Positions 1 through 64,000 of a DNA stretch of 64,000 nt are shown here, piece after piece; position 1 is the stretch's first letter, and each line of letters begins with the position of its first letter. Source of the DNA: Desulfosoma sp. (lineage in GTDB: Bacteria > Desulfobacterota > Syntrophobacteria > Syntrophobacterales > DSM-9756); NCBI GenBank assembly GCA_037481875.1, contig JBBFKY010000011.1:1-64000 (forward strand). The letters run 5' to 3'. Below the pieces are notes generated by a model. The model was not told the DNA's origin. It did no database searches and saw only the letters and a list, made by a program, of their open reading frames with translations. The translations under genes were made by a program, and so were the position numbers.

Positions 1-838
1 CTCCATAGTGTCGTGTCACCCATGTGCTGAGGATCGCCACTTTCTTGCCGGGCCGAGGCTCCGTCACACGGCCCTCCCTGAAGGCCCGATCACGCCAAGA
101 AAGGCGGTCCGCCCCGCGTGGATTCCATTGGATGATGAAGTTCACATCAGGGTGTCGGCGAAGCTCCACAAGCGTTTCCACAGCATCGTGAGCCGAATCC
201 GTTCGCACCAGAAGAGGCCTTCGAGTAACCTTACGAGCACGCACCACCATCTTGCACAGAAACCCCACAAATCCGTTCTGGGAATGCTGAGACCCCGGGC
301 GAAGCTCTATGCCCAGACACCATCCCTCCTGGCCGAGATAGGCCGCAATCGGCGCGTATCCCTCATAGTTCTGGTACGTCCGCGACACCCCTTCTTTCTT
401 TGTGTCGGAATTGTCCAGGCAAAAAACATCCAGGTCCAAAGCCACATCCCCTGTGGGAAGAGGCGTTACGGGAACCTTGGCCCTCTCAAGCAGTTCAACG
501 CTAGCGGCGCCAGCAAGACGTTCGAAAACTCTCGCGTGCTTGTCGAAGCGCTGTCGCAGGGTTTCCTGAGAAGGGACCTTTTGGATGTCCAGAGCCTCTT
601 TAAACCAGTCATCGCCGGAAACCCCCTCGGCGGCCTCAAAGTCGCTTTTCCCCAGACACAAAAGCCCCACATAGGTCTTGACCACGTCCGCATGAGAGAT
701 CGCCGGCCGTCCCGGAACTTCCTTTTCCAATCGTTGGCAGAGGTCTGTGCTGCCGTTAATCAAATGGCCCACAAGAACCAGGCCCGAGTGCCCGCTGTAA
801 AAGGCCTTGGAAGATTGTTCAATCTCGATTTTTTTCAT
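1..838 (-). CDS. IS1380-family transposase, partial (first about 279 residues)
   Basis: The minus-strand reading frame opens with ATG at 838 and is open to the window edge, starting MKKIEIEQSSKAF. It contains VALDLDVFCLDNSDTK (first catalytic Asp region) and RTDSAHD (second Asp region), the arrangement of DDE transposases of the IS1380 family. The last visible residues are STWVTRHYG. The downstream catalytic Glu and the C-terminus are outside the window, so I cannot tell whether the gene is intact. The plus-strand frame covering 8-865 is a shadow of this gene. Confidence 0.85.
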   Translation of the reverse strand, partial: MKKIEIEQSSKAFYSGHSGLVLVGHLINGSTDLCQRLEKEVPGRPAISHADVVKTYVGLLCLGKSDFEAAEGVSGDDWFKEALDIQKVPSQETLRQRFDKHARVFERLAGAASVELLERAKVPVTPLPTGDVALDLDVFCLDNSDTKKEGVSRTYQNYEGYAPIAAYLGQEGWCLGIELRPGSQHSQNGFVGFLCKMVVRARKVTRRPLLVRTDSAHDAVETLVELRRHPDVNFIIQWNPRGADRLSWRDRAFREGRVTEPRPGKKVAILSTWVTRHYG

Positions 839-958
839 CAGCGCACCTGCCAGGTGAAATTGTGACAGGAGACCCTATAGCACAAAAGCGAATGACATTC
901 AATACGATACATGAGGTATGATACTTTTATGTATAGAAACAATCTCACGGATTAAGGT
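1..958 (-). mobile_element. IS1380-type insertion sequence, one end only
   Basis: The window opens inside an insertion sequence whose transposase reads leftward off the edge. The outer end is probably near 958: read on the minus strand from there, the sequence starts CCTTAATCCGTGAGATT, and a CCT-type terminus resembles ends I know from IS1380 relatives such as ISEcp1. The matching inverted repeat and the target duplication lie outside the window, so the boundary is an inference. The 120 bp between the transposase start and 958 carry no gene. Confidence 0.5.
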
Positions 959-1351
959 ATGTACTTACGAGAACACTGTTACAGTGAGGAATGGGGAAGA
1001 TGGGTTCGAGCGCGTCGACCGTGGAGGGTCATGCAGTCGGTTCCGTGGAATGTTCAGTTATTGTGTCGCGAAGTGGGCGATCTGGGCGTCTTTTCGGAAA
1101 TCATTGCGGCCATCGAAAAAAATGAGCGATCGGTGCCTATTCTTTTACGCCAATACCTTAAGCTCGGGGGCAAGGTTTTAGGCTTTAATCTAGACCCGAG
1201 TTTTTCCAATGTTCTCGATGCCTTGATTGTGGTGGACTTGGCCCAAGCGGAACCTGCCCTTCTTGAAAAAGCTATGGGACGGGATAACGCCCGTCGTTTA
1301 CTGTCCCGTTACCAAAGTGAAAACCGACAGCTCTTGTCACGGTGCGCCTAG
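959..1351 (+). pseudogene. C-terminal remnant of a PlsC/hemolysin-type acyltransferase
   Basis: The frame has 130 codons. From about residue 25 it reads like the end of a lysophospholipid-acyltransferase/hemolysin-type protein: PWNVQLLCREVGDLGVF, then VPILLRQYLKLGGKVLGFN and VDLAQAEPALLEKAMGR. The acyltransferase catalytic core (HX4D) is absent and the frame begins exactly where the insertion sequence seems to end. I read it as a gene cut by that element, leaving a non-functional 3' stump. The family call rests on remembered C-terminal similarity only; a short stand-alone protein is the alternative. Confidence 0.5.
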
Positions 1352-1473
1352 TGGCAGGGGGAGACATGGTTCGCTCCCATGAGGTCGAACTGGCTGTTCT
1401 CCCTGGAAGGATAGGGTTTGCGCTTGCTCATTGAGCAAGCTCCAGACCCGTTCTTCCGGGAAGGAAACCGTTT

Positions 1474-1947
1474 TCAACGGATGCACTCAGGGTAACGCCA
1501 CTGAGTGGATACGGGATTTGCTGTTGAATCCAAGGGGTAGAAGCCAAGGCACGTCGAAGCACACGGCGTTGTGCTTTCAGTTTGCCGGCGGGATCGGTGG
1601 CGCTTTTCCAACATTTTTTGGCAGTCGATGCAAAGCCGTGCTGTAGGCTGAACGACCAGGCGCTCCGGGTTGATGGGATCACCACAGTTGTCGCAGAAAC
1701 CGTAGTCGCCGTCTCGAAGCCGTTTGAGAGCGTTTTCCACTTCCCAGTACAGCTGCCGGTATCGATTACGTACTCGTTGCAGGGTTTCCCTTTGGTGTTC
1801 CAGAAGAGCCACATCAGCTTCGTCCATGGGTTCGCCGTGGCATGTGTGCTCCTCTTCAGCACCTCTCAGGGACTCCAAAGACCGGATCAAATTCTCTCGA
1901 GCACTGTGGAGCAAGGCTTCAAAACGTTTCTTGGTGAACAGATCCAT
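1474..1947 (-). CDS. dksA: DksA/TraR-family RNA polymerase-binding regulator
   Basis: DksA-type proteins enter the RNA polymerase secondary channel and, with ppGpp, adjust initiation. The 157-residue product has an N-terminal helical hairpin with the coiled-coil tip motif DxxDxA (D42, D45, A47) and a four-cysteine zinc finger C85-x2-C88-x17-C106-x2-C109, the same spacing as E. coli DksA. About 48 residues after the finger are Ser/Thr/Arg-rich and unlike the usual short end. A good ribosome site, AAAGGAGG, precedes the ATG. Its start lies inside the 3' end of phnL (29 bp overlap), so it probably shares the phn transcript. Confidence 0.9.
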   Translation of the reverse strand: MDLFTKKRFEALLHSARENLIRSLESLRGAEEEHTCHGEPMDEADVALLEHQRETLQRVRNRYRQLYWEVENALKRLRDGDYGFCDNCGDPINPERLVVQPTARLCIDCQKMLEKRHRSRRQTESTTPCASTCLGFYPLDSTANPVSTQWRYPECIR

Positions 1948-2692
1948 GGAAACCTCCTTTGTTTTCTTCCTTTTGGGGTAAAGTTATGGAGTCTAGGGGG
2001 ACAACACGATTCGCTGCTTCCCTTTGAACCAGCGGGTCGTGATAAACGCCAAGGATGGCCGCGCCTTTGTCCCGAGCCTCATGAATGAGCGAAAGGACGA
2101 TTTCTCGGTTTCTTGGGTCCAAAGACGCCGTTGGTTCATCCAAAAGCAGAATGGGGTAGCCGCAGACAAAGACACGAGCGATATTCACACGCTGCTGCTC
2201 CCCTCCCGAAAAGGTGGTGGGAGAAAGTTTCCAGAGTTTGCGGGCAATACCCAGTCGGTCTAGAAGCATCGCGGCACGCTCCAGAGCCTCCTTTTCCGGA
2301 ACACCTTGGCTGAGCAGAGGCTCCATCACCACATCGAGCGTGGATACTCTTGGAATAACGCGAAGAAATTGGCTCACATACCCGATGGCATGGCGACGAA
2401 GATGCAAAACGGTCCAGGGATCGGCTTCGGCCATGTCGATGACCTCGTTTCCATATCGAATAAAGACTCGACCTTTTTGCACGGCGTAGTTTCCGTAAAC
2501 CATGCGCAAAAGGGTGCTCTTTCCGACACCTGAAGGGCCGTTGACGGCCACGCTTTCTCCCTGGAAAACCTGCAGATCCACGTCGGACAAAACTGAAAGG
2601 CGAACACCGCCCTGGGTATGCAGCGTAAAGGATTTTGTGGCTTTTTCTAAACGGATCATCCACGGACGTGACATGGAATTCCGGGCTCCCAT
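1919..2692 (-). CDS. phnL: Phosphonate C-P lyase system ATPase PhnL
   Basis: PhnL is an ABC-type ATPase associated with the C-P lyase core complex. Visible are the Walker A sequence GPSGVGKST, the signature SGGEQQRVNIAR, and Walker B ILLLDEPTASLD. The length of 257 residues exceeds the usual 226 or so because of a short N-terminal extension and a C-terminal tail. I chose the ATG at 2692 because it overlaps the phnK stop as TGATG; the ATG at 2674 (MSRPWMIRLEK) is the alternative and would give a more typical N-terminus. Confidence 0.93.
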   Translation of the reverse strand: MGARNSMSRPWMIRLEKATKSFTLHTQGGVRLSVLSDVDLQVFQGESVAVNGPSGVGKSTLLRMVYGNYAVQKGRVFIRYGNEVIDMAEADPWTVLHLRRHAIGYVSQFLRVIPRVSTLDVVMEPLLSQGVPEKEALERAAMLLDRLGIARKLWKLSPTTFSGGEQQRVNIARVFVCGYPILLLDEPTASLDPRNREIVLSLIHEARDKGAAILGVYHDPLVQREAANRVVPLDSITLPQKEENKGGFHGSVHQETF

Positions 2693-3585
2693 CACGCTGT
2701 AAGGCGCGAAGCTACCAGCAGTTGGGTGTAAGGATGTTGCGGGTCGTCCAAGATGCGGTCCATGAGTCCTTGTTCCACGACCTGTCCACGCACCATGACC
2801 ATGAGGCGGTGGGCCAGGACACGAGCCACCGCCAAGTCGTGGGTGACCATAACCACGGACAACTTCAACTCCCGAACAAGACGTCGCATCACATCGAGAA
2901 AACGGGCTTGAACGGACACATCCAAGCCACTTGTGGGCTCGTCGAGGAACACAATTCGTGGGTTCGAGGCCAAATTTTTCGCAATTTGGAGACGCTGTAA
3001 CATGCCGCCTGAATAGGTCCCTGGAGGGTCGTCCACACGATCGACGTCCAACTCGACCCGTTCCATCCACCAGCAGGCTGTTCGGCGTAACTGGGAATAA
3101 CGGCGCTCTCCTTCCGCCAAAAGCCGCTCCGAGATGTTTCCACCGGCGCTTACGTGCATGCGAAGACCTTCTTGAGGATTTTGGAACACTACGCCGATGG
3201 CGGTTCGAAGCAACCGTCGGCGTAAACTATTGTCGATTTGGTAGAGATCCAACCATTCTTGGTGATGCCGATAAAGAACCTGTCCCTTGGTGGGAACCTG
3301 GAGCCCGCACAGGCATCGAAGTAGCGTGCTTTTCCCCGAACCCGACTCCCCCACCACGGCTAACACCTCTCCGGGCATGACTTCCACATCCACGTCTTGA
3401 CATCCAACTCGACCCCCATAAAGGTGTGTAAGATTCCGAGCTTGAAGAATCGGTTCGAAGTCGTGAATCTCGGGACGGCCGTCTCCGTTTATGGGTTTTT
3501 CTTTCTCTTCTGAAAACCTCATGGAAGCTTCAAAGGGGACACGTGATTTTTTTGCTTCAGATGCCATGAGCCCGTCCCTGGTCAT
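2692..3585 (-). CDS. phnK: Phosphonate C-P lyase system ATPase PhnK
   Basis: PhnK is the ABC-type ATPase that docks on the PhnJ subunit of the C-P lyase core. Walker A is GESGSGKST, the signature is YSGGMLQRLQIAKNLA, Walker B is IVFLDEPTSGLD, and the end DPQHPYTQLL is typical of oligopeptide/PhnK-type ATPases. The product has 297 residues, about 40 more than usual, because of a charged N-terminal leader before PILQARNLTHLYGG. The start codon directly follows the phnJ stop (TGA ATG). A shorter protein from a later Met is possible. Confidence 0.94.
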   Translation of the reverse strand: MTRDGLMASEAKKSRVPFEASMRFSEEKEKPINGDGRPEIHDFEPILQARNLTHLYGGRVGCQDVDVEVMPGEVLAVVGESGSGKSTLLRCLCGLQVPTKGQVLYRHHQEWLDLYQIDNSLRRRLLRTAIGVVFQNPQEGLRMHVSAGGNISERLLAEGERRYSQLRRTACWWMERVELDVDRVDDPPGTYSGGMLQRLQIAKNLASNPRIVFLDEPTSGLDVSVQARFLDVMRRLVRELKLSVVMVTHDLAVARVLAHRLMVMVRGQVVEQGLMDRILDDPQHPYTQLLVASRLTA

Positions 3586-4500
3586 TCAATTTCCTTTGGT
3601 TAACCGTGCGCTACGTTTTTGGCACGCGTCCGTGTCCGAACAAACCAAGATGCGGCTCCCTGCATCATCCACAATGATTTCATCAAGATAATGGTTCGTG
3701 GCTCCACAAACGGCGCATCGCTCGGTCCATCGTTCCAGCTGAAAAGGCACATCATCGAACTCTAAAGGTTGCACGTCCGTGTAAGGGGGTACGGCATAAA
3801 TCCTTTTTTCTCGGCCGGCTCCGAACAATTGCAAAGCCGGCATTCGATGCATCTTGGGTGTGTCAAATTTGGGGATGGGCGACGGACTCATGACATACCG
3901 GCCCCGGACGAGGACAGGGTAGTCAAAAGCCACGCCGATGCGGCCTGTGCGAGCCACATCCTCGTAAAGTTTGACGTACATGAGGCCGTAGTCTTCGAGA
4001 GCATGCAAGATTCGGCATTCTTCTTCGCGTGGCTCCAAAAACCGAAAAGGTTCCGGAATGGGCACCTGATACACGAGAATTTGTCCTTCTCGCAGTGGTG
4101 TTTCTGGAATTCGATGCCGCGTCTGAATAATCGTCGCTTCTTCTGTCACGGTGGTGGTGCTGATACCGGTCGTTTTTTCAAAAAACCGCCGAATACTCAC
4201 GGCGTTGGTGGTATCGTCCGCGCCTTGATCAATCACTTTCAGGATATCTTTTGGGCCGATGAGGGACGCCGTGATTTGGATGCCTCCCGTGCCCCAGCCG
4301 TAGGGCAAGGGCATTTCACGGCTGGCAAAAGGAATCTGATGGCCGGGAATGGCTACGGCCTTCAACATGGTCCTTCGAATCATTCGTTTTGTCATTTCAT
4401 CCAAAAAAGCATAATTGTACCCAAGAAGCCCCTTCCACGGCCTTTTGGAGCGAGAGCCTTCGAAGGTTGTAGATTCGGGAAGTACGGCTGGAGTTTCCAT
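3586..4500 (-). CDS. phnJ: Alpha-D-ribose 1-methylphosphonate 5-phosphate C-P lyase PhnJ
   Basis: PhnJ is the radical-SAM enzyme that breaks the carbon-phosphorus bond, releasing methane (or another alkane) and the cyclic ribose phosphate. The 304-residue product keeps the C-terminal cysteine set C262-x2-C265-x21-C287-x5-C293. This spacing is the same as the E. coli cluster ligands plus the cysteine that forms the thiyl radical. The body is typical (YNYAFLDEMTKRMIRR, GTGGIQITASLIG, SPSPIPKFDTPKMHRMPALQLFGAGREKRIYAVPPYT is split here only by motif). It sits in the invariant G-H-I-J-K-L order, so catalytic function is very likely. Confidence 0.97.
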   Translation of the reverse strand: METPAVLPESTTFEGSRSKRPWKGLLGYNYAFLDEMTKRMIRRTMLKAVAIPGHQIPFASREMPLPYGWGTGGIQITASLIGPKDILKVIDQGADDTTNAVSIRRFFEKTTGISTTTVTEEATIIQTRHRIPETPLREGQILVYQVPIPEPFRFLEPREEECRILHALEDYGLMYVKLYEDVARTGRIGVAFDYPVLVRGRYVMSPSPIPKFDTPKMHRMPALQLFGAGREKRIYAVPPYTDVQPLEFDDVPFQLERWTERCAVCGATNHYLDEIIVDDAGSRILVCSDTDACQKRSARLTKGN

Positions 4501-4510
4501 GGCGACAATC

Positions 4511-5632
4511 CTAAGTTTTGGGAAGCTTTGGCTGTGGCTGTGAGACCTTCGAGGCGTGGCGGTTCGTTGCAGGGAAACCCCGCACGTGGCACAGTTCAGC
4601 CTGAAAATCCACGTAATGAGGTAATTTCAAGTGTTGCACAAACCCTGAAGCTTCCACGTTGTCTCCATGTCTTAGAACGAATTCTTCATCTTGCGCCGGG
4701 TAGCGCACTTCCTCGCCCAGTTCCCTAGCTCGAAGCGCTCGATCCACCAGGGCCATGGCCATGGCCTTTCTTTCATTGGCACCAAAAACCAGCCCATAGC
4801 CTTGGACGAAACCGGGAGAACCATTAGGAAGGTGATCGCAACGGTTGAGCATGACACATTCCGTGACCAAAATCTGCCCCACTTGAACACAAAAACCCAC
4901 CTCAGGTAGCTCGACTTCGATGAGCACATAGCCCATGCGGATTTCTCCCACGAATGGATGGTTTTGAAAGCCGAACCCCCTCTGAGCCGAGTAGGCGATA
5001 CCCACGAGAAAGCCTTCGTCGGCTCTGGCAAGGCTTTGCAGACGGGCGCTTCGCGGGGCTGGAAAACTCAAGGTTTCTTGCGTGATGTCTCTAGGGGCCT
5101 CCTCGGTGTTTGAGCTTTCTTCGACGAGCCCCTCTTTTCTAAGAAGGTCGGTAACTTTAGGAGTATGCGAGTCCGGCGGCTGACAATGTTTTGCCAAATA
5201 CACGACATTTTCAGGAACGGCCTTGGGTTCCAGCAAAGAGAAATCCAAAAGTCGATGGGTGTAGTCGAACGTGGAGCCGAGAACCTGTCCGCCCGGCAAA
5301 TCTTTGAAAGCAGCGGAGATGCGTCGAACAAATCGCATGGTGTTCGTTTCCACCGGCTCGGACGTGCCTAGCCGAGGCAAGGTGGTACGATAGGCTCGAA
5401 GCAGGAAAACCGCTTCCGTAAGGTCCCCTTGAGCCTGTTTGATGGCCAAAGCGGCAAGTTCTCGATCATACAAGGATCCTTCCGCAATCACTCTGTCCAC
5501 GGCCAGACTCAGTTGTTCCTGAATCTGCTTGACCTCTATTTCAGGGATGCGAATATCCCCTCGCCGTTTTTCTGCAAGAAGGCGATGGGCGTTGGCGATG
5601 GCTCGTTCGCCTCCTTTTACCGCAACGTACAT
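4511..5632 (-). CDS. phnI: C-P lyase core subunit PhnI
   Basis: PhnI, with PhnG, PhnH and PhnL, attaches phosphonate to ribose by displacing adenine from ATP. The start at 5632 gives MYVAVKGGERAIANAH, the expected PhnI N-terminus, and a 373-residue protein. The longer frame upstream runs back into phnH. Further PhnI-like stretches are FVRRISAAFKDLPGGQVLGSTFDYTHRLLDF (seen as consecutive motifs) and the C-terminal HVDNVEASGFVQHLKLPHY-type segment (here HGDNVEASGFVQHLKLPHY). It overlaps the end of phnH by 16 bp and ends 10 bp before phnJ. Confidence 0.96.
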   Translation of the reverse strand: MYVAVKGGERAIANAHRLLAEKRRGDIRIPEIEVKQIQEQLSLAVDRVIAEGSLYDRELAALAIKQAQGDLTEAVFLLRAYRTTLPRLGTSEPVETNTMRFVRRISAAFKDLPGGQVLGSTFDYTHRLLDFSLLEPKAVPENVVYLAKHCQPPDSHTPKVTDLLRKEGLVEESSNTEEAPRDITQETLSFPAPRSARLQSLARADEGFLVGIAYSAQRGFGFQNHPFVGEIRMGYVLIEVELPEVGFCVQVGQILVTECVMLNRCDHLPNGSPGFVQGYGLVFGANERKAMAMALVDRALRARELGEEVRYPAQDEEFVLRHGDNVEASGFVQHLKLPHYVDFQAELCHVRGFPATNRHASKVSQPQPKLPKT

Positions 5633-6279
5633 GAGACTCCTTTCGCCGGTGTTAGACAGACAGAACGAGGAATGCACACCAAGGAGTTTCCCTCGGTCAA
5701 GAAGAGGTCCACTCCTCGAGGATAAACGTGCTCCAACCCCAATCTCCATTCCCAAAAATGGAAAGGACACCCTTGAAGCGTGACTTTCGATGTCTCAGGA
5801 ATGCCAGGACCCGAAAGCATAAACACAGATTCAGCTGAACTCGGTTCGGAAATGCTCATAGAAGAAACCTGCATAATGATGGATGCACCACGTTCGGGTT
5901 CCAGCTCGGTTCCGATGCAAAAGCGGTAAGGAGGCTTCAACTGCGAGGGTTGCGTGACAAGGATAAAGTCGGCCGATTCGGGATCGGGTACCATGGAAAC
6001 GTGGCAAAATTGTTGAGCTGCCCGACAAGCCTCGTGATTCCTGGGGAGATCCATCCATAGGCGGACCGAGGAGTCTCCCAAGGTGAGCAGGATGACCCAG
6101 GCGGCCGGATTTATTCCATGAGGAACCGTGGGCGGTGCTTTCAAGGATGTGCGTCGTCCGGGATAGGCCATGGCATGGAGAATGGTTCGAAAGGCCTCTT
6201 GGCTTTCGAAAACGGGATCGGCAAAACCCATCGCAGCCCACGTTTGAGCCTTCCATTCAAAAGACGGTGTCGACATCAT
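5617..6279 (-). CDS. phnH: C-P lyase core subunit PhnH
   Basis: PhnH is the dimeric subunit of the C-P lyase core complex. The 220-residue product has the characteristic FADPVFESQEAFRTILHAMAYPG-type N-terminus (visible in motifs FADPVF and FRTILHAMAYPGR), the central LTLGDSSVRLW segment and a C-terminal YPRGVDLFLT stretch. The start ATG overlaps the phnG stop as ATGA, so translation is probably coupled. Length and order are normal for the family. Confidence 0.95.
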   Translation of the reverse strand: MMSTPSFEWKAQTWAAMGFADPVFESQEAFRTILHAMAYPGRRTSLKAPPTVPHGINPAAWVILLTLGDSSVRLWMDLPRNHEACRAAQQFCHVSMVPDPESADFILVTQPSQLKPPYRFCIGTELEPERGASIIMQVSSMSISEPSSAESVFMLSGPGIPETSKVTLQGCPFHFWEWRLGLEHVYPRGVDLFLTEGNSLVCIPRSVCLTPAKGVSCTLR

Positions 6280-6746
6280 TCCCCTCGCACCATGGTCATG
6301 AAATCCACTCGTGTGGATGCCACACGAACGGCCTCACGTCGTTCGGCTTCGTGCCGGCGTTTTGCGAGCGGTTCCACCAGGGTTTCCATAAGATGGGAAT
6401 TCTTCGAGGAATCTTGAAGCTCTGCATCAAGCACAGCGGCGATTTCCGCATGACGGGGACGTCGTCCGAGAATCATGGAGACGCCCACCGTGCCTTGTCT
6501 AAGGGCCACGACACATTTGGTCACGGTGACTTCGCCTAAGAAAAATCGGCCGTTGCGATTTTCCGTGCAAGCTTGCACCATGACCAGACCGGTATCCGGA
6601 CCCTGAAGGATCGTGTAATCGGGCTTGTTAGGGTAGCGTTCCCAAAAAGCAAGGACGTCTTCCGAGTCCGCTTGAGCCAGGACGCTCATCCATCGACGGC
6701 GTTTTTCGATTCTATCTTTGGGGGGTACCAAAGGCGTTGGACCCAT
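6276..6746 (-). CDS. phnG: C-P lyase core subunit PhnG
   Basis: PhnG is the small subunit of the core complex. The 156-residue product reads RRRWMSVLAQADSEDV near its start, then the family block GRFFLGEVTVTKCVVAL and IILGRRP-like SMILGRRPRHAEIAAVLDA. Length is normal. It follows the permease gene phnE by 11 bp and overlaps phnH, marking the point where the transporter genes give way to the lyase genes. Confidence 0.95.
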   Translation of the reverse strand: MGPTPLVPPKDRIEKRRRWMSVLAQADSEDVLAFWERYPNKPDYTILQGPDTGLVMVQACTENRNGRFFLGEVTVTKCVVALRQGTVGVSMILGRRPRHAEIAAVLDAELQDSSKNSHLMETLVEPLAKRRHEAERREAVRVASTRVDFMTMVRGE

Positions 6747-6757
6747 GAATCTTCCTT

Positions 6758-7864
6758 TTAGATAAATCGAGCTCGTATTTTAGAACAGAGAGTATCCAAG
6801 ACCGTAACGCTCACAATCACCATAATCATCATGGTGGCGACGTCTCTGTACTGGTAGCTGTTGATCTTGTCGAACATGAGAAAGCCGATGCCTCCAGCGC
6901 CACAGAAACCAAGGATGGTGGCACTGCGCACGTTGGATTCGAATCGCAAAAGACTGTAGCTTACGATCAAGGGCATCACCTGAGGCAAAATGGCAAAGGA
7001 CATCACCTGCAACGGGCCCGCTCCTGTTGCCGACACCGCTTCCACTTGACCCGGGTCCACTGCTTCAATGCCCTCACTGATGACTTTACCTATGATTCCA
7101 AAAGTATGAATGGCAAGAGCCATAATCCCGGCAAAGGGCCCGAGACCGATCACGGCGACAAAGACCAGGGCCATGACGAACTCGTTGAATCCCCGACAGA
7201 AGTCCAAAAGGCGGCGGGTCAAAAAAAGGCATAGGAAACGAAGTGTTCTGTACAAAAGGCCGTCTCCGGGAAAGAGGATTTCCAGGCCGTTTCGAGCCGC
7301 CAGAAAGGAAGCGGGAATAGCCCAAAGAACCGCAAGCAAAGTTCCCCAAATGGCAATGGCCACTGTTTCCACAAGAGATTTGAAATAGTCTTTGATGTTG
7401 GAAAGGTTTGTCTGAGGCGGAAAAAAACCGCCCCTTTTTTCTTCGAGAATGCGCCGGAACTCTTTCTCCACCCTGGCTAGGCGTTCCTGCTCAGGAAGCG
7501 AGGCCAACCGTTTTTCCGCCAGCATGAGAGCTTCTTGTTGCAAGGCCTCAGGAGACCTGGTCATGCCGGTTTTTTGACTGTCTTCCTTTAGGTCTTGAAG
7601 GGTTTCCTGAATCATCGTAATTCGAAGCATGCGCTCGGCCTGAGTCCTTGCCGCCTGCAGCTCCTCTTCGGTCAATGTGCGCCCGAAGAGGTATTTCCAA
7701 GCATTGTGCCGTTTTTCCCAAAGTTTCATCGGACTTATGCCTGTCCACACATAGGTGGTTCCCAGCACGACCAGGGTTAAAAGGATCGCTGCGCTCCGCT
7801 TGAATCCTTTCCACGAGAAAAAGAATAACGAAGCGGAGGAAAACGACGGGTTTTTGACATCCAT
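6758..7864 (-). CDS. phnE: Phosphonate ABC transporter permease PhnE with a large insert
   Basis: PhnE forms the membrane channel of the phosphonate importer. The C-terminal 210 residues are a standard permease with the coupling-loop region EGIEAVDPGQVEAVSATGAGPLQVM and the end segment YRDVATMMIMVIVSVTVLD. I take ATG 7864 (MDVKNPSFSS) as start because GGAGA lies 11 nt ahead; the frame is open to 7990. Unusual is a charged, helix-rich segment of about 110 residues between the first membrane helix (about residues 20-40) and the permease domain, rich in Glu/Arg/Leu. The protein is 368 residues, against about 260-300 in the family. Confidence 0.9.
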   Translation of the reverse strand: MDVKNPSFSSASLFFFSWKGFKRSAAILLTLVVLGTTYVWTGISPMKLWEKRHNAWKYLFGRTLTEEELQAARTQAERMLRITMIQETLQDLKEDSQKTGMTRSPEALQQEALMLAEKRLASLPEQERLARVEKEFRRILEEKRGGFFPPQTNLSNIKDYFKSLVETVAIAIWGTLLAVLWAIPASFLAARNGLEILFPGDGLLYRTLRFLCLFLTRRLLDFCRGFNEFVMALVFVAVIGLGPFAGIMALAIHTFGIIGKVISEGIEAVDPGQVEAVSATGAGPLQVMSFAILPQVMPLIVSYSLLRFESNVRSATILGFCGAGGIGFLMFDKINSYQYRDVATMMIMVIVSVTVLDTLCSKIRARFI

Positions 7865-8016
7865 GATGGAATTGGTCTCCGGGTTTTTCTTCCTCGACGC
7901 TGAAGAGCTAGAAGTTTGTTCGAAAGCTCTGGTAAAGCGGGTCCGGGCGATCTGAGTACGCACGGCTCTCTGGCTACCGTGGCTCTGCAATGCTCAAAGA
8001 AACCCTTATCTTGGAA

Positions 8017-8058
8017 GCGCGGGCATCCACGCCGTTCAGGTGGAGAAGACGCCCGCGC
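8017..8058 (-). other. Inverted repeat in the phnD-phnE gap
   Basis: GCGCGGGC at 8017-8024 is perfectly complementary to GCCCGCGC at 8051-8058, with a 26-nt loop. It lies in the 227 bp between the binding-protein gene and the permease gene, the one wide gap in an otherwise tightly packed operon. There is no U-run, so full termination is unlikely. A stem here could protect the upstream phnD message or reduce expression of phnE, as at malE-malF. The role is inference. Confidence 0.45.
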
Positions 8059-8091
8059 CGTCCGAGGAGAAATGGTTTTCGGCGCCTATGT

Positions 8092-8982
8092 CTAGGAAGC
8101 CTGCGCCAACTGCTTTTTGAGCTGGTTCAAATATCGAATGACGTCGTAGACCGTATCGTCAGAGGGGGCGTAGCCTCCTATCTGAAGCTTTTCCAAGCCG
8201 GCTTTGTCGGCGTTAAACATCATCAGAGCCCCGGTAAAGGCGGCTTTCAGACTTTCAGGGAGATCCTTTCTGGCACACATGGGGGATCCGGGAATGAGTT
8301 CGGATTTCCACAATACGGTAAAGTCGTCCCAAGAAACTTGGCCTTTTTCGCTCATTCGGTTGAGATCGATGGTATTGGTGGCGGCGACGTCAATGCTCCC
8401 GGTCTTCACTGCAAGAATGCTTGCTCCGTGGGATCCCGAGAACTTTACTTCTTTAAAGTATTGCTTGGGATCGACTTTGAGGTCTCGATAAAAAAGAAGG
8501 TTTGGAACGAGGTATCCCGAGGTGGAGTTGGGATCGGTGAAGGCGAAGACTTTTCCCTTGGCATCTTCAAGTTTTTCGATGCCGGAGCCCCTTTTAGCTA
8601 TAATAACCCCATAATAACCGGGTTCGCCGGATGTGTCTTTTTCCATGGCTAGAGCGACGGCTCCGGCTTTTTCGGAAGCTTCCACGTAACTCTTAGGGCC
8701 GAGATAAGCGAAGTCGATGTGTTTATGGGCCATGGCTGTAATCACGCCGGCATAATCAGAGGCGCTTTGGGCTTCCACCTTAACACCAAGGGTTTTTTCC
8801 AAATGGGTGATCAACGGTTCGAAACGCTTGACGATGTCGGCACCGCCTTCTGTCGGTATCAGGCCGATCTTGATTGTTTTCGGCCACGTTCCAGGATCGG
8901 CGGCTGCCTGACCGGCATACAAAGACCCCACGAAAGCCATGAACGCAATGCTCAGAAGCCACAATTTTCTGAAAGTTTTCAT
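8092..8982 (-). CDS. phnD: Phosphonate-binding periplasmic protein PhnD
   Basis: PhnD captures phosphonates for the PhnCE transporter. The start at 8982 (MKTFRKLWLLSIAFMAFVG) has GGGAGG 8 nt upstream and gives a clean signal peptide ending near GQAAADP. The mature part begins TIKIGLIPTEGGADIVKRFEP, followed by SASDYAGVITAMAHKHIDFAYLGP and FTDPNSTSGYLVPN, all typical of the family. Length is 296 residues. It sits between phnC and phnE and is separated from each by an untranslated stretch (40 and 227 bp). Confidence 0.95.
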   Translation of the reverse strand: MKTFRKLWLLSIAFMAFVGSLYAGQAAADPGTWPKTIKIGLIPTEGGADIVKRFEPLITHLEKTLGVKVEAQSASDYAGVITAMAHKHIDFAYLGPKSYVEASEKAGAVALAMEKDTSGEPGYYGVIIAKRGSGIEKLEDAKGKVFAFTDPNSTSGYLVPNLLFYRDLKVDPKQYFKEVKFSGSHGASILAVKTGSIDVAATNTIDLNRMSEKGQVSWDDFTVLWKSELIPGSPMCARKDLPESLKAAFTGALMMFNADKAGLEKLQIGGYAPSDDTVYDVIRYLNQLKKQLAQAS

Positions 8983-9022
8983 GTGTTTCCTCCCTAGTTT
9001 TGATATGTTGATAAAAAGCTTT

Positions 9023-9853
9023 TCAGGCACAGGCTACGGCGCCTTCATTGGTAAGAGCGGATTTTCCGTGGTACACCTCAGTCACCGTTTCATTGGTCAA
9101 GAGGGTTGCGGGTCCATCGAACACGACGCGTCCTTGCCTCATGCCCAAGACCCTTTTGGCGTAGCGTTTTACAAATTCCAGATGATGGAGGTTCACGACG
9201 ACGGGAATGCCTCTTTTTTCGTGGATTTCTCGAAGAAGACCCATGACCAGCGCGGCGCTTTTAGGGTCCAGACTGGCGATGGGTTCGTCGGCCAGAATGA
9301 CATCCGGTTCCTGAGCCAGCACACGGGCGATGGCCACACGTTGCTGTTGACCTCCGGAGAGGTGGCTGGCTCTTTGAAAAGCCAAATCCGCGATGCCCAC
9401 TTCGGCCAAGCAATGAAGCGCGTATTCTTTTTCTTTCTTCGAAAAGAATCGTCCCAAGGAAAGAGTGTGAAGGACCGGTGAGGTTTGAAAACGCAAGCGG
9501 CCGGCAAGCACGTTTTCCAAAACGGAAAGACGAGGAACCAGATGAAACTGCTGAAAAATCATGCCGACTTTTTGCCGAACCCTCTGCAAGGCACCACCGG
9601 AGACGTCGGTAATATCTTCTCCCAGAAGCATGATGCGCCCGGATGTGGGTTTCAGCAGTCTGTTGAGGCATCGCAGCAGAGTGGATTTTCCCGCCCCGGA
9701 ACAGCCGATAATCACGAGAAAATCGTCGTCGCGCAGATCAAAAGAGACCCCGTCGACCGCGAGGGTTCCTGAAGGGTATCGTTTGACTAAATCCTGAACG
9801 CGAAGCACAGGTTCCGCTCTGAGAGGCCCTAAAAGAGAGGCTGCATTCTCCAT
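9023..9853 (-). CDS. phnC: Phosphonate ABC transporter ATPase PhnC
   Basis: PhnC powers phosphonate import. Walker A is GCSGAGKST, the Q-loop region is QKVGMIFQQFHLVPRLSVLENVLAGRL (family-specific), the signature LSGGQQQRVAIARVLAQ, and Walker B VILADEPIASLDPKSA. The PhnC-type SLGRFF segment after the Q-loop is present. I start at ATG 9853 (MENAASLLG), preceded by AAGGAG at 8 nt, giving 276 residues. The start lies 25 bp inside the 3' end of phnM. Confidence 0.95.
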   Translation of the reverse strand: MENAASLLGPLRAEPVLRVQDLVKRYPSGTLAVDGVSFDLRDDDFLVIIGCSGAGKSTLLRCLNRLLKPTSGRIMLLGEDITDVSGGALQRVRQKVGMIFQQFHLVPRLSVLENVLAGRLRFQTSPVLHTLSLGRFFSKKEKEYALHCLAEVGIADLAFQRASHLSGGQQQRVAIARVLAQEPDVILADEPIASLDPKSAALVMGLLREIHEKRGIPVVVNLHHLEFVKRYAKRVLGMRQGRVVFDGPATLLTNETVTEVYHGKSALTNEGAVACA

Positions 9854-11085
9854 GATGATGACTCCTTGTCTTGAATGATGACGTTTTTTTGGCTCGTATC
9901 TTGACGCCAAAGGCATCCATGAGAAGATGGGCGGCTTTCATAAACAAGCCTTCCGCCGACCCAAAGTTGGGAGGGACGCACCCATGGAGATGCAATGTTC
10001 ACGACGGCGAGATCGGCGGAAAAACCCGGCTTAAGGGCTCCGAAGACATCGAAATGTTTTAACAACCGTGCTGGGTTTGAGGTCACGTGAGTCAGAGCCG
10101 ACTCTAGTGGAATGCAACCCAGGTGAGCCAGGATAAAGGGGGCTTGGATCAGACATTCCGGATAGTAATCGCTGACGAGAATATCCGTCAGTCCTTGAGA
10201 GACGGCTTTGCGGGCGCTCAGATTGTTGTTCGACGAGGATCCTCGCACAACGTTCGGGGCTCCCATAAGCACGGCCATGTTTCGACGACGAGCCTCCTCG
10301 GCCGCATCCAAGGAAATGGGAAATTCACAGCCGACGGCTCCCAGGCTGTGAACAAGAGATACCTTTTCGCGGTTGTCATCGTCATGGCTTAGAAGCGGCA
10401 CACCGCAACGACGTATCGTTTCGGTCAGTTGCAGAACGTCATGCCAGGCCCGATCCCTTCTGTGGATTTTTGAAGCAGCCATGGCCGCGGTCTGCGAAGA
10501 GGTGAGTTTGTACGTGCCGGCATAATACCGGTGGTAGGCCTCATAAGTGCGGAATTGTCCTTGGCCCGGTGTGTGGTCCATGATGGAAGCCACATCCACG
10601 TAACCGCATTCCAAAAGCTCTTCGAAAATGGCTCGAGCCTTCTCGGAACCCACCTCAAACCGAGCGTGCACAAGATGTCGGACGGAGGCTTCGCCGGATG
10701 CGCTGAAGGCCTTGATCCTTCGGACCGTTTCGGCGGCCTTGTGCGGAGACCGAAGCCCCAACTCATTGTCGGCAAAGCTTACGGCATGACAGAAAGTGCT
10801 GATCCCGCAGGCCGCCAGTCTTCGATCCAGGGCTTCCATAGCAAATCCCGGATCAAAATCCACGCCGGGACGCATCTCGATGCATTTTTCCAAGACATCC
10901 GAATGAAGATCCACCAAGCCTGGGAGAATAAGGGCTCCGCGGACGTCGATGGAATGGACTTTCTCGGTAGGAATGGTCCCCGAGGACCTTACTTCCAGAA
11001 TGCCGGTTTCATCAAAGATTACGGCCCCTTGTTCATGAAGCCGTTCACCGTCGAACACGGGACCACCGAAGAGACAGATTTTCAT
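9829..11085 (-). CDS. phnM: Alpha-D-ribose 1-methylphosphonate 5-triphosphate diphosphatase PhnM
   Basis: PhnM removes pyrophosphate from the ribosyl-phosphonate triphosphate made by PhnGHIL. The product (418 residues from ATG 11085, MKICLFGGPVFDGERL) is an amidohydrolase-fold protein with the metal motif LPGLVDLHSDVLEK, a FCHAVSFAD block, SIMDHTPGQGQFR, and LLSHDDDN. AGGAGA lies upstream, and the start overlaps the GNAT gene stop as ATGA. Late PhnM landmarks YYPECLIQAPF and HVTSNPARLL are also visible. Confidence 0.95.
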   Translation of the reverse strand: MKICLFGGPVFDGERLHEQGAVIFDETGILEVRSSGTIPTEKVHSIDVRGALILPGLVDLHSDVLEKCIEMRPGVDFDPGFAMEALDRRLAACGISTFCHAVSFADNELGLRSPHKAAETVRRIKAFSASGEASVRHLVHARFEVGSEKARAIFEELLECGYVDVASIMDHTPGQGQFRTYEAYHRYYAGTYKLTSSQTAAMAASKIHRRDRAWHDVLQLTETIRRCGVPLLSHDDDNREKVSLVHSLGAVGCEFPISLDAAEEARRRNMAVLMGAPNVVRGSSSNNNLSARKAVSQGLTDILVSDYYPECLIQAPFILAHLGCIPLESALTHVTSNPARLLKHFDVFGALKPGFSADLAVVNIASPWVRPSQLWVGGRLVYESRPSSHGCLWRQDTSQKNVIIQDKESSSWRMQPLF

Positions 11086-11594
11086 AGGCTGTCTCCTGAA
11101 CTCTTCAAGGTCGACTGTCGAGTCTCTTTCGGGGCTTCGCTTGCCCCTTGAAAAAAATCCAGGCGGTAGACCCACGAGTCAGCCTTGCGAAACCCCGCTT
11201 TTTCGTAAAACCCGCGTTGGGCACTGAGACGGTTTTGGCTGGTGAGCACTTCAAGTCGGACCGACCCACAGGTGCGAGCGTGTTCCAGGGCATGGGCAAT
11301 GAGAGTGTGACCGATACCTTGGCCGCGCCAATCCTGGTGCACGACAAGTTCCTCGATGGAGACCTGCAGTCCCCCAAGGCGCAGGCAGGTGGTGGTGCGA
11401 AGGGTCATCATACCCACCACCTGGCCGTTAGGCTTCCAAACGGCGAGAAGACAGCGGTATTCTGAATTCTGGAGAAGAGAAGGCAGAGCCTGGCGCACTT
11501 TTTCCAAGGGCGTCGAATATCCCAAATGAGAGAGAAGCTCATGGATAAAGGGAAAATCGGTCGATTCGGCCTGTCGAACCATAATGTTGCTCAC
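11082..11594 (-). CDS. GNAT acetyltransferase, PhnO-like, first gene of the phn operon
   Basis: A 170-residue GNAT protein. The acetyl-CoA loop is VHQDWRGQGIGHTLIAHALEHA, preceded by the beta strand VSIEELVV and followed by LEVLTSQNRLSAQRGFYEKAGF, the usual late GNAT block. PhnO enzymes N-acetylate aminoalkylphosphonates. The ATGA overlap with phnM and its place directly behind the Pho-box-like site argue for that role here, but sequence alone cannot separate PhnO from other GNATs, so I leave the symbol empty. Confidence 0.8.
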   Translation of the reverse strand: MSNIMVRQAESTDFPFIHELLSHLGYSTPLEKVRQALPSLLQNSEYRCLLAVWKPNGQVVGMMTLRTTTCLRLGGLQVSIEELVVHQDWRGQGIGHTLIAHALEHARTCGSVRLEVLTSQNRLSAQRGFYEKAGFRKADSWVYRLDFFQGASEAPKETRQSTLKSSGDSL

Positions 11595-11671
11595 GGTTTT
11601 GTTTCCCGGTTTCTACTCGTTTGTACGTCGGTTGGTGTTCACTCCATCGTTCGCTTCTGAAAACCGCGGCC

Positions 11672-11728
11672 ATTAAAAAACCCTTTGTGTGACACGAACA
11701 TGACCCTGGTGTTAAGAATTGATGACAG
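11672..11728 (-). promoter_or_regulatory. Predicted PhoB-type promoter of the phn operon
   Basis: Read on the minus strand, four 7-nt half-sites start exactly 11 nt apart: CTGTCAT (11728-11722), TCTTAAC (11717-11711), GGGTCAT (11706-11700) and GTGTCAC (11695-11689). The Pho-box half-site is CTGTMAY, so they match at 7, 4, 5 and 5 of 7 positions. A -10-like TTTAAT follows at 11677-11672, 11 nt after the last half-site, as in class I Pho promoters. The first start codon is about 78 nt further on. Periodicity and placement are what make it convincing; regulator binding is inferred. Nothing else is seen from 11729 to 11970. Confidence 0.6.
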
Positions 11729-11970
11729 GATCGGCGATAAAAGCGGAATGTCCTGATTCGCGGAAATCTCGAGGTCTTTCGGGGTCACCGGCGGCGATAC
11801 CTTGGGCGGAACATGAACCGGTGGATCCCCGGGTGGCCGCGGGCGAAATTTGGCCAGAGGTCGAAGGATCACTTGGGGCCTCTTTGACCCCCGACAACCA
11901 GAGCTCCAACGAACCCGTGCCTCAAATTGGGGCCTAACCCGGGACGTTTTGGGCCCTGGCTGAGACACTA

Positions 11971-12006
11971 AACAAAAAGGGGTTAGGCCGTAAGACCTAA
12001 CCCCTT
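11971..12006 (-). terminator. Rho-independent terminator after tRNA-Thr
   Basis: AAGGGGTTAGG (11977-11987) and CCTAACCCCTT (11996-12006) form an 11-bp perfect stem with an 8-nt loop. On the minus strand the stem is followed by TTTTTGTTT, so it ends transcription from the tRNA-Thr gene that stops 7 nt before it. Confidence 0.85.
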
Positions 12007-12013
12007 GATTTTC

Positions 12014-12088
12014 TGGAGCCGGCGATGGGATTCGAACCCGCGACCTGCTGATTACGAATCAGCTGCTCTACCCCTGAGCTACGCCGGC
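12014..12088 (-). tRNA. tRNA-Thr (anticodon CGT)
   Basis: A 75-nt cloverleaf with encoded CCA. The acceptor stem is GCCGGCG/CGCCGGC, the D-arm GCTC-AGGGGTA-GAGC, the anticodon arm GCTGA-TTCGTAA-TCAGC giving anticodon CGT, and the T-loop is TTCGAAT. The T-stem has a weak C-A pair. Together with the terminator directly downstream it forms a free-standing unit. Confidence 0.95.
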
Positions 12089-12248
12089 CTGAGAAGCGGC
12101 AAGCCTTATAGCACGCGGGTTTTTGGACGGTCAAGGTCAATCTCAAGGAGTCCAAAGGACTTGCCATGCTTCAAGACAAAAGCGTGGAACCCCAAAAAAG
12201 TTTTCGGAAAAGGCCCTTTCCTTTGAAGCGCACGCGTCGTGGGTGCCC

Positions 12249-12274
12249 AAAAAGCGGCCCGAAGGCCGCCGCTT
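12249..12274 (-). terminator. Probable terminator beyond ridA
   Basis: On the minus strand the sequence AAGCGGC, a GC-rich loop, GCCGCTT is followed by TTTGG. It is 172 bp past the ridA stop with no gene between, so it most likely ends that transcript. The rest of 12089-12445 shows no gene. Confidence 0.5.
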
Positions 12275-12445
12275 CAAAATAAAACCGTCGTATTGAGACG
12301 TAAGGACTCGGCGCGTCCTGTCCCTGCCTTTTGACATGACACTGGCTGGAATGGCTCCCTGAGGATTTCCGAAAAGCCTCGCGGGGGTCCGCTCCAAAAC
12401 GGACGTTGCTTTTGAGGCGACAGAAGCGTCAGGCTGATGGTCCCC

Positions 12446-12829
12446 TCAGGTTTTGAAAGCCACACATTTCATTTCAATATGGGCGCCTCGAGGCAGAGCG
12501 CTCACTTGCACTACGGCGCGAGCCGGCTTGTGGTTTCCAAAAGCTTGTTCGTAGATGGTGTTAAAGGTTTGAAAGTTGGCGAGATCGGTCAAGAAGACAT
12601 CCACCGCCACCACATTGTTCATGACATACCCTGCGGCTTCCAGAACCTTTTCCACATTGTGCAGCACTTGGCGAGCCTGAAGGTCAAAGGCGCCTTCCAC
12701 CAGCCGCCCCGTTTCGGGATCTAACGGAATTTGGCCGCTTACAAAAAGCCAGGGGCCGGCTTGGACGGCTTGACTGTAAGGGCCGATGGCCGCAGGGGCT
12801 TTTTCTGTGTGCACGAAATGCAAAGACAT
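12446..12829 (-). CDS. ridA: RidA-family enamine/imine deaminase
   Basis: RidA hydrolyses reactive 2-aminoacrylate and other enamine intermediates released by PLP enzymes. The product from ATG 12829 has 127 residues and the full family pattern: APAAIGPYSQAVQAGPWLFVSGQIPLDP in motifs, GAFDLQARQVLHNVEKVLEAAG, FNTIYEQAF and the active-site region PARAVVQVSALPRGAHIEM with the conserved Arg. GGGGAG precedes the start. The frame is open further upstream, but that part has no family similarity. Confidence 0.95.
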   Translation of the reverse strand: MSLHFVHTEKAPAAIGPYSQAVQAGPWLFVSGQIPLDPETGRLVEGAFDLQARQVLHNVEKVLEAAGYVMNNVVAVDVFLTDLANFQTFNTIYEQAFGNHKPARAVVQVSALPRGAHIEMKCVAFKT

Positions 12830-13069
12830 GGTTTGTTCTCCCCGCATTCTTGAGAAGAGCCGCAAAAAAGGTCTTAGGGCCCACGGGCCCCGGCACACTT
12901 TGAGATTCTTTAGACTTGAATCGGTACCGGCTTCATCCAGTCGGCAGCCCTTGTAACATCTGAAAAGACGGTTGCCAAGGTGGTTTCGTGCCTTTAAGAT
13001 GTCTTCCAGGGATTTGGAAAGACGTCGAAATCTTGGGAACCAAAGCCAAAGGAGCATGACGAGGGACGA

Positions 13070-14281
13070 GTGGCTTCCTTGCCTGTGAAAAAAATCCTCA
13101 TGTACAGCCATGACACCTTCGGTTTGGGCCATATTCGTCGGACCCTGGCCATCGCACGAAGCCTGCGCAAAGTTCCCGCCACTGTCCTGATTCTGACCGG
13201 CTCGCCTCTCGTGGGACGTTTCAAAATTCCTCGCAGAGTCGATTTTGTGCGTATTCCCGGAATGATCAAGGTGACCAACGAAGAGTATCTTCCTCTTTCC
13301 ATGAAACTCGAGGCCACGGAAGTTCTGGAGATTCGAAAAAACATCATCTTAAGTGCCGCCCAGGCTTTTCGCCCCGATTTTTTCATTGTGGACAAGGCGC
13401 CTCTGGGCTTGAAACGCGAAGTCGTGGACACTTTGCACTGGATACGAGACGCTCTCCCTTTCTGTACCACCATCTTAGGCTTGCGTGACATCATGGATGA
13501 GGCCCAGGCGACCATCGAAGACTGGCAAAGCAAGGGCATCTATGAAGCCATGGAAGCCCTCTACGATGAAATCTGGGTCTACGGTGATCGATCCCTTTAC
13601 GATGCCGTCAGGGAATACCGCATTCCAGAGCTCACGGCCCGCAAGGTTATCTTTACCGGCTACATTCCCCGGCACGTTCCGTCGGCTTTGGAAGTGAAAC
13701 AGATGCGGCGTGAATTGGGCCTAAACGAGAACCACCAAATGGTGCTTATGACCACGGGAGGCGGCGGCGACGGCTATCCAGTCGTGAACACCTTTCTGAG
13801 AGCCTTTGAGGAGCATGAGCCGCCTCAAACCATGAAAGCCGTGATGGTCACCGGGCCTTTTCTTTGCCCTACCCATTTCAAGGAAGTGGCCAGACGCTGT
13901 GAAAGCCTCGGATTTAAGCTCTTTCGGTTTCATCGGTTCATGGAAAGCCTCATCGGCGCCGCTGACGTGGTCGTGAGTATGGGCGGTTACAATACGGTCT
14001 GTGAAATCATCAGCCAAAAAAAACCGTTTCTCATTATTCCTCGAACCGTTCCGAGACAAGAGCAGCTTATTCGAGCAGAAGTTTTATGTCGTCGCGGTTT
14101 TTGTGAATATTTACATCCGGAACATCTAAGCCCTACAGCTGTTTACCAAAAGGTGATCCAGCTCCTGACCAACGGCACGGGCATTTCCGCCAAAGCTTCG
14201 GAATTTCCCTTTACGGCTCTGGAAGTTATTCGGGCACGGGTTTCGGAATGCGACAAAGGGGCTCGAGTCCAATGGGCATGA
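13070..14281 (+). CDS. Predicted glycosyltransferase, MurG/GT28-like (COG4671 type)
   Basis: The 403-residue product has a GT-B fold pattern. An N-terminal ILMYSHDTFGLGHIRRTLAIARSL matches the COG4671 group of predicted glycosyltransferases, and a C-terminal nucleotide-sugar region reads MVSMGGYN-like VVSMGGYNTVCEII, PFLIIPRTVPRQEQLIRAE. It starts with GTG behind GAGGG. Its stop overlaps the next start as ATGA, so it is the first of three coupled glycosyltransferases. The acceptor is unknown; a surface glycan or glycolipid is likely. Confidence 0.8.
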   Translation: MASLPVKKILMYSHDTFGLGHIRRTLAIARSLRKVPATVLILTGSPLVGRFKIPRRVDFVRIPGMIKVTNEEYLPLSMKLEATEVLEIRKNIILSAAQAFRPDFFIVDKAPLGLKREVVDTLHWIRDALPFCTTILGLRDIMDEAQATIEDWQSKGIYEAMEALYDEIWVYGDRSLYDAVREYRIPELTARKVIFTGYIPRHVPSALEVKQMRRELGLNENHQMVLMTTGGGGDGYPVVNTFLRAFEEHEPPQTMKAVMVTGPFLCPTHFKEVARRCESLGFKLFRFHRFMESLIGAADVVVSMGGYNTVCEIISQKKPFLIIPRTVPRQEQLIRAEVLCRRGFCEYLHPEHLSPTAVYQKVIQLLTNGTGISAKASEFPFTALEVIRARVSECDKGARVQWA

Positions 14282-15561
14282 AGGTTACGGGGAAAATGAA
14301 AGCCCCGGTTTTGGGCATGGTGCTCAAGGGATATCCTCGCATTTCCGAATCCTTTATCAGCCAGGAAATCGCCCTCTTGGAATCCATGGGCCTGCCCATT
14401 GAAATCTATTCTCTGCGCCGGCCTCGAGAGGCCTTCACCCATGAAAGTGTACGCCGCATACGTGCTTCGGTGACCTATCTTCCAGAATACGTGTTACCTC
14501 ACCTTCGAGCTGTTTTTGAGCCGAATCTGCGCCTATGGGTACGTTTGGGTACACGTTACGTTGGAGCCTTTCGAGAGGCTCTGCGGCGTGCCGTGGACCG
14601 ACGCACCACCGCCACCCTTCGCCACTTTTTTCAAGCCGGCTACCTGGCATGGCATCGATTGATGGAACGTCCCGTCCGGCATCTGCATGCCCATTTTTGC
14701 CATACGCCCACATCGGTAGCCTTTTTTGCTTCCCGTTTGACTGGGCTGCCTTATAGTTTTACGGCTCACGCCAAGGACATTTACACGTCGGACCCAGACC
14801 AACTGCGCCGTAAGATGGAACGAGCTCGGTTCGTGGTCACCTGTACGGCGTTCAATGCCCGTTATCTAAAATCCCTTTTGGAAGCGGGTGAACCCGAGGA
14901 CCCTAGGTCGTTTTCCTTGATTCCCATTCACACCGTTTACCACGGGATCGATCTTCAATTCTTCACCTACGGCACAGAGCCTTGGCCGGCCCCTCCGTAT
15001 CGCATTCTATCCGTCGGCAGACTGGTGCCAAAGAAAGGCTACGATGATCTTCTACAGGCTCTGAAAATCCTGGAAACCCTTGGGGTGGATTTTCATTTCG
15101 ATCACATCGGTTCGGGAGAGGAAAAAGACAAAATTCATGCCCTGGCCCGCCGTTTAGGCCTTGGGCCTCGTGTTACCTTTCATGGTACATTGCCGCACGA
15201 AAAGGTCATCGGGTTCTATCGTCGCTCCCATGTCTTTGTCCTGGCTTGTAAAACCGCCCCTAACGGCGATCGGGACGGCATTCCCAACGTCTTGGTGGAA
15301 GCCATGGCTGTGGGACTGCCTGTGGTGAGCACTCGGCATGCGGCTGTTCCAGAACTGGTGGAAGATGGTGTGAGCGGCATTCTCGTGCCCCCGGCATCTC
15401 CCGCAGCTCTGGCCGCGGCCCTCAAGAGTGTGCTGGAAGCCGGTGCATCTCTGGATTCCCTAAGACAGGCCGCTCGAAGGACCGTGGAAACCCGCTTTGA
15501 CAGTCGGCGATGCATTCACCAGCTTCATGAATTGTTACGGAAGGCCGTCGGAAATCCTTGA
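14278..15561 (+). CDS. GT4-family glycosyltransferase, WcaL-like
   Basis: The 427-residue product reads VLKGYPRISESFISQEIALLE at its start, a signature of colanic-acid-type (WcaL/EpsF) glycosyltransferases. The donor half contains LSVGRLVPKKGYDDLLQAL and the GT4 acidic motif region DGIPNVLVEAMAVGLPVVST with the usual E-x7-E arrangement. I chose ATG 14278 because it overlaps the previous stop; an ATG six nt earlier is equally possible. It ends in a TTGA overlap with the next gene. Confidence 0.85.
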   Translation: MKVTGKMKAPVLGMVLKGYPRISESFISQEIALLESMGLPIEIYSLRRPREAFTHESVRRIRASVTYLPEYVLPHLRAVFEPNLRLWVRLGTRYVGAFREALRRAVDRRTTATLRHFFQAGYLAWHRLMERPVRHLHAHFCHTPTSVAFFASRLTGLPYSFTAHAKDIYTSDPDQLRRKMERARFVVTCTAFNARYLKSLLEAGEPEDPRSFSLIPIHTVYHGIDLQFFTYGTEPWPAPPYRILSVGRLVPKKGYDDLLQALKILETLGVDFHFDHIGSGEEKDKIHALARRLGLGPRVTFHGTLPHEKVIGFYRRSHVFVLACKTAPNGDRDGIPNVLVEAMAVGLPVVSTRHAAVPELVEDGVSGILVPPASPAALAAALKSVLEAGASLDSLRQAARRTVETRFDSRRCIHQLHELLRKAVGNP

Positions 15562-16676
15562 GAATCGCTTTCTATTGCCCTAACAAGCCTTTGGAACATC
15601 CGGACCCTTCCGGCGATCAGACCATCGCCCAGGGGCTTGTGCGGGCATTGGAGCTTTCCGGTCATGCGTGCCGGGAAATGAGCACGTTTCGAGCCCGCTG
15701 GTTTTGGAGGCAAAGGAATGGCTGGGTTCGGGCCGCCCAAGGGGTTGTGCAGGCGTTTCGTCGCGCCATGGCATGGCGTCCCCAACTCTGGCTGACCTAC
15801 CATACCTACTACAAGGCTCCGGATGTCATCGGCCCGTGGCTTTCGCGGCTTCTCCGGATTCCCTATGTTCTTTTTCAGCCCATGTACAGTACGAAACACC
15901 GAAGGAATCCAAAAACTCGAACGGGGTTTTATTTAAACCGATGGGCTTTAAGACGGGCTCATCTGGCTGTGATCAACAATCGAATGGATCGTGCTGCTCT
16001 GGAGCGGATTGTTCCTTCAAACCTTCTTGTGTATTTGGCGCCGGGTATTTTCCCGGAAATGTTTCGTCACTGCGATGAGGCGCGTAGATCCCTTCGGACT
16101 CGCTATGGTTTCGCCGACCGTCAGCCCGTGATGCTTACGGTGGCTAGATTTCGGCCCGGAGCCAAGAGGAAGAGTCTTCACTTTCTTTTTCATGCCTTGT
16201 CCCGAATTGGGAATAGCGCTCTGCCTTGGTGTCTTCTGGTGGTGGGGGATGGTCCTTTGGAAGCGGAGATGCGCCGAACGGCCACCAATCGTCTGGGACG
16301 ACGAGTCATTTTTGCGGGCCGTGTGGCGCGCCGCGAACTTTATGCTTACTACAGTTCGGCAGACCTCTTTGTGTTTCCAGGAATCAAAGAATCCCTGGGC
16401 ATGGTTTACTTGGAAGCTCAGGCGTGCGGTCTTCCGATCGTGGCTTTGCATGAAGGCGGAGTGGACCAGGTGATGCTCGACGGCCTCACGGGCCTCCTGA
16501 TTGCCCACAAAGACACCAAGGCCTATGCCGAAGCTGTTAGAGATCTTCTTGAAGATGAAAAGCGACGCCTCTCTTTGGGGCGAGAAGCCACTCACTTCGT
16601 CAACGCGCATCGGAACTTGCATCGGCAGGTTCGGTATCTGTCCGGCCTTCTGGAATCCGTGGCCGTGAAGTCGTGA
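15558..16676 (+). CDS. GT4-family glycosyltransferase
   Basis: The third coupled transferase, 372 residues, starting at TTG inside the previous stop codon. N-terminal MRIAFYCPNKPLEHPDPSGD and the donor half LTVARFRPGAKRKSLHFL, VVGDGPLEAEMR, FVFPGIKESLGMVYLEAQACGLPIVA are typical GT4. The last residues AVKS are written by an array of the 8-bp unit GTGAAGTC that runs through the stop codon. The substrate is not deducible. Confidence 0.83.
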   Translation: MRIAFYCPNKPLEHPDPSGDQTIAQGLVRALELSGHACREMSTFRARWFWRQRNGWVRAAQGVVQAFRRAMAWRPQLWLTYHTYYKAPDVIGPWLSRLLRIPYVLFQPMYSTKHRRNPKTRTGFYLNRWALRRAHLAVINNRMDRAALERIVPSNLLVYLAPGIFPEMFRHCDEARRSLRTRYGFADRQPVMLTVARFRPGAKRKSLHFLFHALSRIGNSALPWCLLVVGDGPLEAEMRRTATNRLGRRVIFAGRVARRELYAYYSSADLFVFPGIKESLGMVYLEAQACGLPIVALHEGGVDQVMLDGLTGLLIAHKDTKAYAEAVRDLLEDEKRRLSLGREATHFVNAHRNLHRQVRYLSGLLESVAVKS

Positions 16677-16686
16677 AGTCGTGAAG
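16664..16686 (+). repeat. GTGAAGTC octamer array at a gene end
   Basis: Three tandem copies of CGTGAAGT cover the final codons, the stop and the first bases after the third glycosyltransferase. The same unit appears at 20244, 20435 and 36865. Confidence 0.75.
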
Positions 16687-16716
16687 GTGGGTTAGAGGGT
16701 CTATCTAGGAAGGGCT

Positions 16717-17442
16717 ATGAAAGTCGCCGTTCTTTCGGACATTCACGGAAATTTGGAAGCTTTTGAGGAAGTGCTGCGGGACTTTGAAGACACTCAGCCC
16801 GATCGGGTCGTATGTCTCGGAGACGCCGTAGGCTATGGTCCCGATCCGGAAGCCGTTGTACGCCTTCTTCAGTCTCACCATATTCCCAGTGTTTTAGGAA
16901 ATCACGAATGGGCCCTTTTGCATCCGGCGCACCTGGACTGGTTTAATTCATCGGCTCGAAGGTCCTTGGAATTGACCCGGGAACTGCTCAGCTTAGAAGC
17001 GCTTCGAACTGTGACATCGTGGCCGACGACGCGACGTGTGCATGATGCCTTGTGTGTTCATGGGTGTCCTCCGGATTCGGTCACTCGATACCTCTTTGAG
17101 GTGTCGACTGAAGAAATTCCTGTGCTTTTTTCCCTCTATGAAGATCCCGTATGTTTCGTTGGGCATACGCACCTATTGCATTGGGTGCGATGGGATGGAA
17201 CCCGGGCGGTTTTCGGCCGGTTTCAAAACGATGAGCTGAAGTTGGACCCGTCGGCGCGCTACATCATCAATGTGGGCAGTGTGGGGCAACCTCGTGACGG
17301 AGACAACCGGGCCAAGTACGTCCTATGGGACACCGCGACTGAGACGGTTTTCGTACGTCGGGTCTCCTACGAAATTTCCAAGACAGTGCAAAAGATTCTC
17401 TCCTTGGGGTTTCCACGTTTCAACGCTGATCGGCTTTGGTGA
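16717..17442 (+). CDS. Calcineurin-like metallophosphoesterase (DevT/YfcE type)
   Basis: The 241-residue product has every metal-binding block of the superfamily: SDIHGN (residues 8-13), GDAVGYGP, LGNHEW, and GHTH, followed by INVGSVGQPRDGD. This subgroup includes protein phosphatases and nucleotide phosphodiesterases. Its stop overlaps the start of a Ser/Thr kinase gene, so the two are probably made together. I infer a phosphatase partner for that kinase, but a small-molecule role is equally compatible with the sequence. Confidence 0.85.
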   Translation: MKVAVLSDIHGNLEAFEEVLRDFEDTQPDRVVCLGDAVGYGPDPEAVVRLLQSHHIPSVLGNHEWALLHPAHLDWFNSSARRSLELTRELLSLEALRTVTSWPTTRRVHDALCVHGCPPDSVTRYLFEVSTEEIPVLFSLYEDPVCFVGHTHLLHWVRWDGTRAVFGRFQNDELKLDPSARYIINVGSVGQPRDGDNRAKYVLWDTATETVFVRRVSYEISKTVQKILSLGFPRFNADRLW

Positions 17443-18824
17443 TTTTTTTCGACGTGTTGAACAGACAAGGGGTTTTCGTGCGGACCATCGGTCGGTATCA
17501 GATTTTGGGGCTGTTGGGCCGAGGGGGCATGGGACGAGTGTATCGTGTGTGCGATTTTGAAACGTCACAAATCTTCGCGCTGAAAATCATGGATCCTCAT
17601 CCCCATCTGCTAACGCTTCTGGGGGAAAACCAAGTACGACATCTCTTTGTCTTGGAAGCATCGGTCATGGAAAGGATACACGATCCTCATGTGGCGCGTA
17701 TCCTGGACCAGGGCGTGCACAACGGTCGGCCTTTTTTTGTCATGGAATACCATTGCCGTCTCTTGGCGGACCTTATTGGGGAAGACGCCGTGCTGGAACA
17801 GCCCACTCGTCCCCTGCCCGCTCGAGATGCTTTTAGGTTCATGGAAGAGATCCTTGCGGGCCTTGAAGCCATGCATCGCATGGGAGTGGTGCATCGGGAT
17901 TTGAAACCGGCCAACGTGCTGCTCACGGAGGAAGGTTCGGTCAAGATCATCGATTTCGGCTTGTCCAAAATACCTGGCGCATCCTTTCCAAGACCAAAGC
18001 AACTCGTTGTGGGAACACCTTACTATGCCGCACCCGAGCAAGAACGAAACCCTGATGAAGCGACACCGGCTTCGGACCTATACAGTGCCGCGGTTCTCTT
18101 TTTTCGGCTTCTTACGGGATGGCTTCCTTCCGAGCCGTCGTTTTTGGTCTTGACCCATCCCTTTAATGAAACGGCTTGGAAAGAGTTTTTTCGCAAAGCC
18201 TTGGCGGCCGCGCCCGCACGACGCTACCAAAGTGTTCGTGGCATGAGGCAAGCCCTCAAAGCCCTTCAGAAAAACTTTGACACTTCCCTGGATCGAGCTT
18301 GTCGGCTCTGGCACGAAGAAGCGCCGCAAAGGTCGGACAAAGTTCGGTGTCGTCGTGAGCCCGTCAAGGTGCGCAGAAAAAACGCCCGGGATGTTTTCGA
18401 TCTGGATGTCTTGTGGCGCCCGCGTCGCGAAACGGTCAATACCTGGACCATCTTTGAAGATTGTCTTTATGACGCCACAACAGGATTATGGTGGCAACGC
18501 GATGGTTCCGGACAAAGGATGTCGTGGCCTGAAGCCAAGCTTTACACGCAGGACCTGTGCCGTGCGAGCTTTTGCGGTCGCTCGGATTGGCGTCTTCCCA
18601 CGGTTTCCGAAGCCGCCAGCATTCTCAAAAGACCTCGCTACCCGGAAACATTTTGCCTGGAACCGGTTTTTTCTCGGCGCGTGCAGCGTTTCTGGACCGC
18701 GGACCGGTGTTCCTATCGATCGGCCTGGCATGCAAGTTCTGAATTGGGCTATGTTGGAGTGCAGGATTTTTCCTGCCGCATGCATGTGCGTGCCGTGGCC
18801 GGGCCGGCGACGGGGCCCGTGTAA
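17436..18824 (+). CDS. Ser/Thr protein kinase with C-terminal Lcl/DUF1566 domain
   Basis: A Hanks-type kinase occupies roughly residues 18-290. It has the glycine loop LGRGGMGRVY, ATP-anchoring K50 (FALKIMD), catalytic HRDLKPAN with D155, metal-binding DFG at D173, and the APE-like APEQE. Residues about 330-455 form an Lcl/DUF1566 domain: YDATTGLWWQRDG, MSWPEAKLYTQDLC, SDWRLPTVSEAASIL and a C-terminal VRAVAG. No membrane helix separates the two, so the protein is probably cytosolic, which is unusual because DUF1566 is mostly found on exported proteins. The TTG start at 17436 is a guess; GTG 17439 or the GTG just before RTIGRY are alternatives. Confidence 0.88.
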   Translation: MVIFFDVLNRQGVFVRTIGRYQILGLLGRGGMGRVYRVCDFETSQIFALKIMDPHPHLLTLLGENQVRHLFVLEASVMERIHDPHVARILDQGVHNGRPFFVMEYHCRLLADLIGEDAVLEQPTRPLPARDAFRFMEEILAGLEAMHRMGVVHRDLKPANVLLTEEGSVKIIDFGLSKIPGASFPRPKQLVVGTPYYAAPEQERNPDEATPASDLYSAAVLFFRLLTGWLPSEPSFLVLTHPFNETAWKEFFRKALAAAPARRYQSVRGMRQALKALQKNFDTSLDRACRLWHEEAPQRSDKVRCRREPVKVRRKNARDVFDLDVLWRPRRETVNTWTIFEDCLYDATTGLWWQRDGSGQRMSWPEAKLYTQDLCRASFCGRSDWRLPTVSEAASILKRPRYPETFCLEPVFSRRVQRFWTADRCSYRSAWHASSELGYVGVQDFSCRMHVRAVAGPATGPV

Positions 18825-18846
18825 TGTTTGAAAAGAGGAGAAGGCC

Positions 18847-20256
18847 ATGTCCTTCGGCTGGAGAGATAGGCTCAGAGCTTATCTTTTTGCCACCGAGCGT
18901 CCTTCCGAAACCTCATTAAGAGAAAAGGTTCGCTCTGCAAGCCGTGTGTTGTACCTGAGCCTCTGGAAGTTCAATCGGGATTTTTGCTTTGATCGAGCGG
19001 CAAGCTTGGCCTTTGCCACCATTCTGTCTTTGATCCCTTTTGCCGTTCTTTTCTTGAGCTTTGTGGGACTTCTGGGGGGTGGGGAGCGGATCATGCACTT
19101 TGTGCAAGAAAAGATCCTTCCCGCCGTTGTTCCCGAATTCCAAGAGCAGGTCGTAGAGTGGTTGGAAAGTTACATCTCGCCTACCGTGTTTAAGGCGGGT
19201 CCGGCCGGCCTCATCAACTTGGCGGCACTGCTGGGCTTGATCATGGGAGCCCTCAACATTTTGATCACCGCAGAAAGGGTTTTCAACAACATCTGGAGGG
19301 TTAAAGGATCCCGCCATTACTTTCAAAAGGTGACGGCCTTTTGGGTCCTGTTGACCTCCAGTCCCTTTGTTATCTTGGCCTCCATGTGGATCGGCAATGT
19401 TCTGGTCCCCCACGGCGGGGCCGTCGACTCTTTTTTGCAAAGGCATATCCTAGCCCGTAGCCTCTACAGTGTGTGCGCTCCTGTTCTGGTGGAAACCATT
19501 TGTTTTGCCCTGATCTATTTGTACCTGCCCTCGGCGCGCGTGCGGTTTCGAAACGCGGTGATTGCCGGGTTCTGTGCCGCCGTTTTGTGGGAATTATCCA
19601 AAAAGGGTTTTTATCTCTACGTGGGCCAAGCCGGAGGCATGACCAACTTTTATCGCAACTTGGCAGCGGTTCCCTTGTTTTTCGTTTGGCTTTTTCTCAC
19701 ATGGATCATCATTTTGTGGGGAGGGCAGTTGAACTACGCCATGCAAAACACAAAAGCCCTCAGCATGGAACAAGAACAAGGGGATGCACCTCATCGGTAT
19801 TCCAAGGTATTCTTAGGATTTTTTGTTCTATTTCGCACCTATGAGAGCTTTTTGAAAGGCCGTGAACCTTTCAAACTGGAAACGCTGGCCGACGAGGTCG
19901 GGGTTCCTCAAGAGACGCTTCTGGAAATCGCTGAGTTTTTTGTGGAACACCGCATCCTGCTGGAGGACGCTCGGCTGGAGGGGCGGTATGCCCTGGCGAA
20001 GCATCCGTCCCACATCCTGTTGGATGATCTGGCTCGACGCCTTCATGAAAAAGAGTTTCCCGGTGAGGTCTTCTTGCTGAACCTTGACGCAAGGGATCGT
20101 TCAAAGACCCTCGGTGACACGGATGCAGTTCTCCATGGAACACAAGAACTACTCAGGACAGCCCTGAGCGGCTACTTTTTGCCTTTTTCGGGGAAGACCC
20201 TTGAGGATCTTCGGCAAGATATCGGGCGGCCGAGCCTTGAGGCCGTGAAATCGTGA
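18847..20256 (+). CDS. YihY/virulence factor BrkB-family membrane protein with winged-helix tail
   Basis: The 469-residue product has about six membrane helices in residues 45-300, with family blocks DRAASLAFATILSLIPF, FNNIWRVKGSR, LPSARVRFRNAVIAGFCAA and FYRNLAAVPLFFVWLFLTW. After residue 320 a cytosolic domain (LETLADEVGVPQETLLEIAEFFVEH) looks like a winged helix, a known accessory of this family. These proteins were once called RNase BN, which is no longer accepted; a transport role is suspected. The protein ends EAVKS through the octamer repeat at its 3' end. Confidence 0.85.
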   Translation: MSFGWRDRLRAYLFATERPSETSLREKVRSASRVLYLSLWKFNRDFCFDRAASLAFATILSLIPFAVLFLSFVGLLGGGERIMHFVQEKILPAVVPEFQEQVVEWLESYISPTVFKAGPAGLINLAALLGLIMGALNILITAERVFNNIWRVKGSRHYFQKVTAFWVLLTSSPFVILASMWIGNVLVPHGGAVDSFLQRHILARSLYSVCAPVLVETICFALIYLYLPSARVRFRNAVIAGFCAAVLWELSKKGFYLYVGQAGGMTNFYRNLAAVPLFFVWLFLTWIIILWGGQLNYAMQNTKALSMEQEQGDAPHRYSKVFLGFFVLFRTYESFLKGREPFKLETLADEVGVPQETLLEIAEFFVEHRILLEDARLEGRYALAKHPSHILLDDLARRLHEKEFPGEVFLLNLDARDRSKTLGDTDAVLHGTQELLRTALSGYFLPFSGKTLEDLRQDIGRPSLEAVKS

Positions 20257-20276
20257 AGGCGGGAAGGCGGGAAGTG
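20244..20276 (+). repeat. Octamer array at the end of the yihY-like gene
   Basis: CGTGAAATCGTGAAGGCGGGAA and further decayed copies cover the last codons and the stop of the membrane-protein gene. Confidence 0.65.
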
Positions 20277-20434
20277 GAAAGGCTGGTGAGACGACAAGGC
20301 CTGATGGCTTTAGTAGAGAGGAGTTGTCACCTCGGCCTTCCGATCTGGCACGGAGCCTTCAGCACTTGGAGCCTGACCATTCACACACTTTATGATTTTG
20401 CGACTGGCCATTTCAGGACTTCAAGTTTCCCCCT

Positions 20435-20501
20435 TTACGACTTCACGCTTCACGATCTACGATTTCATGAATCACGACTTCACGATTTACGATTTCACGA
20501 C
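20435..20501. repeat. Octamer array, opposite orientation, upstream of proB
   Basis: About eight imperfect copies of TTCACGA(T) run end to end, the reverse complement of the ATCGTGAA unit at 16664, 20244 and 36865. They fill much of the 267 bp between the membrane-protein gene and proB. The rest of that gap shows nothing else. Confidence 0.75.
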
Positions 20502-20523
20502 ACACATGGAGGTAGGGTCCTTG

Positions 20524-21726
20524 ATGTCGACTTTCGGTGAGACGCTGGAAGGGGTGGCGTTGGACGGGGACGTTTTCGATCAGATACAGCAAGACATTCC
20601 GGATCGATCGTCCTGGTTTCGACGCTGCCGTCGGGTGGTGGTGAAGGTGGGGAGTGCCGTTCTGACGACGCCTCGAGGCCTCGATCGCGTGATCATTCAT
20701 CGGCTGACCGATCAAATTGTGGAGCTCAAAAACCGTGGCCATGAGGTGCTCATCGTTTCCTCGGGAGCGGTGGCTTCCGGCATGCGCAAAGTGGGCCTCA
20801 AGGAAAAACCTCGAACCATTCCACAAAAACAGGCGACCGCCGCCATCGGCCAGACCTTTCTCATGAACGCCTGGGAAGAGGCCTTTGACAAATTTGAACT
20901 TCTTACGGCCCAAATCCTTTTGACCAACGAAGACCTTGCCCATCGGCACCGGTACCTCAACGCGCGCAACACACTGGAAACCCTCTTGGACTGGAACATT
21001 GTTCCGGTGGTGAACGAAAACGACACGGTCGTAGTGGAAGAAATCAAGTTCGGAGACAACGACCAGCTTTCGGCACTGATTGCTGGCTTGGTGGCCGCTG
21101 ACCTAGTGGTCATTCTGACCGATACGGAAGGCTTGTACGACTGCGATCCTCGAACCCATACCGACGCTCGATTGATACGCGTGGTCCACGGATTCAGCCC
21201 GAAACTGACGGCTTGTGCCACCCCGGAGCCTGGAGCCGTGGGAACGGGAGGCATGTTAAGCAAGTTGCAAGCTGCCAAGAAATGTCTGGCATCGGGTATT
21301 CCCATGGTCATCGGGCCGGGTCGAGAAAAAGATGTTCTGGTTCGCCTCTTTGATGGAGAACCCCTAGGCACGCTCTTTTTGCCCAAGCGGCGTCTGTATC
21401 ACGGCAAGAAGATTTGGTTGGCCAATTTGCCCAAGCCTGCCGGGGAATTAGTGCTGGATCAAGGTGCTGTGCGGGCTTTACAGAAGGCGGGTAAATCCCT
21501 TTTGCCTATTGGGATTCGTGAAGTGCGCGGCACTTTTGGTGTGGGAGCCGCCGTACGCTGCGTAGACGAAAAGGGAGCCCTGGTGGGCGTGGGCTTGACC
21601 AACTATCGGTCCGGAGAAATCGAACGCATCAAGGGGCATCACACGGAAGACATTGAGCGTCTGCTGGGCTATAAGCACTCGGATGAAGTCATCCATCGAA
21701 ACAATTTCGTTCTCAATGAACCATAG
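20524..21726 (+). CDS. proB: Glutamate 5-kinase ProB
   Basis: ProB phosphorylates glutamate in the first step of proline synthesis. The kinase domain shows [44 protein letters not shown] (in motifs) and [14 protein letters not shown]-terminal PUA domain follows (about residues 305-380). The 400-residue length includes an unusual N-terminal leader of about 36 residues before the kinase. GGAGG lies upstream of ATG 20524. It is followed by proA after 35 bp. Confidence 0.95.
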
Positions 21727-21761
21727 CCTTCAAACTCGCACCGACAAAGAGGGAGCACGGT

Positions 21762-23018
21762 ATGGGTTACAGGGAAGAAATGACGGAAATGGGAAGGCGG
21801 GCACGGGAGGCGGCGCACCTCATGGCCAAGGCGGGCATGACCGTCAAGCAGCTTTTTCTGGAAAAGACAGCGGATCGTATCCTTGCCGAGCGGGAGCGTA
21901 TCGCCGAAGCCAACGCTTTGGATATTGCGGAGGCGGAAGAAAAAGGGCTGCCTAAAGCCAAGGTGGATCGACTGCGCCTGACCGAGAAGGTCATCAAGGA
22001 AATGACGGACGGTTTGCGCCAGGTGGCGCAACTTCCCGACCCGGTTGGCCAGGTCACAAGCCTATGGACTCGACCCAATGGGTTACGCGTGGGCCGAATG
22101 CGCATACCCTTGGGAGTGGTGGGCATCATCTATGAATCACGACCCAACGTCACGGTGGATGCGGCTGGATTGTGCATCAAGGCCGGAAATGCCGTCATTT
22201 TGCGTGGAGGATCCGAAGCTTTTCATTCCAACCGATGTCTGGCTCAAATTCTTCAGGAAACCCTTGCGCACGTGGGCTTGCCTGAGACGGCCGTTCAAGT
22301 GGTGGGGACTACCGACCGTGAGGCGGTGCTCGAGCTTTTACGCTTGGAAGAGTACATCGATGTGATGATTCCTCGAGGAGGTGAAGATCTGATTCGTTTC
22401 GTAGCGGAAAACGCGCGCATGCCTGTTTTGAAGCATTATAAAGGAGTTTGCCATATTTACGTGGATGAAAGGGTGGATTTAGAGATGGCCGAGCGGGTGT
22501 GCCTGAACGCCAAGGTGCAACGGCCTGGAGTGTGCAATGCCATGGAAACCCTTTTGGTGCATCGCAAGGTGGCTCCCACGTTCTTGCCACGCATGGCCGA
22601 AACCTTTCGTCGCCATGGCGTTGAACTGCGAGGATGCCCGGAAACCTGTCGGCTTGTGCCTGAATGTAGGCCAGCTACCGAAGAGGATTGGGGCATGGAA
22701 TATCTGGACTTGGTGCTGGCCGTCAAAGTGGTGGAATCCATGGATGAAGCCATCGAACATATTACCCACTACGGGTCTAACCACACGGAAGCGATCCTCA
22801 CGGAAGATTTTGACCGAGCCATGCGTTTCGTGCAGGAAGTTCAATCCAGTCTGGTTTTGGTGAACGCTTCCACAAGATTCAACGACGGGTACCAGTTGGG
22901 GCTGGGAGCGGAGATCGGCATTTCTACCTCACGATTACACGCCTTTGGGCCTATGGGCGTCGAAGAACTGACGACCACGAAGTTCATTGCTTTTGGAACT
23001 GGACAGCTTCGGGAGTAA
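21762..23018 (+). CDS. proA: Glutamate-5-semialdehyde dehydrogenase ProA
   Basis: ProA reduces glutamyl phosphate to the semialdehyde with NADPH. The 418-residue product carries [43 protein letters not shown], and the catalytic cysteine region [15 protein letters not shown]. Length and order after proB are normal. Confidence 0.96.
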
Positions 23019-23120
23019 CAACATGAAGAGGGGTTGGGAACGGAGGAAACGCGCTCCTTTCCAAGAAATCGTCACCAGCCTTTTTGTGAAAGCTAGCAAG
23101 GGAAGGATCTTGCAGGGGTC

Positions 23121-23810
23121 ATGAGCCGGCATGGTCCGGAACGCGTCGGTATTCTGGGAGGCACCTTCAATCCGGTGCATGTGGGTCATTTACGCATGGC
23201 CGAAGAGGCCTTGGAAGCTTTGGCCCTGGACCTGTGCCTGTTCATTCCGGCGTGGGTGCCCCCTCACAAACCCGATCCAGACCTGGTTTCTTACGAACAC
23301 CGATGGCATATGCTGGAACTGGCTCTGGCCGGGCATCCACGCTTTCGCATCTCGGACGTGGAAAAACGCTTGGAGGGAACATCCTACACGGTGCGCACTT
23401 TACGTGCCTTGTGTGCCGAACTGCCACCTCAAACCCAACTGTTTCTTCTGGTGGGTACCGACGCTTTTTTTGAAATGGCCACCTGGTGGCGTTACCGTGA
23501 AATCTTCCGGTTAGCTTTCGTGGCGGTCCTGCAAAGACCAGGGACCGTGCAAAAAGATCCTCTGCAATTCCTTCGCACGCACGTGTCTACGGACTATGAA
23601 CAGGATCCAGCGGTGATCAAAGGAGAGCCCATGGTGGAGGGGACGACCTACCGATCGCCGACTTTGCTTTCGGTGGTGAGCCTAAACACCACACGGCTGG
23701 ATATCGCCTCATCCCGCATTCGAGCCTTGAGGGCTCGAGGAAAATCCATTCGATTTCTGGTCCCTGACGCGGTGATGGATTATATTATGGAAAAAGGATT
23801 GTATCGTTGA
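23121..23810 (+). CDS. nadD: Nicotinate-nucleotide adenylyltransferase NadD
   Basis: NadD joins nicotinate mononucleotide and ATP in NAD synthesis. It has the nucleotidyltransferase motif GGTFNPVHVGHLRMAEEA at the N-terminus, the FIPAWVPPHK loop and the late (S/T)SSxIR block as ASSRIRALRARGKSI. The 229 residues match the family. It precedes rsfS by 31 bp, a common pairing. Confidence 0.94.
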   Translation: MSRHGPERVGILGGTFNPVHVGHLRMAEEALEALALDLCLFIPAWVPPHKPDPDLVSYEHRWHMLELALAGHPRFRISDVEKRLEGTSYTVRTLRALCAELPPQTQLFLLVGTDAFFEMATWWRYREIFRLAFVAVLQRPGTVQKDPLQFLRTHVSTDYEQDPAVIKGEPMVEGTTYRSPTLLSVVSLNTTRLDIASSRIRALRARGKSIRFLVPDAVMDYIMEKGLYR

Positions 23811-23841
23811 AAGATCCCAAAGAGCCCTAAAGGGAGGAAGA

Positions 23842-24258
23842 ATGGCCGAACAAATAAAACATTCCAAGAACACACGCACCCGCATGGACCCTTTGTTCAA
23901 GGCGCTTTCCTGCGCCAAGGAAGCCGACAATCGTAAGGCTTTGGATATTGTTCTTTTGGATGTTTCCAAGATCACCACCCTGGCGGATTATTTTCTCATC
24001 TGCAGCGGTCGCTCCAGCCGTCAGGTGCAAGGGATTGCGGAAGCGGTGCAGACCCGACTTCGGGAATTGGGGGTACGCCCGTTGGGGGTGGAAGGGGAAA
24101 GGGAAGGACACTGGGTCCTTTTGGACTATGGAGATGTGATTATGCACATTTTCTATCAACCCATTCGAGAGGTTTACGATTTGGAGAGCTTGTGGTCAGA
24201 AGGGGCCGTGGTGCCTTTGGATGAGCACCTGGTGGTTCCAAACGGGGAACGAGGATGA
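23842..24258 (+). CDS. rsfS: Ribosome silencing factor RsfS
   Basis: RsfS binds L14 on the large subunit and blocks subunit joining in starvation. The 138-residue product has NRKALDIVLLDVSKITTLADYFLIC (in motifs DVS and ADYFLICSG), GRSSRQVQGIAEAV, and WVLLDYGDVIMHIFYQPIREVYDLESLW. The stop overlaps the next start as ATGA. Confidence 0.94.
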   Translation: MAEQIKHSKNTRTRMDPLFKALSCAKEADNRKALDIVLLDVSKITTLADYFLICSGRSSRQVQGIAEAVQTRLRELGVRPLGVEGEREGHWVLLDYGDVIMHIFYQPIREVYDLESLWSEGAVVPLDEHLVVPNGERG

Positions 24259-25664
24259 CACGTCGATGGCGAAGAGCCTTATGTGTGAGCCTTATGGTGT
24301 GCCTGCTTCACGGAGTGGGACCATGGCGCTGCTGGGCTTTGGATTTGGGCGAAGAAAAGGAATTGGGCCGTAAGCTTTTGCAGACGGTTCGAGAACATTT
24401 TCGCCTTGTTGAAGATCCTGAAGTGGCCGGATATGTGCAAGCGGTGGGTAAGCGAGTGGAGCGTGCGATAGGGCCTACCCATTACGATTACGCCTTTTTC
24501 GTCATTGACGACAACACCCCTAACGCATTCGCCATTCCTGGAGGCTATGTCTTCATCTTTCGAGGCCTCATGGAACTCATGGAATCCGAAGCCGAACTGG
24601 CGAGTATTCTGGCACATGAGCTCGCTCACGTGCAGTCCCGCCACATTCACAAGAAACTGGAAAAAGGTCGTATGCTTAGTATCGCCGCCATTGCGGGCGT
24701 TCTGGCGGGAGCTTTTCTGGGTCTGGAAAGCAATGCGGCCCAAGCCCTTGCCGTGGGAACCATGGCGGGTGTGCAAACGTTGCAATTGAAGTACAGCCGC
24801 GAGAACGAAGAAGAAGCCGACCGGTTGGGCTTTGAGTACTTGGTGTCGGCAGGCTACGATGCTCGAGCCATGGTGACCGTTATGCAAAAGATGCGGCGCA
24901 TGAATTGGCAGAGCGATTCCCGCGTGCCTTCTTATCTGATGACCCATCCGGCCTTGGGGGAACGGGTGGGTTATTTGGAGCAGCTCGTGGAGCGCAAGGG
25001 ATCTCGACCGTCGACCCAAAGGGTTCGAGACCCTGTGGGGGACTATCCCTTGGTGCAAGCCATTTTGCTCAGTCGCCATGCTGAGTTTGAGGCGGCTCAA
25101 AGCCGCTTTCAGGGTTGGTTGGAAGATTCAAGCCGCAAACCGGCAGCCCTCTATGGGCTTGGACGCTTGAATCTGGACAAGGGGCGCCTGAACGAGGCTT
25201 TGAATTTTCTTCGCCAAGCGGCCCTTTTCAAACCTTCAAGCGCTCTGGTGCTCACCAGCCTTGGGGAAGCTTATCATCGGCTGGGTCAGCTGGAAGAAGC
25301 GGAGAGATTCCTGCGTTCAGCTCTTGCTCTTGACTATGAATCACCCATGGTGCACTTGCGCTTAGGTCTCCTGTATCAGGAACAGGGGAAATGGAAGGAA
25401 GCTTTGCAACACTTGAAAAGGGCGGAAGAGCTGTCACCGCTTAGTAGCGAGCTGGATTATCAACTGGGGGTGGTTTACGGGCGCATGCAGGACTTGGGGC
25501 CGGCACATTATTATTTAGCCCGTTATGCCATGAGGCGTGGGGAGGTGAAACTGGTGGCGTTTCACTTGGAAAAAGCCAAGAGTTACCTGCCGGCCTCTGA
25601 TGAGCGTCTTCGAGAACTGGAACGGTGGCTTAAAGAGGCGAAGAAATCCCCCCGTGGTTCCTAA
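24255..25664 (+). CDS. M48 metalloprotease with TPR repeats (BepA/YfgC-like)
   Basis: The 469-residue product starts with a signal peptide (about residues 1-30, hydrophobic VSLMVCLLHGVG). It continues as an M48 peptidase with the zinc motif HELAH (in ILAHELAHVQSRH) and the third ligand region ENEEEADRLGFEYL. From about residue 255 it forms five or six TPR-like helical repeats. BepA relatives assemble or degrade outer-membrane proteins in the periplasm. Overlap with rsfS suggests cotranscription. Confidence 0.9.
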   Translation: MTRRWRRALCVSLMVCLLHGVGPWRCWALDLGEEKELGRKLLQTVREHFRLVEDPEVAGYVQAVGKRVERAIGPTHYDYAFFVIDDNTPNAFAIPGGYVFIFRGLMELMESEAELASILAHELAHVQSRHIHKKLEKGRMLSIAAIAGVLAGAFLGLESNAAQALAVGTMAGVQTLQLKYSRENEEEADRLGFEYLVSAGYDARAMVTVMQKMRRMNWQSDSRVPSYLMTHPALGERVGYLEQLVERKGSRPSTQRVRDPVGDYPLVQAILLSRHAEFEAAQSRFQGWLEDSSRKPAALYGLGRLNLDKGRLNEALNFLRQAALFKPSSALVLTSLGEAYHRLGQLEEAERFLRSALALDYESPMVHLRLGLLYQEQGKWKEALQHLKRAEELSPLSSELDYQLGVVYGRMQDLGPAHYYLARYAMRRGEVKLVAFHLEKAKSYLPASDERLRELERWLKEAKKSPRGS

Positions 25665-25809
25665 GTGCCTTGGATCCGCATTGTGGAGGGCTGGGACGAG
25701 GTGATGGTTTGAAGGATGGCTTCGTGGGCGGCGGAGCTGTGGAAGGGTCGAGACACTCGGCCTTGTGTGGTGATTTTGAGTGTTGGGTGTGACGTCCCTG
25801 CGGGTTGTC

Positions 25810-25892
25810 GGGACGGACCCGAGTGTCCGCCCCAAAGGATTGTCGTGCCTGAACGGCCCGGGGGCGGACCCATGGGTCCGGACCTATAGGGG
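25810..25892 (+). repeat. Double-hairpin repeat, copy 1
   Basis: Two GC-rich stems, GGGACGGAC/GTCCGCCCC (25810-25833) and one around GGGCGGACC/GGTCCG (25859-25884), flank a linker reading AAAGGATTGTCGTGCCTGAA. Copies 2 (50434) and 3 (62683) share the linker and stems. Confidence 0.75.
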
Positions 25893-25936
25893 TCAATCAA
25901 GAGGGAGGGTTTTGAGCCAACCCTGCGGGTGGACCT

Positions 25937-26122
25937 AGGGGTATGTTTGAGAACGAATGACTCCGAGGGAGCGCGGGCGTCCCGCCCGCACAAATGACGG
26001 GCGAGAGGTCGCATTCCAAGAAAAAACACAGTTTCGGGCTTGTAGGGGCCAGGCGCGACCTCGCTCCTATCTTGAAATGGCATTAAAAACCATGGTGTCG
26101 CGAGTTCTCGGACACGATCCCG
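25937..26122 (+). repeat. MITE-like repeat, copy A
   Basis: This 186-bp stretch is homologous to 45138-45316 and to part of 62442-62927. The shared core starts GGGAGCGCGGGCGTCCCGC, and the right end TTCTCGGACACGATCC is an inverted copy of the left-end type GGAGCCTGTCCGAGAA. Apart from this and the hairpin repeat before it, the 635 bp between the peptidase gene and serA hold nothing I recognise. Confidence 0.7.
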
Positions 26123-26299
26123 GAAAAGTTCGGTGGGCTTTGGGTTTCCTGCGACGACTTCGACCTTTCCCTTCACGAGCAACTTCTTGACGATCTTGGA
26201 AAAGCAGTGCTACACATGCACCCTACATCTTAGGGGGAAGTGTGACATGGCATCGAGCCTCGACCCAACCAAAGGGTCTTGGGCGTGAAGGAGGGACCC

Positions 26300-27883
26300 A
26301 TGAAAATTTTGGTCAGTGACAACCTGTCGGAGTCGGGCATTGAAAAGCTCAAGGCTGTTCCCGGTTTTGAGGTGGAAGTGAACACGAGCCTGACCCATGA
26401 AGAGCTGGTCAGCATTATTAAAGAATACGATGCCTTAATTATTCGCAGTGCCACCAAGGTGACGCGGGACGTGATTGAAGCCGCCGACAACTTGAAGGTC
26501 ATCGGAAGAGCCGGTATCGGGTTGGATAACGTGGACATTCCTGCGGCGACCAAGCGCGGCATCGTGGTCATGAACACGCCGGAGGGGAACGTGATCACGA
26601 CCGCCGAACACACCATCGCCATGCTTATGGCCTTGTCCCGTAATATTCCTCAGGCCAACAAATCCATGAAGGAAGGCAAATGGGAAAAGAAAAAATTTCG
26701 AGGCAAGGAAGTCTTCAATAAGACTCTGGGCGTGGTGGGGATTGGGCGTATCGGCCGTGTCGTGGCGGATCGGGCCAAGGGACTGAAGATGAACGTGATT
26801 GCCTTTGACCCTTACATCAACGAAGAAACCATTCGAAAGTTGGGGGTGGAGGCTGTCAGTTTCGATGATCTGCTCGCTCGAGCTGATTACATTACGGTGC
26901 ACACGCCCATGACCCAGGAGACCCGGAACCTCATCAACAAAGAAGCCTTCAAGAAAATGAAGCCAGGTGTCTTCATCATTAACTGTGCCCGTGGAGGTAT
27001 CGTCAACGAGCAGGATCTTTATGAAGCGATTCAGGAAGGAATTGTGGCCGGTGCGGCCTTAGATGTGTTTGTGGAAGAACCCCCGAAGAACAATCCTTTG
27101 TTGGAACTGGACAAGGTGATCGCCACACCGCATTTGGGAGCATCCACGGATGAAGCTCAGGAAAACGTGGCCTTGGCCGTGGCCGACCAGGTTATTGATT
27201 ACTTGCTCAACGGAACCATTCGAAACGCGGTCAACGCCCCGGCCATTGACGGAGAGGTTTTGGCCACCATGCGGCCGTACCTCGAGCTTTCCGAAAAACT
27301 GGGGTGCCTCGTGCAGCAGATCACACGGGGAGCGCCGCAGGAGATTTCCATCGAATACGTGGGCGATGTGTGCCAGTTGAAAGACACCAAACCGCTCACC
27401 ATTTCGGTGCTCAAAGGGATTCTGACACCCATGTTGGGCGAACAGGTCAATTTCGTCAACGCTCCGATCCATGCCAAAGAGCGGGGCATTCGTGTCACAG
27501 AGAGTCTGCGCGCGGAGGCCGAAGATTTTACAAACCTTATCAGCATCTACATGAAGACGTCCCAAGACGAAAACCTGGTGGCGGGAACCATTTTCGGCAA
27601 GAAAGATGTGCGGTTGGTACGCATCAACGATTTTCGCCTAGAAGCCGCCATGGAAGGGCACCTGGTGCTCATCTACAACATCGATACGCCAGGTACCATC
27701 GGTGCCATCGGCACATGTCTGGGGCGGCACAATATCAATATTTCTATGATGGATGTGGGGCAGGTGTTGGAGCGAGGTCAAAACATTATTTTGTTGCGAA
27801 CCGATACCCCCGTGCCACCGGAAGTGGTCAAGGAACTGCTCTCATTGGAGAACGTCAACATCGTGCAGATTTTGGAACTTTAG
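26300..27883 (+). CDS. serA: D-3-phosphoglycerate dehydrogenase SerA
   Basis: SerA oxidises 3-phosphoglycerate in serine synthesis. The 527-residue product from ATG 26300 (GGAGGG upstream) is the long form: substrate and NAD domains ([33 protein letters not shown], catalytic region [10 protein letters not shown] and ATPHLGAS), an intervening ASB domain, and a C-terminal ACT domain (about 455-527) that usually senses serine ([27 protein letters not shown]). Confidence 0.96.
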
Positions 27884-27901
27884 CCGAGTGACGGAGGACC
27901 T

Positions 27902-28354
27902 ATGGAAGAGCAGCAAAAGAAAGGCTTTGTCGTTCGGGACCGGCGAAAAATCGTCCTGGATGACATAGAGTCCAAAGAAACGGAGGCTTCCGCCAAGAAA
28001 ACGGCTGAAGAAACGGAACCGCAGAAACCGCAGGAGCCTTCCTCCCAGGAAAAGGCGAAGACGGAGGCGGACCAAGCCGGGCGCAAGACTGAAAGCATCG
28101 GCACCTATCCTCAGGTGACCTTTTCCACCTTTGTTTTTTCGCTGAGTTCCTCGGCATTGGTGCATTTGGGGGAGGTTCCCGATCCGAGTACCCAGAAAGT
28201 GGAAAAGGACCTTCCCTTAGCCAAGCAGATCATTGACACTCTGGCGATGCTCCAGGAAAAAACCAAGGGCAACCTGGACAAGGACGAGGAGCAATTGCTT
28301 CAGACGGTGCTCTATGATCTACGGCTGCGCTTCGTCAAGCAATGCGGCTCGTAG
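27902..28354 (+). CDS. DUF1844 protein
   Basis: A 150-residue protein with a charged, Glu/Lys/Pro-rich disordered N-terminal half. The conserved C-terminal DUF1844 block is FSTFVFSLSSSALVHLGEVPDP, followed by AKQIIDTLAMLQEKTKGNL and LYDLRLRFVK. Its function is unknown. It begins 18 bp after serA and probably shares its transcript. The 207 bp that follow show no gene. Confidence 0.85.
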   Translation: MEEQQKKGFVVRDRRKIVLDDIESKETEASAKKTAEETEPQKPQEPSSQEKAKTEADQAGRKTESIGTYPQVTFSTFVFSLSSSALVHLGEVPDPSTQKVEKDLPLAKQIIDTLAMLQEKTKGNLDKDEEQLLQTVLYDLRLRFVKQCGS

Positions 28355-28561
28355 CCACCGGATTGAAGAAAGATCCTTAAGCGGCGTCGTGGATCGGGCG
28401 TACAGGCTGCGCCCCCTCGACGCCGGTTTCACCCCCTAGGCCATACCGGCAAGCCATGCGAACATCCTTACCCTAAAAAATCTCTACCTTTTCATGCTTT
28501 CCTTTCAAGCCACGGGCCTTGGCCCGGTGCTCAGAGGGCGTTTACCACAAGGAACAGTTTC

Positions 28562-29416
28562 ATGAAGGTGACGGTGACGGCGTGCGCAAAGATCAATTTA
28601 TGGCTTGAAGTGATTCGAAAACGGCCTGACGGCTACCATGACCTTTCCAGCCTCATGCTTCCGATAGGCATACATGATCGCCTAATGATCGAGACGGGTT
28701 CGAAAGGGTTTCACTTGTCCTGCACGCATCCCGACGTTCCTACAGATGATCGAAATCTGGTATGGCGTGCGGCCGATGCCTTTTTTGATCGATCTGGATG
28801 GTCTATTGGATTGCACGTGCATCTGGTGAAAGAAATTCCTGTAGGAGCCGGCTTGGGGGGAGGCAGTGCCGATGCGGCGGCTTTGCTTACCTTTCTCAAC
28901 ACTCTCGCCCCGAGTCCCCTAAGCGACCAAGACCTCCATGAGCTTGCCCGAGGGCTTGGGGCGGATGTGCCGTTTTTTCTGCTGGGTCGTCCGGCTTTGG
29001 CCATGGGCGTCGGGGATCAATTGCAGCCTGTCTTCGGCGTGCCTCAGTATCCTCTGCTTTTGGTGAAGCCTTCCTATGCCGTGTCTACCGCCTGGGCTTA
29101 CGGGAGTTTGAAGTTGACAAGGGGGTGCAGTCGCATTAAGATCGACACGCTGTTGGCCTGCCCTCTCAACCCGGCGTCATGTCTGGAGAATGATTTGGAA
29201 AGCGTGGTCACGCAAGCCTATCCGGACGTTGCCGCCATCAAAGGGTGGTTGCTGCGCAACGGGGCCGTAGGGGCGCTCATGACGGGGAGCGGTCCTACGG
29301 TTTTTGGCATCTTTGAAACCATGGATCAAGCCATGGTCGCCGCCAAGCGGATGCCGGATTCGTGGCGTCGATACTGGTGGGCGGTCACCACCACGCTTCA
29401 GGGTCCGCCGTCTTAA
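28562..29416 (+). CDS. ispE: 4-diphosphocytidyl-2-C-methyl-D-erythritol kinase IspE
   Basis: IspE is the GHMP kinase of the MEP isoprenoid pathway. The 284-residue product has ACAKINLWLEVIRKRPDGYHDLSSLM (as AKINLWLEV and RPDGYHDL), the ATP loop IPVGAGLGGGSADAAALL, LGADVPFFLLGRPALAMGVGD and the late LMTGSGPTVFG. Followed by tRNA-Gln and prs, the order usual in this phylum. Confidence 0.95.
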   Translation: MKVTVTACAKINLWLEVIRKRPDGYHDLSSLMLPIGIHDRLMIETGSKGFHLSCTHPDVPTDDRNLVWRAADAFFDRSGWSIGLHVHLVKEIPVGAGLGGGSADAAALLTFLNTLAPSPLSDQDLHELARGLGADVPFFLLGRPALAMGVGDQLQPVFGVPQYPLLLVKPSYAVSTAWAYGSLKLTRGCSRIKIDTLLACPLNPASCLENDLESVVTQAYPDVAAIKGWLLRNGAVGALMTGSGPTVFGIFETMDQAMVAAKRMPDSWRRYWWAVTTTLQGPPS

Positions 29417-29440
29417 GGCGAGGGTCACGCCTCCGCCTGT

Positions 29441-29515
29441 TGGGGTGTCGCCAAGGGGTAAGGCACGGGTCTTTGGAACCCGCATTCGGAGGTTCGAATC
29501 CTCCCACCCCAGCCA
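29441..29515 (+). tRNA. tRNA-Gln (anticodon TTG)
   Basis: A 75-nt cloverleaf with encoded CCA: acceptor TGGGGTG/CACCCCA, D-arm GCC-AAGGGGTAA-GGC, anticodon arm CGGGT-CTTTGGA-ACCCG giving TTG, T-arm GGAGG-TTCGAAT-CCTCC. It lies between ispE and prs on the same strand. Confidence 0.97.
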
Positions 29516-29630
29516 ACAATGTGGTGAAAAGGAAGGCCGAAGATGCCCAGGGCCTGGTGCGGGGAGAGGTCAGGCGGCGGACGAAGGATCGGCGCTATGG
29601 GGGACGGGTCGGAGGAGCATGCGCAGTCGG

Positions 29631-30554
29631 ATGAAGGTGTTTGCCGGGTCGTCCAACCCGACACTGGCAGAAAGTGTCTGCCGCCATTTGGGCCTGTCCT
29701 TGGGCAAAGCCTTGGTGACGCGGTTCTCCGACGGGGAGATTCGTGTCGAAATCGGAGAAAATGTTCGAGGGGTAGACGCATTCATCATCCAGTCCACGTG
29801 CCGACCGGTCCATGACCACCTGATGGAGCTTCTGCTCATGGTGGATGCCCTTAGAAGGGCGTCGGCGCAGCGGATCAATGCGGTCATTCCCTATTACGGG
29901 TATGGGCGAAGAGATCAAAAGGACAAGCCTCGAGTGCCTATTACCGCCAAAATGGTGGCCAATCTTTTGAGTGCCGCCGGTGTGGATCGAGTGGTGTCCT
30001 GTTCGTTGCATGCCGGGCAGATTCAAGGTTTTTTTCGCCTGCCCGTGGACGATATTCCAGGGCATTGTTTCGTTATGGATAAGATTCAAAGGGAAGTGAC
30101 CCAGAACAGCGTAGTGGTAGCCCCTGACGCCGCAGGGGTGGCGCGGGCACGCGTTTTGGCTGAAAAACTGGGACTGCCCTTGGCCATCATTCATCAGGAG
30201 AATGAAACGGGACAAAGAGACCCCGTGGTGGTGGGCGATGTCAAGGACCGATCCGTCATCATCTACGATGACATGGTGGACACGGGAACAAAGGTCTGTG
30301 CGGCGGCACAGGCCGTTAAGGCCTTCGGGGCCCGGGAAGCGTCGGCTTTCTGTGTTCATGGGGTGCTGTCCTCGGGAGCTGTAGAGCGCATCGAGGCGTC
30401 GCCGCTTCGGCGATTGGTGGTGACCGACACCATCCCTTTGGAAAAAAAAACGGCGGCATCCTCGAAAATCGAAACGGTCAGTGTGGCGCCCCTTTTGGCT
30501 CAGGTGATGGATCATATTCATCGAGATGAATCGGTAAGCCGCCTCTTTCCTTAG
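29631..30554 (+). CDS. prs: Ribose-phosphate pyrophosphokinase Prs
   Basis: Prs makes PRPP from ribose 5-phosphate and ATP. The 307 residues include MKVFAGSSNPTLAESV, FSDGEIRVEIGENVRG, YYGYGRRDQKDKPRVPI, SLHAGQIQGFF and the PRPP loop VIIYDDMVDTGTK. Starts at 29619 (MRSRMKVF) or 29631 fit; GGAGGAG is only 3 nt before the first, so I prefer 29631, which also gives the usual N-terminus. Confidence 0.96.
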   Translation: MKVFAGSSNPTLAESVCRHLGLSLGKALVTRFSDGEIRVEIGENVRGVDAFIIQSTCRPVHDHLMELLLMVDALRRASAQRINAVIPYYGYGRRDQKDKPRVPITAKMVANLLSAAGVDRVVSCSLHAGQIQGFFRLPVDDIPGHCFVMDKIQREVTQNSVVVAPDAAGVARARVLAEKLGLPLAIIHQENETGQRDPVVVGDVKDRSVIIYDDMVDTGTKVCAAAQAVKAFGAREASAFCVHGVLSSGAVERIEASPLRRLVVTDTIPLEKKTAASSKIETVSVAPLLAQVMDHIHRDESVSRLFP

Positions 30555-30594
30555 CGGTGCGATCCTCGATGCATCTTTCATGTGGAGGCGATAA

Positions 30595-31224
30595 ATGGCG
30601 ATGTTGGAGTTGTCGGCGAAGGTTCGAACACAAACAGGAAAAGGTCCTGCCAGGCGGCTGCGTCAAAGAGAATGGGTTCCGGCCGTGTGCTACGGACCGA
30701 AAACCCCTCCCCTTCCCCTATCTGTTCCCTTGAACCAGTTGCTCAAGTGCTTGCAGGATATGGGTGAAGAAACCCGGTTGATCCCTTTGGTGGTGGATGA
30801 GGGGGGTAAGCAGACCACCAAAAAGGTCATTATTCGCGAAGTTCAGAGGCATCCGTACAAGCGGCGGGTGATTCATGTGGACTTTCATGAAGTGGCGCTC
30901 GATATGCCCATAACCGCCGATGTGCCTTTGGAAATCGTGGGCACCCCTGTAGGTGTCACGGAAGGGGGTATGCTCAACCAGATTCGCTACAGCCTTTCGG
31001 TACGTTGCCTTCCTACGGAAATTCCAGAGAAAATCACGCTGGATGTGAGCCATCTTGGCAAAGGGGAATCGTTGCATGTTTCGGATCTTCGGGGAAAGTA
31101 TCCCTTTGAGATCTTGGACGAGGACAGTTATACTGTGCTGACCGTGGCAGCTCCAGAATCGGAAGAAGCGCCTGAAGAACTGGAATCATCAACAGAAGGG
31201 GGAGAGGAGGTGACAAAGGCGTAG
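30595..31224 (+). CDS. rplY: 50S ribosomal protein L25/general stress protein Ctc
   Basis: The 209-residue CTC form has an L25 domain that binds 5S rRNA (AKVRTQTGKGPARRLRQ, PAVCYGPKT, PYKRRVIHVDFHEV) plus the C-terminal TL5 beta domain (VRCLPTEIPEKITLDVSHL, GESLHVSDL). It ends in an acidic tail. It lies between prs and pth as in many bacteria. Confidence 0.95.
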   Translation: MAMLELSAKVRTQTGKGPARRLRQREWVPAVCYGPKTPPLPLSVPLNQLLKCLQDMGEETRLIPLVVDEGGKQTTKKVIIREVQRHPYKRRVIHVDFHEVALDMPITADVPLEIVGTPVGVTEGGMLNQIRYSLSVRCLPTEIPEKITLDVSHLGKGESLHVSDLRGKYPFEILDEDSYTVLTVAAPESEEAPEELESSTEGGEEVTKA

Positions 31225-31890
31225 GTGGTTGAAGGGGGTTTCTGCCCGAAGACCGAGGGCCGAAAGACTTCCACCGTGGCACAGATTCGCGTCGTGGTCG
31301 GGCTGGGCAATCCCGGCCGTCGCTACGAGGGCACGCGGCACAATGCGGGGTTCGCCGTGGTGGACGCTTTGGCTTCAGGCTACGGCGTTAGTCTTCAGGA
31401 GCGGAAGTTTTCGGCGCAGTGGGCGGAAGGCTTGGTGGCGGGACAGAGGGTCCTTTTCATCAAGCCGACAACGTACATGAATCGAAGCGGAGAAGCCGTC
31501 GAGACCATGCTTCAGTATTTTAAGATTCCGCATTCTCAGATGCTTGTGGTTCACGACGATCTGGACCTGCCCTTGGGGCGTCTGAAGATCGTGCGCCAGG
31601 GGGGTGCGGGAGGTCATCGAGGGGTGGCGTCCATTATGGAATGGGTGGGCGGCGGCGATTTTCCTCGTCTCAAATTGGGCATCGGGCGTCCTCGATACGG
31701 AGAAACGGTCGAGGATTTTGTTTTAAGCTCCCCATATGAAGATGAGCGGGACCGATTCGATCGCATGGTGGCCTACGGCGCCGAGGCGGCTCGAGCCGTC
31801 TTGGAAGAGGGCGTGGATGCGGCCATGAACCTCTACAATCAGAGGAAGGCAGCGGATATGACGCTCACGCGGGCGGAAACGCAGCAGTAA
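31225..31890 (+). CDS. pth: Peptidyl-tRNA hydrolase Pth
   Basis: Pth recycles peptidyl-tRNA. The conserved domain starts VVVGLGNPGRRYEGTRHNAGF with the catalytic His, and continues KPTTYMNRSGEAV, VVHDDLDLPLGRLKI, GGAGGHRGVASI. The GTG at 31225 directly follows the rplY stop and has AGGAGGTGA in front. GTG 31276 would remove 17 unconserved residues and is a good alternative; the true start is undecided. Confidence 0.93.
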   Translation: MVEGGFCPKTEGRKTSTVAQIRVVVGLGNPGRRYEGTRHNAGFAVVDALASGYGVSLQERKFSAQWAEGLVAGQRVLFIKPTTYMNRSGEAVETMLQYFKIPHSQMLVVHDDLDLPLGRLKIVRQGGAGGHRGVASIMEWVGGGDFPRLKLGIGRPRYGETVEDFVLSSPYEDERDRFDRMVAYGAEAARAVLEEGVDAAMNLYNQRKAADMTLTRAETQQ

Positions 31891-31943
31891 ATTTTTTTGG
31901 CCTGTCAAGTTAAATTTTGCACAAGGTAAAGGAGGATGGGAGC

Positions 31944-33938
31944 ATGCTCAACTACACGATCTATGCACCGATCTTTGGCGTGGTTGGATTCTTGTTGGCT
32001 TTTATGATCTTCCTCTGGGTCAAGAAGCAGCCCCCCGGCACGGAAAAGATGCAGGAACTTGAGGAAATGATTCACGTGGGAGCCATGGCCTTTCTTAAGA
32101 CCGAATACTCGGTCCTGCTCATCTTTATCGCCGTGGTGGCCGGTCTTCTCTATTTCGGTGTGAATCCGCAGACGGCCTACTGCTTCCTGGGTGGTGCGAC
32201 CTGCTCGATCATTGCCGGTTTTACGGGCATGACCGCGGCGACTCGCGGCAATTCCAGGACCGCTTGGGCGGCCAATCAGTGGGGTCAGGCCAAGGCCTTG
32301 ACCGTATCCTATTTCTCGGGTTCGGTTATGGGGCTTTCCGTGGCCGGCCTTGGGCTTTTGGGTGTCGGCGTGGCGTACTATTTCTTTGGTGGAGATCCTG
32401 AGACGGCCAACTACATCAACGGTTTTGCCATGGGTGCCAGCTCCATCGCTCTGTTTGCTCGTATGGGAGGCGGTATCTACACCAAAGCGGCCGACGTGGG
32501 CGCCGACCTGGTGGGCAAAGTGGAAGCCGGTATTCCGGAAGATGACCCGCGTAACCCCGGTGTCATTGCGGATAACGTCGGCGACAACGTGGGCGACATC
32601 GCAGGCATGGGCGCTGATATTTTTGAGTCCTATGTGGGCTCCATCATCGCGACCATCGCCATTGCCGCCACCATGCCACAGGAAATGCTCCAGGGTGCGG
32701 ACCGGGCGGCTTATATGGCCATGCCCCTTTTGGTGGTCATGGGCGGATTGATTGCTTCGGCGCTGGGTGTTTTCAGCTTGAAGGCCATGAGCGGCATGAA
32801 CCCCCAGAGCGCCCTGCGTTATACGACCTTTGTGGCGGCCATTGCTTTTGTAGGCATCACCTATTACATCGACAAAGCGCTTGGATTGCCCATGGGTGTT
32901 TTCTATGCCGTGGTGAGCGGTCTCGTGGTGGGTATCATCATCGGGCTTTTGGCGGAATACTATACCTCCATGGCACCGGTCAGAAAGATTGCGGCGCAGT
33001 CTGAAACGGGTCCGGCCACGGTGATCATTGCGGGTCTGGCCGTGGGTATGGAAAGTGTGGCTTTGCCGGTTATCGGTATCTGTGCGGCGACCTACATTGC
33101 CTATGTGACGGGCGGGATCTACGGCATCGGTATTTCGGCGGTGGGTATGCTGGCCACGGTTGGTGCCACCATGACTGTGGACGCCTATGGACCTATCGCC
33201 GACAACGCCGGCGGCATCTCGGAAATGGCGGAACTGGGTCCTGAAACCCGCGCCATCACCGACAGTCTGGATGCTCTTGGAAACACCACAGCGGCCATCG
33301 GTAAAGGTTTTGCCATCGGCGCCGCGGCCCTGACCGCCGTGGCTCTGTTCCAGGCTTTCGCTCAGGCGGCCAAGCTGACCAGCATCGACATCACAAATCC
33401 CTACGTGACCATCGGCGCTTTGATCGGCGGCATTGTGCCCTTCATCGTGGCTGCTTTGACCATGACGGCCGTGGGTGATGCCGCGTTTGACATGGTGGAA
33501 GAAATTCGTCGTCAGTTCCGTGAAATTCCGGGCCTGATGGAAGGCAAGGGCAAGCCCGATCCGGCACGCTGCGTGGCCATTGCCACCAAAGGCGCCATTC
33601 GCCGCATGATGGCACCGGGTCTTGTGGGTGTTACGGTTCCCGTGGTCGTGGGCTTCCTCATTGGCCCGGAGGCTCTGGGTGGCACCCTTCTCGGCTGCAC
33701 CATAAGCGGTGTGATGCTGGCTCTGTTCATGGCCAACGGCGGCGGTGCTTGGGACAATGCCAAGAAGTACATTGAAAAGGGCCATTTCGGCGGCAAAGGT
33801 TCCGACAATCACAAAGCGGCTGTCGTGGGCGATACCGTCGGCGACCCGTTCAAGGATACTTCCGGCCCGACCATGAACATTCTTATCAAGCTTGTGTCGG
33901 TCATTTCGCTGGTCATCGCTCCTTTGCTCATCCGCTAA
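31944..33938 (+). CDS. hppA: Membrane-bound ion-pumping pyrophosphatase, K+-dependent type
   Basis: This integral membrane enzyme couples pyrophosphate hydrolysis to H+ or Na+ export. The 664-residue product has about 16 membrane helices and the active-site blocks [31 protein letters not shown] (as [13 protein letters not shown] and DDPRNP), [21 protein letters not shown] and [14 protein letters not shown]. At the position where K+-independent pumps carry Lys (GNTTK) it has Ala ([10 protein letters not shown]), so potassium dependence is expected. The ATG has GGAGG upstream. The pumped ion cannot be read with certainty. Its codon use is strongly biased, suggesting high expression. Confidence 0.96.
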
Positions 33939-33961
33939 GAGCCGATCAGGCCTTGTGAACG

Positions 33962-33992
33962 AAAGGGCCCCCGAATTTTTGGGGGCCCTTTT
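33962..33992 (+). terminator. Rho-independent terminator after hppA
   Basis: AAGGGCCCCC, loop GAATTTTT, GGGGGCCCTT followed by TT form a strong stem about 25 bp past the hppA stop. The T-run is short. Confidence 0.85.
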
Positions 33993-34179
33993 CAAGGTTT
34001 TGAAACCTTCGGCGCCATCGACTCCAACCTGCGTTCCGACCTCGGTTTGCCCTTTGCAGTGCCATCTCAAGGTGTTATTATTTTAAAACTTATGGGTGCT
34101 TAGGCCCGCCGAAAGGGCCCCTTTGCTCAGACCGTCTCTTACAGAGCGCTCCACGTTGGAAAGAGACAGGGAGGTCAGG

Positions 34180-34659
34180 ATGTTTAAGGTCGGGGATCTT
34201 GCCGTGTATCCGGCGCATGGCGTCGGCAAAATTGAAGCCATTGAAACCAAGTCCATCGGCGGTCATTCCCAAGACTTCTACATCATGCGCATCCTGGAAA
34301 ACGACATGAAGATCATGATTCCGGTCCAGAACGCGCAGGTGGTCGGACTGCGCCGGCTCATCAGTGTGGATGAGGTCCACCAAGTCTACGAAATTCTACG
34401 CCGCCGAGAGATCTCGGTCAATTCCACCACTTGGAACAGGCGCTATCGAGAATACATGGAAAAAATCAAAACAGGCTCCATTTACGAACTGGCGGAGGTG
34501 CTTCGGGATCTGACCGTGCTTCAAAGCGACAAGGAATTGAGCTTTGGGGAACGCAAGATGCTGGAAACAGCTCGAGCGCTTCTGGTGACGGAAGTGGCCA
34601 TGGCGAGAGGGGCTCAGGAAAGCCAGATTGCCTGTGAAATCGATGAGATTCTTCGATAG
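34180..34659 (+). CDS. CarD/CdnL-family RNA polymerase-binding protein
   Basis: CarD-type proteins bind the beta subunit and stabilise open complexes. From ATG 34180 (GGGAGG upstream) the 159-residue product reads MFKVGDLAVYPAHGVGKIEAIE, the RNA polymerase interaction domain, and a helical C-terminal half (RRYREYMEKIKTGSIYELAEVLRDL, ELSFGERKMLETAR). The 187 bp ahead contain only the hppA terminator. Confidence 0.93.
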   Translation: MFKVGDLAVYPAHGVGKIEAIETKSIGGHSQDFYIMRILENDMKIMIPVQNAQVVGLRRLISVDEVHQVYEILRRREISVNSTTWNRRYREYMEKIKTGSIYELAEVLRDLTVLQSDKELSFGERKMLETARALLVTEVAMARGAQESQIACEIDEILR

Positions 34660-34825
34660 ATGATTGCCTGGGTTTTTTCGGGCAGCCTGAGATCATGAAC
34701 TGCCATGGCCAATGATTTGTGCGCTCATCGGGGAAGGGGGAGATGAGGACGTCTTTTGATTCTCGAGACGTGAAGCGCAGCAATGGGGAGGTCCTGAAGT
34801 CTTAGGCCTTTTATCAGGAAAGGGG

Positions 34826-35863
34826 GTGAGACATGTGGCTTGGGCCAGTCTGATGACCAAGATTGCCCTGATTGTGGTGTGCAGTGTGGGAGGTTATCTC
34901 ATTGCCGGTCAGATTGAACGGCTCGCCGCCTATGGATGGGCCCCGTGGGCCGGCGTCGGTGTAGGATTTTGTTTCGCCCTCTTTGCTATCTGGTTGGTTA
35001 AGACCGTTCGGCGTTTGCCCATAAAGGTGCTTGTGGGGGGAACCCTAGGGCTGGTGACGGGATTGCTCATTGTCAAGCTGCTGAGCTTCGCTTTCATTGG
35101 CATCGAGAATACCACCATTCGTGTTGCCAGTTCTGTGGTTTTGGTATGCATCTTTGGTTATGTGGGCATCGTGGTAGGAAGTATCAAGATTGAAGAACTG
35201 GGTTGGCCCAGTTGGCAGTTTTTTCAAAGGTCCGTGGCGGGGCGAGGCACTTCGCTCAAGATTTTGGACACCAGCGCCATTATTGATGGGCGCATCGTCG
35301 ACATTCTTCAAGCCGGCTTTTTAGAAGGAACCTTAGTCATTCCGGAATTCGTGCTTCAAGAACTTCAACATATCGCCGACAGCACCGACCCATCCCGAAA
35401 ACTTCGGGGTCGAAGGGGCTTGGACATGCTGAAAAAATTGCAGGAAGAGGAATTGGCGGAGATTCGCATTGAAAGGCAGGATTTTCCTCACCTCACCGAA
35501 GTGGACACCAAACTGACGGCGCTGGCCGTGCGCCTGAATGCCTGCATTGTGACCAATGACTATAACTTGTCCAAAGTCGCCGAAGTGCAGGGAATCAGAG
35601 TGCTTAACATTAATCGCCTGGCCAGTGCGTTGCGACCTGTGGTGCTTCCTGGCGAGGTGTTACGTCTTCAGATTCTTAAGGAGGGTAAAGAAGAAGGCCA
35701 GGGGATTGCTTACTTGGAAGACGGCACCATGGTGGTGGTGGAAAATGCTGCCAAGCTTTTGGGGCAGGAAGTGGAAGCTTCCGTGACAAGCATTCTGCAG
35801 ACCACCGGAGGTCGAATGATCTTTACCACGTTAAAGCCGTCCGAATCGGGAAGGCGTCACTAG
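34826..35863 (+). CDS. Membrane PIN-TRAM domain protein (YacL-like)
   Basis: About four N-terminal membrane helices (residues 10-120) are followed by a PIN nuclease-like domain (LDTSAIIDGRIVDILQAGFL, IPEFVLQELQHIADSTD, DTKLTALAV, CIVTNDYNL with its acidic residues) and a C-terminal TRAM domain (about 275-335). The role of YacL proteins is unknown; RNA cleavage is suspected. They often follow carD. Start uncertain: GTG 34826, GTG 34835 or ATG 34853. Confidence 0.9.
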   Translation: MRHVAWASLMTKIALIVVCSVGGYLIAGQIERLAAYGWAPWAGVGVGFCFALFAIWLVKTVRRLPIKVLVGGTLGLVTGLLIVKLLSFAFIGIENTTIRVASSVVLVCIFGYVGIVVGSIKIEELGWPSWQFFQRSVAGRGTSLKILDTSAIIDGRIVDILQAGFLEGTLVIPEFVLQELQHIADSTDPSRKLRGRRGLDMLKKLQEEELAEIRIERQDFPHLTEVDTKLTALAVRLNACIVTNDYNLSKVAEVQGIRVLNINRLASALRPVVLPGEVLRLQILKEGKEEGQGIAYLEDGTMVVVENAAKLLGQEVEASVTSILQTTGGRMIFTTLKPSESGRRH

Positions 35864-35870
35864 TTGCCTC

Positions 35871-36875
35871 ATGACCAGATCGAAAACAGAAAAGAGATTC
35901 TTTCACATTCAGGCGCCGGACAAGGGACGGCGCCTGGATGTTTTTTTGAGCGCTCAGGACCCTGAACGTTCTCGGTCTCAGTACAAGAAATGGATTGAAG
36001 CAGGCCTTGTTTTGGTCAACGGACAAAAGGTCAAGCCCGCTTATGTGTTGCAAGAAAACGATAAGGTTTCCGTCGACAGCTTCGATTTCGACGATGCTTC
36101 AGAGATCATTGCGGAATCCATGCCCTTGGACGTGCTCTTTGAAGACGACGATTTGATCGTCGTGAACAAGCCCGCGGGCCTGGTGGTGCATCCCGGAGCC
36201 GGTCATCGGACGGGGACCCTCGTGCATGGACTTCTCGCGCATTGCCCTCGACTGACGACCCAGGGGGCGCCGTTGCGTCCTGGAATTGTGCACCGATTAG
36301 ACCAGGAAACGTCCGGGGTTCTGGTGGTGGCCAAAAGTGACACGGCGTATCTCCGTCTCATTGAACAGTTCAAGAGGCATGAAGTACAAAAGGCTTATCT
36401 CGCCTATGTGTACGGGAAACCCAGTCCCTCTTCGGGACGATTGCACACCCTTATCGGCCGCCATGAGGTCTACAGGAAAAAGATGGCCGTGGTGGATCGC
36501 CTGGGTAAGGAAGCCATCACCCTCTACCAGGTGCGCCGAAGTTGGCAAGATGCCGTTTCTCTTCTGGAAGTACGTATCCTCACAGGACGAACCCATCAGA
36601 TTCGAGTGCACTGTCAAGCGATGGGCCATCCTGTGCTGGGGGATGGAACCTATGGGGGCGGACGAAGACGAGCGCAACAGGTCCCCAGCGTTGAGATTCG
36701 AGCGGCTGTTTATGCCCATGCGCATCGCACCATGCTTCATGCCTGGCGTTTGACCCTCACCCACCCGCGACAGGGAACCTCCATGGAGTTCGAAGCGCCG
36801 GTCCCGAAAGATTTTCAGGATCTCTGGAACGCGCTGCAGGAAGCCGTGGCGTCGAAATCGGGTGCGTCGTCGTGA
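35871..36875 (+). CDS. RluD-family 23S rRNA pseudouridine synthase
   Basis: The 334-residue product has an N-terminal S4 RNA-binding domain (about 15-85; RSQYKKWIEAGLVLVNGQKV) and the catalytic block GIVHRLDQETSGVLVVAKS with the essential Asp. Later motifs are LTGRTHQIRVH and GHPVLGDGTYGG. It resembles RluD (U1911, U1915, U1917) but RluC-type specificity cannot be excluded. The 3' end carries decayed octamer repeats. Confidence 0.92.
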   Translation: MTRSKTEKRFFHIQAPDKGRRLDVFLSAQDPERSRSQYKKWIEAGLVLVNGQKVKPAYVLQENDKVSVDSFDFDDASEIIAESMPLDVLFEDDDLIVVNKPAGLVVHPGAGHRTGTLVHGLLAHCPRLTTQGAPLRPGIVHRLDQETSGVLVVAKSDTAYLRLIEQFKRHEVQKAYLAYVYGKPSPSSGRLHTLIGRHEVYRKKMAVVDRLGKEAITLYQVRRSWQDAVSLLEVRILTGRTHQIRVHCQAMGHPVLGDGTYGGGRRRAQQVPSVEIRAAVYAHAHRTMLHAWRLTLTHPRQGTSMEFEAPVPKDFQDLWNALQEAVASKSGASS

Positions 36876-36887
36876 AGGCGTGAAATG
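36865..36887 (+). repeat. Decayed octamer repeat at the rluD-like gene end
   Basis: CGTCGTCGTGAAGGCGTGAAAT spans the last codons and the stop, the same unit as at 16664 and 20244. Confidence 0.5.
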
Positions 36888-36976
36888 GTGGAGTGCTGTC
36901 GTTTTCGTTGACAAGACTGCCGGAAAAAGATTTTTTAGGGGGACAGAAAAGCCCAAGAAAAGGAGACAAGAGGTTC

Positions 36977-37201
36977 ATGGCGGAAAATCGACTCATTCAT
37001 GCCTTTCAAAAAAACGCTCTTGAAGAGATTCGAGTGTCCCTTAATGTTTTTCGCGGCAAGGAGTACATTGATATTCGCGTTTTTTATAAAGGCGACGACG
37101 GCGAGTATCATCCTTCCAAAAAGGGTGTAACCCTTTCCCCGGAACTTCTTCCTGATCTTCAAGAGGCCGTGAAGAAGTTGGAGGAAGCCCTCGAGGTCTA
37201 A
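36977..37201 (+). CDS. PC4/p15-like transcriptional coactivator domain protein
   Basis: A 74-residue protein with the compact PC4 fold pattern: EEIRVSLNVFRGKEYIDIRVFYKGDDGEYHPSKKGVTLSPELLPDLQEAVKKLEEAL is nearly the whole chain (recognised as IRVSLNVFRGKEYIDIR and KKGVTLSPELL). Bacterial PC4-like proteins bind single-stranded DNA or RNA; their role is unclear. AAGGAG precedes the ATG. The stop codon touches the next start. Confidence 0.88.
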   Translation: MAENRLIHAFQKNALEEIRVSLNVFRGKEYIDIRVFYKGDDGEYHPSKKGVTLSPELLPDLQEAVKKLEEALEV

Positions 37202-37750
37202 ATGCCCGCGGACTCCAGCACGCATCGCAGCCATTTTGTCTGGTGCCTCAAGGAGGAGCGCTACGTTCCTCTGCTGCGATGTCTGACATGCCGACTGTCC
37301 TGTGACGTTTCCTTTTCCAAAGCCGCGGATCTGCATGCAGCTCAGTGGGTGGCGGCTGGAAAAATCAAGGAGGCCTATACCATGAAAGCCAAGGCTCGAC
37401 CTCAGGCGGTTCAGGAACAAAGTTCATCACGTTTCTTCATTGTGGAAAATGGAACGGTTCGGGATTTGGAGCCGCAGGAATACAGCCGAGCCCCAGTGTA
37501 TGAAACCGTGGGGAGCTACGCCGTGGAACGGCGGTTCGTCAAACCCGAAGGAAAGGTGGACATCGTCTACGAAGGAAAGAAACCACCTCAGCAGACCGTC
37601 CCTGTGCTCGTCTCAAACAACGGCACCGCGACGGTGCTTGAATCATGGAAGGATCTGGAGACCCACCCGGAAAGCCTCATGGAAGTCAAAGAAGTGCGCG
37701 TTGCCAGGGCCGTCAAACAAGTCTTTGTTCTCAAACCGCTCTGGGACTAA
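37202..37750 (+). CDS. Orphan protein with N-terminal cysteines, coupled to the PC4-like gene
   Basis: I do not recognise this 182-residue protein. It begins immediately after the PC4-like stop codon, so translation is likely coupled. The first 40 residues contain CLKEERYVPLLRCLTCRLSC, four cysteines that could hold a metal. The remainder is soluble, beta-rich and charged (FFIVENGTVRDLEPQEY, VDIVYEGKKPPQQTVPV). No signal peptide or membrane helix is seen. Its presence next to a nucleic-acid-binding protein suggests a joint role, but this is a guess. Confidence 0.7.
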   Translation: MPADSSTHRSHFVWCLKEERYVPLLRCLTCRLSCDVSFSKAADLHAAQWVAAGKIKEAYTMKAKARPQAVQEQSSSRFFIVENGTVRDLEPQEYSRAPVYETVGSYAVERRFVKPEGKVDIVYEGKKPPQQTVPVLVSNNGTATVLESWKDLETHPESLMEVKEVRVARAVKQVFVLKPLWD

Positions 37751-37812
37751 CCCAAACCCTACGAACCTGTCGAATCATGAAATGGAGCGCCCGTGCGCGT
37801 GACACTTATCCT

Positions 37813-37866
37813 TCTTGAAAAGGCATCGCTTGGAACAGCTTATCTCGAGTTCTCGGACAAGATCCT
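37813..37866 (+). repeat. Right-end remnant of the MITE-like family
   Basis: CTTGAAAAGGCAT, a 19-nt spacer and CGAGTTCTCGGACAAGATCC match the right end of copy A (26082-26120) with nearly the same spacing. The rest of the 205-bp gap between two convergent operons has only a degenerate GGGGCGGA stretch at 37906. Confidence 0.5.
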
Positions 37867-37955
37867 TGACGGGGCCAACAGTGCCCCTGCCATTGAGGGA
37901 CTGTAGGGGCGGAGCTCCGTGTGCGTCCATAACCGACCACGTGCCCTGAGAGGGT

Positions 37956-38666
37956 TCAAAACCCCAAATAGGCTTCGCGCACCTTCGGATCTTTCTCCAA
38001 ATCTTGGCTGGATCCATGTTGGACGATGCGCCCCCCTTCGAGAACGTAACAGTAATGGGCGAGACGAAGGGTCTGATGGACGTTTTGTTCCACGATGAGG
38101 ATGGTCAATCCCATGTGGTTCAGTTCCTTTACCACCCGAAAGATTTCATGCACAAGAATGGGTGCCAATCCAAGGCTTGGTTCGTCGAGCATAATGAGAG
38201 TGGGGTCTTGCATGAGACCGCGGCCGATGGCCAGCATCTGCTGTTCCCCACCCGAGAGGGTTTCCGCGATTTGATTTCGTCGTTCGGCAAGTCTTGGAAA
38301 CAGCTCGTAAACCCGCTTCAGGTTTCGAGTGCGTTTTTCTTTAGCCCGTTTTAAATATGCTCCCAAAATCAGATTTTCTTCTACTGTCATCTTGGGAAAC
38401 AGCTGTCGACCCTCTGGAATAAGGGTGATCCCCTGAGCTACCACTTCATGAACCGGCAACCCATCGATACGCCGATTCTCGTAGCGAATTTCCCCTCTGC
38501 TGACGGCCACAAGGCCGCAAAGGGTCTTGAGGGTCGTGGTCTTTCCGGCCCCGTTGGCTCCGATAAGCGCCACAATCTGGCGTTCTTGGACATTGAAGCT
38601 GATCTCCCAAAGGGCCTGAACATCCCCGTAATGGGCGGAAACGGCGTGGACGTGAAGGGCGTTCAT
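37956..38666 (-). CDS. livF: Branched-chain-type amino acid ABC transporter ATPase LivF
   Basis: The second ATPase of a HAAT-family importer, 236 residues. Walker A GANGAGKTTTLKTLCGL, LivF-specific IALIPEGRQLFP-like ITLIPEGRQLFPKMTVEENL, signature LSGGEQQMLAIGRGLM and Walker B LIMLDEPSLGLAP are visible, ending VREAYLGF. The start overlaps the livG stop (ATGA). Last gene of the operon. Confidence 0.95.
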   Translation of the reverse strand: MNALHVHAVSAHYGDVQALWEISFNVQERQIVALIGANGAGKTTTLKTLCGLVAVSRGEIRYENRRIDGLPVHEVVAQGITLIPEGRQLFPKMTVEENLILGAYLKRAKEKRTRNLKRVYELFPRLAERRNQIAETLSGGEQQMLAIGRGLMQDPTLIMLDEPSLGLAPILVHEIFRVVKELNHMGLTILIVEQNVHQTLRLAHYCYVLEGGRIVQHGSSQDLEKDPKVREAYLGF

Positions 38667-39388
38667 GCGACCGACTCTCCAAGATAGGCTTCGATCACCG
38701 CGGGATTTTCAGCCACTTCTTTGGGGCTGCCTTCGGCGATCTTTTGTCCGTAATTCAACACCACCACACGATCACTGAGGTTCATGATGACCCTCATGAT
38801 ATGTTCGACAATCAAAATGGTCAGGCCTCGTTCCCTGAGCCGGAGAATCAACTGCACGGTCCTGTCCGCCTCCGTGGGATTGAGACCGGCGATGACTTCG
38901 TCCAGCAAAAGCAAGGTTGGCTCCAGAGCTAAGGCTTTACTGATTTCTAATCGCTTTCTGCCCGGAAGCGTGAGACTGGATGCAGGATGGTGCCCCCTGT
39001 CGGCCAGTCCCGTCAATTCCAAGATCTTCCAGGCGTGACTTTCCGCGTCTTTTCGTCGTGGATGTTTTAACAAAGAAGCGACCACCACATTGTCGAGGAC
39101 CGACAAGCCGGCAAAAGGTCTGACGATTTGAAAAGTTCGCCCGATCCCCAGTTTTGCAAGCTCGTAAGGTGCCATTCCAGTAACGTCTCTACCGGCGAAC
39201 TCTACGCGTCCTCGAGTTGGCCGGTAATAACCACTAATGATATTGAAAAGGGTCGTCTTTCCGGCCCCGTTTGGTCCGATGAGCCCTACGATTTCTTGAC
39301 GGGCGATGTGGAAACTGACACCATTGACGGCATGCAGCCCCCCAAAGACCTTGGAAACCGAATCCACATGAAGAATCGTCTCAGGCAT
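38663..39388 (-). CDS. livG: Branched-chain-type amino acid ABC transporter ATPase LivG
   Basis: The 241-residue ATPase from ATG 39388 (MPETILHVDSVSKVFGGL) has Walker A GPNGAGKTTLFNIISG, the LivG-type GIGRTFQIVRPFAGLSVLDNV, and Walker B LLLLDEVIAGLNPTE. The signature is altered: SLTLPGRKRLEISKALA, lacking the usual SGGxQ, as is common for LivG (LSYGQQRRLEIARAL). It overlaps the livM end by 8 bp. Confidence 0.94.
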   Translation of the reverse strand: MPETILHVDSVSKVFGGLHAVNGVSFHIARQEIVGLIGPNGAGKTTLFNIISGYYRPTRGRVEFAGRDVTGMAPYELAKLGIGRTFQIVRPFAGLSVLDNVVVASLLKHPRRKDAESHAWKILELTGLADRGHHPASSLTLPGRKRLEISKALALEPTLLLLDEVIAGLNPTEADRTVQLILRLRERGLTILIVEHIMRVIMNLSDRVVVLNYGQKIAEGSPKEVAENPAVIEAYLGESVA

Positions 39389-40370
39389 GGGTGTTCTCCT
39401 GGCTCTTTGGTTCACTTCCCCTCTTGGGCCATTTCAGCAGTGAAGCAGACCTTGCGGACGTAAGACTCAGGATCGATCCCCAAAGACCGTCAGGAAGAAA
39501 GACCACACTGAAAGCGATAAGAGCTCCTAAAATGATGAGGTATAGCACCTGGTAGTCTGAGAGATAGGCCCAGAAATAGGTCTTGAAGGAGAAAAGGACA
39601 ACGGCTCCCAAGGCGGGTCCGATCAACGTGCCCAAGCCTCCAAAGACAGCCATGACCACAGCCTGGTCCGTGACGAGGTCTCCCAACGTGGACGCTGGGT
39701 CGATGTAGGTAATCCAGTAGGCGTAGACTCCGCCAAGGATTCCCGCAGGACAGGCCGACAAAATGAAAGCCTGAATCTTGATGCGGGTAGGGTTGAGGCC
39801 TGAGGCCATGGCACCTTCCTCGTTTTCTCGAATAGCTTTCACCTTGAGTCCAAAGGGCGCCGATTCCAGAAGGAACCACAGAATAAAGAAAACCCCGGCC
39901 GTGATCCCTAGCATGACGTAATAGAAAAACTGTGGGTGAAGAAAAGGTGGAAGCCTCATGCCGTCGGGCCCTCCAGTGATGTCCAAAATCAAGGCGATTT
40001 GCTGGACGGCTCGAGCCAAAGCCCAGGTGGCGATGGCAAAGTAAGCTCCCTTGAGGCGCAGCGTAGGAATTCCTGCCAACAAAGCGGCGAAGGCGGCCAG
40101 CACTCCTCCGGCTGCTACTGCGGCAGCGAAAGGCCATCCTGCTTTCATCATGAGAATGGCGGTCGTGTAAGCGCCGAGACCGAAAAAGGCTCCATGTCCG
40201 AAATTCAAATAGCCCGTATACCCGGCCAGCACATCCCACGTGATGGCCAGTCCGATCCACATGACGGCTTCGGTCAAGATACGCAGGTAAAACGTGTCAC
40301 GCACCACCGAAGGAACTGCCGTGAGACAAAGGGTGAGCCCGAAGGCCCAAAAGACGGGCTTGCGGGGCAT
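39381..40370 (-). CDS. livM: Branched-chain-type amino acid ABC transporter permease LivM
   Basis: A permease of 329 residues with about nine hydrophobic helices. Family landmarks are WDVLAGYTGYLNFGHGAFFGLGAYT, LRLKGAYFAIATWALARAVQQIA, the coupling loop region AIRENEEGAMASGLNPTRIKI, and AVVMAVFGGLGTLIGPALGA. It starts 3 bp after livH ends. Confidence 0.95.
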   Translation of the reverse strand: MPRKPVFWAFGLTLCLTAVPSVVRDTFYLRILTEAVMWIGLAITWDVLAGYTGYLNFGHGAFFGLGAYTTAILMMKAGWPFAAAVAAGGVLAAFAALLAGIPTLRLKGAYFAIATWALARAVQQIALILDITGGPDGMRLPPFLHPQFFYYVMLGITAGVFFILWFLLESAPFGLKVKAIRENEEGAMASGLNPTRIKIQAFILSACPAGILGGVYAYWITYIDPASTLGDLVTDQAVVMAVFGGLGTLIGPALGAVVLFSFKTYFWAYLSDYQVLYLIILGALIAFSVVFLPDGLWGSILSLTSARSASLLKWPKRGSEPKSQENTHA

Positions 40371-40373
40371 GGG

Positions 40374-41258
40374 TCAAACCCCCTTTCTAAATAGCCCTTT
40401 GGGCGAGATGAGTAGGATAATGTAAAGGATGGCAAAAACGGCCAACAGGGTGTAAGCGGGACTGAGATAAATAAGGAAAAAGGATTGAACGAAACCCAAA
40501 AGAAAAGCGGCCCACGGCACCCCGGCCAGGTAGCCCATGCCGGCCAAGACCACAACGAAAAAAGCGAAGACCGTTAAATCCGGGCCCATTTGCGCACTGA
40601 TGGAAAAAATGCATCCGATGATGGTTCCCGTCATCGCACTAATGGCCACGTACAAGCCGTACACATGGGAGCTGACCTTCTTGGCGTTGATTCCCATGAG
40701 TCCCGCCGATTCCTTGTGCTGGGCCAACGCTTGAACGGCCAGCCCAAAATCCGTCTTATTCAACAGGTAATGGAGACCGAGGGTGATGGCCAAGGCGTAA
40801 CACAATCCGGCCAGCCGAATAACCGGAATAGTTACAAAAAAGTCACCATGCTGAAGAAAGAAGGAACCTTCGGCAAGAGCGGACGTAATGGATCGAGAGA
40901 AGAAGCCGAAAGTGGTCAGCGCCAGCCCGCGAAACATGAGCGCCAGGCCGAAGGTGAACACAAGGCCCATCAGGACCGGGTTCCCGCGGCGTCCACTAAG
41001 CACGCGGTGAATCAGCGGCTGCAGCCAGAAGCCGATGCCGTAGAAGACCAGAAAAATCAACGGCAAGGCCAGAAAGGGCTCCCATCCGAACCACTGGTTC
41101 AAGTAATAACCCAGAAAGGCTCCCAGCATGATCCATTCCCCCACCGCAAAATCGATGATGTGCATAACCCCGTAGGCAAGGGAAAAGCCGATGGCGATGG
41201 TGATGTAGATGCCCCCGATGAGAAGGCCATCCACAATGGCTTGGGGTAAAAGCAGCAT
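40374..41258 (-). CDS. livH: Branched-chain-type amino acid ABC transporter permease LivH
   Basis: The 294-residue membrane protein from ATG 41258 (MLLLPQAIVDGLLIGGIYI) has GGAG upstream. It has about eight helices with LAYGVMHIIDFAVGEWIMLGAFLGY, GLAVQALAQHKESAGLMGINAKKV (coupling loop) and VVVLAGMGYLAGVPWAA. A 400-bp gap separates it from livK; the downstream genes are close-packed. Confidence 0.94.
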   Translation of the reverse strand: MLLLPQAIVDGLLIGGIYITIAIGFSLAYGVMHIIDFAVGEWIMLGAFLGYYLNQWFGWEPFLALPLIFLVFYGIGFWLQPLIHRVLSGRRGNPVLMGLVFTFGLALMFRGLALTTFGFFSRSITSALAEGSFFLQHGDFFVTIPVIRLAGLCYALAITLGLHYLLNKTDFGLAVQALAQHKESAGLMGINAKKVSSHVYGLYVAISAMTGTIIGCIFSISAQMGPDLTVFAFFVVVLAGMGYLAGVPWAAFLLGFVQSFFLIYLSPAYTLLAVFAILYIILLISPKGLFRKGV

Positions 41259-41554
41259 AAAGTGTTCACTCCGAGTCAATAGTTTTGAGCTGCCTCAGCT
41301 TCAGTTGCTCAAAAATTTTCAGCCAACGAGAGCCATGGAGAACTAATTTTTGTTGGCTTAACTAACTTCAAAAAAACCGACACATTTCCGTTCCCTGGTG
41401 CCGATGAGCTCGGACCATCGAGATGATCCATTAAGAAAAACTATCTTCACCGGCGTGCAGGACCTTCGCCCGTGTGAGCAAACAGGGCCGTCGGATATGC
41501 CATGCTTTGGCACGAAAAAGTTGACTGAAAGTGCATGGCAGGGCCGAAGGCGTA

Positions 41555-41582
41555 GCATGCTTTTCAGTGTCAAAAGGCATGC
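41555..41582 (-). other. Inverted repeats in the 400-bp livK-livH gap
   Basis: GCATGCTTTT (41555-41564 region) and AAAAGGCATGC (up to 41582) form an imperfect stem. A second pair, AGCCAAC and GTTGGCT, lies nearer livH (about 41320-41360), with an A/T-rich run after it on the minus strand. They could work as partial terminators that lower permease expression relative to livK, or stabilise the livK message. No convincing gene lies in 41259-41658. Confidence 0.4.
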
Positions 41583-41658
41583 CTCTTTGAGGGCGTTGGG
41601 GACGCACAAAGTCTAGCCTATGTCTCCGTGCGTCCCACACCTCGGTTCGGCGAACGTG

Positions 41659-42897
41659 CTAGCGTTCTTTCCAGGGCTTTAGAGGGTATATGGCCGGGGT
41701 TTCCATGTGTTGCTTAGGTCCCACGATCCTCGCATGCCCTTGCTGAATTTGCACGGTAAGAGGCGAGAGTCCGATGTTGGCGTGGTAGAATTCCCCCTCC
41801 TCAGCAAAATTGATCTTGCCGTAGAAGGTATCGATATCGAGCTCCTCCAAGGCCTTGACCAGAGCTTCACGTTTTTCTTCAGAAAGCGGCGGAGCCGCCT
41901 GAATCTTTTGAAGTGCCGCCTGAAACGCTATGCCTGCTGCAGAGCAGCCTGCCTGCGTGTAGTCGGCGGGCACATTGAACGCTTTCAAGGCTGCCTGAGC
42001 ATAGGTGGGGGCATCAGGCCATAGCAAAGACCCATGGGTCTTGAGGCTTCCTGTCCAGACCGAGCCACCGAAAACTCCTTCCGCGTCCTTTCCCAACGCC
42101 TCTACAAAGGCTGGTTCTGTGACTCCGTAATGCATCAGAAGCGCCTTTGGCGTGTAGTTGATTTGGCGCAGAGCTTTGACCAAGTTGATAAGCTCCTCGT
42201 CATGGCCGCCAAAAGCGATAAGGTCCGGACGTGTGGCTTTAGCTACAGACATGTAAGGCGTGAGGTCCTGCCCTGCCGGGACGATATCGAATTTTAAAAC
42301 CTTCATGCCGTATGCTTCCGCCGCTGCCTTGAAGGCTTCCGCCGTTGCTTTGGAAAAGGCGTCGTTAGATCCCAAGATGAAGGCCGTTTTCGGCGCTGGG
42401 TTTAAAGCCATAAGTGTTTCGATGGGCATGGAACCCGTGTAATTAACGGGGGGAATGGTCCCAAAAGTGTAGCGGAATTTCTGACGCCAAATGAGCGGCG
42501 ATTCCGCAGAGCCGGTGATCATGGGAATACGGTACTTTTCCAATACCGGGGCACAGGCCAAAGTGACGCCGGAAGCGTACGGACCGAGCACAAAGTCCAC
42601 TTTTTCCTGGGTCGCCAAGCGTTCTGCTGCAGAGGCACCTACAGAGGGTTCCGACTGATCATCAGCATAAAAGAGCTTTACGGCGTATTTCTTTCCGCCG
42701 ATTTCAATACCGCCTTGCTCATTGACGGCTTGAGCCCAAAGATCATAGCCCCTTTTGGTCACATTACCGCCAGTGGCGAGGTCTCCCGAAAGGGAAGTGA
42801 TAACGCCTACTTTGTAATGATCACGGGCTTCCTCGGCACCCGCCAAGCCGACCCATACCGAAACCACGACCAAACACAGTAACAAAAATCTTTTCAT
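41659..42897 (-). CDS. livK: Amino acid-binding periplasmic protein of the LivK family
   Basis: The 412-residue product from ATG 42897 (GGGAGG ahead) begins with a signal peptide (MKRFLLLCLVVVSVWVGLAGAEE). The mature part reads YKVGVITSLSGDLATGGNVTKRGYDLW, a type I binding-protein start, then ERLATQEKVDFVLGPYASGVTL. LivK relatives bind leucine/valine, but others bind amides, urea or aromatic acids, so the ligand is open. The neighbouring GABA-type aminotransferase hints at an amino acid. Written livK for family position only. Confidence 0.9.
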   Translation of the reverse strand: MKRFLLLCLVVVSVWVGLAGAEEARDHYKVGVITSLSGDLATGGNVTKRGYDLWAQAVNEQGGIEIGGKKYAVKLFYADDQSEPSVGASAAERLATQEKVDFVLGPYASGVTLACAPVLEKYRIPMITGSAESPLIWRQKFRYTFGTIPPVNYTGSMPIETLMALNPAPKTAFILGSNDAFSKATAEAFKAAAEAYGMKVLKFDIVPAGQDLTPYMSVAKATRPDLIAFGGHDEELINLVKALRQINYTPKALLMHYGVTEPAFVEALGKDAEGVFGGSVWTGSLKTHGSLLWPDAPTYAQAALKAFNVPADYTQAGCSAAGIAFQAALQKIQAAPPLSEEKREALVKALEELDIDTFYGKINFAEEGEFYHANIGLSPLTVQIQQGHARIVGPKQHMETPAIYPLKPWKER

Positions 42898-42965
42898 GTG
42901 TGCCTCCCAAGCCTTGAACGTTATACCTTTTCTGCCATGCCACCACGGGAAACCTCGACAGATTA

Positions 42966-42982
42966 TGCAACATTCGTACCGG
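42966..42982 (-). promoter_or_regulatory. Predicted sigma-54 promoter of the livKHMGF operon
   Basis: The minus strand reads CGGTACGAATGTTGCA. This matches the -24/-12 pattern TGGYRYR-N4-TTGCW except for the first base, and GG and GC are separated by exactly 10 nt. The start site would fall near 42955, about 58 nt before the livK ATG. A 20-bp dyad, TTGAAG-N8-CTTCAA with ACCGGT in its centre (42986-43005), lies just upstream and may be an operator. Confidence 0.7.
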
Positions 42983-43018
42983 TGTTTGAAGGACCGGTGC
43001 TTCAAGCATTTTTTCTCT

Positions 43019-44893
43019 TCACGGGTTTGCCGCCCTTTCTTTGGCAGGTTGAGAGTCGATGCGTTTATGCATAGAATTGTTCATGGAGAGAACCGGGTCT
43101 GTGTGAAGACCGTACTTTTTGATTTTTCGAGAGACGGTGGACTGATTGACGCCCAATTTTCGCGCCACGGCCCACTGGCTTCCGTAGCTTTCGAGAGCTT
43201 GCCTGAGAATGCACCGCTCTGCGGAGGCCATCAGCTCAGATAGAGTGGCTCCCTCCAAGGGGACCATGGGGGTGACCTGTTTGGGGTCGGAATGGGCCGT
43301 AACGTTTCTGGGTAAGTCTTCCAGACGAATGGGGTTATGATCGCACATCACGGCCAAGCGCTCGCACAGGTTAACCAATTCCCGAACGTTTCCCGGAAAA
43401 TCGTAAGAGATGAGCGCATCGGCCGCCGTTCGGCTTAAGCGCAAGGTCGGTTTTTGCAGCTTGGTACAAAAACGTTCCAGGTAATGCTGAAGCATGGGAA
43501 AGATGCATTCCTTACGATCCCTCAGAGGGGGGATCCATAGGGGGATGACGTTGAGTCGGTAATAAAGATCCTTCCGGAATTCACCGCGTTGTACCATGGT
43601 GGCCAAATCTCGGTTTGTTGCGGCCAGAATGCGCACATCCAATTTGCGGCTTGTGGTTCCTCCAATACGCGTGATGCGGCCGTCTTCCAAGAACCGCAAA
43701 AGTTTAACTTGAGAATTCAAGGGTAATTCCGAGACTTCATCGAGTAGTAAGGTCCCGCCGTCCGCCGCTTCAAAATAACCTGGCTTTCCACTGTGCCGAG
43801 CGCCGGTAAAGGCGCCCCGTTCATAGCCGAACAATTCCGCTTCAATGAGGGTTTCCGGAATGGCGCCGCAATTGATGCGGATCATGGGATGCTGGGATCG
43901 TGGAGAAAACTTGTGAATCAGTTCGGCGATCAAGCCTTTGCCCACACCCGATTCCCCGTGAAGAAGGACCGTAGAATCCACGGCGCTGACCTTAAAGGCT
44001 TGATGCAAGACATTCACCATGGAGGGACTGCGGGCGATGATTTGTTGGTCTTGAAGATGTTCCAGCTGCATGTCCAGAATTTGGTTTTTGTACTGGTCTT
44101 TGAGAGCCTTTTCCCGTTCGAGGGATTGATAGAGGGCGTCAATTTCGGTGATGTCTCGTTCGTTGACCACGATAAGGGACAAGCGGCCTTGAGGATCTAA
44201 GACCGGGTTTCCCGTGAGCATCAGCTTTCGGCCGCTTCGAGTATTTTGCAAAAGGTTGACGATTTGGCCCGTGCGGATGACTTCCAATGTGGCGGAACAG
44301 TCCACCAACCCCTCTTCCACGAGTTCGCGCATATTTCGACCCACCACATCCTGCGCCTTAAGGCCGTTGAGGCGTTCTGAGGCACGGTTGATGCGAAGCA
44401 CGGTGCCTTGAGCGTCCGAGATCCATAGGCCGTCGGCGGAGGAGTCGATGATGGCGTCCAGTTCCCGCGAAAGCGTTGGAAATGCCAGAAGAGATCGAGT
44501 GATTTCGTCCAATTCGACGTCGTCTTTGAACTGACAGAGCACAACGGGTCCTAGAGGACTTTCTGTGAAGTATTGCAGATGCACCAAGTAACGACGGGTC
44601 AGGTTTTCTTGAAAGAAACCGTACCGTACGGAACCATCCTTGATAGCCAAAAAAACTTGACTCCACAGATGAGGAAAAGCCTTTTTGAGATCATCTCCTG
44701 GCATAAGGTTCAAAAGTTTACGGCCGGCTCGGTTGACGAAGGTGATAATGCCTGTAGGTTGCATGAGAAAGAGTGGTTGCATGATATCCAGAAGCCAAGG
44801 TGCCGGATCTTTTTGGATAAGTATCCCATCCTTTTCAGGCAAAGAATCTGGGGTTTGGGTTTTCCTCGATGTATGTTTCACGTCGGCCTCCAT
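43019..44893 (-). CDS. Sigma-54-dependent enhancer-binding regulator with PAS sensors (TyrR-like)
   Basis: The 624-residue product has two PAS-like sensor domains (about residues 30-130 and 145-255; the second reads IDSSADGLWISDAQGTVLRINRASERLNG) and an AAA+ domain (about 285-520). Walker A is GESGVGKGLIAELIH, the sigma-54 contact loop GAFTGA is intact (ERGAFTGARHSGKPG), and Walker B is GGTLLLDEVSELP. The C-terminal helix-turn-helix is QWAVARKLGVNQSTVSRKIKKYGL, TyrR-like. There is no receiver domain, so it likely senses a small molecule. It lies between two sigma-54-type promoters and probably controls both. Confidence 0.92.
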   Translation of the reverse strand: MEADVKHTSRKTQTPDSLPEKDGILIQKDPAPWLLDIMQPLFLMQPTGIITFVNRAGRKLLNLMPGDDLKKAFPHLWSQVFLAIKDGSVRYGFFQENLTRRYLVHLQYFTESPLGPVVLCQFKDDVELDEITRSLLAFPTLSRELDAIIDSSADGLWISDAQGTVLRINRASERLNGLKAQDVVGRNMRELVEEGLVDCSATLEVIRTGQIVNLLQNTRSGRKLMLTGNPVLDPQGRLSLIVVNERDITEIDALYQSLEREKALKDQYKNQILDMQLEHLQDQQIIARSPSMVNVLHQAFKVSAVDSTVLLHGESGVGKGLIAELIHKFSPRSQHPMIRINCGAIPETLIEAELFGYERGAFTGARHSGKPGYFEAADGGTLLLDEVSELPLNSQVKLLRFLEDGRITRIGGTTSRKLDVRILAATNRDLATMVQRGEFRKDLYYRLNVIPLWIPPLRDRKECIFPMLQHYLERFCTKLQKPTLRLSRTAADALISYDFPGNVRELVNLCERLAVMCDHNPIRLEDLPRNVTAHSDPKQVTPMVPLEGATLSELMASAERCILRQALESYGSQWAVARKLGVNQSTVSRKIKKYGLHTDPVLSMNNSMHKRIDSQPAKERAANP

Positions 44894-45137
44894 CGTTCAA
44901 GATAGAATGTGCCCTTTGGAATCCTCCTCGCGTATGCGGTAACGCATAGCTTATGCCATGGCGCATGGTCAAGAGCGCTCCTTTCCAAAAATGGGCTTGT
45001 CTCAGTCGTTCATGCGGAAAAACCGGGAACCCAGCAGACGGCTCGTTATCAGACCTCCTGCTTTGTGCCTTCAGGAGGTGACCAACCCTTATTGGCAAAA
45101 AGGCCGCAAAGTGGCTTGTGTGAGAATCTTCCTTTCC

Positions 45138-45316
45138 AGGAGCCTGTCCGAGAAAGCATTTGTCCTTGGGAGCGAGGGCGTCCCGCTCACACAGATGGCG
45201 GCCAAAGGCCCGTTGTCCCAGGAAAACAAAGGGTTTGAGGCGTAAGGGCACGGCGCGCCGTGCCCTTACGTCTTTGCCTGCAATGGCTCATTCTAAGTTT
45301 TCGCACCCGCTCCTAG
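45138..45316 (+). repeat. MITE-like repeat, copy B, with a perfect 30-bp palindrome
   Basis: A 179-bp copy of the family seen at 25937 and 62442. The left end AGGAGCCTGTCCGAGAA and the right end TTTTCGCACCCGCTCCT are imperfect inverted repeats. Inside, 45241-45270 is a perfect palindrome with 15-nt arms (CGTAAGGGCACGGCG and its complement, no loop). The 540 bp between the regulator and gabT otherwise hold the promoter at 45358 and nothing more that I recognise. Confidence 0.75.
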
Positions 45317-45357
45317 TGCTTCATTGACAACAGTGGGAATGAGTTATTGATCTGGTT

Positions 45358-45373
45358 TGGTATGTTCCTTGTT
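45358..45373 (+). promoter_or_regulatory. Predicted sigma-54 promoter of the gabT-AOR operon
   Basis: TGGTATGTTCCTTGTT fits the -24/-12 pattern TGGYRYR-N4-TTGCW with one change (C to T in the -12 GC). GG and GT are 10 nt apart. The predicted start is near 45383, leaving a 52-nt leader before the gabT ATG at 45435. Confidence 0.65.
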
Positions 45374-45434
45374 ATTACACAAGTCCGGTGCGCGTGACCT
45401 TGGTCCGATCCTTCACGAAGAAAGGAGTTTGCAA

Positions 45435-46739
45435 ATGACAGTCTCGAGTAGTGGTTTGTTGGAGCGAAGAAATCGAAATGTGCCTCAAGGGCCCTTTCAC
45501 GTGACGTCGGCCTTTATCAAAGAAGCTCGAGGAGCCGTGTTGATCGATGTGGACGGCAGGGAGCTTATTGATTTTGCAGGGGGTATCGGGGTGATGAATG
45601 TGGGCCACTCCCACCCCAAAGTGGTGGCCGCTTTGCAAGACCAGGCGGAAAAATTTACCCACACCTGTTTTCACGTGGCCATGTACGAGCCGTACGTGGC
45701 CTTGGCCGAAAAATTGAACGCTTTAGCTCCAGGCGATTTTCCTAAGATGACGCTCTTTGCCAACAGTGGTGCGGAAGCCGTTGAAAACGCGGTTAAGATC
45801 GCCCGATATGCCACGCAAAGGCCGGCCATCATCTGTTTTGAAAACGGTTTTCATGGCCGAACCCTTCTGACCATGACACTCACCAGCAAAATAAAGCCTT
45901 ACAAATTGGGCTTTGGCCCTTTTGCTCCTGAAGTTTATCGCATGCCGTTCGCGTACTGTTACAGGTGCCCGTTTCATTTAAAGTATCCTAGCTGTGATGT
46001 GGCCTGTGCCGATTACCTTGAAGAATTTTTCATTTCCCATGTGGCGGCGGAAAGCACGGCGGCGGTCATCGCTGAACCCATTCAAGGGGAAGGAGGCTTT
46101 GTCACGCCGCCACCGGAGTATTTCAAGAAACTTCAAGCTATCTGTCAAAAATACGGGATCGTGCTTATTATTGATGAAGTGCAATCGGCCATGGGTCGAA
46201 CCGGAAAACTTTTTGCCATTGAGCATTGGGGGATCAGCCCTGATGTGATAACGCTTGCCAAGAGTCTGGCGGCAGGAATGCCCTTGAGTGCTGTGGTGGG
46301 GCGGGCCGAGCTTATGAACAAACCCCATGTGGGAGGCTTAGGGGGCACCTACGGCGGCAATCCCTTGGGGTGTCGAGCGGGTTTGGCTGTTTTAGAGATT
46401 CTTCTGGAAGACGGTTTGCTCAACACTGCGGAAGTCCTCGGAAAAAAGGTTCACGAGGCCTTGAGGCGTCTTCAGGATTCTTATGAAATCATCGGGGAGG
46501 TGCGCGGCAAAGGCCCCATGCTGGCCATTGAACTGGTGCGGGACCGAGAAACCAAAGAACCGGCCACCGACGAGGCCAAGAAGTTGGTCAGTCTCTGCTA
46601 CCAGAAGGGACTGGTTTTGCTTTCATGCGGTAATTTCGGTAATGTGATTCGTACCCTGATGCCTTTGGTCATAACCGATGAGCAACTTGAGCGAGGCATG
46701 GACATTCTGGAGGAGTCCTTGAGGGAGTTGACGCGGTAG
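45435..46739 (+). CDS. 4-aminobutyrate-type aminotransferase (GabT family)
   Basis: A class III PLP aminotransferase of 434 residues. It has the GabT-like FTHTCFHVAMYEPYVALAEKLN, FANSGAEAVENAVKIAR, ENGFHGRT, LIIDEVQSAMGRTGKLFAIEH and the PLP lysine in TLAKSLAAGMPLSAV. A cysteine-rich insert (CYRCPFHLKYPSCDVAC) may bind a metal. It converts an amino group at the far end of a substrate such as GABA or beta-alanine to a semialdehyde; ornithine or lysine are alternatives. AAAGGAG precedes the ATG and the AOR gene follows after 55 bp. Confidence 0.88.
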   Translation: MTVSSSGLLERRNRNVPQGPFHVTSAFIKEARGAVLIDVDGRELIDFAGGIGVMNVGHSHPKVVAALQDQAEKFTHTCFHVAMYEPYVALAEKLNALAPGDFPKMTLFANSGAEAVENAVKIARYATQRPAIICFENGFHGRTLLTMTLTSKIKPYKLGFGPFAPEVYRMPFAYCYRCPFHLKYPSCDVACADYLEEFFISHVAAESTAAVIAEPIQGEGGFVTPPPEYFKKLQAICQKYGIVLIIDEVQSAMGRTGKLFAIEHWGISPDVITLAKSLAAGMPLSAVVGRAELMNKPHVGGLGGTYGGNPLGCRAGLAVLEILLEDGLLNTAEVLGKKVHEALRRLQDSYEIIGEVRGKGPMLAIELVRDRETKEPATDEAKKLVSLCYQKGLVLLSCGNFGNVIRTLMPLVITDEQLERGMDILEESLRELTR

Positions 46740-46794
46740 CCGAAGGCGACGGCGGTTGAAAACCTTTATTTCACAAAGATAAAAAGGAGAACGT

Positions 46795-48549
46795 ATGCAG
46801 GGCTTTTTCGGGCGATACTTGATGGTCGACGTGGGAGCTCGTCGCTGGGAGGCGGTGCCTCTTGAGCGGGAGCGACTTCGCCGCACTTTGGGAGGAAAGG
46901 GATTGGCTACGCAGCTGCTTTTGGAAAAAAACCCTGCGGGTGTGGATCCTCTCTCTGCGGAAAACCATCTCATTTTTGCTCTAGGCCCTGTCAGTGATAC
47001 GGCGATTTACGGATCCTGCCGACACGGTATCTTTTCAAAATCTCCTTTGACGGGATTTTACGGAGAATCTTATTCGGGAGGACGCGCGGCTATTCCCATG
47101 AGCCGCACGGGCTATGATGCCATCGTCATCACAGGGGCATCGCCGACGCCCGTGTGGCTTGAAATTTCCGATTCTCAAGTGCAGTTCCATGAGGCGGCGG
47201 ATCTCTGGGGCAAAGACACTTTTGAAACGGAAGATGCCGTGCTCAAGCAATGCGGCGTGGATGACGCCGCGGCCGTGGTCATCGGGCCTGCGGGGGAAAA
47301 CCTGGTGCGCTACGCCGTGGTGGAAAACGATTATTGGCGTTCCGCCGGCCGTTGTGGCATGGGTGCCGTTCTAGGGTCCAAGAAGATCAAGGCCGTGGTT
47401 TTTCATGGATCCCTCGCAAGGCCGGTGGCCGATAAAGATGGCATAAAGGCCTATGCCCGCCGAATCGTCAAGGAACTCAAAGATCACAAAGCCGTACACG
47501 CCTACCGTACCCATGGCACTCCCATGATGGTGGCTCTGTTGAACACCGTCGGCGGTTTTCCCACGCGGTATTGGGCTAAGGGAACATTTGAAGCGTGGAA
47601 GAAAATCAGCGCCGAAATCCTTGTGGACCGCTTCGGGGCAAGGCCTAAAGCGTGCCGAACCTGCTTTATGGGATGTGGAAAATACATGGAGATTCAGGAA
47701 GGCCGCCATAAGGGTCTAAAGTTGGAAGGTCCAGAATACGAAACCATCTACGCTTTTGGCGGCCTGTGTGAAATCGATGCCTTGGATGAAATCGCTCACC
47801 TAAACGATCTCTGTGACCGATTGGGCCTGGATACCATCACGGCGGGAAATATGGCGGCTTTTGCCATTGAGGCCTCCCGGCGTGGAAAGATTCAGGAGCG
47901 GCTTGATTATGGTGAGGTGGATGCCATAGCGGAACTTCTCGTAAGCATTGCCACACGAAAGGGATTGGGTGATCTTTTGGCCCAGGGGATTCGACCGGCG
48001 GCAGCCCAATTGGGTTTGGAAGATCTGGCCGTGCACGTCAAGGGTCTTGAACCCGCGGGCTATGACCCGCGAGCGCTTAAAGGCATGGGGTTGGCTTATG
48101 CGGTGAGCGACCGTGGAGCGTGCCATTTGCGGGCCACCTTTTACAAGGCCGAGTTGGCCGGTTTGATCGATCCCAAGCAGATCGAGGGCAAAGCTCAGCT
48201 GTTTTTGGATTTTGAAGATCGCTGCACCCTCTTTGACTGCCTTATTCTCTGTCGGTTTTACAGGGATTTTTACCCGTGGGAAGAGCTTTCCAAGATCATC
48301 GCTCTGACGACGGGAGAAGAATGGGACAAGGAAAACCTGCAAAAGATTGCGTCAATGGTGGTGGACAGCACGCGGCGTTTCAACCTTCGAGAAGGGCTCA
48401 CGGCGGCAGACGACCGGCTCCCTCAAAGGCTTCTCAAGGAACCCTTGGAAGACGGACGCTGTCTGACCGAAGAAGAAATGCGCCATATGGTCCAGGACTA
48501 CTATCGTTTGAGAGGTTGGAGCCCGGAGGGGGTTCCACCGGCAGTTTGA
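46795..48549 (+). CDS. Aldehyde ferredoxin oxidoreductase family protein
   Basis: Tungsten or molybdenum pterin enzymes of this family oxidise aldehydes to acids and pass electrons to ferredoxin. The 584-residue product starts GFFGRYLMVDV, with LGGKGLATQLLL (pterin binding) and SKSPLTGFYGESYSGG. The iron-sulfur ligands are C-x2-C-x3-C (CRTCFMGC, about residues 286-292) plus the late Cys in DCLILC (about 482-486). The final domains look normal. Paired with the aminotransferase, it could remove the semialdehyde. A short hairpin TTTGACA-GAG-TGTCAAA overlaps the stop codon. Confidence 0.92.
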   Translation: MQGFFGRYLMVDVGARRWEAVPLERERLRRTLGGKGLATQLLLEKNPAGVDPLSAENHLIFALGPVSDTAIYGSCRHGIFSKSPLTGFYGESYSGGRAAIPMSRTGYDAIVITGASPTPVWLEISDSQVQFHEAADLWGKDTFETEDAVLKQCGVDDAAAVVIGPAGENLVRYAVVENDYWRSAGRCGMGAVLGSKKIKAVVFHGSLARPVADKDGIKAYARRIVKELKDHKAVHAYRTHGTPMMVALLNTVGGFPTRYWAKGTFEAWKKISAEILVDRFGARPKACRTCFMGCGKYMEIQEGRHKGLKLEGPEYETIYAFGGLCEIDALDEIAHLNDLCDRLGLDTITAGNMAAFAIEASRRGKIQERLDYGEVDAIAELLVSIATRKGLGDLLAQGIRPAAAQLGLEDLAVHVKGLEPAGYDPRALKGMGLAYAVSDRGACHLRATFYKAELAGLIDPKQIEGKAQLFLDFEDRCTLFDCLILCRFYRDFYPWEELSKIIALTTGEEWDKENLQKIASMVVDSTRRFNLREGLTAADDRLPQRLLKEPLEDGRCLTEEEMRHMVQDYYRLRGWSPEGVPPAV

Positions 48550-48698
48550 CAGAGTGTCAAAGCTTCATTTCGGTTGATTTCCAGCTTGACGTAGATCGGG
48601 AAACAACGGGAGGTTGTCACGTTGGCTCATGGTCCCTTAAAGGGTTGGATGGCTGAGAGACCTTGATGTTAAGGAGTCAAACCGGCGAGGAATCGAGC

Positions 48699-49115
48699 AT
48701 GCCTGAACAAGACGGCAAAAGTTTCAAAATCGTTGTGGGTTATGACGGCACGCGCACGGCCAAGGAAGCTTTGCACGTGGCCTTGTTTCACGCTCGGTAT
48801 TTTCAGGCGGAAGTCCATGTGGTCTGGTCTCTCGAGGGTGGGACGTCCACATCGGCGCAAGAGATCGATGCCGCTCGCGACGGACTGCAGCACGCGGAAA
48901 ATGTTTTTCGGGAAGCGCAGATTCCCTGCCAAACTCATTTGCTCATACGTGGGCTTTCTGCCGGCGAAGATCTGGTTCGGTTTTCCGAGGAACAGGGCGT
49001 GCAGGAGGTGATCGTGGGCGTGCGGCGTCGTTCCCATGTGGGGAAGCTCCTTTTCGGGTCCACGGCACGATATGTTATCTTGAACGCCCCCTGCCCCGTG
49101 GTCAGTGTGAAATAA
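48699..49115 (+). CDS. Universal stress protein (UspA family)
   Basis: From ATG 48699 the 138-residue product has the UspA fold pattern: KIVVGYDGTRTAKEALHVAL at the start and, at the end, the ATP-binding-type motif GVRRRSHVGKLLFGSTARYVILNAPCPVVSV (G-x2-G-x9-G-S). It probably binds ATP and acts in stress survival. Upstream signal is GGCGAGG; an in-frame earlier start at 48666 exists. Confidence 0.9.
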   Translation: MPEQDGKSFKIVVGYDGTRTAKEALHVALFHARYFQAEVHVVWSLEGGTSTSAQEIDAARDGLQHAENVFREAQIPCQTHLLIRGLSAGEDLVRFSEEQGVQEVIVGVRRRSHVGKLLFGSTARYVILNAPCPVVSVK

Positions 49116-49140
49116 GCGTCCCGTCGTGAAGACGCCTTCA

Positions 49141-49175
49141 AAAGAAAAGCCGCAATCCCAAAGGGATCTGCGGCC
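49141..49175 (-). terminator. Terminator after tRNA-Leu
   Basis: GCCGC/GCGGC with an inner ATCCC/GGGAT pairing forms a long stem. On the minus strand it is followed by TTTTCTTTT, 15 nt past the tRNA 3' end. Confidence 0.8.
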
Positions 49176-49189
49176 GTTACGTTTTTCCT

Positions 49190-49276
49190 GGTGCCGAAGC
49201 GGGGACTCGAACCCCGACAGGCCTATTGCCCACTAGATCCTGAATCTAGCGCGTCTACCAATTCCGCCACTTCGGC
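49190..49276 (-). tRNA. tRNA-Leu (anticodon CAG)
   Basis: An 87-nt tRNA with a long variable arm, as expected for leucine, and encoded CCA. Acceptor GCCGAAG/CTTCGGC, anticodon arm with loop TTCAGGA giving CAG, variable arm TGGGCAATAGGCCTG region, T-loop TTCGAGT. Confidence 0.96.
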
Positions 49277-49383
49277 ATTATTTAACAAAAAAGGCATTGC
49301 CTTGGAAGCGGCGATAAACTATGGTAAAAGCCTTCAGGTGTCAAGGGTAATTTGTGATGAAAGCGGAGGTTCTCAGAGTCGCA

Positions 49384-50337
49384 ATGAGGGTGATTCGTCG
49401 GTTGGAAGACATTCAAAAACCCCTTCAGAATCCCGTGATGACCATCGGCAATTTCGATGGAGTGCATCGCGGTCATAAGGTCTTGTTTCACCGGGTGGTG
49501 GACTGGGCGAAGAAACTTGGAGGCCAATCGGTGGTCATGACCTTTGACCCCCATCCTCTGCAGGTGTTGGCGCCGTCAGGAGGGCCCGATTTCATCACAT
49601 CTCCCGGCAAGAAGCTCCAGCTTATTGAAGCTGAAGGAATCGATGTGACCATCGTGGTTCCCTTCAGCAAGGACTTCGCCCAAATTTCCGCCCATGATTT
49701 CGTCAAAGACCTGTTGGTGGATCGTATCGGCGTCCGCGGCATTGTGGTCGGCTACGATTATCGGTTTGGCAGGAATCGAGAGGGCGACATTCGCCTGTTG
49801 CGGGAGTTGGGGAATCGTTACGGATTTCAGGTAGAGATGGTATCCGGCATCGAACTTGAGGGCACTCTGGTCAGCAGCACCGCCATCCGTCAGCTCATTC
49901 GAGATGGGCAGATGGAAGAAGCGGAAAGGCTTTTGGGGCGGCCCTATGAAATTGTCGGGCGCGTCGTCAAAGGTCGAGAACGAGGGCGGCTTTTGGGATT
50001 TCCCACAGCCAACGTGGATATACAAAAGCAGGTAGCACCCAAGCCCGGGGTGTATGCCGTGGAAGTGGAAATCGAGGGGGAGACTTACGGAGGTGCCGCT
50101 AACTTCGGCTGGAACCCCACCTTTGGTGATCCGACACCCTCTCTTGAAGTTCATGTCCTTGATTTTGAAGGAAATCTGTACGGTAAAGATATTGCCGTGC
50201 GTTTTGTGGAAAGGATTCGAGACGAGAGGCGTTTTCCCGGTCCTGAAGCCCTCGTCGCACAGATTCAGAGGGACGTGGAAACCGTACGCAGCATTCTTAC
50301 CTCCAAAAAACCTATGGCCCTGGCCGCCTCATGCTAG
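49384..50337 (+). CDS. ribF: Bifunctional riboflavin kinase/FAD synthetase RibF
   Basis: RibF turns riboflavin into FMN and FAD. The N-terminal FAD synthetase domain has MTIGNFDGVHRGHKVLF, DLLVDRIGVRGIVVGYDYRFGRNREG (as VVGYDYRFG) and SSTAIRQLI; the C-terminal kinase domain has GRPYEIVGRVVKGRERGRLLGFPTAN (as GFPTANV). ATG 49384 has GGAGG 13 nt upstream; ATG 49354 has no such site. 317 residues. Confidence 0.94.
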   Translation: MRVIRRLEDIQKPLQNPVMTIGNFDGVHRGHKVLFHRVVDWAKKLGGQSVVMTFDPHPLQVLAPSGGPDFITSPGKKLQLIEAEGIDVTIVVPFSKDFAQISAHDFVKDLLVDRIGVRGIVVGYDYRFGRNREGDIRLLRELGNRYGFQVEMVSGIELEGTLVSSTAIRQLIRDGQMEEAERLLGRPYEIVGRVVKGRERGRLLGFPTANVDIQKQVAPKPGVYAVEVEIEGETYGGAANFGWNPTFGDPTPSLEVHVLDFEGNLYGKDIAVRFVERIRDERRFPGPEALVAQIQRDVETVRSILTSKKPMALAASC

Positions 50338-50433
50338 GAAGGCTGTTCCGCCGTGGGAAACCCCGGTGTTTTGTCCCTCGCGTGCAGCCGGATCTGTCCT
50401 TCCTTCGAGACCAACCATGTTCAGAGATCCGCC

Positions 50434-50509
50434 GGGGCGGCTCCATATGTCCGCCCCTAGGTCGTTCAGGCACGACAATCCATTGGGGCGGTCACACAGG
50501 TCCGCCCCT
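50434..50509 (-). repeat. Double-hairpin repeat, copy 2 (inverted)
   Basis: The reverse complement of the copies at 25810 and 62683: stems GGGGCGG..CCGCCCC at 50434-50458 and 50485-50508 flank the linker AATGGATTGTCGTGCCTGAA (reading the minus strand). The remainder of the 235-bp gap has nothing else. Confidence 0.8.
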
Positions 50510-50572
50510 GCAAAGAATCGGTCACGAGCGGGCTGCTGCCCGTCTTGCAAGGAAACGTGAGCCTGCAGAGCC

Positions 50573-52399
50573 TCAAGACACGACAAGGCGGGTACCGAGA
50601 AGGTCCTCGTTTACATCCTCCGGTGATGTCTTTTCCAAAGCGGTTTCAGCCAGAGAGCTCTCTTGGAGCGCTTCAGCCTTCTCGGGAAGGAAAAAGTTTT
50701 CCACCTTGTCCTGAAGAACTTCCAGCAGGGGCATGAGCGTGTTGCGGTCGATGGCGGAAACCGCGACGGCATCATAACGGCGCAGGGCCCTGGCCACAGT
50801 TTCGGAATCCACTTTGTCTATCTTGTTAAAGACCAGTACCGTGGGTTTGCGATCCAGTCCCAGTTTTTCCAAGATCACGGCGACGGATGCCATCTGTTCT
50901 TCGTAGTGCGGATTGCTGAGATCCACCACGTGCAGCAGAAGATCGGCGTCGTTGAGTTCTTCCAAAGTAGCGGCGAAGGCATCCAAAAGGTTTTGGGGCA
51001 AGTTGCGAATGAATCCCACAGTATCAGTCACGATAACTTCCATGTCCCGAGGAAAGCGAAGGCGTCGAGTCGTCGGATCCAGGGTGGCAAACAGTTGATC
51101 TTCAGCCCAGACACGGCTGTGGGTCAGAGTGTTGAGAAGGGTGGATTTTCCCGCATTGGTGTAGCCCACGATCGAGAGAATGGGAAGGGTTTGCCGCAAC
51201 CGCTTGGCTCTGCGTTGGGACCGATCCTGACGCACTTGTTGCAGTTGCCGTTCCAGATGGGCGATACGGTCCTTGATACGACGGCGGTTGATTTCCAGTT
51301 TCGTTTCTCCGGGACCTCGCACGCCGATACCGCCCCTGAGGCGCGACAAGGCGTCGTCTTTCACGCCTAACCGAGGCAACAGGTACTTCAGTTGAGCGAT
51401 TTCCACCTGAAGCTTTCCTTCTCGGCTCTGAGCACGCTGTGCGAAGATATCCAGAATCAATTGGGTTCGGTCGATGACACGGAGCTCGGTCGTGTCCGTA
51501 ATGGATCGAATCTGGGATGGGTTGAGATCCTGATCGAAAATCAACAGGTCCACACCACATTGCAAGGCACGAACGATGATCTCACTGAGTTTACCCTTAC
51601 CGATAAGATACTTGGGGTTGGCTTGGCGTTGCCGCTGAATGATCGTGTCGGCCACACTGATACCGGCACTGCGTGCCAATTCCTTTAGTTCCGCCAGAGA
51701 CGCTTCGGCGGCTTCCCTTTCTTCGGTGGTGACACTTACGAGAATCGCCCGATCCTTGGCATCTTCCGCTGCTAGGGACCGGCGTCCCCGATCCAGTTCC
51801 TCTTCCAGGGACTGGACGAATTCCAGAAAGTCCAAAGCCGGTTCCGAGCATGGAACGGGCGGCAGGACACGCCATGCCCCTTGAATCCGGCTGGAATTGG
51901 GCAAAATATGGGCTATTTCCAAATCCTTGGCGCCCCCGTGCACGTCCACGCGAATGACCCCGATGCAGTCCAAGCGCAAAAAGATAAGGTCCATGAGATC
52001 GTCTTGGGTGAGGGGTTCTTCCTTCAAATGAGTATGGACGAATCGAAGCCCTCGAAGCCTCCATCGACCGGCTCGAGACTTGGGAAGGTCAGGAATGAAA
52101 AGGGATCGAGACCCTCCCACTAGGACCATTTCCACGGCGCCGTCTCGGCCGAGCATGACACCGATTTGACGGCCGCTTTCAAAAGAAAGGCGTGCCAAAT
52201 CCCGAGCCAAGTCGGGAGAAACCACGTCTCGGGGTAGGGATCTTCGGCGAGTGAGATTTTCCAGGCGCTTGCGCACCTGTTTCTTCAGACCTGTGATATC
52301 TCCGTAAACCTTTGAGATGGCAAGACCTCCATAGAAAGAGTGCCCCCTCGGCGGCCGAAACCGCCGAGGATTCATTTCTTGAAGCCAATCTGTGAACAT
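50573..52399 (-). CDS. hflX: GTPase HflX
   Basis: HflX splits stalled or heat-damaged ribosomes. The N-terminal domain has LIGKGKLSEI and DQDLNPSQIRSITD-type blocks with RGGIGVRGPGETKLEIN. The G domain starts SIVGYTNAGKSTLLNTLT and continues DTVGFIRNLPQNLLDAF and VFNKIDKVD. It is about 580-608 residues, long because of an N-terminal extension typical of this phylum. The start is unresolved: ATG 52399 and ATG 52375 lack a ribosome site, whereas an excellent GGAGG lies 7 nt before an in-frame ATC at 52318 (ISKVYGDITGLK). Confidence 0.92.
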   Translation of the reverse strand: MFTDWLQEMNPRRFRPPRGHSFYGGLAISKVYGDITGLKKQVRKRLENLTRRRSLPRDVVSPDLARDLARLSFESGRQIGVMLGRDGAVEMVLVGGSRSLFIPDLPKSRAGRWRLRGLRFVHTHLKEEPLTQDDLMDLIFLRLDCIGVIRVDVHGGAKDLEIAHILPNSSRIQGAWRVLPPVPCSEPALDFLEFVQSLEEELDRGRRSLAAEDAKDRAILVSVTTEEREAAEASLAELKELARSAGISVADTIIQRQRQANPKYLIGKGKLSEIIVRALQCGVDLLIFDQDLNPSQIRSITDTTELRVIDRTQLILDIFAQRAQSREGKLQVEIAQLKYLLPRLGVKDDALSRLRGGIGVRGPGETKLEINRRRIKDRIAHLERQLQQVRQDRSQRRAKRLRQTLPILSIVGYTNAGKSTLLNTLTHSRVWAEDQLFATLDPTTRRLRFPRDMEVIVTDTVGFIRNLPQNLLDAFAATLEELNDADLLLHVVDLSNPHYEEQMASVAVILEKLGLDRKPTVLVFNKIDKVDSETVARALRRYDAVAVSAIDRNTLMPLLEVLQDKVENFFLPEKAEALQESSLAETALEKTSPEDVNEDLLGTRLVVS

Positions 52400-52489
52400 G
52401 AGGGATTTTAAACCACAAAAATTATAAACCGACTGCGAAAAAGAAAAAACATTTTGGGAGCGAGACGGCACGGGTGGATCGGAGACATC

Positions 52490-53863
52490 TCAGGCTTGGT
52501 ACGGATTCCGGCGATCCAGCAAGCGCACGGCTTTTCCGTCAGTCTGAGGCAGGCCGTGGGGTTCCACCAGACGCACTTCGGGAGTGACCAGCAGTTCGCT
52601 CTTAAGCTCCTTGGTGATTTTCTTTTGAATCCTTTGCAGGTGTCGCATGTCTTCCACAAAGATTTTGTCCGTCACTTCCACTTCCACGGTCATGACATCC
52701 ACATTGTTCTGACGATCCAGAAGGATGCGGTAGTTGTTGCCCACTTCAGGAATGCCCATGAGTACTTGTTCCACCTGCACGGGGAAAATATTGACCCCTT
52801 TGAGGATGAACATGTCGTCCGAACGTCCCTGAATCCGGTCCAAACGCCTGTGGACTCGGCCGCAGGGACAGTCTTCCGGAAGGATACGGCTCAGGTCTTT
52901 GGTACGATATCGAATCAGGGGCATACCTTCTCGGGTAAGGGTGGTGAGGACCAGCTCACCCAATTGGCCCTCCGGAACGGGATCCAGGGTTTTGGGATCC
53001 AAGACTTCCACCAGGTAAGCGTCTTCCCAAATATGCAATCCGTTTTGATAGACACACTCAAAGGCGACGCCGGGACCGTTCATTTCCGACAGCCCGTAGC
53101 TGTTGAAAACCTTCACACCATAAAATTCTTCGACACGGCGACGCACTTCTTGGGAATAAGGTTCCGCTCCAAGATAGGCGATCCGAAGCTGGAGATCCCT
53201 TTTGGGATCCACGCCCATTTCCGTCATGACGTCCATGAGGCGCATGGCATAGCTGGGAATGATGTGCATGACGGTGGTGGAAAAATCGCGCATGAGCTGA
53301 ATCTGGCGTTTGCTGTTACCCGCACCGGAAGGAATGGTCAGAAGACCCAGGCGCTCCGCCCCGTAATGAAAACCAAGTCCACCGGTAAAAAGCCCGTACC
53401 CGGAAAGGTTTTGAAAAACGTCACCCGGGCGGGCTCCCGTCATGAAAAGACATCGGGCCATAAGTTCAGCCCAAGTGTCCACATCCTTCTGCGTGTAAAA
53501 AACGGCCGTGGCCTGTCCTGTGGTCCCGGAAGAGACGTGCAAGCGCACCAGTCGATCCTTGGGAACACACAAGAAACCGTAGGGATAGGCTCGGCGAAGA
53601 TCGTCCTTCGTGGTCATGGGCAGATGCCGTACGTCGGCCAGCGAACGCACTCGGCGCCATGGCGCCGAGCCCAGCACTTCGGCATAGAAAGGCGCTTTGA
53701 CGGCTCGTCGCAGGGTTTCTTTCAAGCGTTTGAGCTGAAGTTCTTCCAAAGCCTTTCGAGAAAGGGTTTCCATTTTGGGGTTCCAGCAATCCGTAAAAGG
53801 GGCGTCCCCATGGGTTGTCCCTTTTGATAAAGATTCTGCTTTCGTGGTCATGTTCGTTTCCAT
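52490..53863 (-). CDS. Phenylacetate-CoA ligase-type acyl-CoA synthetase
   Basis: The 457-residue adenylate-forming enzyme shows LHVSSGTTGQATAVFYTQKD (phosphate loop), NSYGLSEMNGPGVAFEC, RYRTKDLSRIL and GRSDDMFILKGVNIFPVQVEQVL, all characteristic of PaaK. PaaK activates phenylacetate; in anaerobes close relatives act in aromatic amino acid breakdown and other aryl or short acids. No phenylacetate pathway genes are next to it, so the substrate is unknown. Confidence 0.9.
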   Translation of the reverse strand: METNMTTKAESLSKGTTHGDAPFTDCWNPKMETLSRKALEELQLKRLKETLRRAVKAPFYAEVLGSAPWRRVRSLADVRHLPMTTKDDLRRAYPYGFLCVPKDRLVRLHVSSGTTGQATAVFYTQKDVDTWAELMARCLFMTGARPGDVFQNLSGYGLFTGGLGFHYGAERLGLLTIPSGAGNSKRQIQLMRDFSTTVMHIIPSYAMRLMDVMTEMGVDPKRDLQLRIAYLGAEPYSQEVRRRVEEFYGVKVFNSYGLSEMNGPGVAFECVYQNGLHIWEDAYLVEVLDPKTLDPVPEGQLGELVLTTLTREGMPLIRYRTKDLSRILPEDCPCGRVHRRLDRIQGRSDDMFILKGVNIFPVQVEQVLMGIPEVGNNYRILLDRQNNVDVMTVEVEVTDKIFVEDMRHLQRIQKKITKELKSELLVTPEVRLVEPHGLPQTDGKAVRLLDRRNPYQA

Positions 53864-53908
53864 CTCGATGCCTAGGGAAAGATTTCGGTTTTCTCTTTGG
53901 AGGTCTTC

Positions 53909-55258
53909 CTACACGGGCATATCTTGAACGGCCAAATCTTCAAAGCGAGTGTAACTGTTAATAAAGGCCAATCTGACTCGGCCTGTGGGACCGTTTCGTT
54001 GTTTGCTCACGTGAATTTCCGCCGTGCCCTTGTCCTTGCTTTCCGGATTGTAGACTTCGTCCCGATAAATGAAGACAATGACGTCGGCGTCTTGTTCTAT
54101 GGCTCCGGATTCCCTCAAATCCGCCAACTGCGGCCTCTTGTCGTGGCGTTCTTCCACCTTGCGGTTCAGCTGGGACAAAGCCACAACAGGAATGTTCAAT
54201 TCTTTGGCCAGAGCCTTAAGCGATCGAGAAATATCGGAAATTTCCAGTTCACGCCGCTCCGCCTGTTCACGACTGCGCATCAACTGTAAGTAATCCACAA
54301 CCACCAGGCCGATGTTGTGTTCCGTCTTGAGGCGTCGAGCTTTAGCGCGAAGTTCCAGAGTGGAGATGGCCGGTGTGTCGTCGACGTAAATCGGAGCGTC
54401 CATAAAGGAGCCGGCGGCGGAAAGCAGCTTGACGATGTCGTTTTGGCTGAGAAAGCCCGTGCGCACCTTTTGCGAATCCACACGGGCCTCCGCGCACAGC
54501 AACCTCATCGCCAGCTGTTCCTTGCTCATTTCTAAAGAAAAGAACGCACACGGCACACCGCTTTTCATGGCGGCGTTCCGGACGATGTTCAGCGCAAAAG
54601 CGGTCTTTCCCATGCTGGGTCGAGCCGCGATGATGATGAGATCCGATGGTTGCAATCCTGAGGTGATCTTGTCGAGGTCTGTAAAGTGCGTGGGCACTCC
54701 CGTCACCATGTCCCGGCGTTCCTGAAGCGCCTCGATGGTTCCGATGCTTTGCTTGACCACGTCTTTGATGAGGGCGTAGGAGCTGCGAATACGCCGTTCC
54801 GTGATGGCAAAGATGGCGGCTTCGGCACGGTCCAGGATTTCGTCCGCATTTTTGCCCGCGCCGTAGCACCAGGACATGATTTCCCCAGAGACCTGAATAA
54901 GACGCCGGAGAATGGCCTTTTCACTAACAATCTTGGCATAGGCGGCCACATTGGCCGCTGAGGGGACCAAGGCCGTCAGGGAGGCCAGATAGGCGGCTCC
55001 ACCGACGGCGTCCAGTTTGTCTTTCTGTTCAAGAAAATCGGCGACGGTAACCAGATCGATGGGTTCGTTGCGCTCAAACAGTTCTTGAATGGCTTGAAAG
55101 ATCACCCGATGAGCGTCCCGATAGAACTCATCCCCACGAAGAATTTCCAAAGCGGCCGGTACGCCGCTGTTGTCCACCAGAAGCCCACCTATCAAAGACT
55201 GTTCGGCTTCGATTTGATGAGGAGGGATTCTCTTGAGCTCGTCGGAGAGCCCTTCCAT
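53909..55258 (-). CDS. dnaB: Replicative DNA helicase DnaB
   Basis: The 449-residue product has the N-terminal DnaB domain (PPHQIEAEQSLIGGLLVDN) and the RecA-like domain with Walker A ARPSMGKTAFALN, VVVDYLQLM (Walker B) and DLRESGAIEQDADVI. No intein interrupts it. It follows rplI after 3 bp, the classic S6-S18-L9-DnaB cluster. Confidence 0.97.
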   Translation of the reverse strand: MEGLSDELKRIPPHQIEAEQSLIGGLLVDNSGVPAALEILRGDEFYRDAHRVIFQAIQELFERNEPIDLVTVADFLEQKDKLDAVGGAAYLASLTALVPSAANVAAYAKIVSEKAILRRLIQVSGEIMSWCYGAGKNADEILDRAEAAIFAITERRIRSSYALIKDVVKQSIGTIEALQERRDMVTGVPTHFTDLDKITSGLQPSDLIIIAARPSMGKTAFALNIVRNAAMKSGVPCAFFSLEMSKEQLAMRLLCAEARVDSQKVRTGFLSQNDIVKLLSAAGSFMDAPIYVDDTPAISTLELRAKARRLKTEHNIGLVVVDYLQLMRSREQAERRELEISDISRSLKALAKELNIPVVALSQLNRKVEERHDKRPQLADLRESGAIEQDADVIVFIYRDEVYNPESKDKGTAEIHVSKQRNGPTGRVRLAFINSYTRFEDLAVQDMPV

Positions 55259-55261
55259 GCA

Positions 55262-55708
55262 TTATTCTTCCTTGGTCACCACAACCGTGATGTTCGCCGT
55301 AATGTCCGCGTCCACCTTGATGGGCACGGTACACTCGCCCAACTGTTTAATGGGCTGATCCAAAAGAATAAAGCGCTTGTCCAGGTCGATACCTTTCTGT
55401 TGCAAGGCTTTTTGAATGTCCGTGATGCTGACGGATCCGTAGAGCTTATCTTCTTCGATGACTTTCCGCGCAAAAGTAAGGGTTGTCTCATTGAGTTTTT
55501 CCGCCAGAGAAAGCATCTGACGTCGAACTTTTTCTTTCTTTTGTGCCAAAACGCGTTTGTGGTGTTCCAGTTCGCGAATTTTCGAGCTGGAAGCTTCAAG
55601 GGCCAAGCCCTTAGGCAACAGGTAATTACGACCGTAGCCCGGAGCCACCTTGACGACGTCTCCGATTTGTCCCAAATTCGGAATGTTTTCCGTAAGAATC
55701 ACTTTCAT
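55262..55708 (-). CDS. rplI: 50S ribosomal protein L9
   Basis: The 148 residues begin MKVILTENIPNLGQIGDVVKVAPGYGRNYLLPKGLAL-type sequence (as VKVAPGYGRNYLLPKG), the L9 N-terminal domain, followed by the long helix and the C-terminal rRNA-binding domain. Confidence 0.97.
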   Translation of the reverse strand: MKVILTENIPNLGQIGDVVKVAPGYGRNYLLPKGLALEASSSKIRELEHHKRVLAQKKEKVRRQMLSLAEKLNETTLTFARKVIEEDKLYGSVSITDIQKALQQKGIDLDKRFILLDQPIKQLGECTVPIKVDADITANITVVVTKEE

Positions 55709-55768
55709 TGTCCACTCCTTGATACCCTGATCCGCCGATCCTCAAGTCCGCAAAGGTTCGAACCCATG

Positions 55769-56761
55769 TCACGACGGTGAAAGAACATCGGCTTTCTTTT
55801 TCAATCGCCGAAAATCAAACCAGGTGTCAAAAAACCCCATAAAAGCCACAGCCAAGCCGACAAACTGCTGGAAAAAAATCAAGGCATAACCGAAGGCCTG
55901 TAAAAAGCTGGGCACCTTCCATCGGCTGAAATAATAAGCGGTGATGGCCACACCTTGTAAAAAGTACACCGCTCCCACAGCGATGACCACATTCGCTCCC
56001 ACCACCTTGGCATTCCATGGGGGGGCCAACATGAGGAACCCTGCGGCGATGACCGCCCAGACCAAGGGTTCAGGAGCACTCCATACAAACCAGGCAGGCC
56101 AAGGCGGCATCGGCACACCTCGAAGGTAAAGTATGCGACGTGTCACAGACAGAATCAGCCAAGCGCAGATGATGGTCGTAGCCACGGCCACACCCGGAAA
56201 GAGACGGGCCAGAACGGTCACCCAGACGTTCCATTCCACAGGTAAATCCGAGCCTTCTAACCCTTCGGGAGCCGTTTCCGTCCAGACCGAGAGCATAAGG
56301 GTACGCAGCTGGGTTTCCAGATGTTCCCAGAGACCGCCTTCGGCCTGACCGTGCGTCCACCAGAACATGAAAGCTCCAAAGGCACAAACCTTTATAACGG
56401 CATCGGCCACAGTGCGCGTCATGGACCATCCTTTGCGCATACCGTGTCCCAAAAAGGTGCCCAGCAGAAGCAGTTCCAGGAAATATACGAACGCTTGAGG
56501 CGCCTTGAGAAGCAGGGACAAGGTTCCTCCTACCAGGGCGGATCCCCCGGGCACCAAGTACCCTAGAGGGATTCCCCACCGGTAGACACCGATCAAGGAA
56601 GGCACCGGAACGATCATCGTCGCCGCAATGCCGCTGATGGGGATCAGAACCAAAACCACAAACATCCCCACGCTCACACCAATCCCGACGGCGAGTTCCC
56701 TCATGACCGTCGTGAGGGCACCGTGCCCTGTTCCCTGGGACCGCTCCATGTCCATCGTCAT
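55769..56761 (-). CDS. DUF2232 (YybS-type) membrane protein
   Basis: A 330-residue hydrophobic protein with about eight helices. It lies between rpsR and rplI, where DUF2232 proteins are often found. Typical features are VLVLIPISG near the start and the end block IFFQQFVGLAVAFMGFFDTWFDFRRL. Function unknown. Confidence 0.85.
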   Translation of the reverse strand: MTMDMERSQGTGHGALTTVMRELAVGIGVSVGMFVVLVLIPISGIAATMIVPVPSLIGVYRWGIPLGYLVPGGSALVGGTLSLLLKAPQAFVYFLELLLLGTFLGHGMRKGWSMTRTVADAVIKVCAFGAFMFWWTHGQAEGGLWEHLETQLRTLMLSVWTETAPEGLEGSDLPVEWNVWVTVLARLFPGVAVATTIICAWLILSVTRRILYLRGVPMPPWPAWFVWSAPEPLVWAVIAAGFLMLAPPWNAKVVGANVVIAVGAVYFLQGVAITAYYFSRWKVPSFLQAFGYALIFFQQFVGLAVAFMGFFDTWFDFRRLKKKADVLSPS

Positions 56762-56801
56762 GTCCGGCGGCCTCCGCCGTCCTACGAGTCAGCGCCGCCT
56801 T

Positions 56802-57053
56802 TTAGATGGAATGATCCACCGTGTACGGCAGAAGGGCCATCTGGCGAGCGCGCTTGATGGCCAGGGTCAATTCTCGCTGATGTTTAGCACAGTTGTCCGA
56901 AATACGCCGTGGAATAATCTTGCCCCGCTCGGTAAGAAAATAGCGAAGCATTTTCGCGTCTTTGTAATCGATATGCAGGCTGGCGTCCGCGCAGAACCGG
57001 CACACACGACGGCGTCGAAAAACCCTTCTCCTTCGTTTTCTCTTAACGACCAC
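56802..57053 (-). CDS. rpsR: 30S ribosomal protein S18, cysteine-containing form
   Basis: The 83-residue product starts at GTG with AAAGGAG ahead and contains [29 protein letters not shown]-type sequence (as [15 protein letters not shown]), then [28 protein letters not shown]. The C-x2-C and later C-x2-H suggest the zinc-binding form. Confidence 0.96.
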
Positions 57054-57110
57054 TTTGTACTCCTTTTTTCACCAAACCTTCATTATCCGAAACGATCCCA
57101 AGACCAATCC

Positions 57111-57545
57111 TTAGTCTTCGTCCTCGCCTTCTTCTTCGTCTTCCTCTTCTTCCTCACTCGAGGCGGCAAACCGAGGCGCTGTTTCATCTTCATCGTCGGC
57201 CGGAGGCATCCGCACAGGGCGCTGGCGATCCTTTTCCTTTTCAGGATCAAACGCATCGTCCAGCTTCACCGTGATGAACTTGAGCACCCGTTCATCAATG
57301 CGCATGGTGCGTTCCAACTCGGCGATCAGGTCCGGCCCTGAGGCGAATTCCATGAGCACGTAATAGCCGTAGGTTTTCTTTTTGACCGGATAGGCCAGCT
57401 TCTTTTTGCCCCAAGGCGTGTAGGTGAGCACGGTGCCACCTCCCGATTCCACGACCCCGCGAAACTTTTGGGACACGCTTTGGTAGGCGTCTTCGGGAAG
57501 ATCGGGGTCCACAATGAAAAACGACTCGTACTTGCGCAATGCCAT
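57111..57545 (-). CDS. rpsF: 30S ribosomal protein S6 with acidic tail
   Basis: S6 core: RKYESFFIVDPDLPEDAYQ, TYTPWGKKKLAYPVKKKTYGYYVLMEF (as KKKLAYPVKKKTYGYYV). A long C-terminal tail after about residue 105 is made of Glu and Asp. AAAGGAGG precedes the ATG. First gene of the S6-S18-DUF2232-L9-DnaB cluster. Confidence 0.96.
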   Translation of the reverse strand: MALRKYESFFIVDPDLPEDAYQSVSQKFRGVVESGGGTVLTYTPWGKKKLAYPVKKKTYGYYVLMEFASGPDLIAELERTMRIDERVLKFITVKLDDAFDPEKEKDRQRPVRMPPADDEDETAPRFAASSEEEEEDEEEGEDED

Positions 57546-57647
57546 GAAGAAAATCCTCCTTTCGGGTTTTCAGCCCCGCCTTTTTGTGCGGAGCAAGGAG
57601 TAAGGTGATTGAGAACTGCTTCGAGTACCACAGGGGGCGAAAAGGCG

Positions 57648-58028
57648 TCAAGGTCTTTGCGTGCCCTTTGGGGGTTGCGCGGCTTCGTTTTTCTGAGAAT
57701 GAGGGGAGCTGTCTCGTTGAGGGGGAGTGAATCGAACCACAATTTCGTCTTCCCGAATAAGATCCAAATTCTGTCGCAGATACCGTTCCGCGTAAAGGGG
57801 ATCTTCCTTGAATTTTTGGGTCTGAAGATAGAGCTTTTGCACCTCCTTGCGCAATTGAGTGACCTTTTCCTCCAAAACGGCCACTTGACGGCGCTTGTTT
57901 TGGTAGCCTTGAAGACCCTTTGAAGAGAAAAAAACAGCTCGAAAGAGCAAAAGATCCATGGCCGCCAGAAACACAACCAATGCGATCGTTCCCCATCGTC
58001 CTATCAGTTCATGCCAGTCCCATTTCAT
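57648..58028 (-). CDS. Septum formation initiator-type protein (FtsB/DivIC-like)
   Basis: A 126-residue protein with one N-terminal membrane helix (ALVVFLAAMDLLLF), a coiled coil (about 40-75) and the conserved DPLYAERYLRQNLDLIREDEIVV segment (as AERYLRQNLDLI). FtsB/DivIC proteins belong to the divisome. The tail is Ser/Gln/Pro-rich. Confidence 0.85.
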   Translation of the reverse strand: MKWDWHELIGRWGTIALVVFLAAMDLLLFRAVFFSSKGLQGYQNKRRQVAVLEEKVTQLRKEVQKLYLQTQKFKEDPLYAERYLRQNLDLIREDEIVVRFTPPQRDSSPHSQKNEAAQPPKGTQRP

Positions 58029-58034
58029 GATCCT

Positions 58035-59645
58035 TTACCCCATGGCTCTTGGATGAATGGACACAGAAGGAAAAAGCTTGGGATCCGTGTGGGGTAAAAA
58101 GGTCGCTCCACGAAATTCGTTCATCAGTTCCAGATTCACGTTGAGTTCCACATAGGTGATGCGCTGGCGCACCGCGTCCATATCGGCGAGAAGGCTGCGA
58201 TCCAACAGGGTCATGGCGGCTCCGCGTCCCGCCGTGTTTCCGAGTCCCTGGTAGGTTTCCAGAGGAAGGTCGGGCAACATGCCGATGCGAATGGCCATTA
58301 CGGGATCGATATGGCTACCAAAGGTCCCCGCCACGAAAAACCGCCGAATGTCGTGAACACTCAGCCCCACCTTGCGTGTGATGATGTGCAATATGGTGTA
58401 CATGGCCGCTTTGGACTTGAGAAGAATGCCGATGTCGATCTCGGAGACCATGAGATCCAGGCCGTCGGCTGTTTCCTGAGCCCATGCCACCACGTAAGCA
58501 GGTCCGTTTTCGACGCTGACGATTCTTGGGTTTGAAACCTTTGTGTTGATTTTTCCCTGAATCGTGAGGATTCCGGCCATGAACATTTCGGCCACGAGAT
58601 CAATAAGACCGGAGCCGCAGAGGCCTCTGGGCTTTTCTTCCCCCAAAACATGGTACGTGAGTTCCAAGCTCTCGGGATCGATACGGACTTGATCGATGGC
58701 TCCAGGCTGCGCCATCATGCCTCGTTCCACCACACCCCCTTCCAAAGCAGGCCCCGCGGCACCGGCGCAGGCCACAAGCCAATCCTTGTTACCCAGAACC
58801 ACCTCCGCATTGGTTCCCACGTCCACAAGAAGGCAGATCTCTTCAGTGCGGTGCATGCCACTGGCCAGAATACCCGCGATGAGATCGCCTCCGAAATAGG
58901 ACCCCACATTGGGAAACACCACGAGAATTCCCCTAGGATGCATGGCCATCTGCAGGTCCGTTCCATGGAACACGGGAAAGGTGTTGGCCACGGGAATGTA
59001 GGGTTCCTTACAGAGGCGGGATGGGTCCAGCCCTAAAAAGAAATGGGTCATGGTGGTGTTGCCCGCCACGGTCAGAGCATAGATTTGAGAAACATGAAAT
59101 CCATGCTTTTGAGCCAGAAGGGAAAGGGTGTCGTTCAGGGTGGATCGCAAAAGGTGATGCATGAAGGCCAGCTTGTCTGGAGTGGCCGCGTAGAGGATAC
59201 GTGTGAGAATGTCTTCTCCGTAAGGGATTTGGGGATTGGGCACAGAAAGCCGGTCCAAAAGTTTTCCTGTGACAAGGTCCACCAGGTAAAAGGCGATTTG
59301 TGTCGTACCCAAATCCACGGCCACGCCGAGAAGAGGGCTGTCGTCGGATCCGGCAAAAAGCTCCGTGAGTTCCCAAGCATCGCCAGTAAAACTCAAAATG
59401 GCCGTCGCGGTAAAATTTCCTTCACGAAAACGGCCGGCGTAGGTTCCCAATTCCTGAGGGGGTATTCGAAGAGGATCGTAGCCCTGTTGTCGAAGAGCGC
59501 GACGCAATCGGTCCAAATCCGCCGTATTGTCCGCCAAGGAAGGCGCCGAAGTGTGGACCACACGGCGCACCACCAAGGGATCCAATCGAAGCCAGTCGGC
59601 TATGATATCTTCGTGCGGCATGGATTCGTGCATGCTCTCCCTCAC
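58035..59645 (-). CDS. RACo-type ASKHA ATPase lacking the ferredoxin domain
   Basis: RACo proteins reactivate corrinoid iron-sulfur proteins using ATP and a 2Fe-2S cluster. The 536-residue product begins with a linker domain (about 1-100) and then carries the ASKHA core: LGVAVDLGTTQIAFYLVDL, GEDILTRI, YALTVAGNTTMTHFFLGLDP, VDVGTNAEVVLGN, GPALEGG, and RGLCGSGLIDLVAEM. The usual N-terminal ferredoxin (four cysteines) is absent, and the adjacent upstream 90 bp do not encode it. Starts at 59645 (GTG), 59633 or 59621 are possible. Confidence 0.88.
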   Translation of the reverse strand: MRESMHESMPHEDIIADWLRLDPLVVRRVVHTSAPSLADNTADLDRLRRALRQQGYDPLRIPPQELGTYAGRFREGNFTATAILSFTGDAWELTELFAGSDDSPLLGVAVDLGTTQIAFYLVDLVTGKLLDRLSVPNPQIPYGEDILTRILYAATPDKLAFMHHLLRSTLNDTLSLLAQKHGFHVSQIYALTVAGNTTMTHFFLGLDPSRLCKEPYIPVANTFPVFHGTDLQMAMHPRGILVVFPNVGSYFGGDLIAGILASGMHRTEEICLLVDVGTNAEVVLGNKDWLVACAGAAGPALEGGVVERGMMAQPGAIDQVRIDPESLELTYHVLGEEKPRGLCGSGLIDLVAEMFMAGILTIQGKINTKVSNPRIVSVENGPAYVVAWAQETADGLDLMVSEIDIGILLKSKAAMYTILHIITRKVGLSVHDIRRFFVAGTFGSHIDPVMAIRIGMLPDLPLETYQGLGNTAGRGAAMTLLDRSLLADMDAVRQRITYVELNVNLELMNEFRGATFLPHTDPKLFPSVSIHPRAMG

Positions 59646-59736
59646 TGTCCTTTAAATCATGGCCTGATGGAGCAAGGGGCCTTTAAAGCGTAGAAGTTTT
59701 TTCCGCCACGCGTCCTAGCAAAGTCTTCGGTCGTCT

Positions 59737-60525
59737 TCAACGAGGATTTTCCAGCCAGTGAATGGGCCGAAAGCCCATAACATTCACCACATACTCCACA
59801 AAACCGCATACCAACAGATCCGAAAGGCACAATTTTAAGGCCTTATCCAAAGATTCCAAGGCGTCCATAACGTGAGGGCTGGGTTCCATATTAAACCTTA
59901 CGGCATGCTCGTTTTGAAAATGATCAGGTCGGCACCAGTGGGGTGGCGATAAACTGAAGTGAATGCGGCATGCCAGAGGGCGATACTTGTAAAGGCTGCA
60001 CAAGCCGGCGTCGAGAAAGGGACAGGGGACCTTGAGTCGATGGTATCGATGGAGACGCCCCGCCATGTTCTCTTCCAAGGAAATGGCAGCGGTATCGGAA
60101 CAATCCCATCGGCGGATTTCTTCCCATAGCTCCAGGCGTTCCATGCAGCGGCGAAACATGCGATCCAGAATACCGACACTGCAGGCTCCCTGGTAAAGAT
60201 ACAGGATCTCTACGCCTGTCAGGCCCGAAGGCAACTGTGTGCAACAGTGGCTGCATCCAGGAGCACATGTGACGGTCCATCCTGCTCGGTGCAAGTGGCT
60301 GACGACAAAACGAAGAGACTGATCGTAGACAAGAAAAGCTTTTTCAAAATGCGTGAGAAAAATTTTGGGAAGACTTCTTTGTTTTTCCCAAAGAGCCGGG
60401 ACGAGAGCATCCCGAGCCAGGTGAAGCAACGAGGTGACTCGATCCTCGTAATGCCTCAGGGTTTCCTGAACCTCGGCGGAAAGGGCACAGAATTCCAATG
60501 GATTTTGTATGGCTTGACGTTTCAA
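59737..60525 (-). CDS. YkgJ-type cysteine-cluster protein
   Basis: A 262-residue protein with a cysteine-rich cluster: CAPGCSHCCTQLP (about residue 88) and CPFLDAGLCSLYKYRPLACRIHFS (about 167-185, as CPFLDAGLCSLY and RPLACR). It is a putative zinc or iron-sulfur ligand set of unknown role. It starts 3 nt inside the DUF72 gene's end (ATGA) and lies just upstream of the ASKHA gene. Confidence 0.85.
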   Translation of the reverse strand: MKRQAIQNPLEFCALSAEVQETLRHYEDRVTSLLHLARDALVPALWEKQRSLPKIFLTHFEKAFLVYDQSLRFVVSHLHRAGWTVTCAPGCSHCCTQLPSGLTGVEILYLYQGACSVGILDRMFRRCMERLELWEEIRRWDCSDTAAISLEENMAGRLHRYHRLKVPCPFLDAGLCSLYKYRPLACRIHFSLSPPHWCRPDHFQNEHAVRFNMEPSPHVMDALESLDKALKLCLSDLLVCGFVEYVVNVMGFRPIHWLENPR

Positions 60526-61580
60526 GGTTTTGCAACGTTAGCGGATTCGAGCACGCCTCGTTCCTGAAGGGTCGATACCAGTCGCCGGGCCAGTAGCGGA
60601 GCGTTGCCGCCGGCACGGTTATTGACAATGATGCACACGGTCTGGTCCGATTCCAGACCCCTTGCCACCAGTTCCGCTGTTTCATGAAAGAGGCTTGGCT
60701 GAATCATGTCTTCCACAAGGTGATCAAAAGGATGAGCGCGAGCATACGCTTGTTCGTAACGCATGCCTCGCGGCGTGAGCCATCGAAGAATCACCCAATG
60801 GGAGGCGCTGAAAAACCTGCGTCCACTGCGTTGCCACTGATGCAGCAACGAAGGAAGCCAGGTCCAATGGGAAAGCACCTGCCCCACACCGTATTCAGCC
60901 AAAACATGAAAAACCGGCTTGCAGAGGTAACTTTCTGTTCTCAGCTCCAGATGATACCGAGAATCTTGAGGAACGCTATGAAAAAACCTTCTCAGCCGAT
61001 CCGCCAGATCGTTGGGATCCAATCGGTCTGCTTTTCGGTGATATTCCTGCTCAAAAACAAAGGCGGCCAGTCGCTCCCCCAAGAGCTGCAAGGCCGGCTC
61101 GTAAAAGGATCTTTGAAAAAGGTCGGAATTCAGAAAATGCGGGTTTTCCGAACTTTCCCTGCCGGTCCACAGACGATACGCGCAGACCTTTTGAGGAACC
61201 TTAAGGATAACCAGCGCCTGCGAAGGCAAGTGTTCGGCGTATCGAGCCAGGGTGCGATAGCTTTCCGTCGGTTGTCCTTCTGGAGTGAGCAAAAGGCTGT
61301 AGAAGGTAAAATCCAGTTCCAGGACGGAAAAATGGTCGAAGTATTCGCGAACACTGTCCACAGGAAGAACCAGGGACGTGAAATTTTTGTCGCCGACCTT
61401 TTGAGCCTTTTGAATCATGCGGCCTTCATAGAGTGAAGGCGTGTAGATTTGACCGATCCAGCCGCTGTATCGGTCACTGGCTGTGCCGAGAAGCACTTGA
61501 GGATGAAGGTTCCTAAAGACGAAATCGCAAGCCGCCTTGGAAGGATGGGCATGCATGAGAGTGTCCCGGGGTAGGCCCAA
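60522..61580 (-). CDS. DUF72-family protein
   Basis: The 352-residue product has the DUF72 TIM-barrel pattern: VLLGTASDRYSGWIGQIYTP, the LELDFTFYSLLL block, LKVPQKVCAYRLW and a late IIVNNRAGGNAPLLARRL. The family is widespread and without an established activity. It could start at 61580 or at the Met 8 codons later. Confidence 0.88.
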   Translation of the reverse strand: MGLPRDTLMHAHPSKAACDFVFRNLHPQVLLGTASDRYSGWIGQIYTPSLYEGRMIQKAQKVGDKNFTSLVLPVDSVREYFDHFSVLELDFTFYSLLLTPEGQPTESYRTLARYAEHLPSQALVILKVPQKVCAYRLWTGRESSENPHFLNSDLFQRSFYEPALQLLGERLAAFVFEQEYHRKADRLDPNDLADRLRRFFHSVPQDSRYHLELRTESYLCKPVFHVLAEYGVGQVLSHWTWLPSLLHQWQRSGRRFFSASHWVILRWLTPRGMRYEQAYARAHPFDHLVEDMIQPSLFHETAELVARGLESDQTVCIIVNNRAGGNAPLLARRLVSTLQERGVLESANVAKP

Positions 61581-61620
61581 GTATGCCGAAAATCATGACC
61601 TACCCCTTTCTATCCGACGA

Positions 61621-61908
61621 CTATGCCGGTTTTGAACCCTTAGCAGAACGCAAGGAGGCACGCTTTCTTTCCGACCAACGTTTGAGAAATCGTCCCAGAG
61701 GAGTTTCGGCCATGGAAACGCTCTCGGTTTCCACCTTTAAGGTTCCTTCCGCCTGAAGTGCGATCTGAAGGCATGGGCGTACGTGCGGGCACTTGAGACA
61801 GTGAGCTTGAGGTTCAATGAAGCCGTCCTTGTTGCGGGGACAGACATGAGCCGCGTCCCCGAAACAGGGCGGCTTTTCTGGGTCCGACTTCACCGGTGTA
61901 GCTTCCAT
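61621..61908 (-). CDS. Small cysteine-rich protein next to khpA
   Basis: A 95-residue protein with cysteines in CFGDAAHVCPRNKDG and AHCLKCPHVRPCLQIAL. The pattern C-x7-C...C-x2-C-x5-C could bind zinc. The basic C-terminal half (RFLKRWSERKRASLRSAKG) suits nucleic acid contact. It ends or starts within 7 bp of khpA. I do not recognise a named family. Confidence 0.65.
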   Translation of the reverse strand: MEATPVKSDPEKPPCFGDAAHVCPRNKDGFIEPQAHCLKCPHVRPCLQIALQAEGTLKVETESVSMAETPLGRFLKRWSERKRASLRSAKGSKPA

Positions 61909-61914
61909 GATCTT

Positions 61915-62160
61915 CTATTCCAAAATCTCCAACACGGCCCTCTTGCGCAGTTTGGTCGCTGCGGCATTCATGATGGTGCGAATGGCATGAGCGTTTCGAC
62001 CCTCTTTTCCAATGATCTTTCCCAAATCTTCTTTTGCCGCCCTTAATTCGATGACCGAAAGCTGATGGCCGTTAATTTCCCGCACTTGGACTTTGTCAGG
62101 ATATTCCGCCAGAGCGCGAGCGATGTATTCCACCAGATTCTTGATTTCACTGTCGCCCAT
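61915..62160 (-). CDS. khpA: KH-domain RNA-binding protein KhpA
   Basis: An 81-residue single KH domain: [37 protein letters not shown] (the GKIIGKEGR loop is diagnostic). KhpA pairs with KhpB in several bacteria. ATG 62160 has a GGGGGG ribosome site 5 nt ahead. Confidence 0.92.
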
Positions 62161-62441
62161 GAAAGTTCCCCCCGCTTCCGTGATCATGGAATGTGGAATG
62201 AACAGCAAACCTTAGGAAAAGAATCTCAGAATCGTCTGTGCAAAAAACTTCGCTTCAGCGGCTTAAACCTTCCCGCCGCTTCATACGTTGCTGCCTTAGG
62301 GGTTTTCTATGAAGGCTGATCATGACGGCTCAATGGATTCTCGACACCGACCGCACTGTAGAGAATCCATAACATCCTGTCAAGGGAAGAGAAGACAAAA
62401 GAAAAGGTGGAAAGGGTGTCCATGGCCTAAGCCTCCCTCGG

Positions 62442-62927
62442 CTAGGAGCCTGTCCGAGAGCTCGGAATACGAGAGTTTTTTGCCACTTCAAGGTAGAGGC
62501 AAGGCGGCGCTTCGCTCCTCCATGCCTTAAATGGGTTTCTTGCCTGGAAATGCAGAAGTCCCGCGCGCATGATGTGCGTGGTGTCCGGAACATGAGCGTG
62601 GGTGGAATCGATGTTTCGGGAAAGCCATGGTCTTTATTCTATATCGGCCAAGCCTGAAGGTTTCCGCCGGTACCCCATCTGTGGGAGCGGACCTGTGTTT
62701 CCGCCCCAATGGATTGTTGTGCCTGAAAGGTTTAGGGGCGGACTCATAGGTCCGCCTCTACGTGAGTGACCGACAAGTTATCGTCAGGGAGCGCGGAAGT
62801 CCCGCCCGCGCAAATGGCGGGCCAGAGGCCTGCGCTTCCACAGATTTTGGGGCGTAAGAGCACGGCGCCCCGTGCCCCTAAGTCTTGGACCGGAATGGCT
62901 CATTCTAAGTTCTTGGACAAGCTCCGA
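62442..62927 (+). repeat. MITE-like repeat, copy C, containing a double-hairpin repeat
   Basis: The left end TAGGAGCCTGTCCGAGA (62443) and the right end GTTCTTGGACAAGCTCC (62909-62926) are inverted repeats as in copies A and B. The core from 62786 (AGGGAGCGCGGAAGTCCCGC to GGCTCATTCTAAG) matches copy B. The extra length, 486 against about 180 bp, comes from other DNA including the hairpin repeat at 62683. No gene is seen in 62161-62960. Confidence 0.65.
62683..62760 (+). repeat. Double-hairpin repeat, copy 3
   Basis: GGGAGCGG..CCGCCCC (62683-62707) and AGGGGCGGA..TCCGCCTCT (62734-62759) flank AATGGATTGTTGTGCCTGAA. Same architecture as 25810 and 50434. Confidence 0.8.
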
Positions 62928-62960
62928 GAAGGCATACCAAGAATTCTTCACAAAGAACGC

Positions 62961-63620
62961 TTAAGGTTCGCAGCGGTGCTTGATGTTTACCCCTTGAACG
63001 ATAAAAATGACGCTTTCGGCGATATTGGTGGTCTGATCTGCCACCCTCTCCAAACACCGTGCCGTGATGATGGTTTGCACAGCCCTTTCAATGCTTCGGC
63101 TTTCGTTGACCATAAGATCGATCATACGCCTTAACACCTTGTCGTTAAGCTCATCGGCTTCATCGTCCATTTGGCAGACATCGTAGGCTCGGGTTACGTT
63201 TTCATGGGCGAAAGCACTGATGGCCACCCGCAACATGTCCATGGCCGTGTCCGCCAGGGCATCCAATTCAGGAAGAAAATCAAGTGGCGGCCTTCGGGCC
63301 AGGAATTGAGCCCTTTGCGCGATATTGACCGCCTGATCGGCGATGCGCTCCAGATCAATACTCATGCGCAGGGCTCCAATGATGAACCTGAGATCCTTGG
63401 CCACAGGCTGTTCCAAGGCCAGCAGGGAAAGGCACAGATGGTCAACTTTCATCTCCAGCTGATTCACAATCTGGTCTTCGGCGATGACCTGGGCGGCGAG
63501 CTCTTCATCCCGAGTCTTAAAGGCCTGCAGGGCTTTTTCCATGGCTTTTTCCGTCAGGGTCGCCATTTCAAGGACCGTCATTCTCAGTTCTTCCATCTGC
63601 CGAATAAACCGTGATTTCAT
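62961..63620 (-). CDS. phoU: Phosphate signalling protein PhoU
   Basis: PhoU links the Pst phosphate transporter to the PhoR kinase. The 219-residue product has two PhoU helical repeats: MKSRFIRQMEELRMTVLEMATLTEKAMEKAL-type start (as EELRMTVLEMATL), DLRFIIGALRMSIDLERIADQAVNIA and VQTIITARCLERVADQTTNIAESVIFI (E-R-x2-D-x4-I metal motifs). Length is normal. It lies just after the kinase gene. Confidence 0.95.
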   Translation of the reverse strand: MKSRFIRQMEELRMTVLEMATLTEKAMEKALQAFKTRDEELAAQVIAEDQIVNQLEMKVDHLCLSLLALEQPVAKDLRFIIGALRMSIDLERIADQAVNIAQRAQFLARRPPLDFLPELDALADTAMDMLRVAISAFAHENVTRAYDVCQMDDEADELNDKVLRRMIDLMVNESRSIERAVQTIITARCLERVADQTTNIAESVIFIVQGVNIKHRCEP

Positions 63621-63643
63621 AATCTCAACTCCAAAGATTTTTT

Positions 63644-64000
63644 TCAGCCCTCAGGTGTCTCTTTACTCTCGGGTTCCAAGGCCCGGTGTAATGTGAAGAA
63701 AAACGCCGTTCCAATTCCTTTTTCGCGCACCGGGCTTTCCACCCAGATCCGTCCTCCCATGTTCTGCACAAGATGACGGCAGATGGCAAGCCCGAGCCCC
63801 GTGCTTTCCGTAGTGCTTTCCCTTTGTCGGGGTACTCGATAGAAACGTTCAAAGACTCGAGCTTGGTGCTCGAAAGGAATGCCAGGGCCTTCGTCTTCTA
63901 CGGCAAAAAGCACAGTGTCCTTTTGTACCTCCGCTCGCACGCGAATGACGGTCTGAGGGTAACTGTAGCGGATGGCATTATCCAAAAGATTCTGAAATAC
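63644..64000 (-). CDS. Sensor histidine kinase, C-terminal part (PhoR-like)
   Basis: Only the end of the catalytic domain is in the window. Visible are the N box QNLLDNAIRYSYP, G1 VEDEGPGIP, F box VFERFYRV and G2 TGLGLAICRHLV, ending GIGTAFFFTL. With phoU 23 bp downstream it is probably PhoR, the phosphate-sensing kinase; the sensor part is outside the window. If so, its response regulator would be the natural activator of the Pho-like site at 11672. Confidence 0.85.
   Translation of the reverse strand, partial: VFQNLLDNAIRYSYPQTVIRVRAEVQKDTVLFAVEDEGPGIPFEHQARVFERFYRVPRQRESTTESTGLGLAICRHLVQNMGGRIWVESPVREKGIGTAFFFTLHRALEPESKETPEG

Follow-up and report, generated by a model that had tools for sequence, protein, structure and literature searches.

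A predicted PhoB-activated promoter precedes the C-P lyase genes of a Desulfosoma-type sulfate reducer

Four Pho-type half-sites at exact 11-nt steps, followed by a -10-like hexamer, were found before the phn (C-P lyase) cluster in a window of 64,000 nt (the whole stretch of DNA that was analyzed; positions are those of the window unless the contig is named). Judged from its sequence, the array very probably serves as the activator site of a class I-type Pho promoter, through which PhoB would activate GNAT-phnMCDEGHIJKL. The phn genes are very probably controlled by the standard phosphate starvation regulator, because the four evenly spaced half-sites resemble those before the organism's own phosphate uptake genes. 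The original prediction of a Pho-type promoter was supported by a match to the motif of the organism's own phoB and pst genes, by retention of the phase in five other genomes and by the presence of Pho genes on the same contig.

RESULTS

The phn cluster and its surroundings

The window most likely derives from a Desulfosoma-type sulfate reducer. The nearest PhnM sequences were those of an uncultured Desulfosoma (66% identity) and of Desulfacinum (55 to 59%). The genes of the cluster, in the order of transcription, were as follows.

11082-11594, minus strand: GNAT acetyltransferase, first gene (phnO-like); Acetyltransf_1, 59.6 bits
9829-11175, minus strand: phnM; NF011990, 347.2 bits (cutoff, 233)
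9023-9916, minus strand: phnC; TIGR02315, 306.8 bits (cutoff, 266.1)
8092-9030, minus strand: phnD; TIGR03431, 330.1 bits (cutoff, 261.1)
6758-7990, minus strand: phnE; TIGR01097, 244.6 bits (cutoff, 216.7)
6276-6746, minus strand: phnG; TIGR03293, 158.7 bits (cutoff, 89)
5617-6279, minus strand: phnH; TIGR03292, 163 bits (cutoff, 91.5)
4511-5770, minus strand: phnI; PF05861, 521.3 bits
3586-4500, minus strand: phnJ; PF06007, 474.7 bits
2692-3585, minus strand: phnK-type ABC ATPase; ABC_tran, named from its position
1919-3070, minus strand: phnL-type ABC ATPase; ABC_tran at residues 161-315, named from its position

The cluster contained phnG, phnH, phnI, and phnJ together with the transporter genes phnCDE and phnM, the gene set by which a C-P lyase operon was recognized. 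The top NCBIfam match of the GNAT gene was aminoalkylphosphonate N-acetyltransferase, at 44.5 bits and below the cutoff of 142. The phnL-type open reading frame (ORF) as listed probably extends 5' beyond the true gene. A gene for a DksA/TraR-type C4 zinc finger protein (1474-1947, minus strand) lay directly after the last phn gene and may be part of the phn operon. Two features were located upstream of the phn promoter.

12014-12088, minus strand: tRNA-Thr(CGT)
11977-12006, minus strand: hairpin resembling an intrinsic terminator, 13 pairs, between tRNA-Thr and the phn promoter

Four terminator-like sites were detected in 1.5 kb, compared with 2.3 expected from shuffled sequences, and the hairpin at 11977-12006 had the most pairs of the four.

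The half-site array and the -10-like hexamer

Direct reading of the minus strand gave CTGTCAT-CAAT-TCTTAAC-ACCA-GGGTCAT-GTTC-GTGTCAC-ACAAAGGGTTT-TTTAAT, with the following elements.

11722-11728, minus strand: half-site 1, CTGTCAT
11711-11717, minus strand: half-site 2, TCTTAAC, weak
11700-11706, minus strand: half-site 3, GGGTCAT
11689-11695, minus strand: half-site 4, GTGTCAC
11672-11677, minus strand: -10-like hexamer TTTAAT, 11 nt past half-site 4, 5 of 6 positions matching TATAAT

The original prediction had placed four half-sites at strict 11-bp spacing, starting at 11728, 11717, 11706, and 11695, and all four heptamers were present there on the minus strand, forming direct 11-nt units at exact steps as in a Pho box. 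Half-site 2 matched CTGTCAT at 2 of 7 positions. A -10-like TTTAAT at the class I distance had also been proposed; the hexamer was found at 11677-11672, but it was separated from the array by 11 nt and not 10. The hexamers 16, 17, and 18 nt before TTTAAT (GTTCGT, TGTTCG, and ATGTTC) matched the -35 consensus TTGACA at only 1, 2, and 2 of 6 positions, as expected of an activator-dependent promoter.

The array exceeds chance expectation

A half-site matrix was built by pooling 13 arrays, each directed at phoB or pst and taken from this genome or a relative; no phn site was included. The phn site ranked first in the window with a score of 23.5 bits, the best nonoverlapping place reached 2.2, and none of 200 windows simulated from dinucleotide frequencies reached 23.5 (maximum, 17.1). 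An earlier matrix of 14 arrays, left after two near-duplicates had been dropped from 16, gave the phn site 24.1 bits (rank 1 of 127,922), and 0 of 150 simulated windows scored as high. One of these 14 arrays had been taken for a second phoB promoter and was rejected as such, the family search showing a receiver-kinase hybrid gene instead; without this array, the window was tested anew and the 80 loci described below were counted again, and the outcome held. The half-site of the 14-array matrix favored a final C (GTCAC). Around the phn site, only period 11 of periods 8 to 15 scored high with this matrix (periods 8 to 10 and 12 to 15, ≤ -2.1), a preference that is built into the matrix because the training arrays came from an 11-nt pattern search; the phn bases themselves did not enter the matrix. 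These results confirmed that the array lies above chance expectation.

The motif is shared with phoB and pst

Genomes were searched with a pattern of four GTCAY half-sites at 11-nt steps, allowing up to 3 mismatches, with the reversed pattern as the control. The organism's own genome (3.40 Mb) gave 6 matches at 5 distinct places and no match to the reversed pattern. Three of the 5 places were phn (2 mismatches), phoB (2 mismatches; 3 on the other strand), and pst (3 mismatches), so that phoB and pst, the organism's known Pho genes, made up 2 of the 4 places other than phn. The best -10 hexamer of the pst promoter lay 10 nt from its array. The remaining two places (C2:373489 and C14:72695), with 3 mismatches each, were regarded as likely chance matches; their ORFs had no Pfam match and a glycosyltransferase match, respectively.

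Across 21 genomes, 67 matches were obtained versus 14 with the reversed pattern, and for the 8 genomes of the family the figures were 44 versus 4, sums in which both-strand and shifted matches of one array are counted separately. At least one match was present in 15 of the 21 genomes. Arrays before both phoB and pst were detected in 6 of the 8 family genomes, G003 having the phoB array only and G005 neither. When a -10 hexamer at 10 nt was added to the pattern and at most 2 mismatches were allowed, 17 matches were found at 16 places (one array matched twice) in 6 of the 8 genomes; the reversed control of this search gave 0 in the 8 genomes.

The Pho regulatory genes

The Pho genes were found on the same contig, at and beyond the end of the window.

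62961-63620, minus strand: phoU, complete in the window; TIGR02135, 206.4 bits (cutoff, 130.25)
63644-65590 of the contig (63644-64000 in the window), minus strand: phoR-type kinase gene; PnpS, 321 of 400; PhoR, 274.1 of 334.2
65449-66306 of the contig, beyond the window, minus strand: phoB; TIGR02154, 265.9 bits, cutoff of 296.2 not reached
66501-71346 of the contig, beyond the window, divergent from phoU-phoR-phoB: pstC, pstA, pstS, and pstB (pstCASB), from the family search

A phoU/phoR-type pair had been proposed for the window. This was correct for phoU; only the 3' 357 nt of the kinase gene are inside, since the gene runs from 63644 to 65590. PhoU, PstC, PstA, and PstB exceeded their curated cutoffs, and PstS was below its own (166.4 of 206.6). 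Despite the missed cutoff, TIGR02154 was still the best NCBIfam match of PhoB, and 2 of 14 control genomes pass this cutoff. The gene lies beside phoR, phoU, and pst, the synteny by which phoB was recognized.

When the effector domain was aligned to structure 1GXP, the helix of PhoB read RTVDTHIRRLR, compared with RTVDVHIRRLR in E. coli PhoB. T194, V197, R201, and R219 are described as contacting bases (PMC3264566). T194, R201, and R219 were kept here, and V197 was replaced by Thr. The same RTVDTH was present in the PhoB genes of seven loci of relatives (L103, L105, L133, L134, L139, L140, and L142).

Conservation before phn in relatives

The 11-bp phase was retained before GNAT-phnM in G002 (contig L002), a genome of the window's own genus, in G001 (L137), and in loci L003, L004, and L005. 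With the window included, all 6 of the aligned Desulfosoma/Desulfacinum-type genomes had a phn operon preceded by an array in Pho box phase. The half-sites were TCGTCAC/ATTTCAC/GGGTCAT/ACGTCAC in L002 and TCGTCAC/TTGTCAT/GGGACGT/CTGTCAC in G001. In the alignment of the six orthologues, no invariant stretch near the promoter was longer than those in half-sites 1 and 4: GTCA was invariant in half-site 1, with a final T in the window and C in the other five, and GTCACA was invariant at half-site 4. Half-site 2 was in phase and degenerate in the relatives, and half-site 3 (GGGTCAT) was identical in L002. In the three Desulfacinum loci, half-sites 1 and 4 were kept and half-sites 2 and 3 were degenerate, with the phase unchanged. 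A -10 hexamer stood at the aligned place (TTCAAT in L002 and TTGAAT in G001) with a 10-nt gap, and this was the position of the best hexamer in 5 of 5 orthologues. The two loci that came next in PhnM identity, L006 and L007, lacked the array, scoring 1.5 and 5.6 bits with the 13-array matrix.

Among 80 phnM loci, 24 exceeded 10 bits versus 9 with the reversed matrix, and the number above the highest control was 12 with the 14-array matrix and 9 with the 13-array matrix. In the 24 loci, which were chosen by the 14-array matrix with the -10 not used in the choice, mean matches to TATAAT peaked at a 10-nt gap (3.25), with 2.25 at 11 nt and 1.04 to 1.96 at 14 other gaps (4 to 19 nt); the 9 reversed-matrix control loci also peaked at 10 nt (mean, 2.22; range, 1.22 to 2.22). 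Family searches covered 11 of the ORFs downstream of these 24 arrays, and 4 more were the GNAT genes of L002 to L005. PhnG followed the array in five loci (L010, L011, L012, L016, and L018), PhnC scoring over its cutoff did so in three (L067, L069, and L071), and a PstS-like binding protein (Pfam PBP_like_2) did so in another three (L025, L043, and L058). The eight phnG or phnC loci with an array belong to other, more distant lineages.

Alternative explanations

A fortuitous repeat without function was considered. The plain E. coli consensus CTGTCAT gave the phn site as the single best of the window at 19 of 28; because at least 19 was also reached in 34 of 150 simulations, this consensus alone is not significant. 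With the 13-array matrix, wrong periods elsewhere in the window scored up to 19.8 (period 15), 17.2 (period 6), and 15.6 (period 12). Such a repeat would, however, have to keep its phase in five other genomes, lead the window in a matrix test built without phn, and coincide with phoB and pst in the genome-wide search, which makes chance extremely improbable. Binding of the 11-bp repeats by a different OmpR-family response regulator must be considered as well. Members of this family bind direct repeats as a class (PMC3264566), and the genome encodes one more full-length regulator of the OmpR type at C10:84370-85068, with a kinase-like ORF after it. However, the phoB and pst promoters carry the same half-sites as phn. 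Moreover, although 70 matches to the PhoB model were found in the genome, the DNA-binding part was covered only by PhoB and by the C10 regulator, whose helix, RSLDVHVSNLR, when aligned by eye, has no Arg at the place of R201. Control by a regulator other than PhoB is accordingly very unlikely.

Somewhat greater weight was given to a promoter that PhoB binds but that is weak or unresponsive because its -10 is 1 nt more distant than it should be, the operon being expressed mainly from elsewhere; we consider this unlikely. The distance from the Pho box to the -10 is 10 bp in E. coli (PMC1906773), and it was 10 nt in all five orthologues. PhoB-dependent promoters have strict spacing requirements, and many PhoB sites are inert (PMC10294691). 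The spacer between the array and TTTAAT (11678-11688, minus strand) exceeded that of the five orthologues by one base, the difference falling within a T run, and it seems that one base was added within this run. On the other hand, TANNNT was present at 11 nt in 3 of the 24 high-scoring phnM loci, compared with 5 of 24 at 10 nt. A promoter scan of 11000-12500 detected no other sigma-70-like site, a result that says little, since the scan requires A at -10 position 2, so that TTTAAT is invisible to it, and only 0.4 sites were expected by chance.

Proposed activation by PhoB

The PhoR kinase phosphorylates PhoB under phosphate scarcity. Once phosphorylated, PhoB occupies repeats of this kind in head-to-tail order and recruits sigma-70 polymerase (PMC4415409, PMC10294691). 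For activation of the phn promoter by PhoB, we propose that the phosphorylated protein would occupy the four 11-bp half-sites from 11728 to 11689 head to tail, probably as two dimers, and would recruit sigma-70 RNA polymerase to the -10 hexamer at 11677-11672, replacing the -35 element. Transcription would start near 11665, and GNAT-phnMCDEGHIJKL would be read as one transcript, allowing phosphonates to be imported and cleaved as a phosphorus source.

DISCUSSION

The predicted phn promoter of the window is a clear but ordinary case of a known control system, and the understanding of the Pho system is unchanged by it. A Pho box is built of direct 11-nt repeats, in each of which 7 nucleotides are conserved and the other 4 are less so, the E. 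coli unit being CTGTCAT (PMC4415409). Both E. coli and Caulobacter have phn under the control of PhoB (PMC10294691), and PhoB sites have already been described for a sulfate reducer (PMC3333781). The E. coli phnC-P promoter likewise has a PhoB box before a C-P lyase operon, and its site, ATTAACCAAATCGTCACA, resembles that of the window in joining a TTAAC half-site to a GTCAC half-site (PMC10294691). Unlike in E. coli, GNAT and phnM come first in the window's cluster, and no phnF-type regulator was found among the 12 cluster ORFs scanned in the window.

The E. coli pstS promoter has four Pho box repeats. As in the window, these are direct repeats of 7 + 4 nt (PMC4415409); the window differs in its 11-nt gap to the -10 and in the preference of its group for GTCAC over CTGTCAT. 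Desulfovibrio vulgaris, also a sulfate reducer, has a PhoB (DVU1083) for which DAP-chip gave the motif (c/t)GT(n)AC, repeated with a 4-bp spacer (PMC3333781); neither phn nor phosphonate appears as a word in the main text of that study. Tandem Pho boxes were predicted before C-P lyase operons for cyanobacterial SphR (PMC1906773), which differs in its half-site, CTTAACCT, and belongs to a different phylum. A C-P lyase cluster is described in Desulfotignum phosphitoxidans, and the parts of that report drawn on here do not mention a Pho box in connection with it (PMC4046663). Searches of the open-license literature found nothing on Desulfosoma and phosphonate, Desulfacinum and PhoB, or Deltaproteobacteria C-P lyase and the Pho box. 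With arrays before phn operons, phosphonate use under phosphate starvation becomes directly testable in anaerobic sulfate reducers.

A broader reading can be offered as a tentative suggestion, with the balance of probability against it. The Pho code may have shifted together with its regulator in this branch of sulfate reducers, with Thr for Val197 and with GTCAC half-sites, and the arrays before phn (in relatives also before an arsenate reductase paralogue and a PhoB-like hybrid kinase) may make phosphonate use, and perhaps arsenate defense, part of the core starvation response.

Other Pho-type arrays in relatives

Four-half-site arrays were also observed upstream of an arsenate reductase-like paralogue (CVHNSGRS motif, Pfam LMWPc) at L130 (G002:C8:19867-20288), L138 (G005:C1:1238333-1238791), and L129 (G003:C340:3653-4291), with 1, 1, and 3 mismatches in G002, G005, and G003, respectively. 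A stricter three-half-site expression was passed by the G002 gene only (1 of the 3 CVHNSGRS genes). It was passed by none of the 7 CTGNSCRS-type genes scanned, which were all but one (L168) of the 8, and these 7 had no match in the four-half-site search either. The entry of arsenate through Pst would be consistent with control of an arsenate reductase by PhoB. A further Pho-type array was present at L132 (G002:C11:26376-26429) before a hybrid ORF (L132:1714-3261, minus strand), whose product matched a PhoB-like receiver, HisKA, HATPase, and a second receiver in the family search and is possibly a kinase under Pho control.
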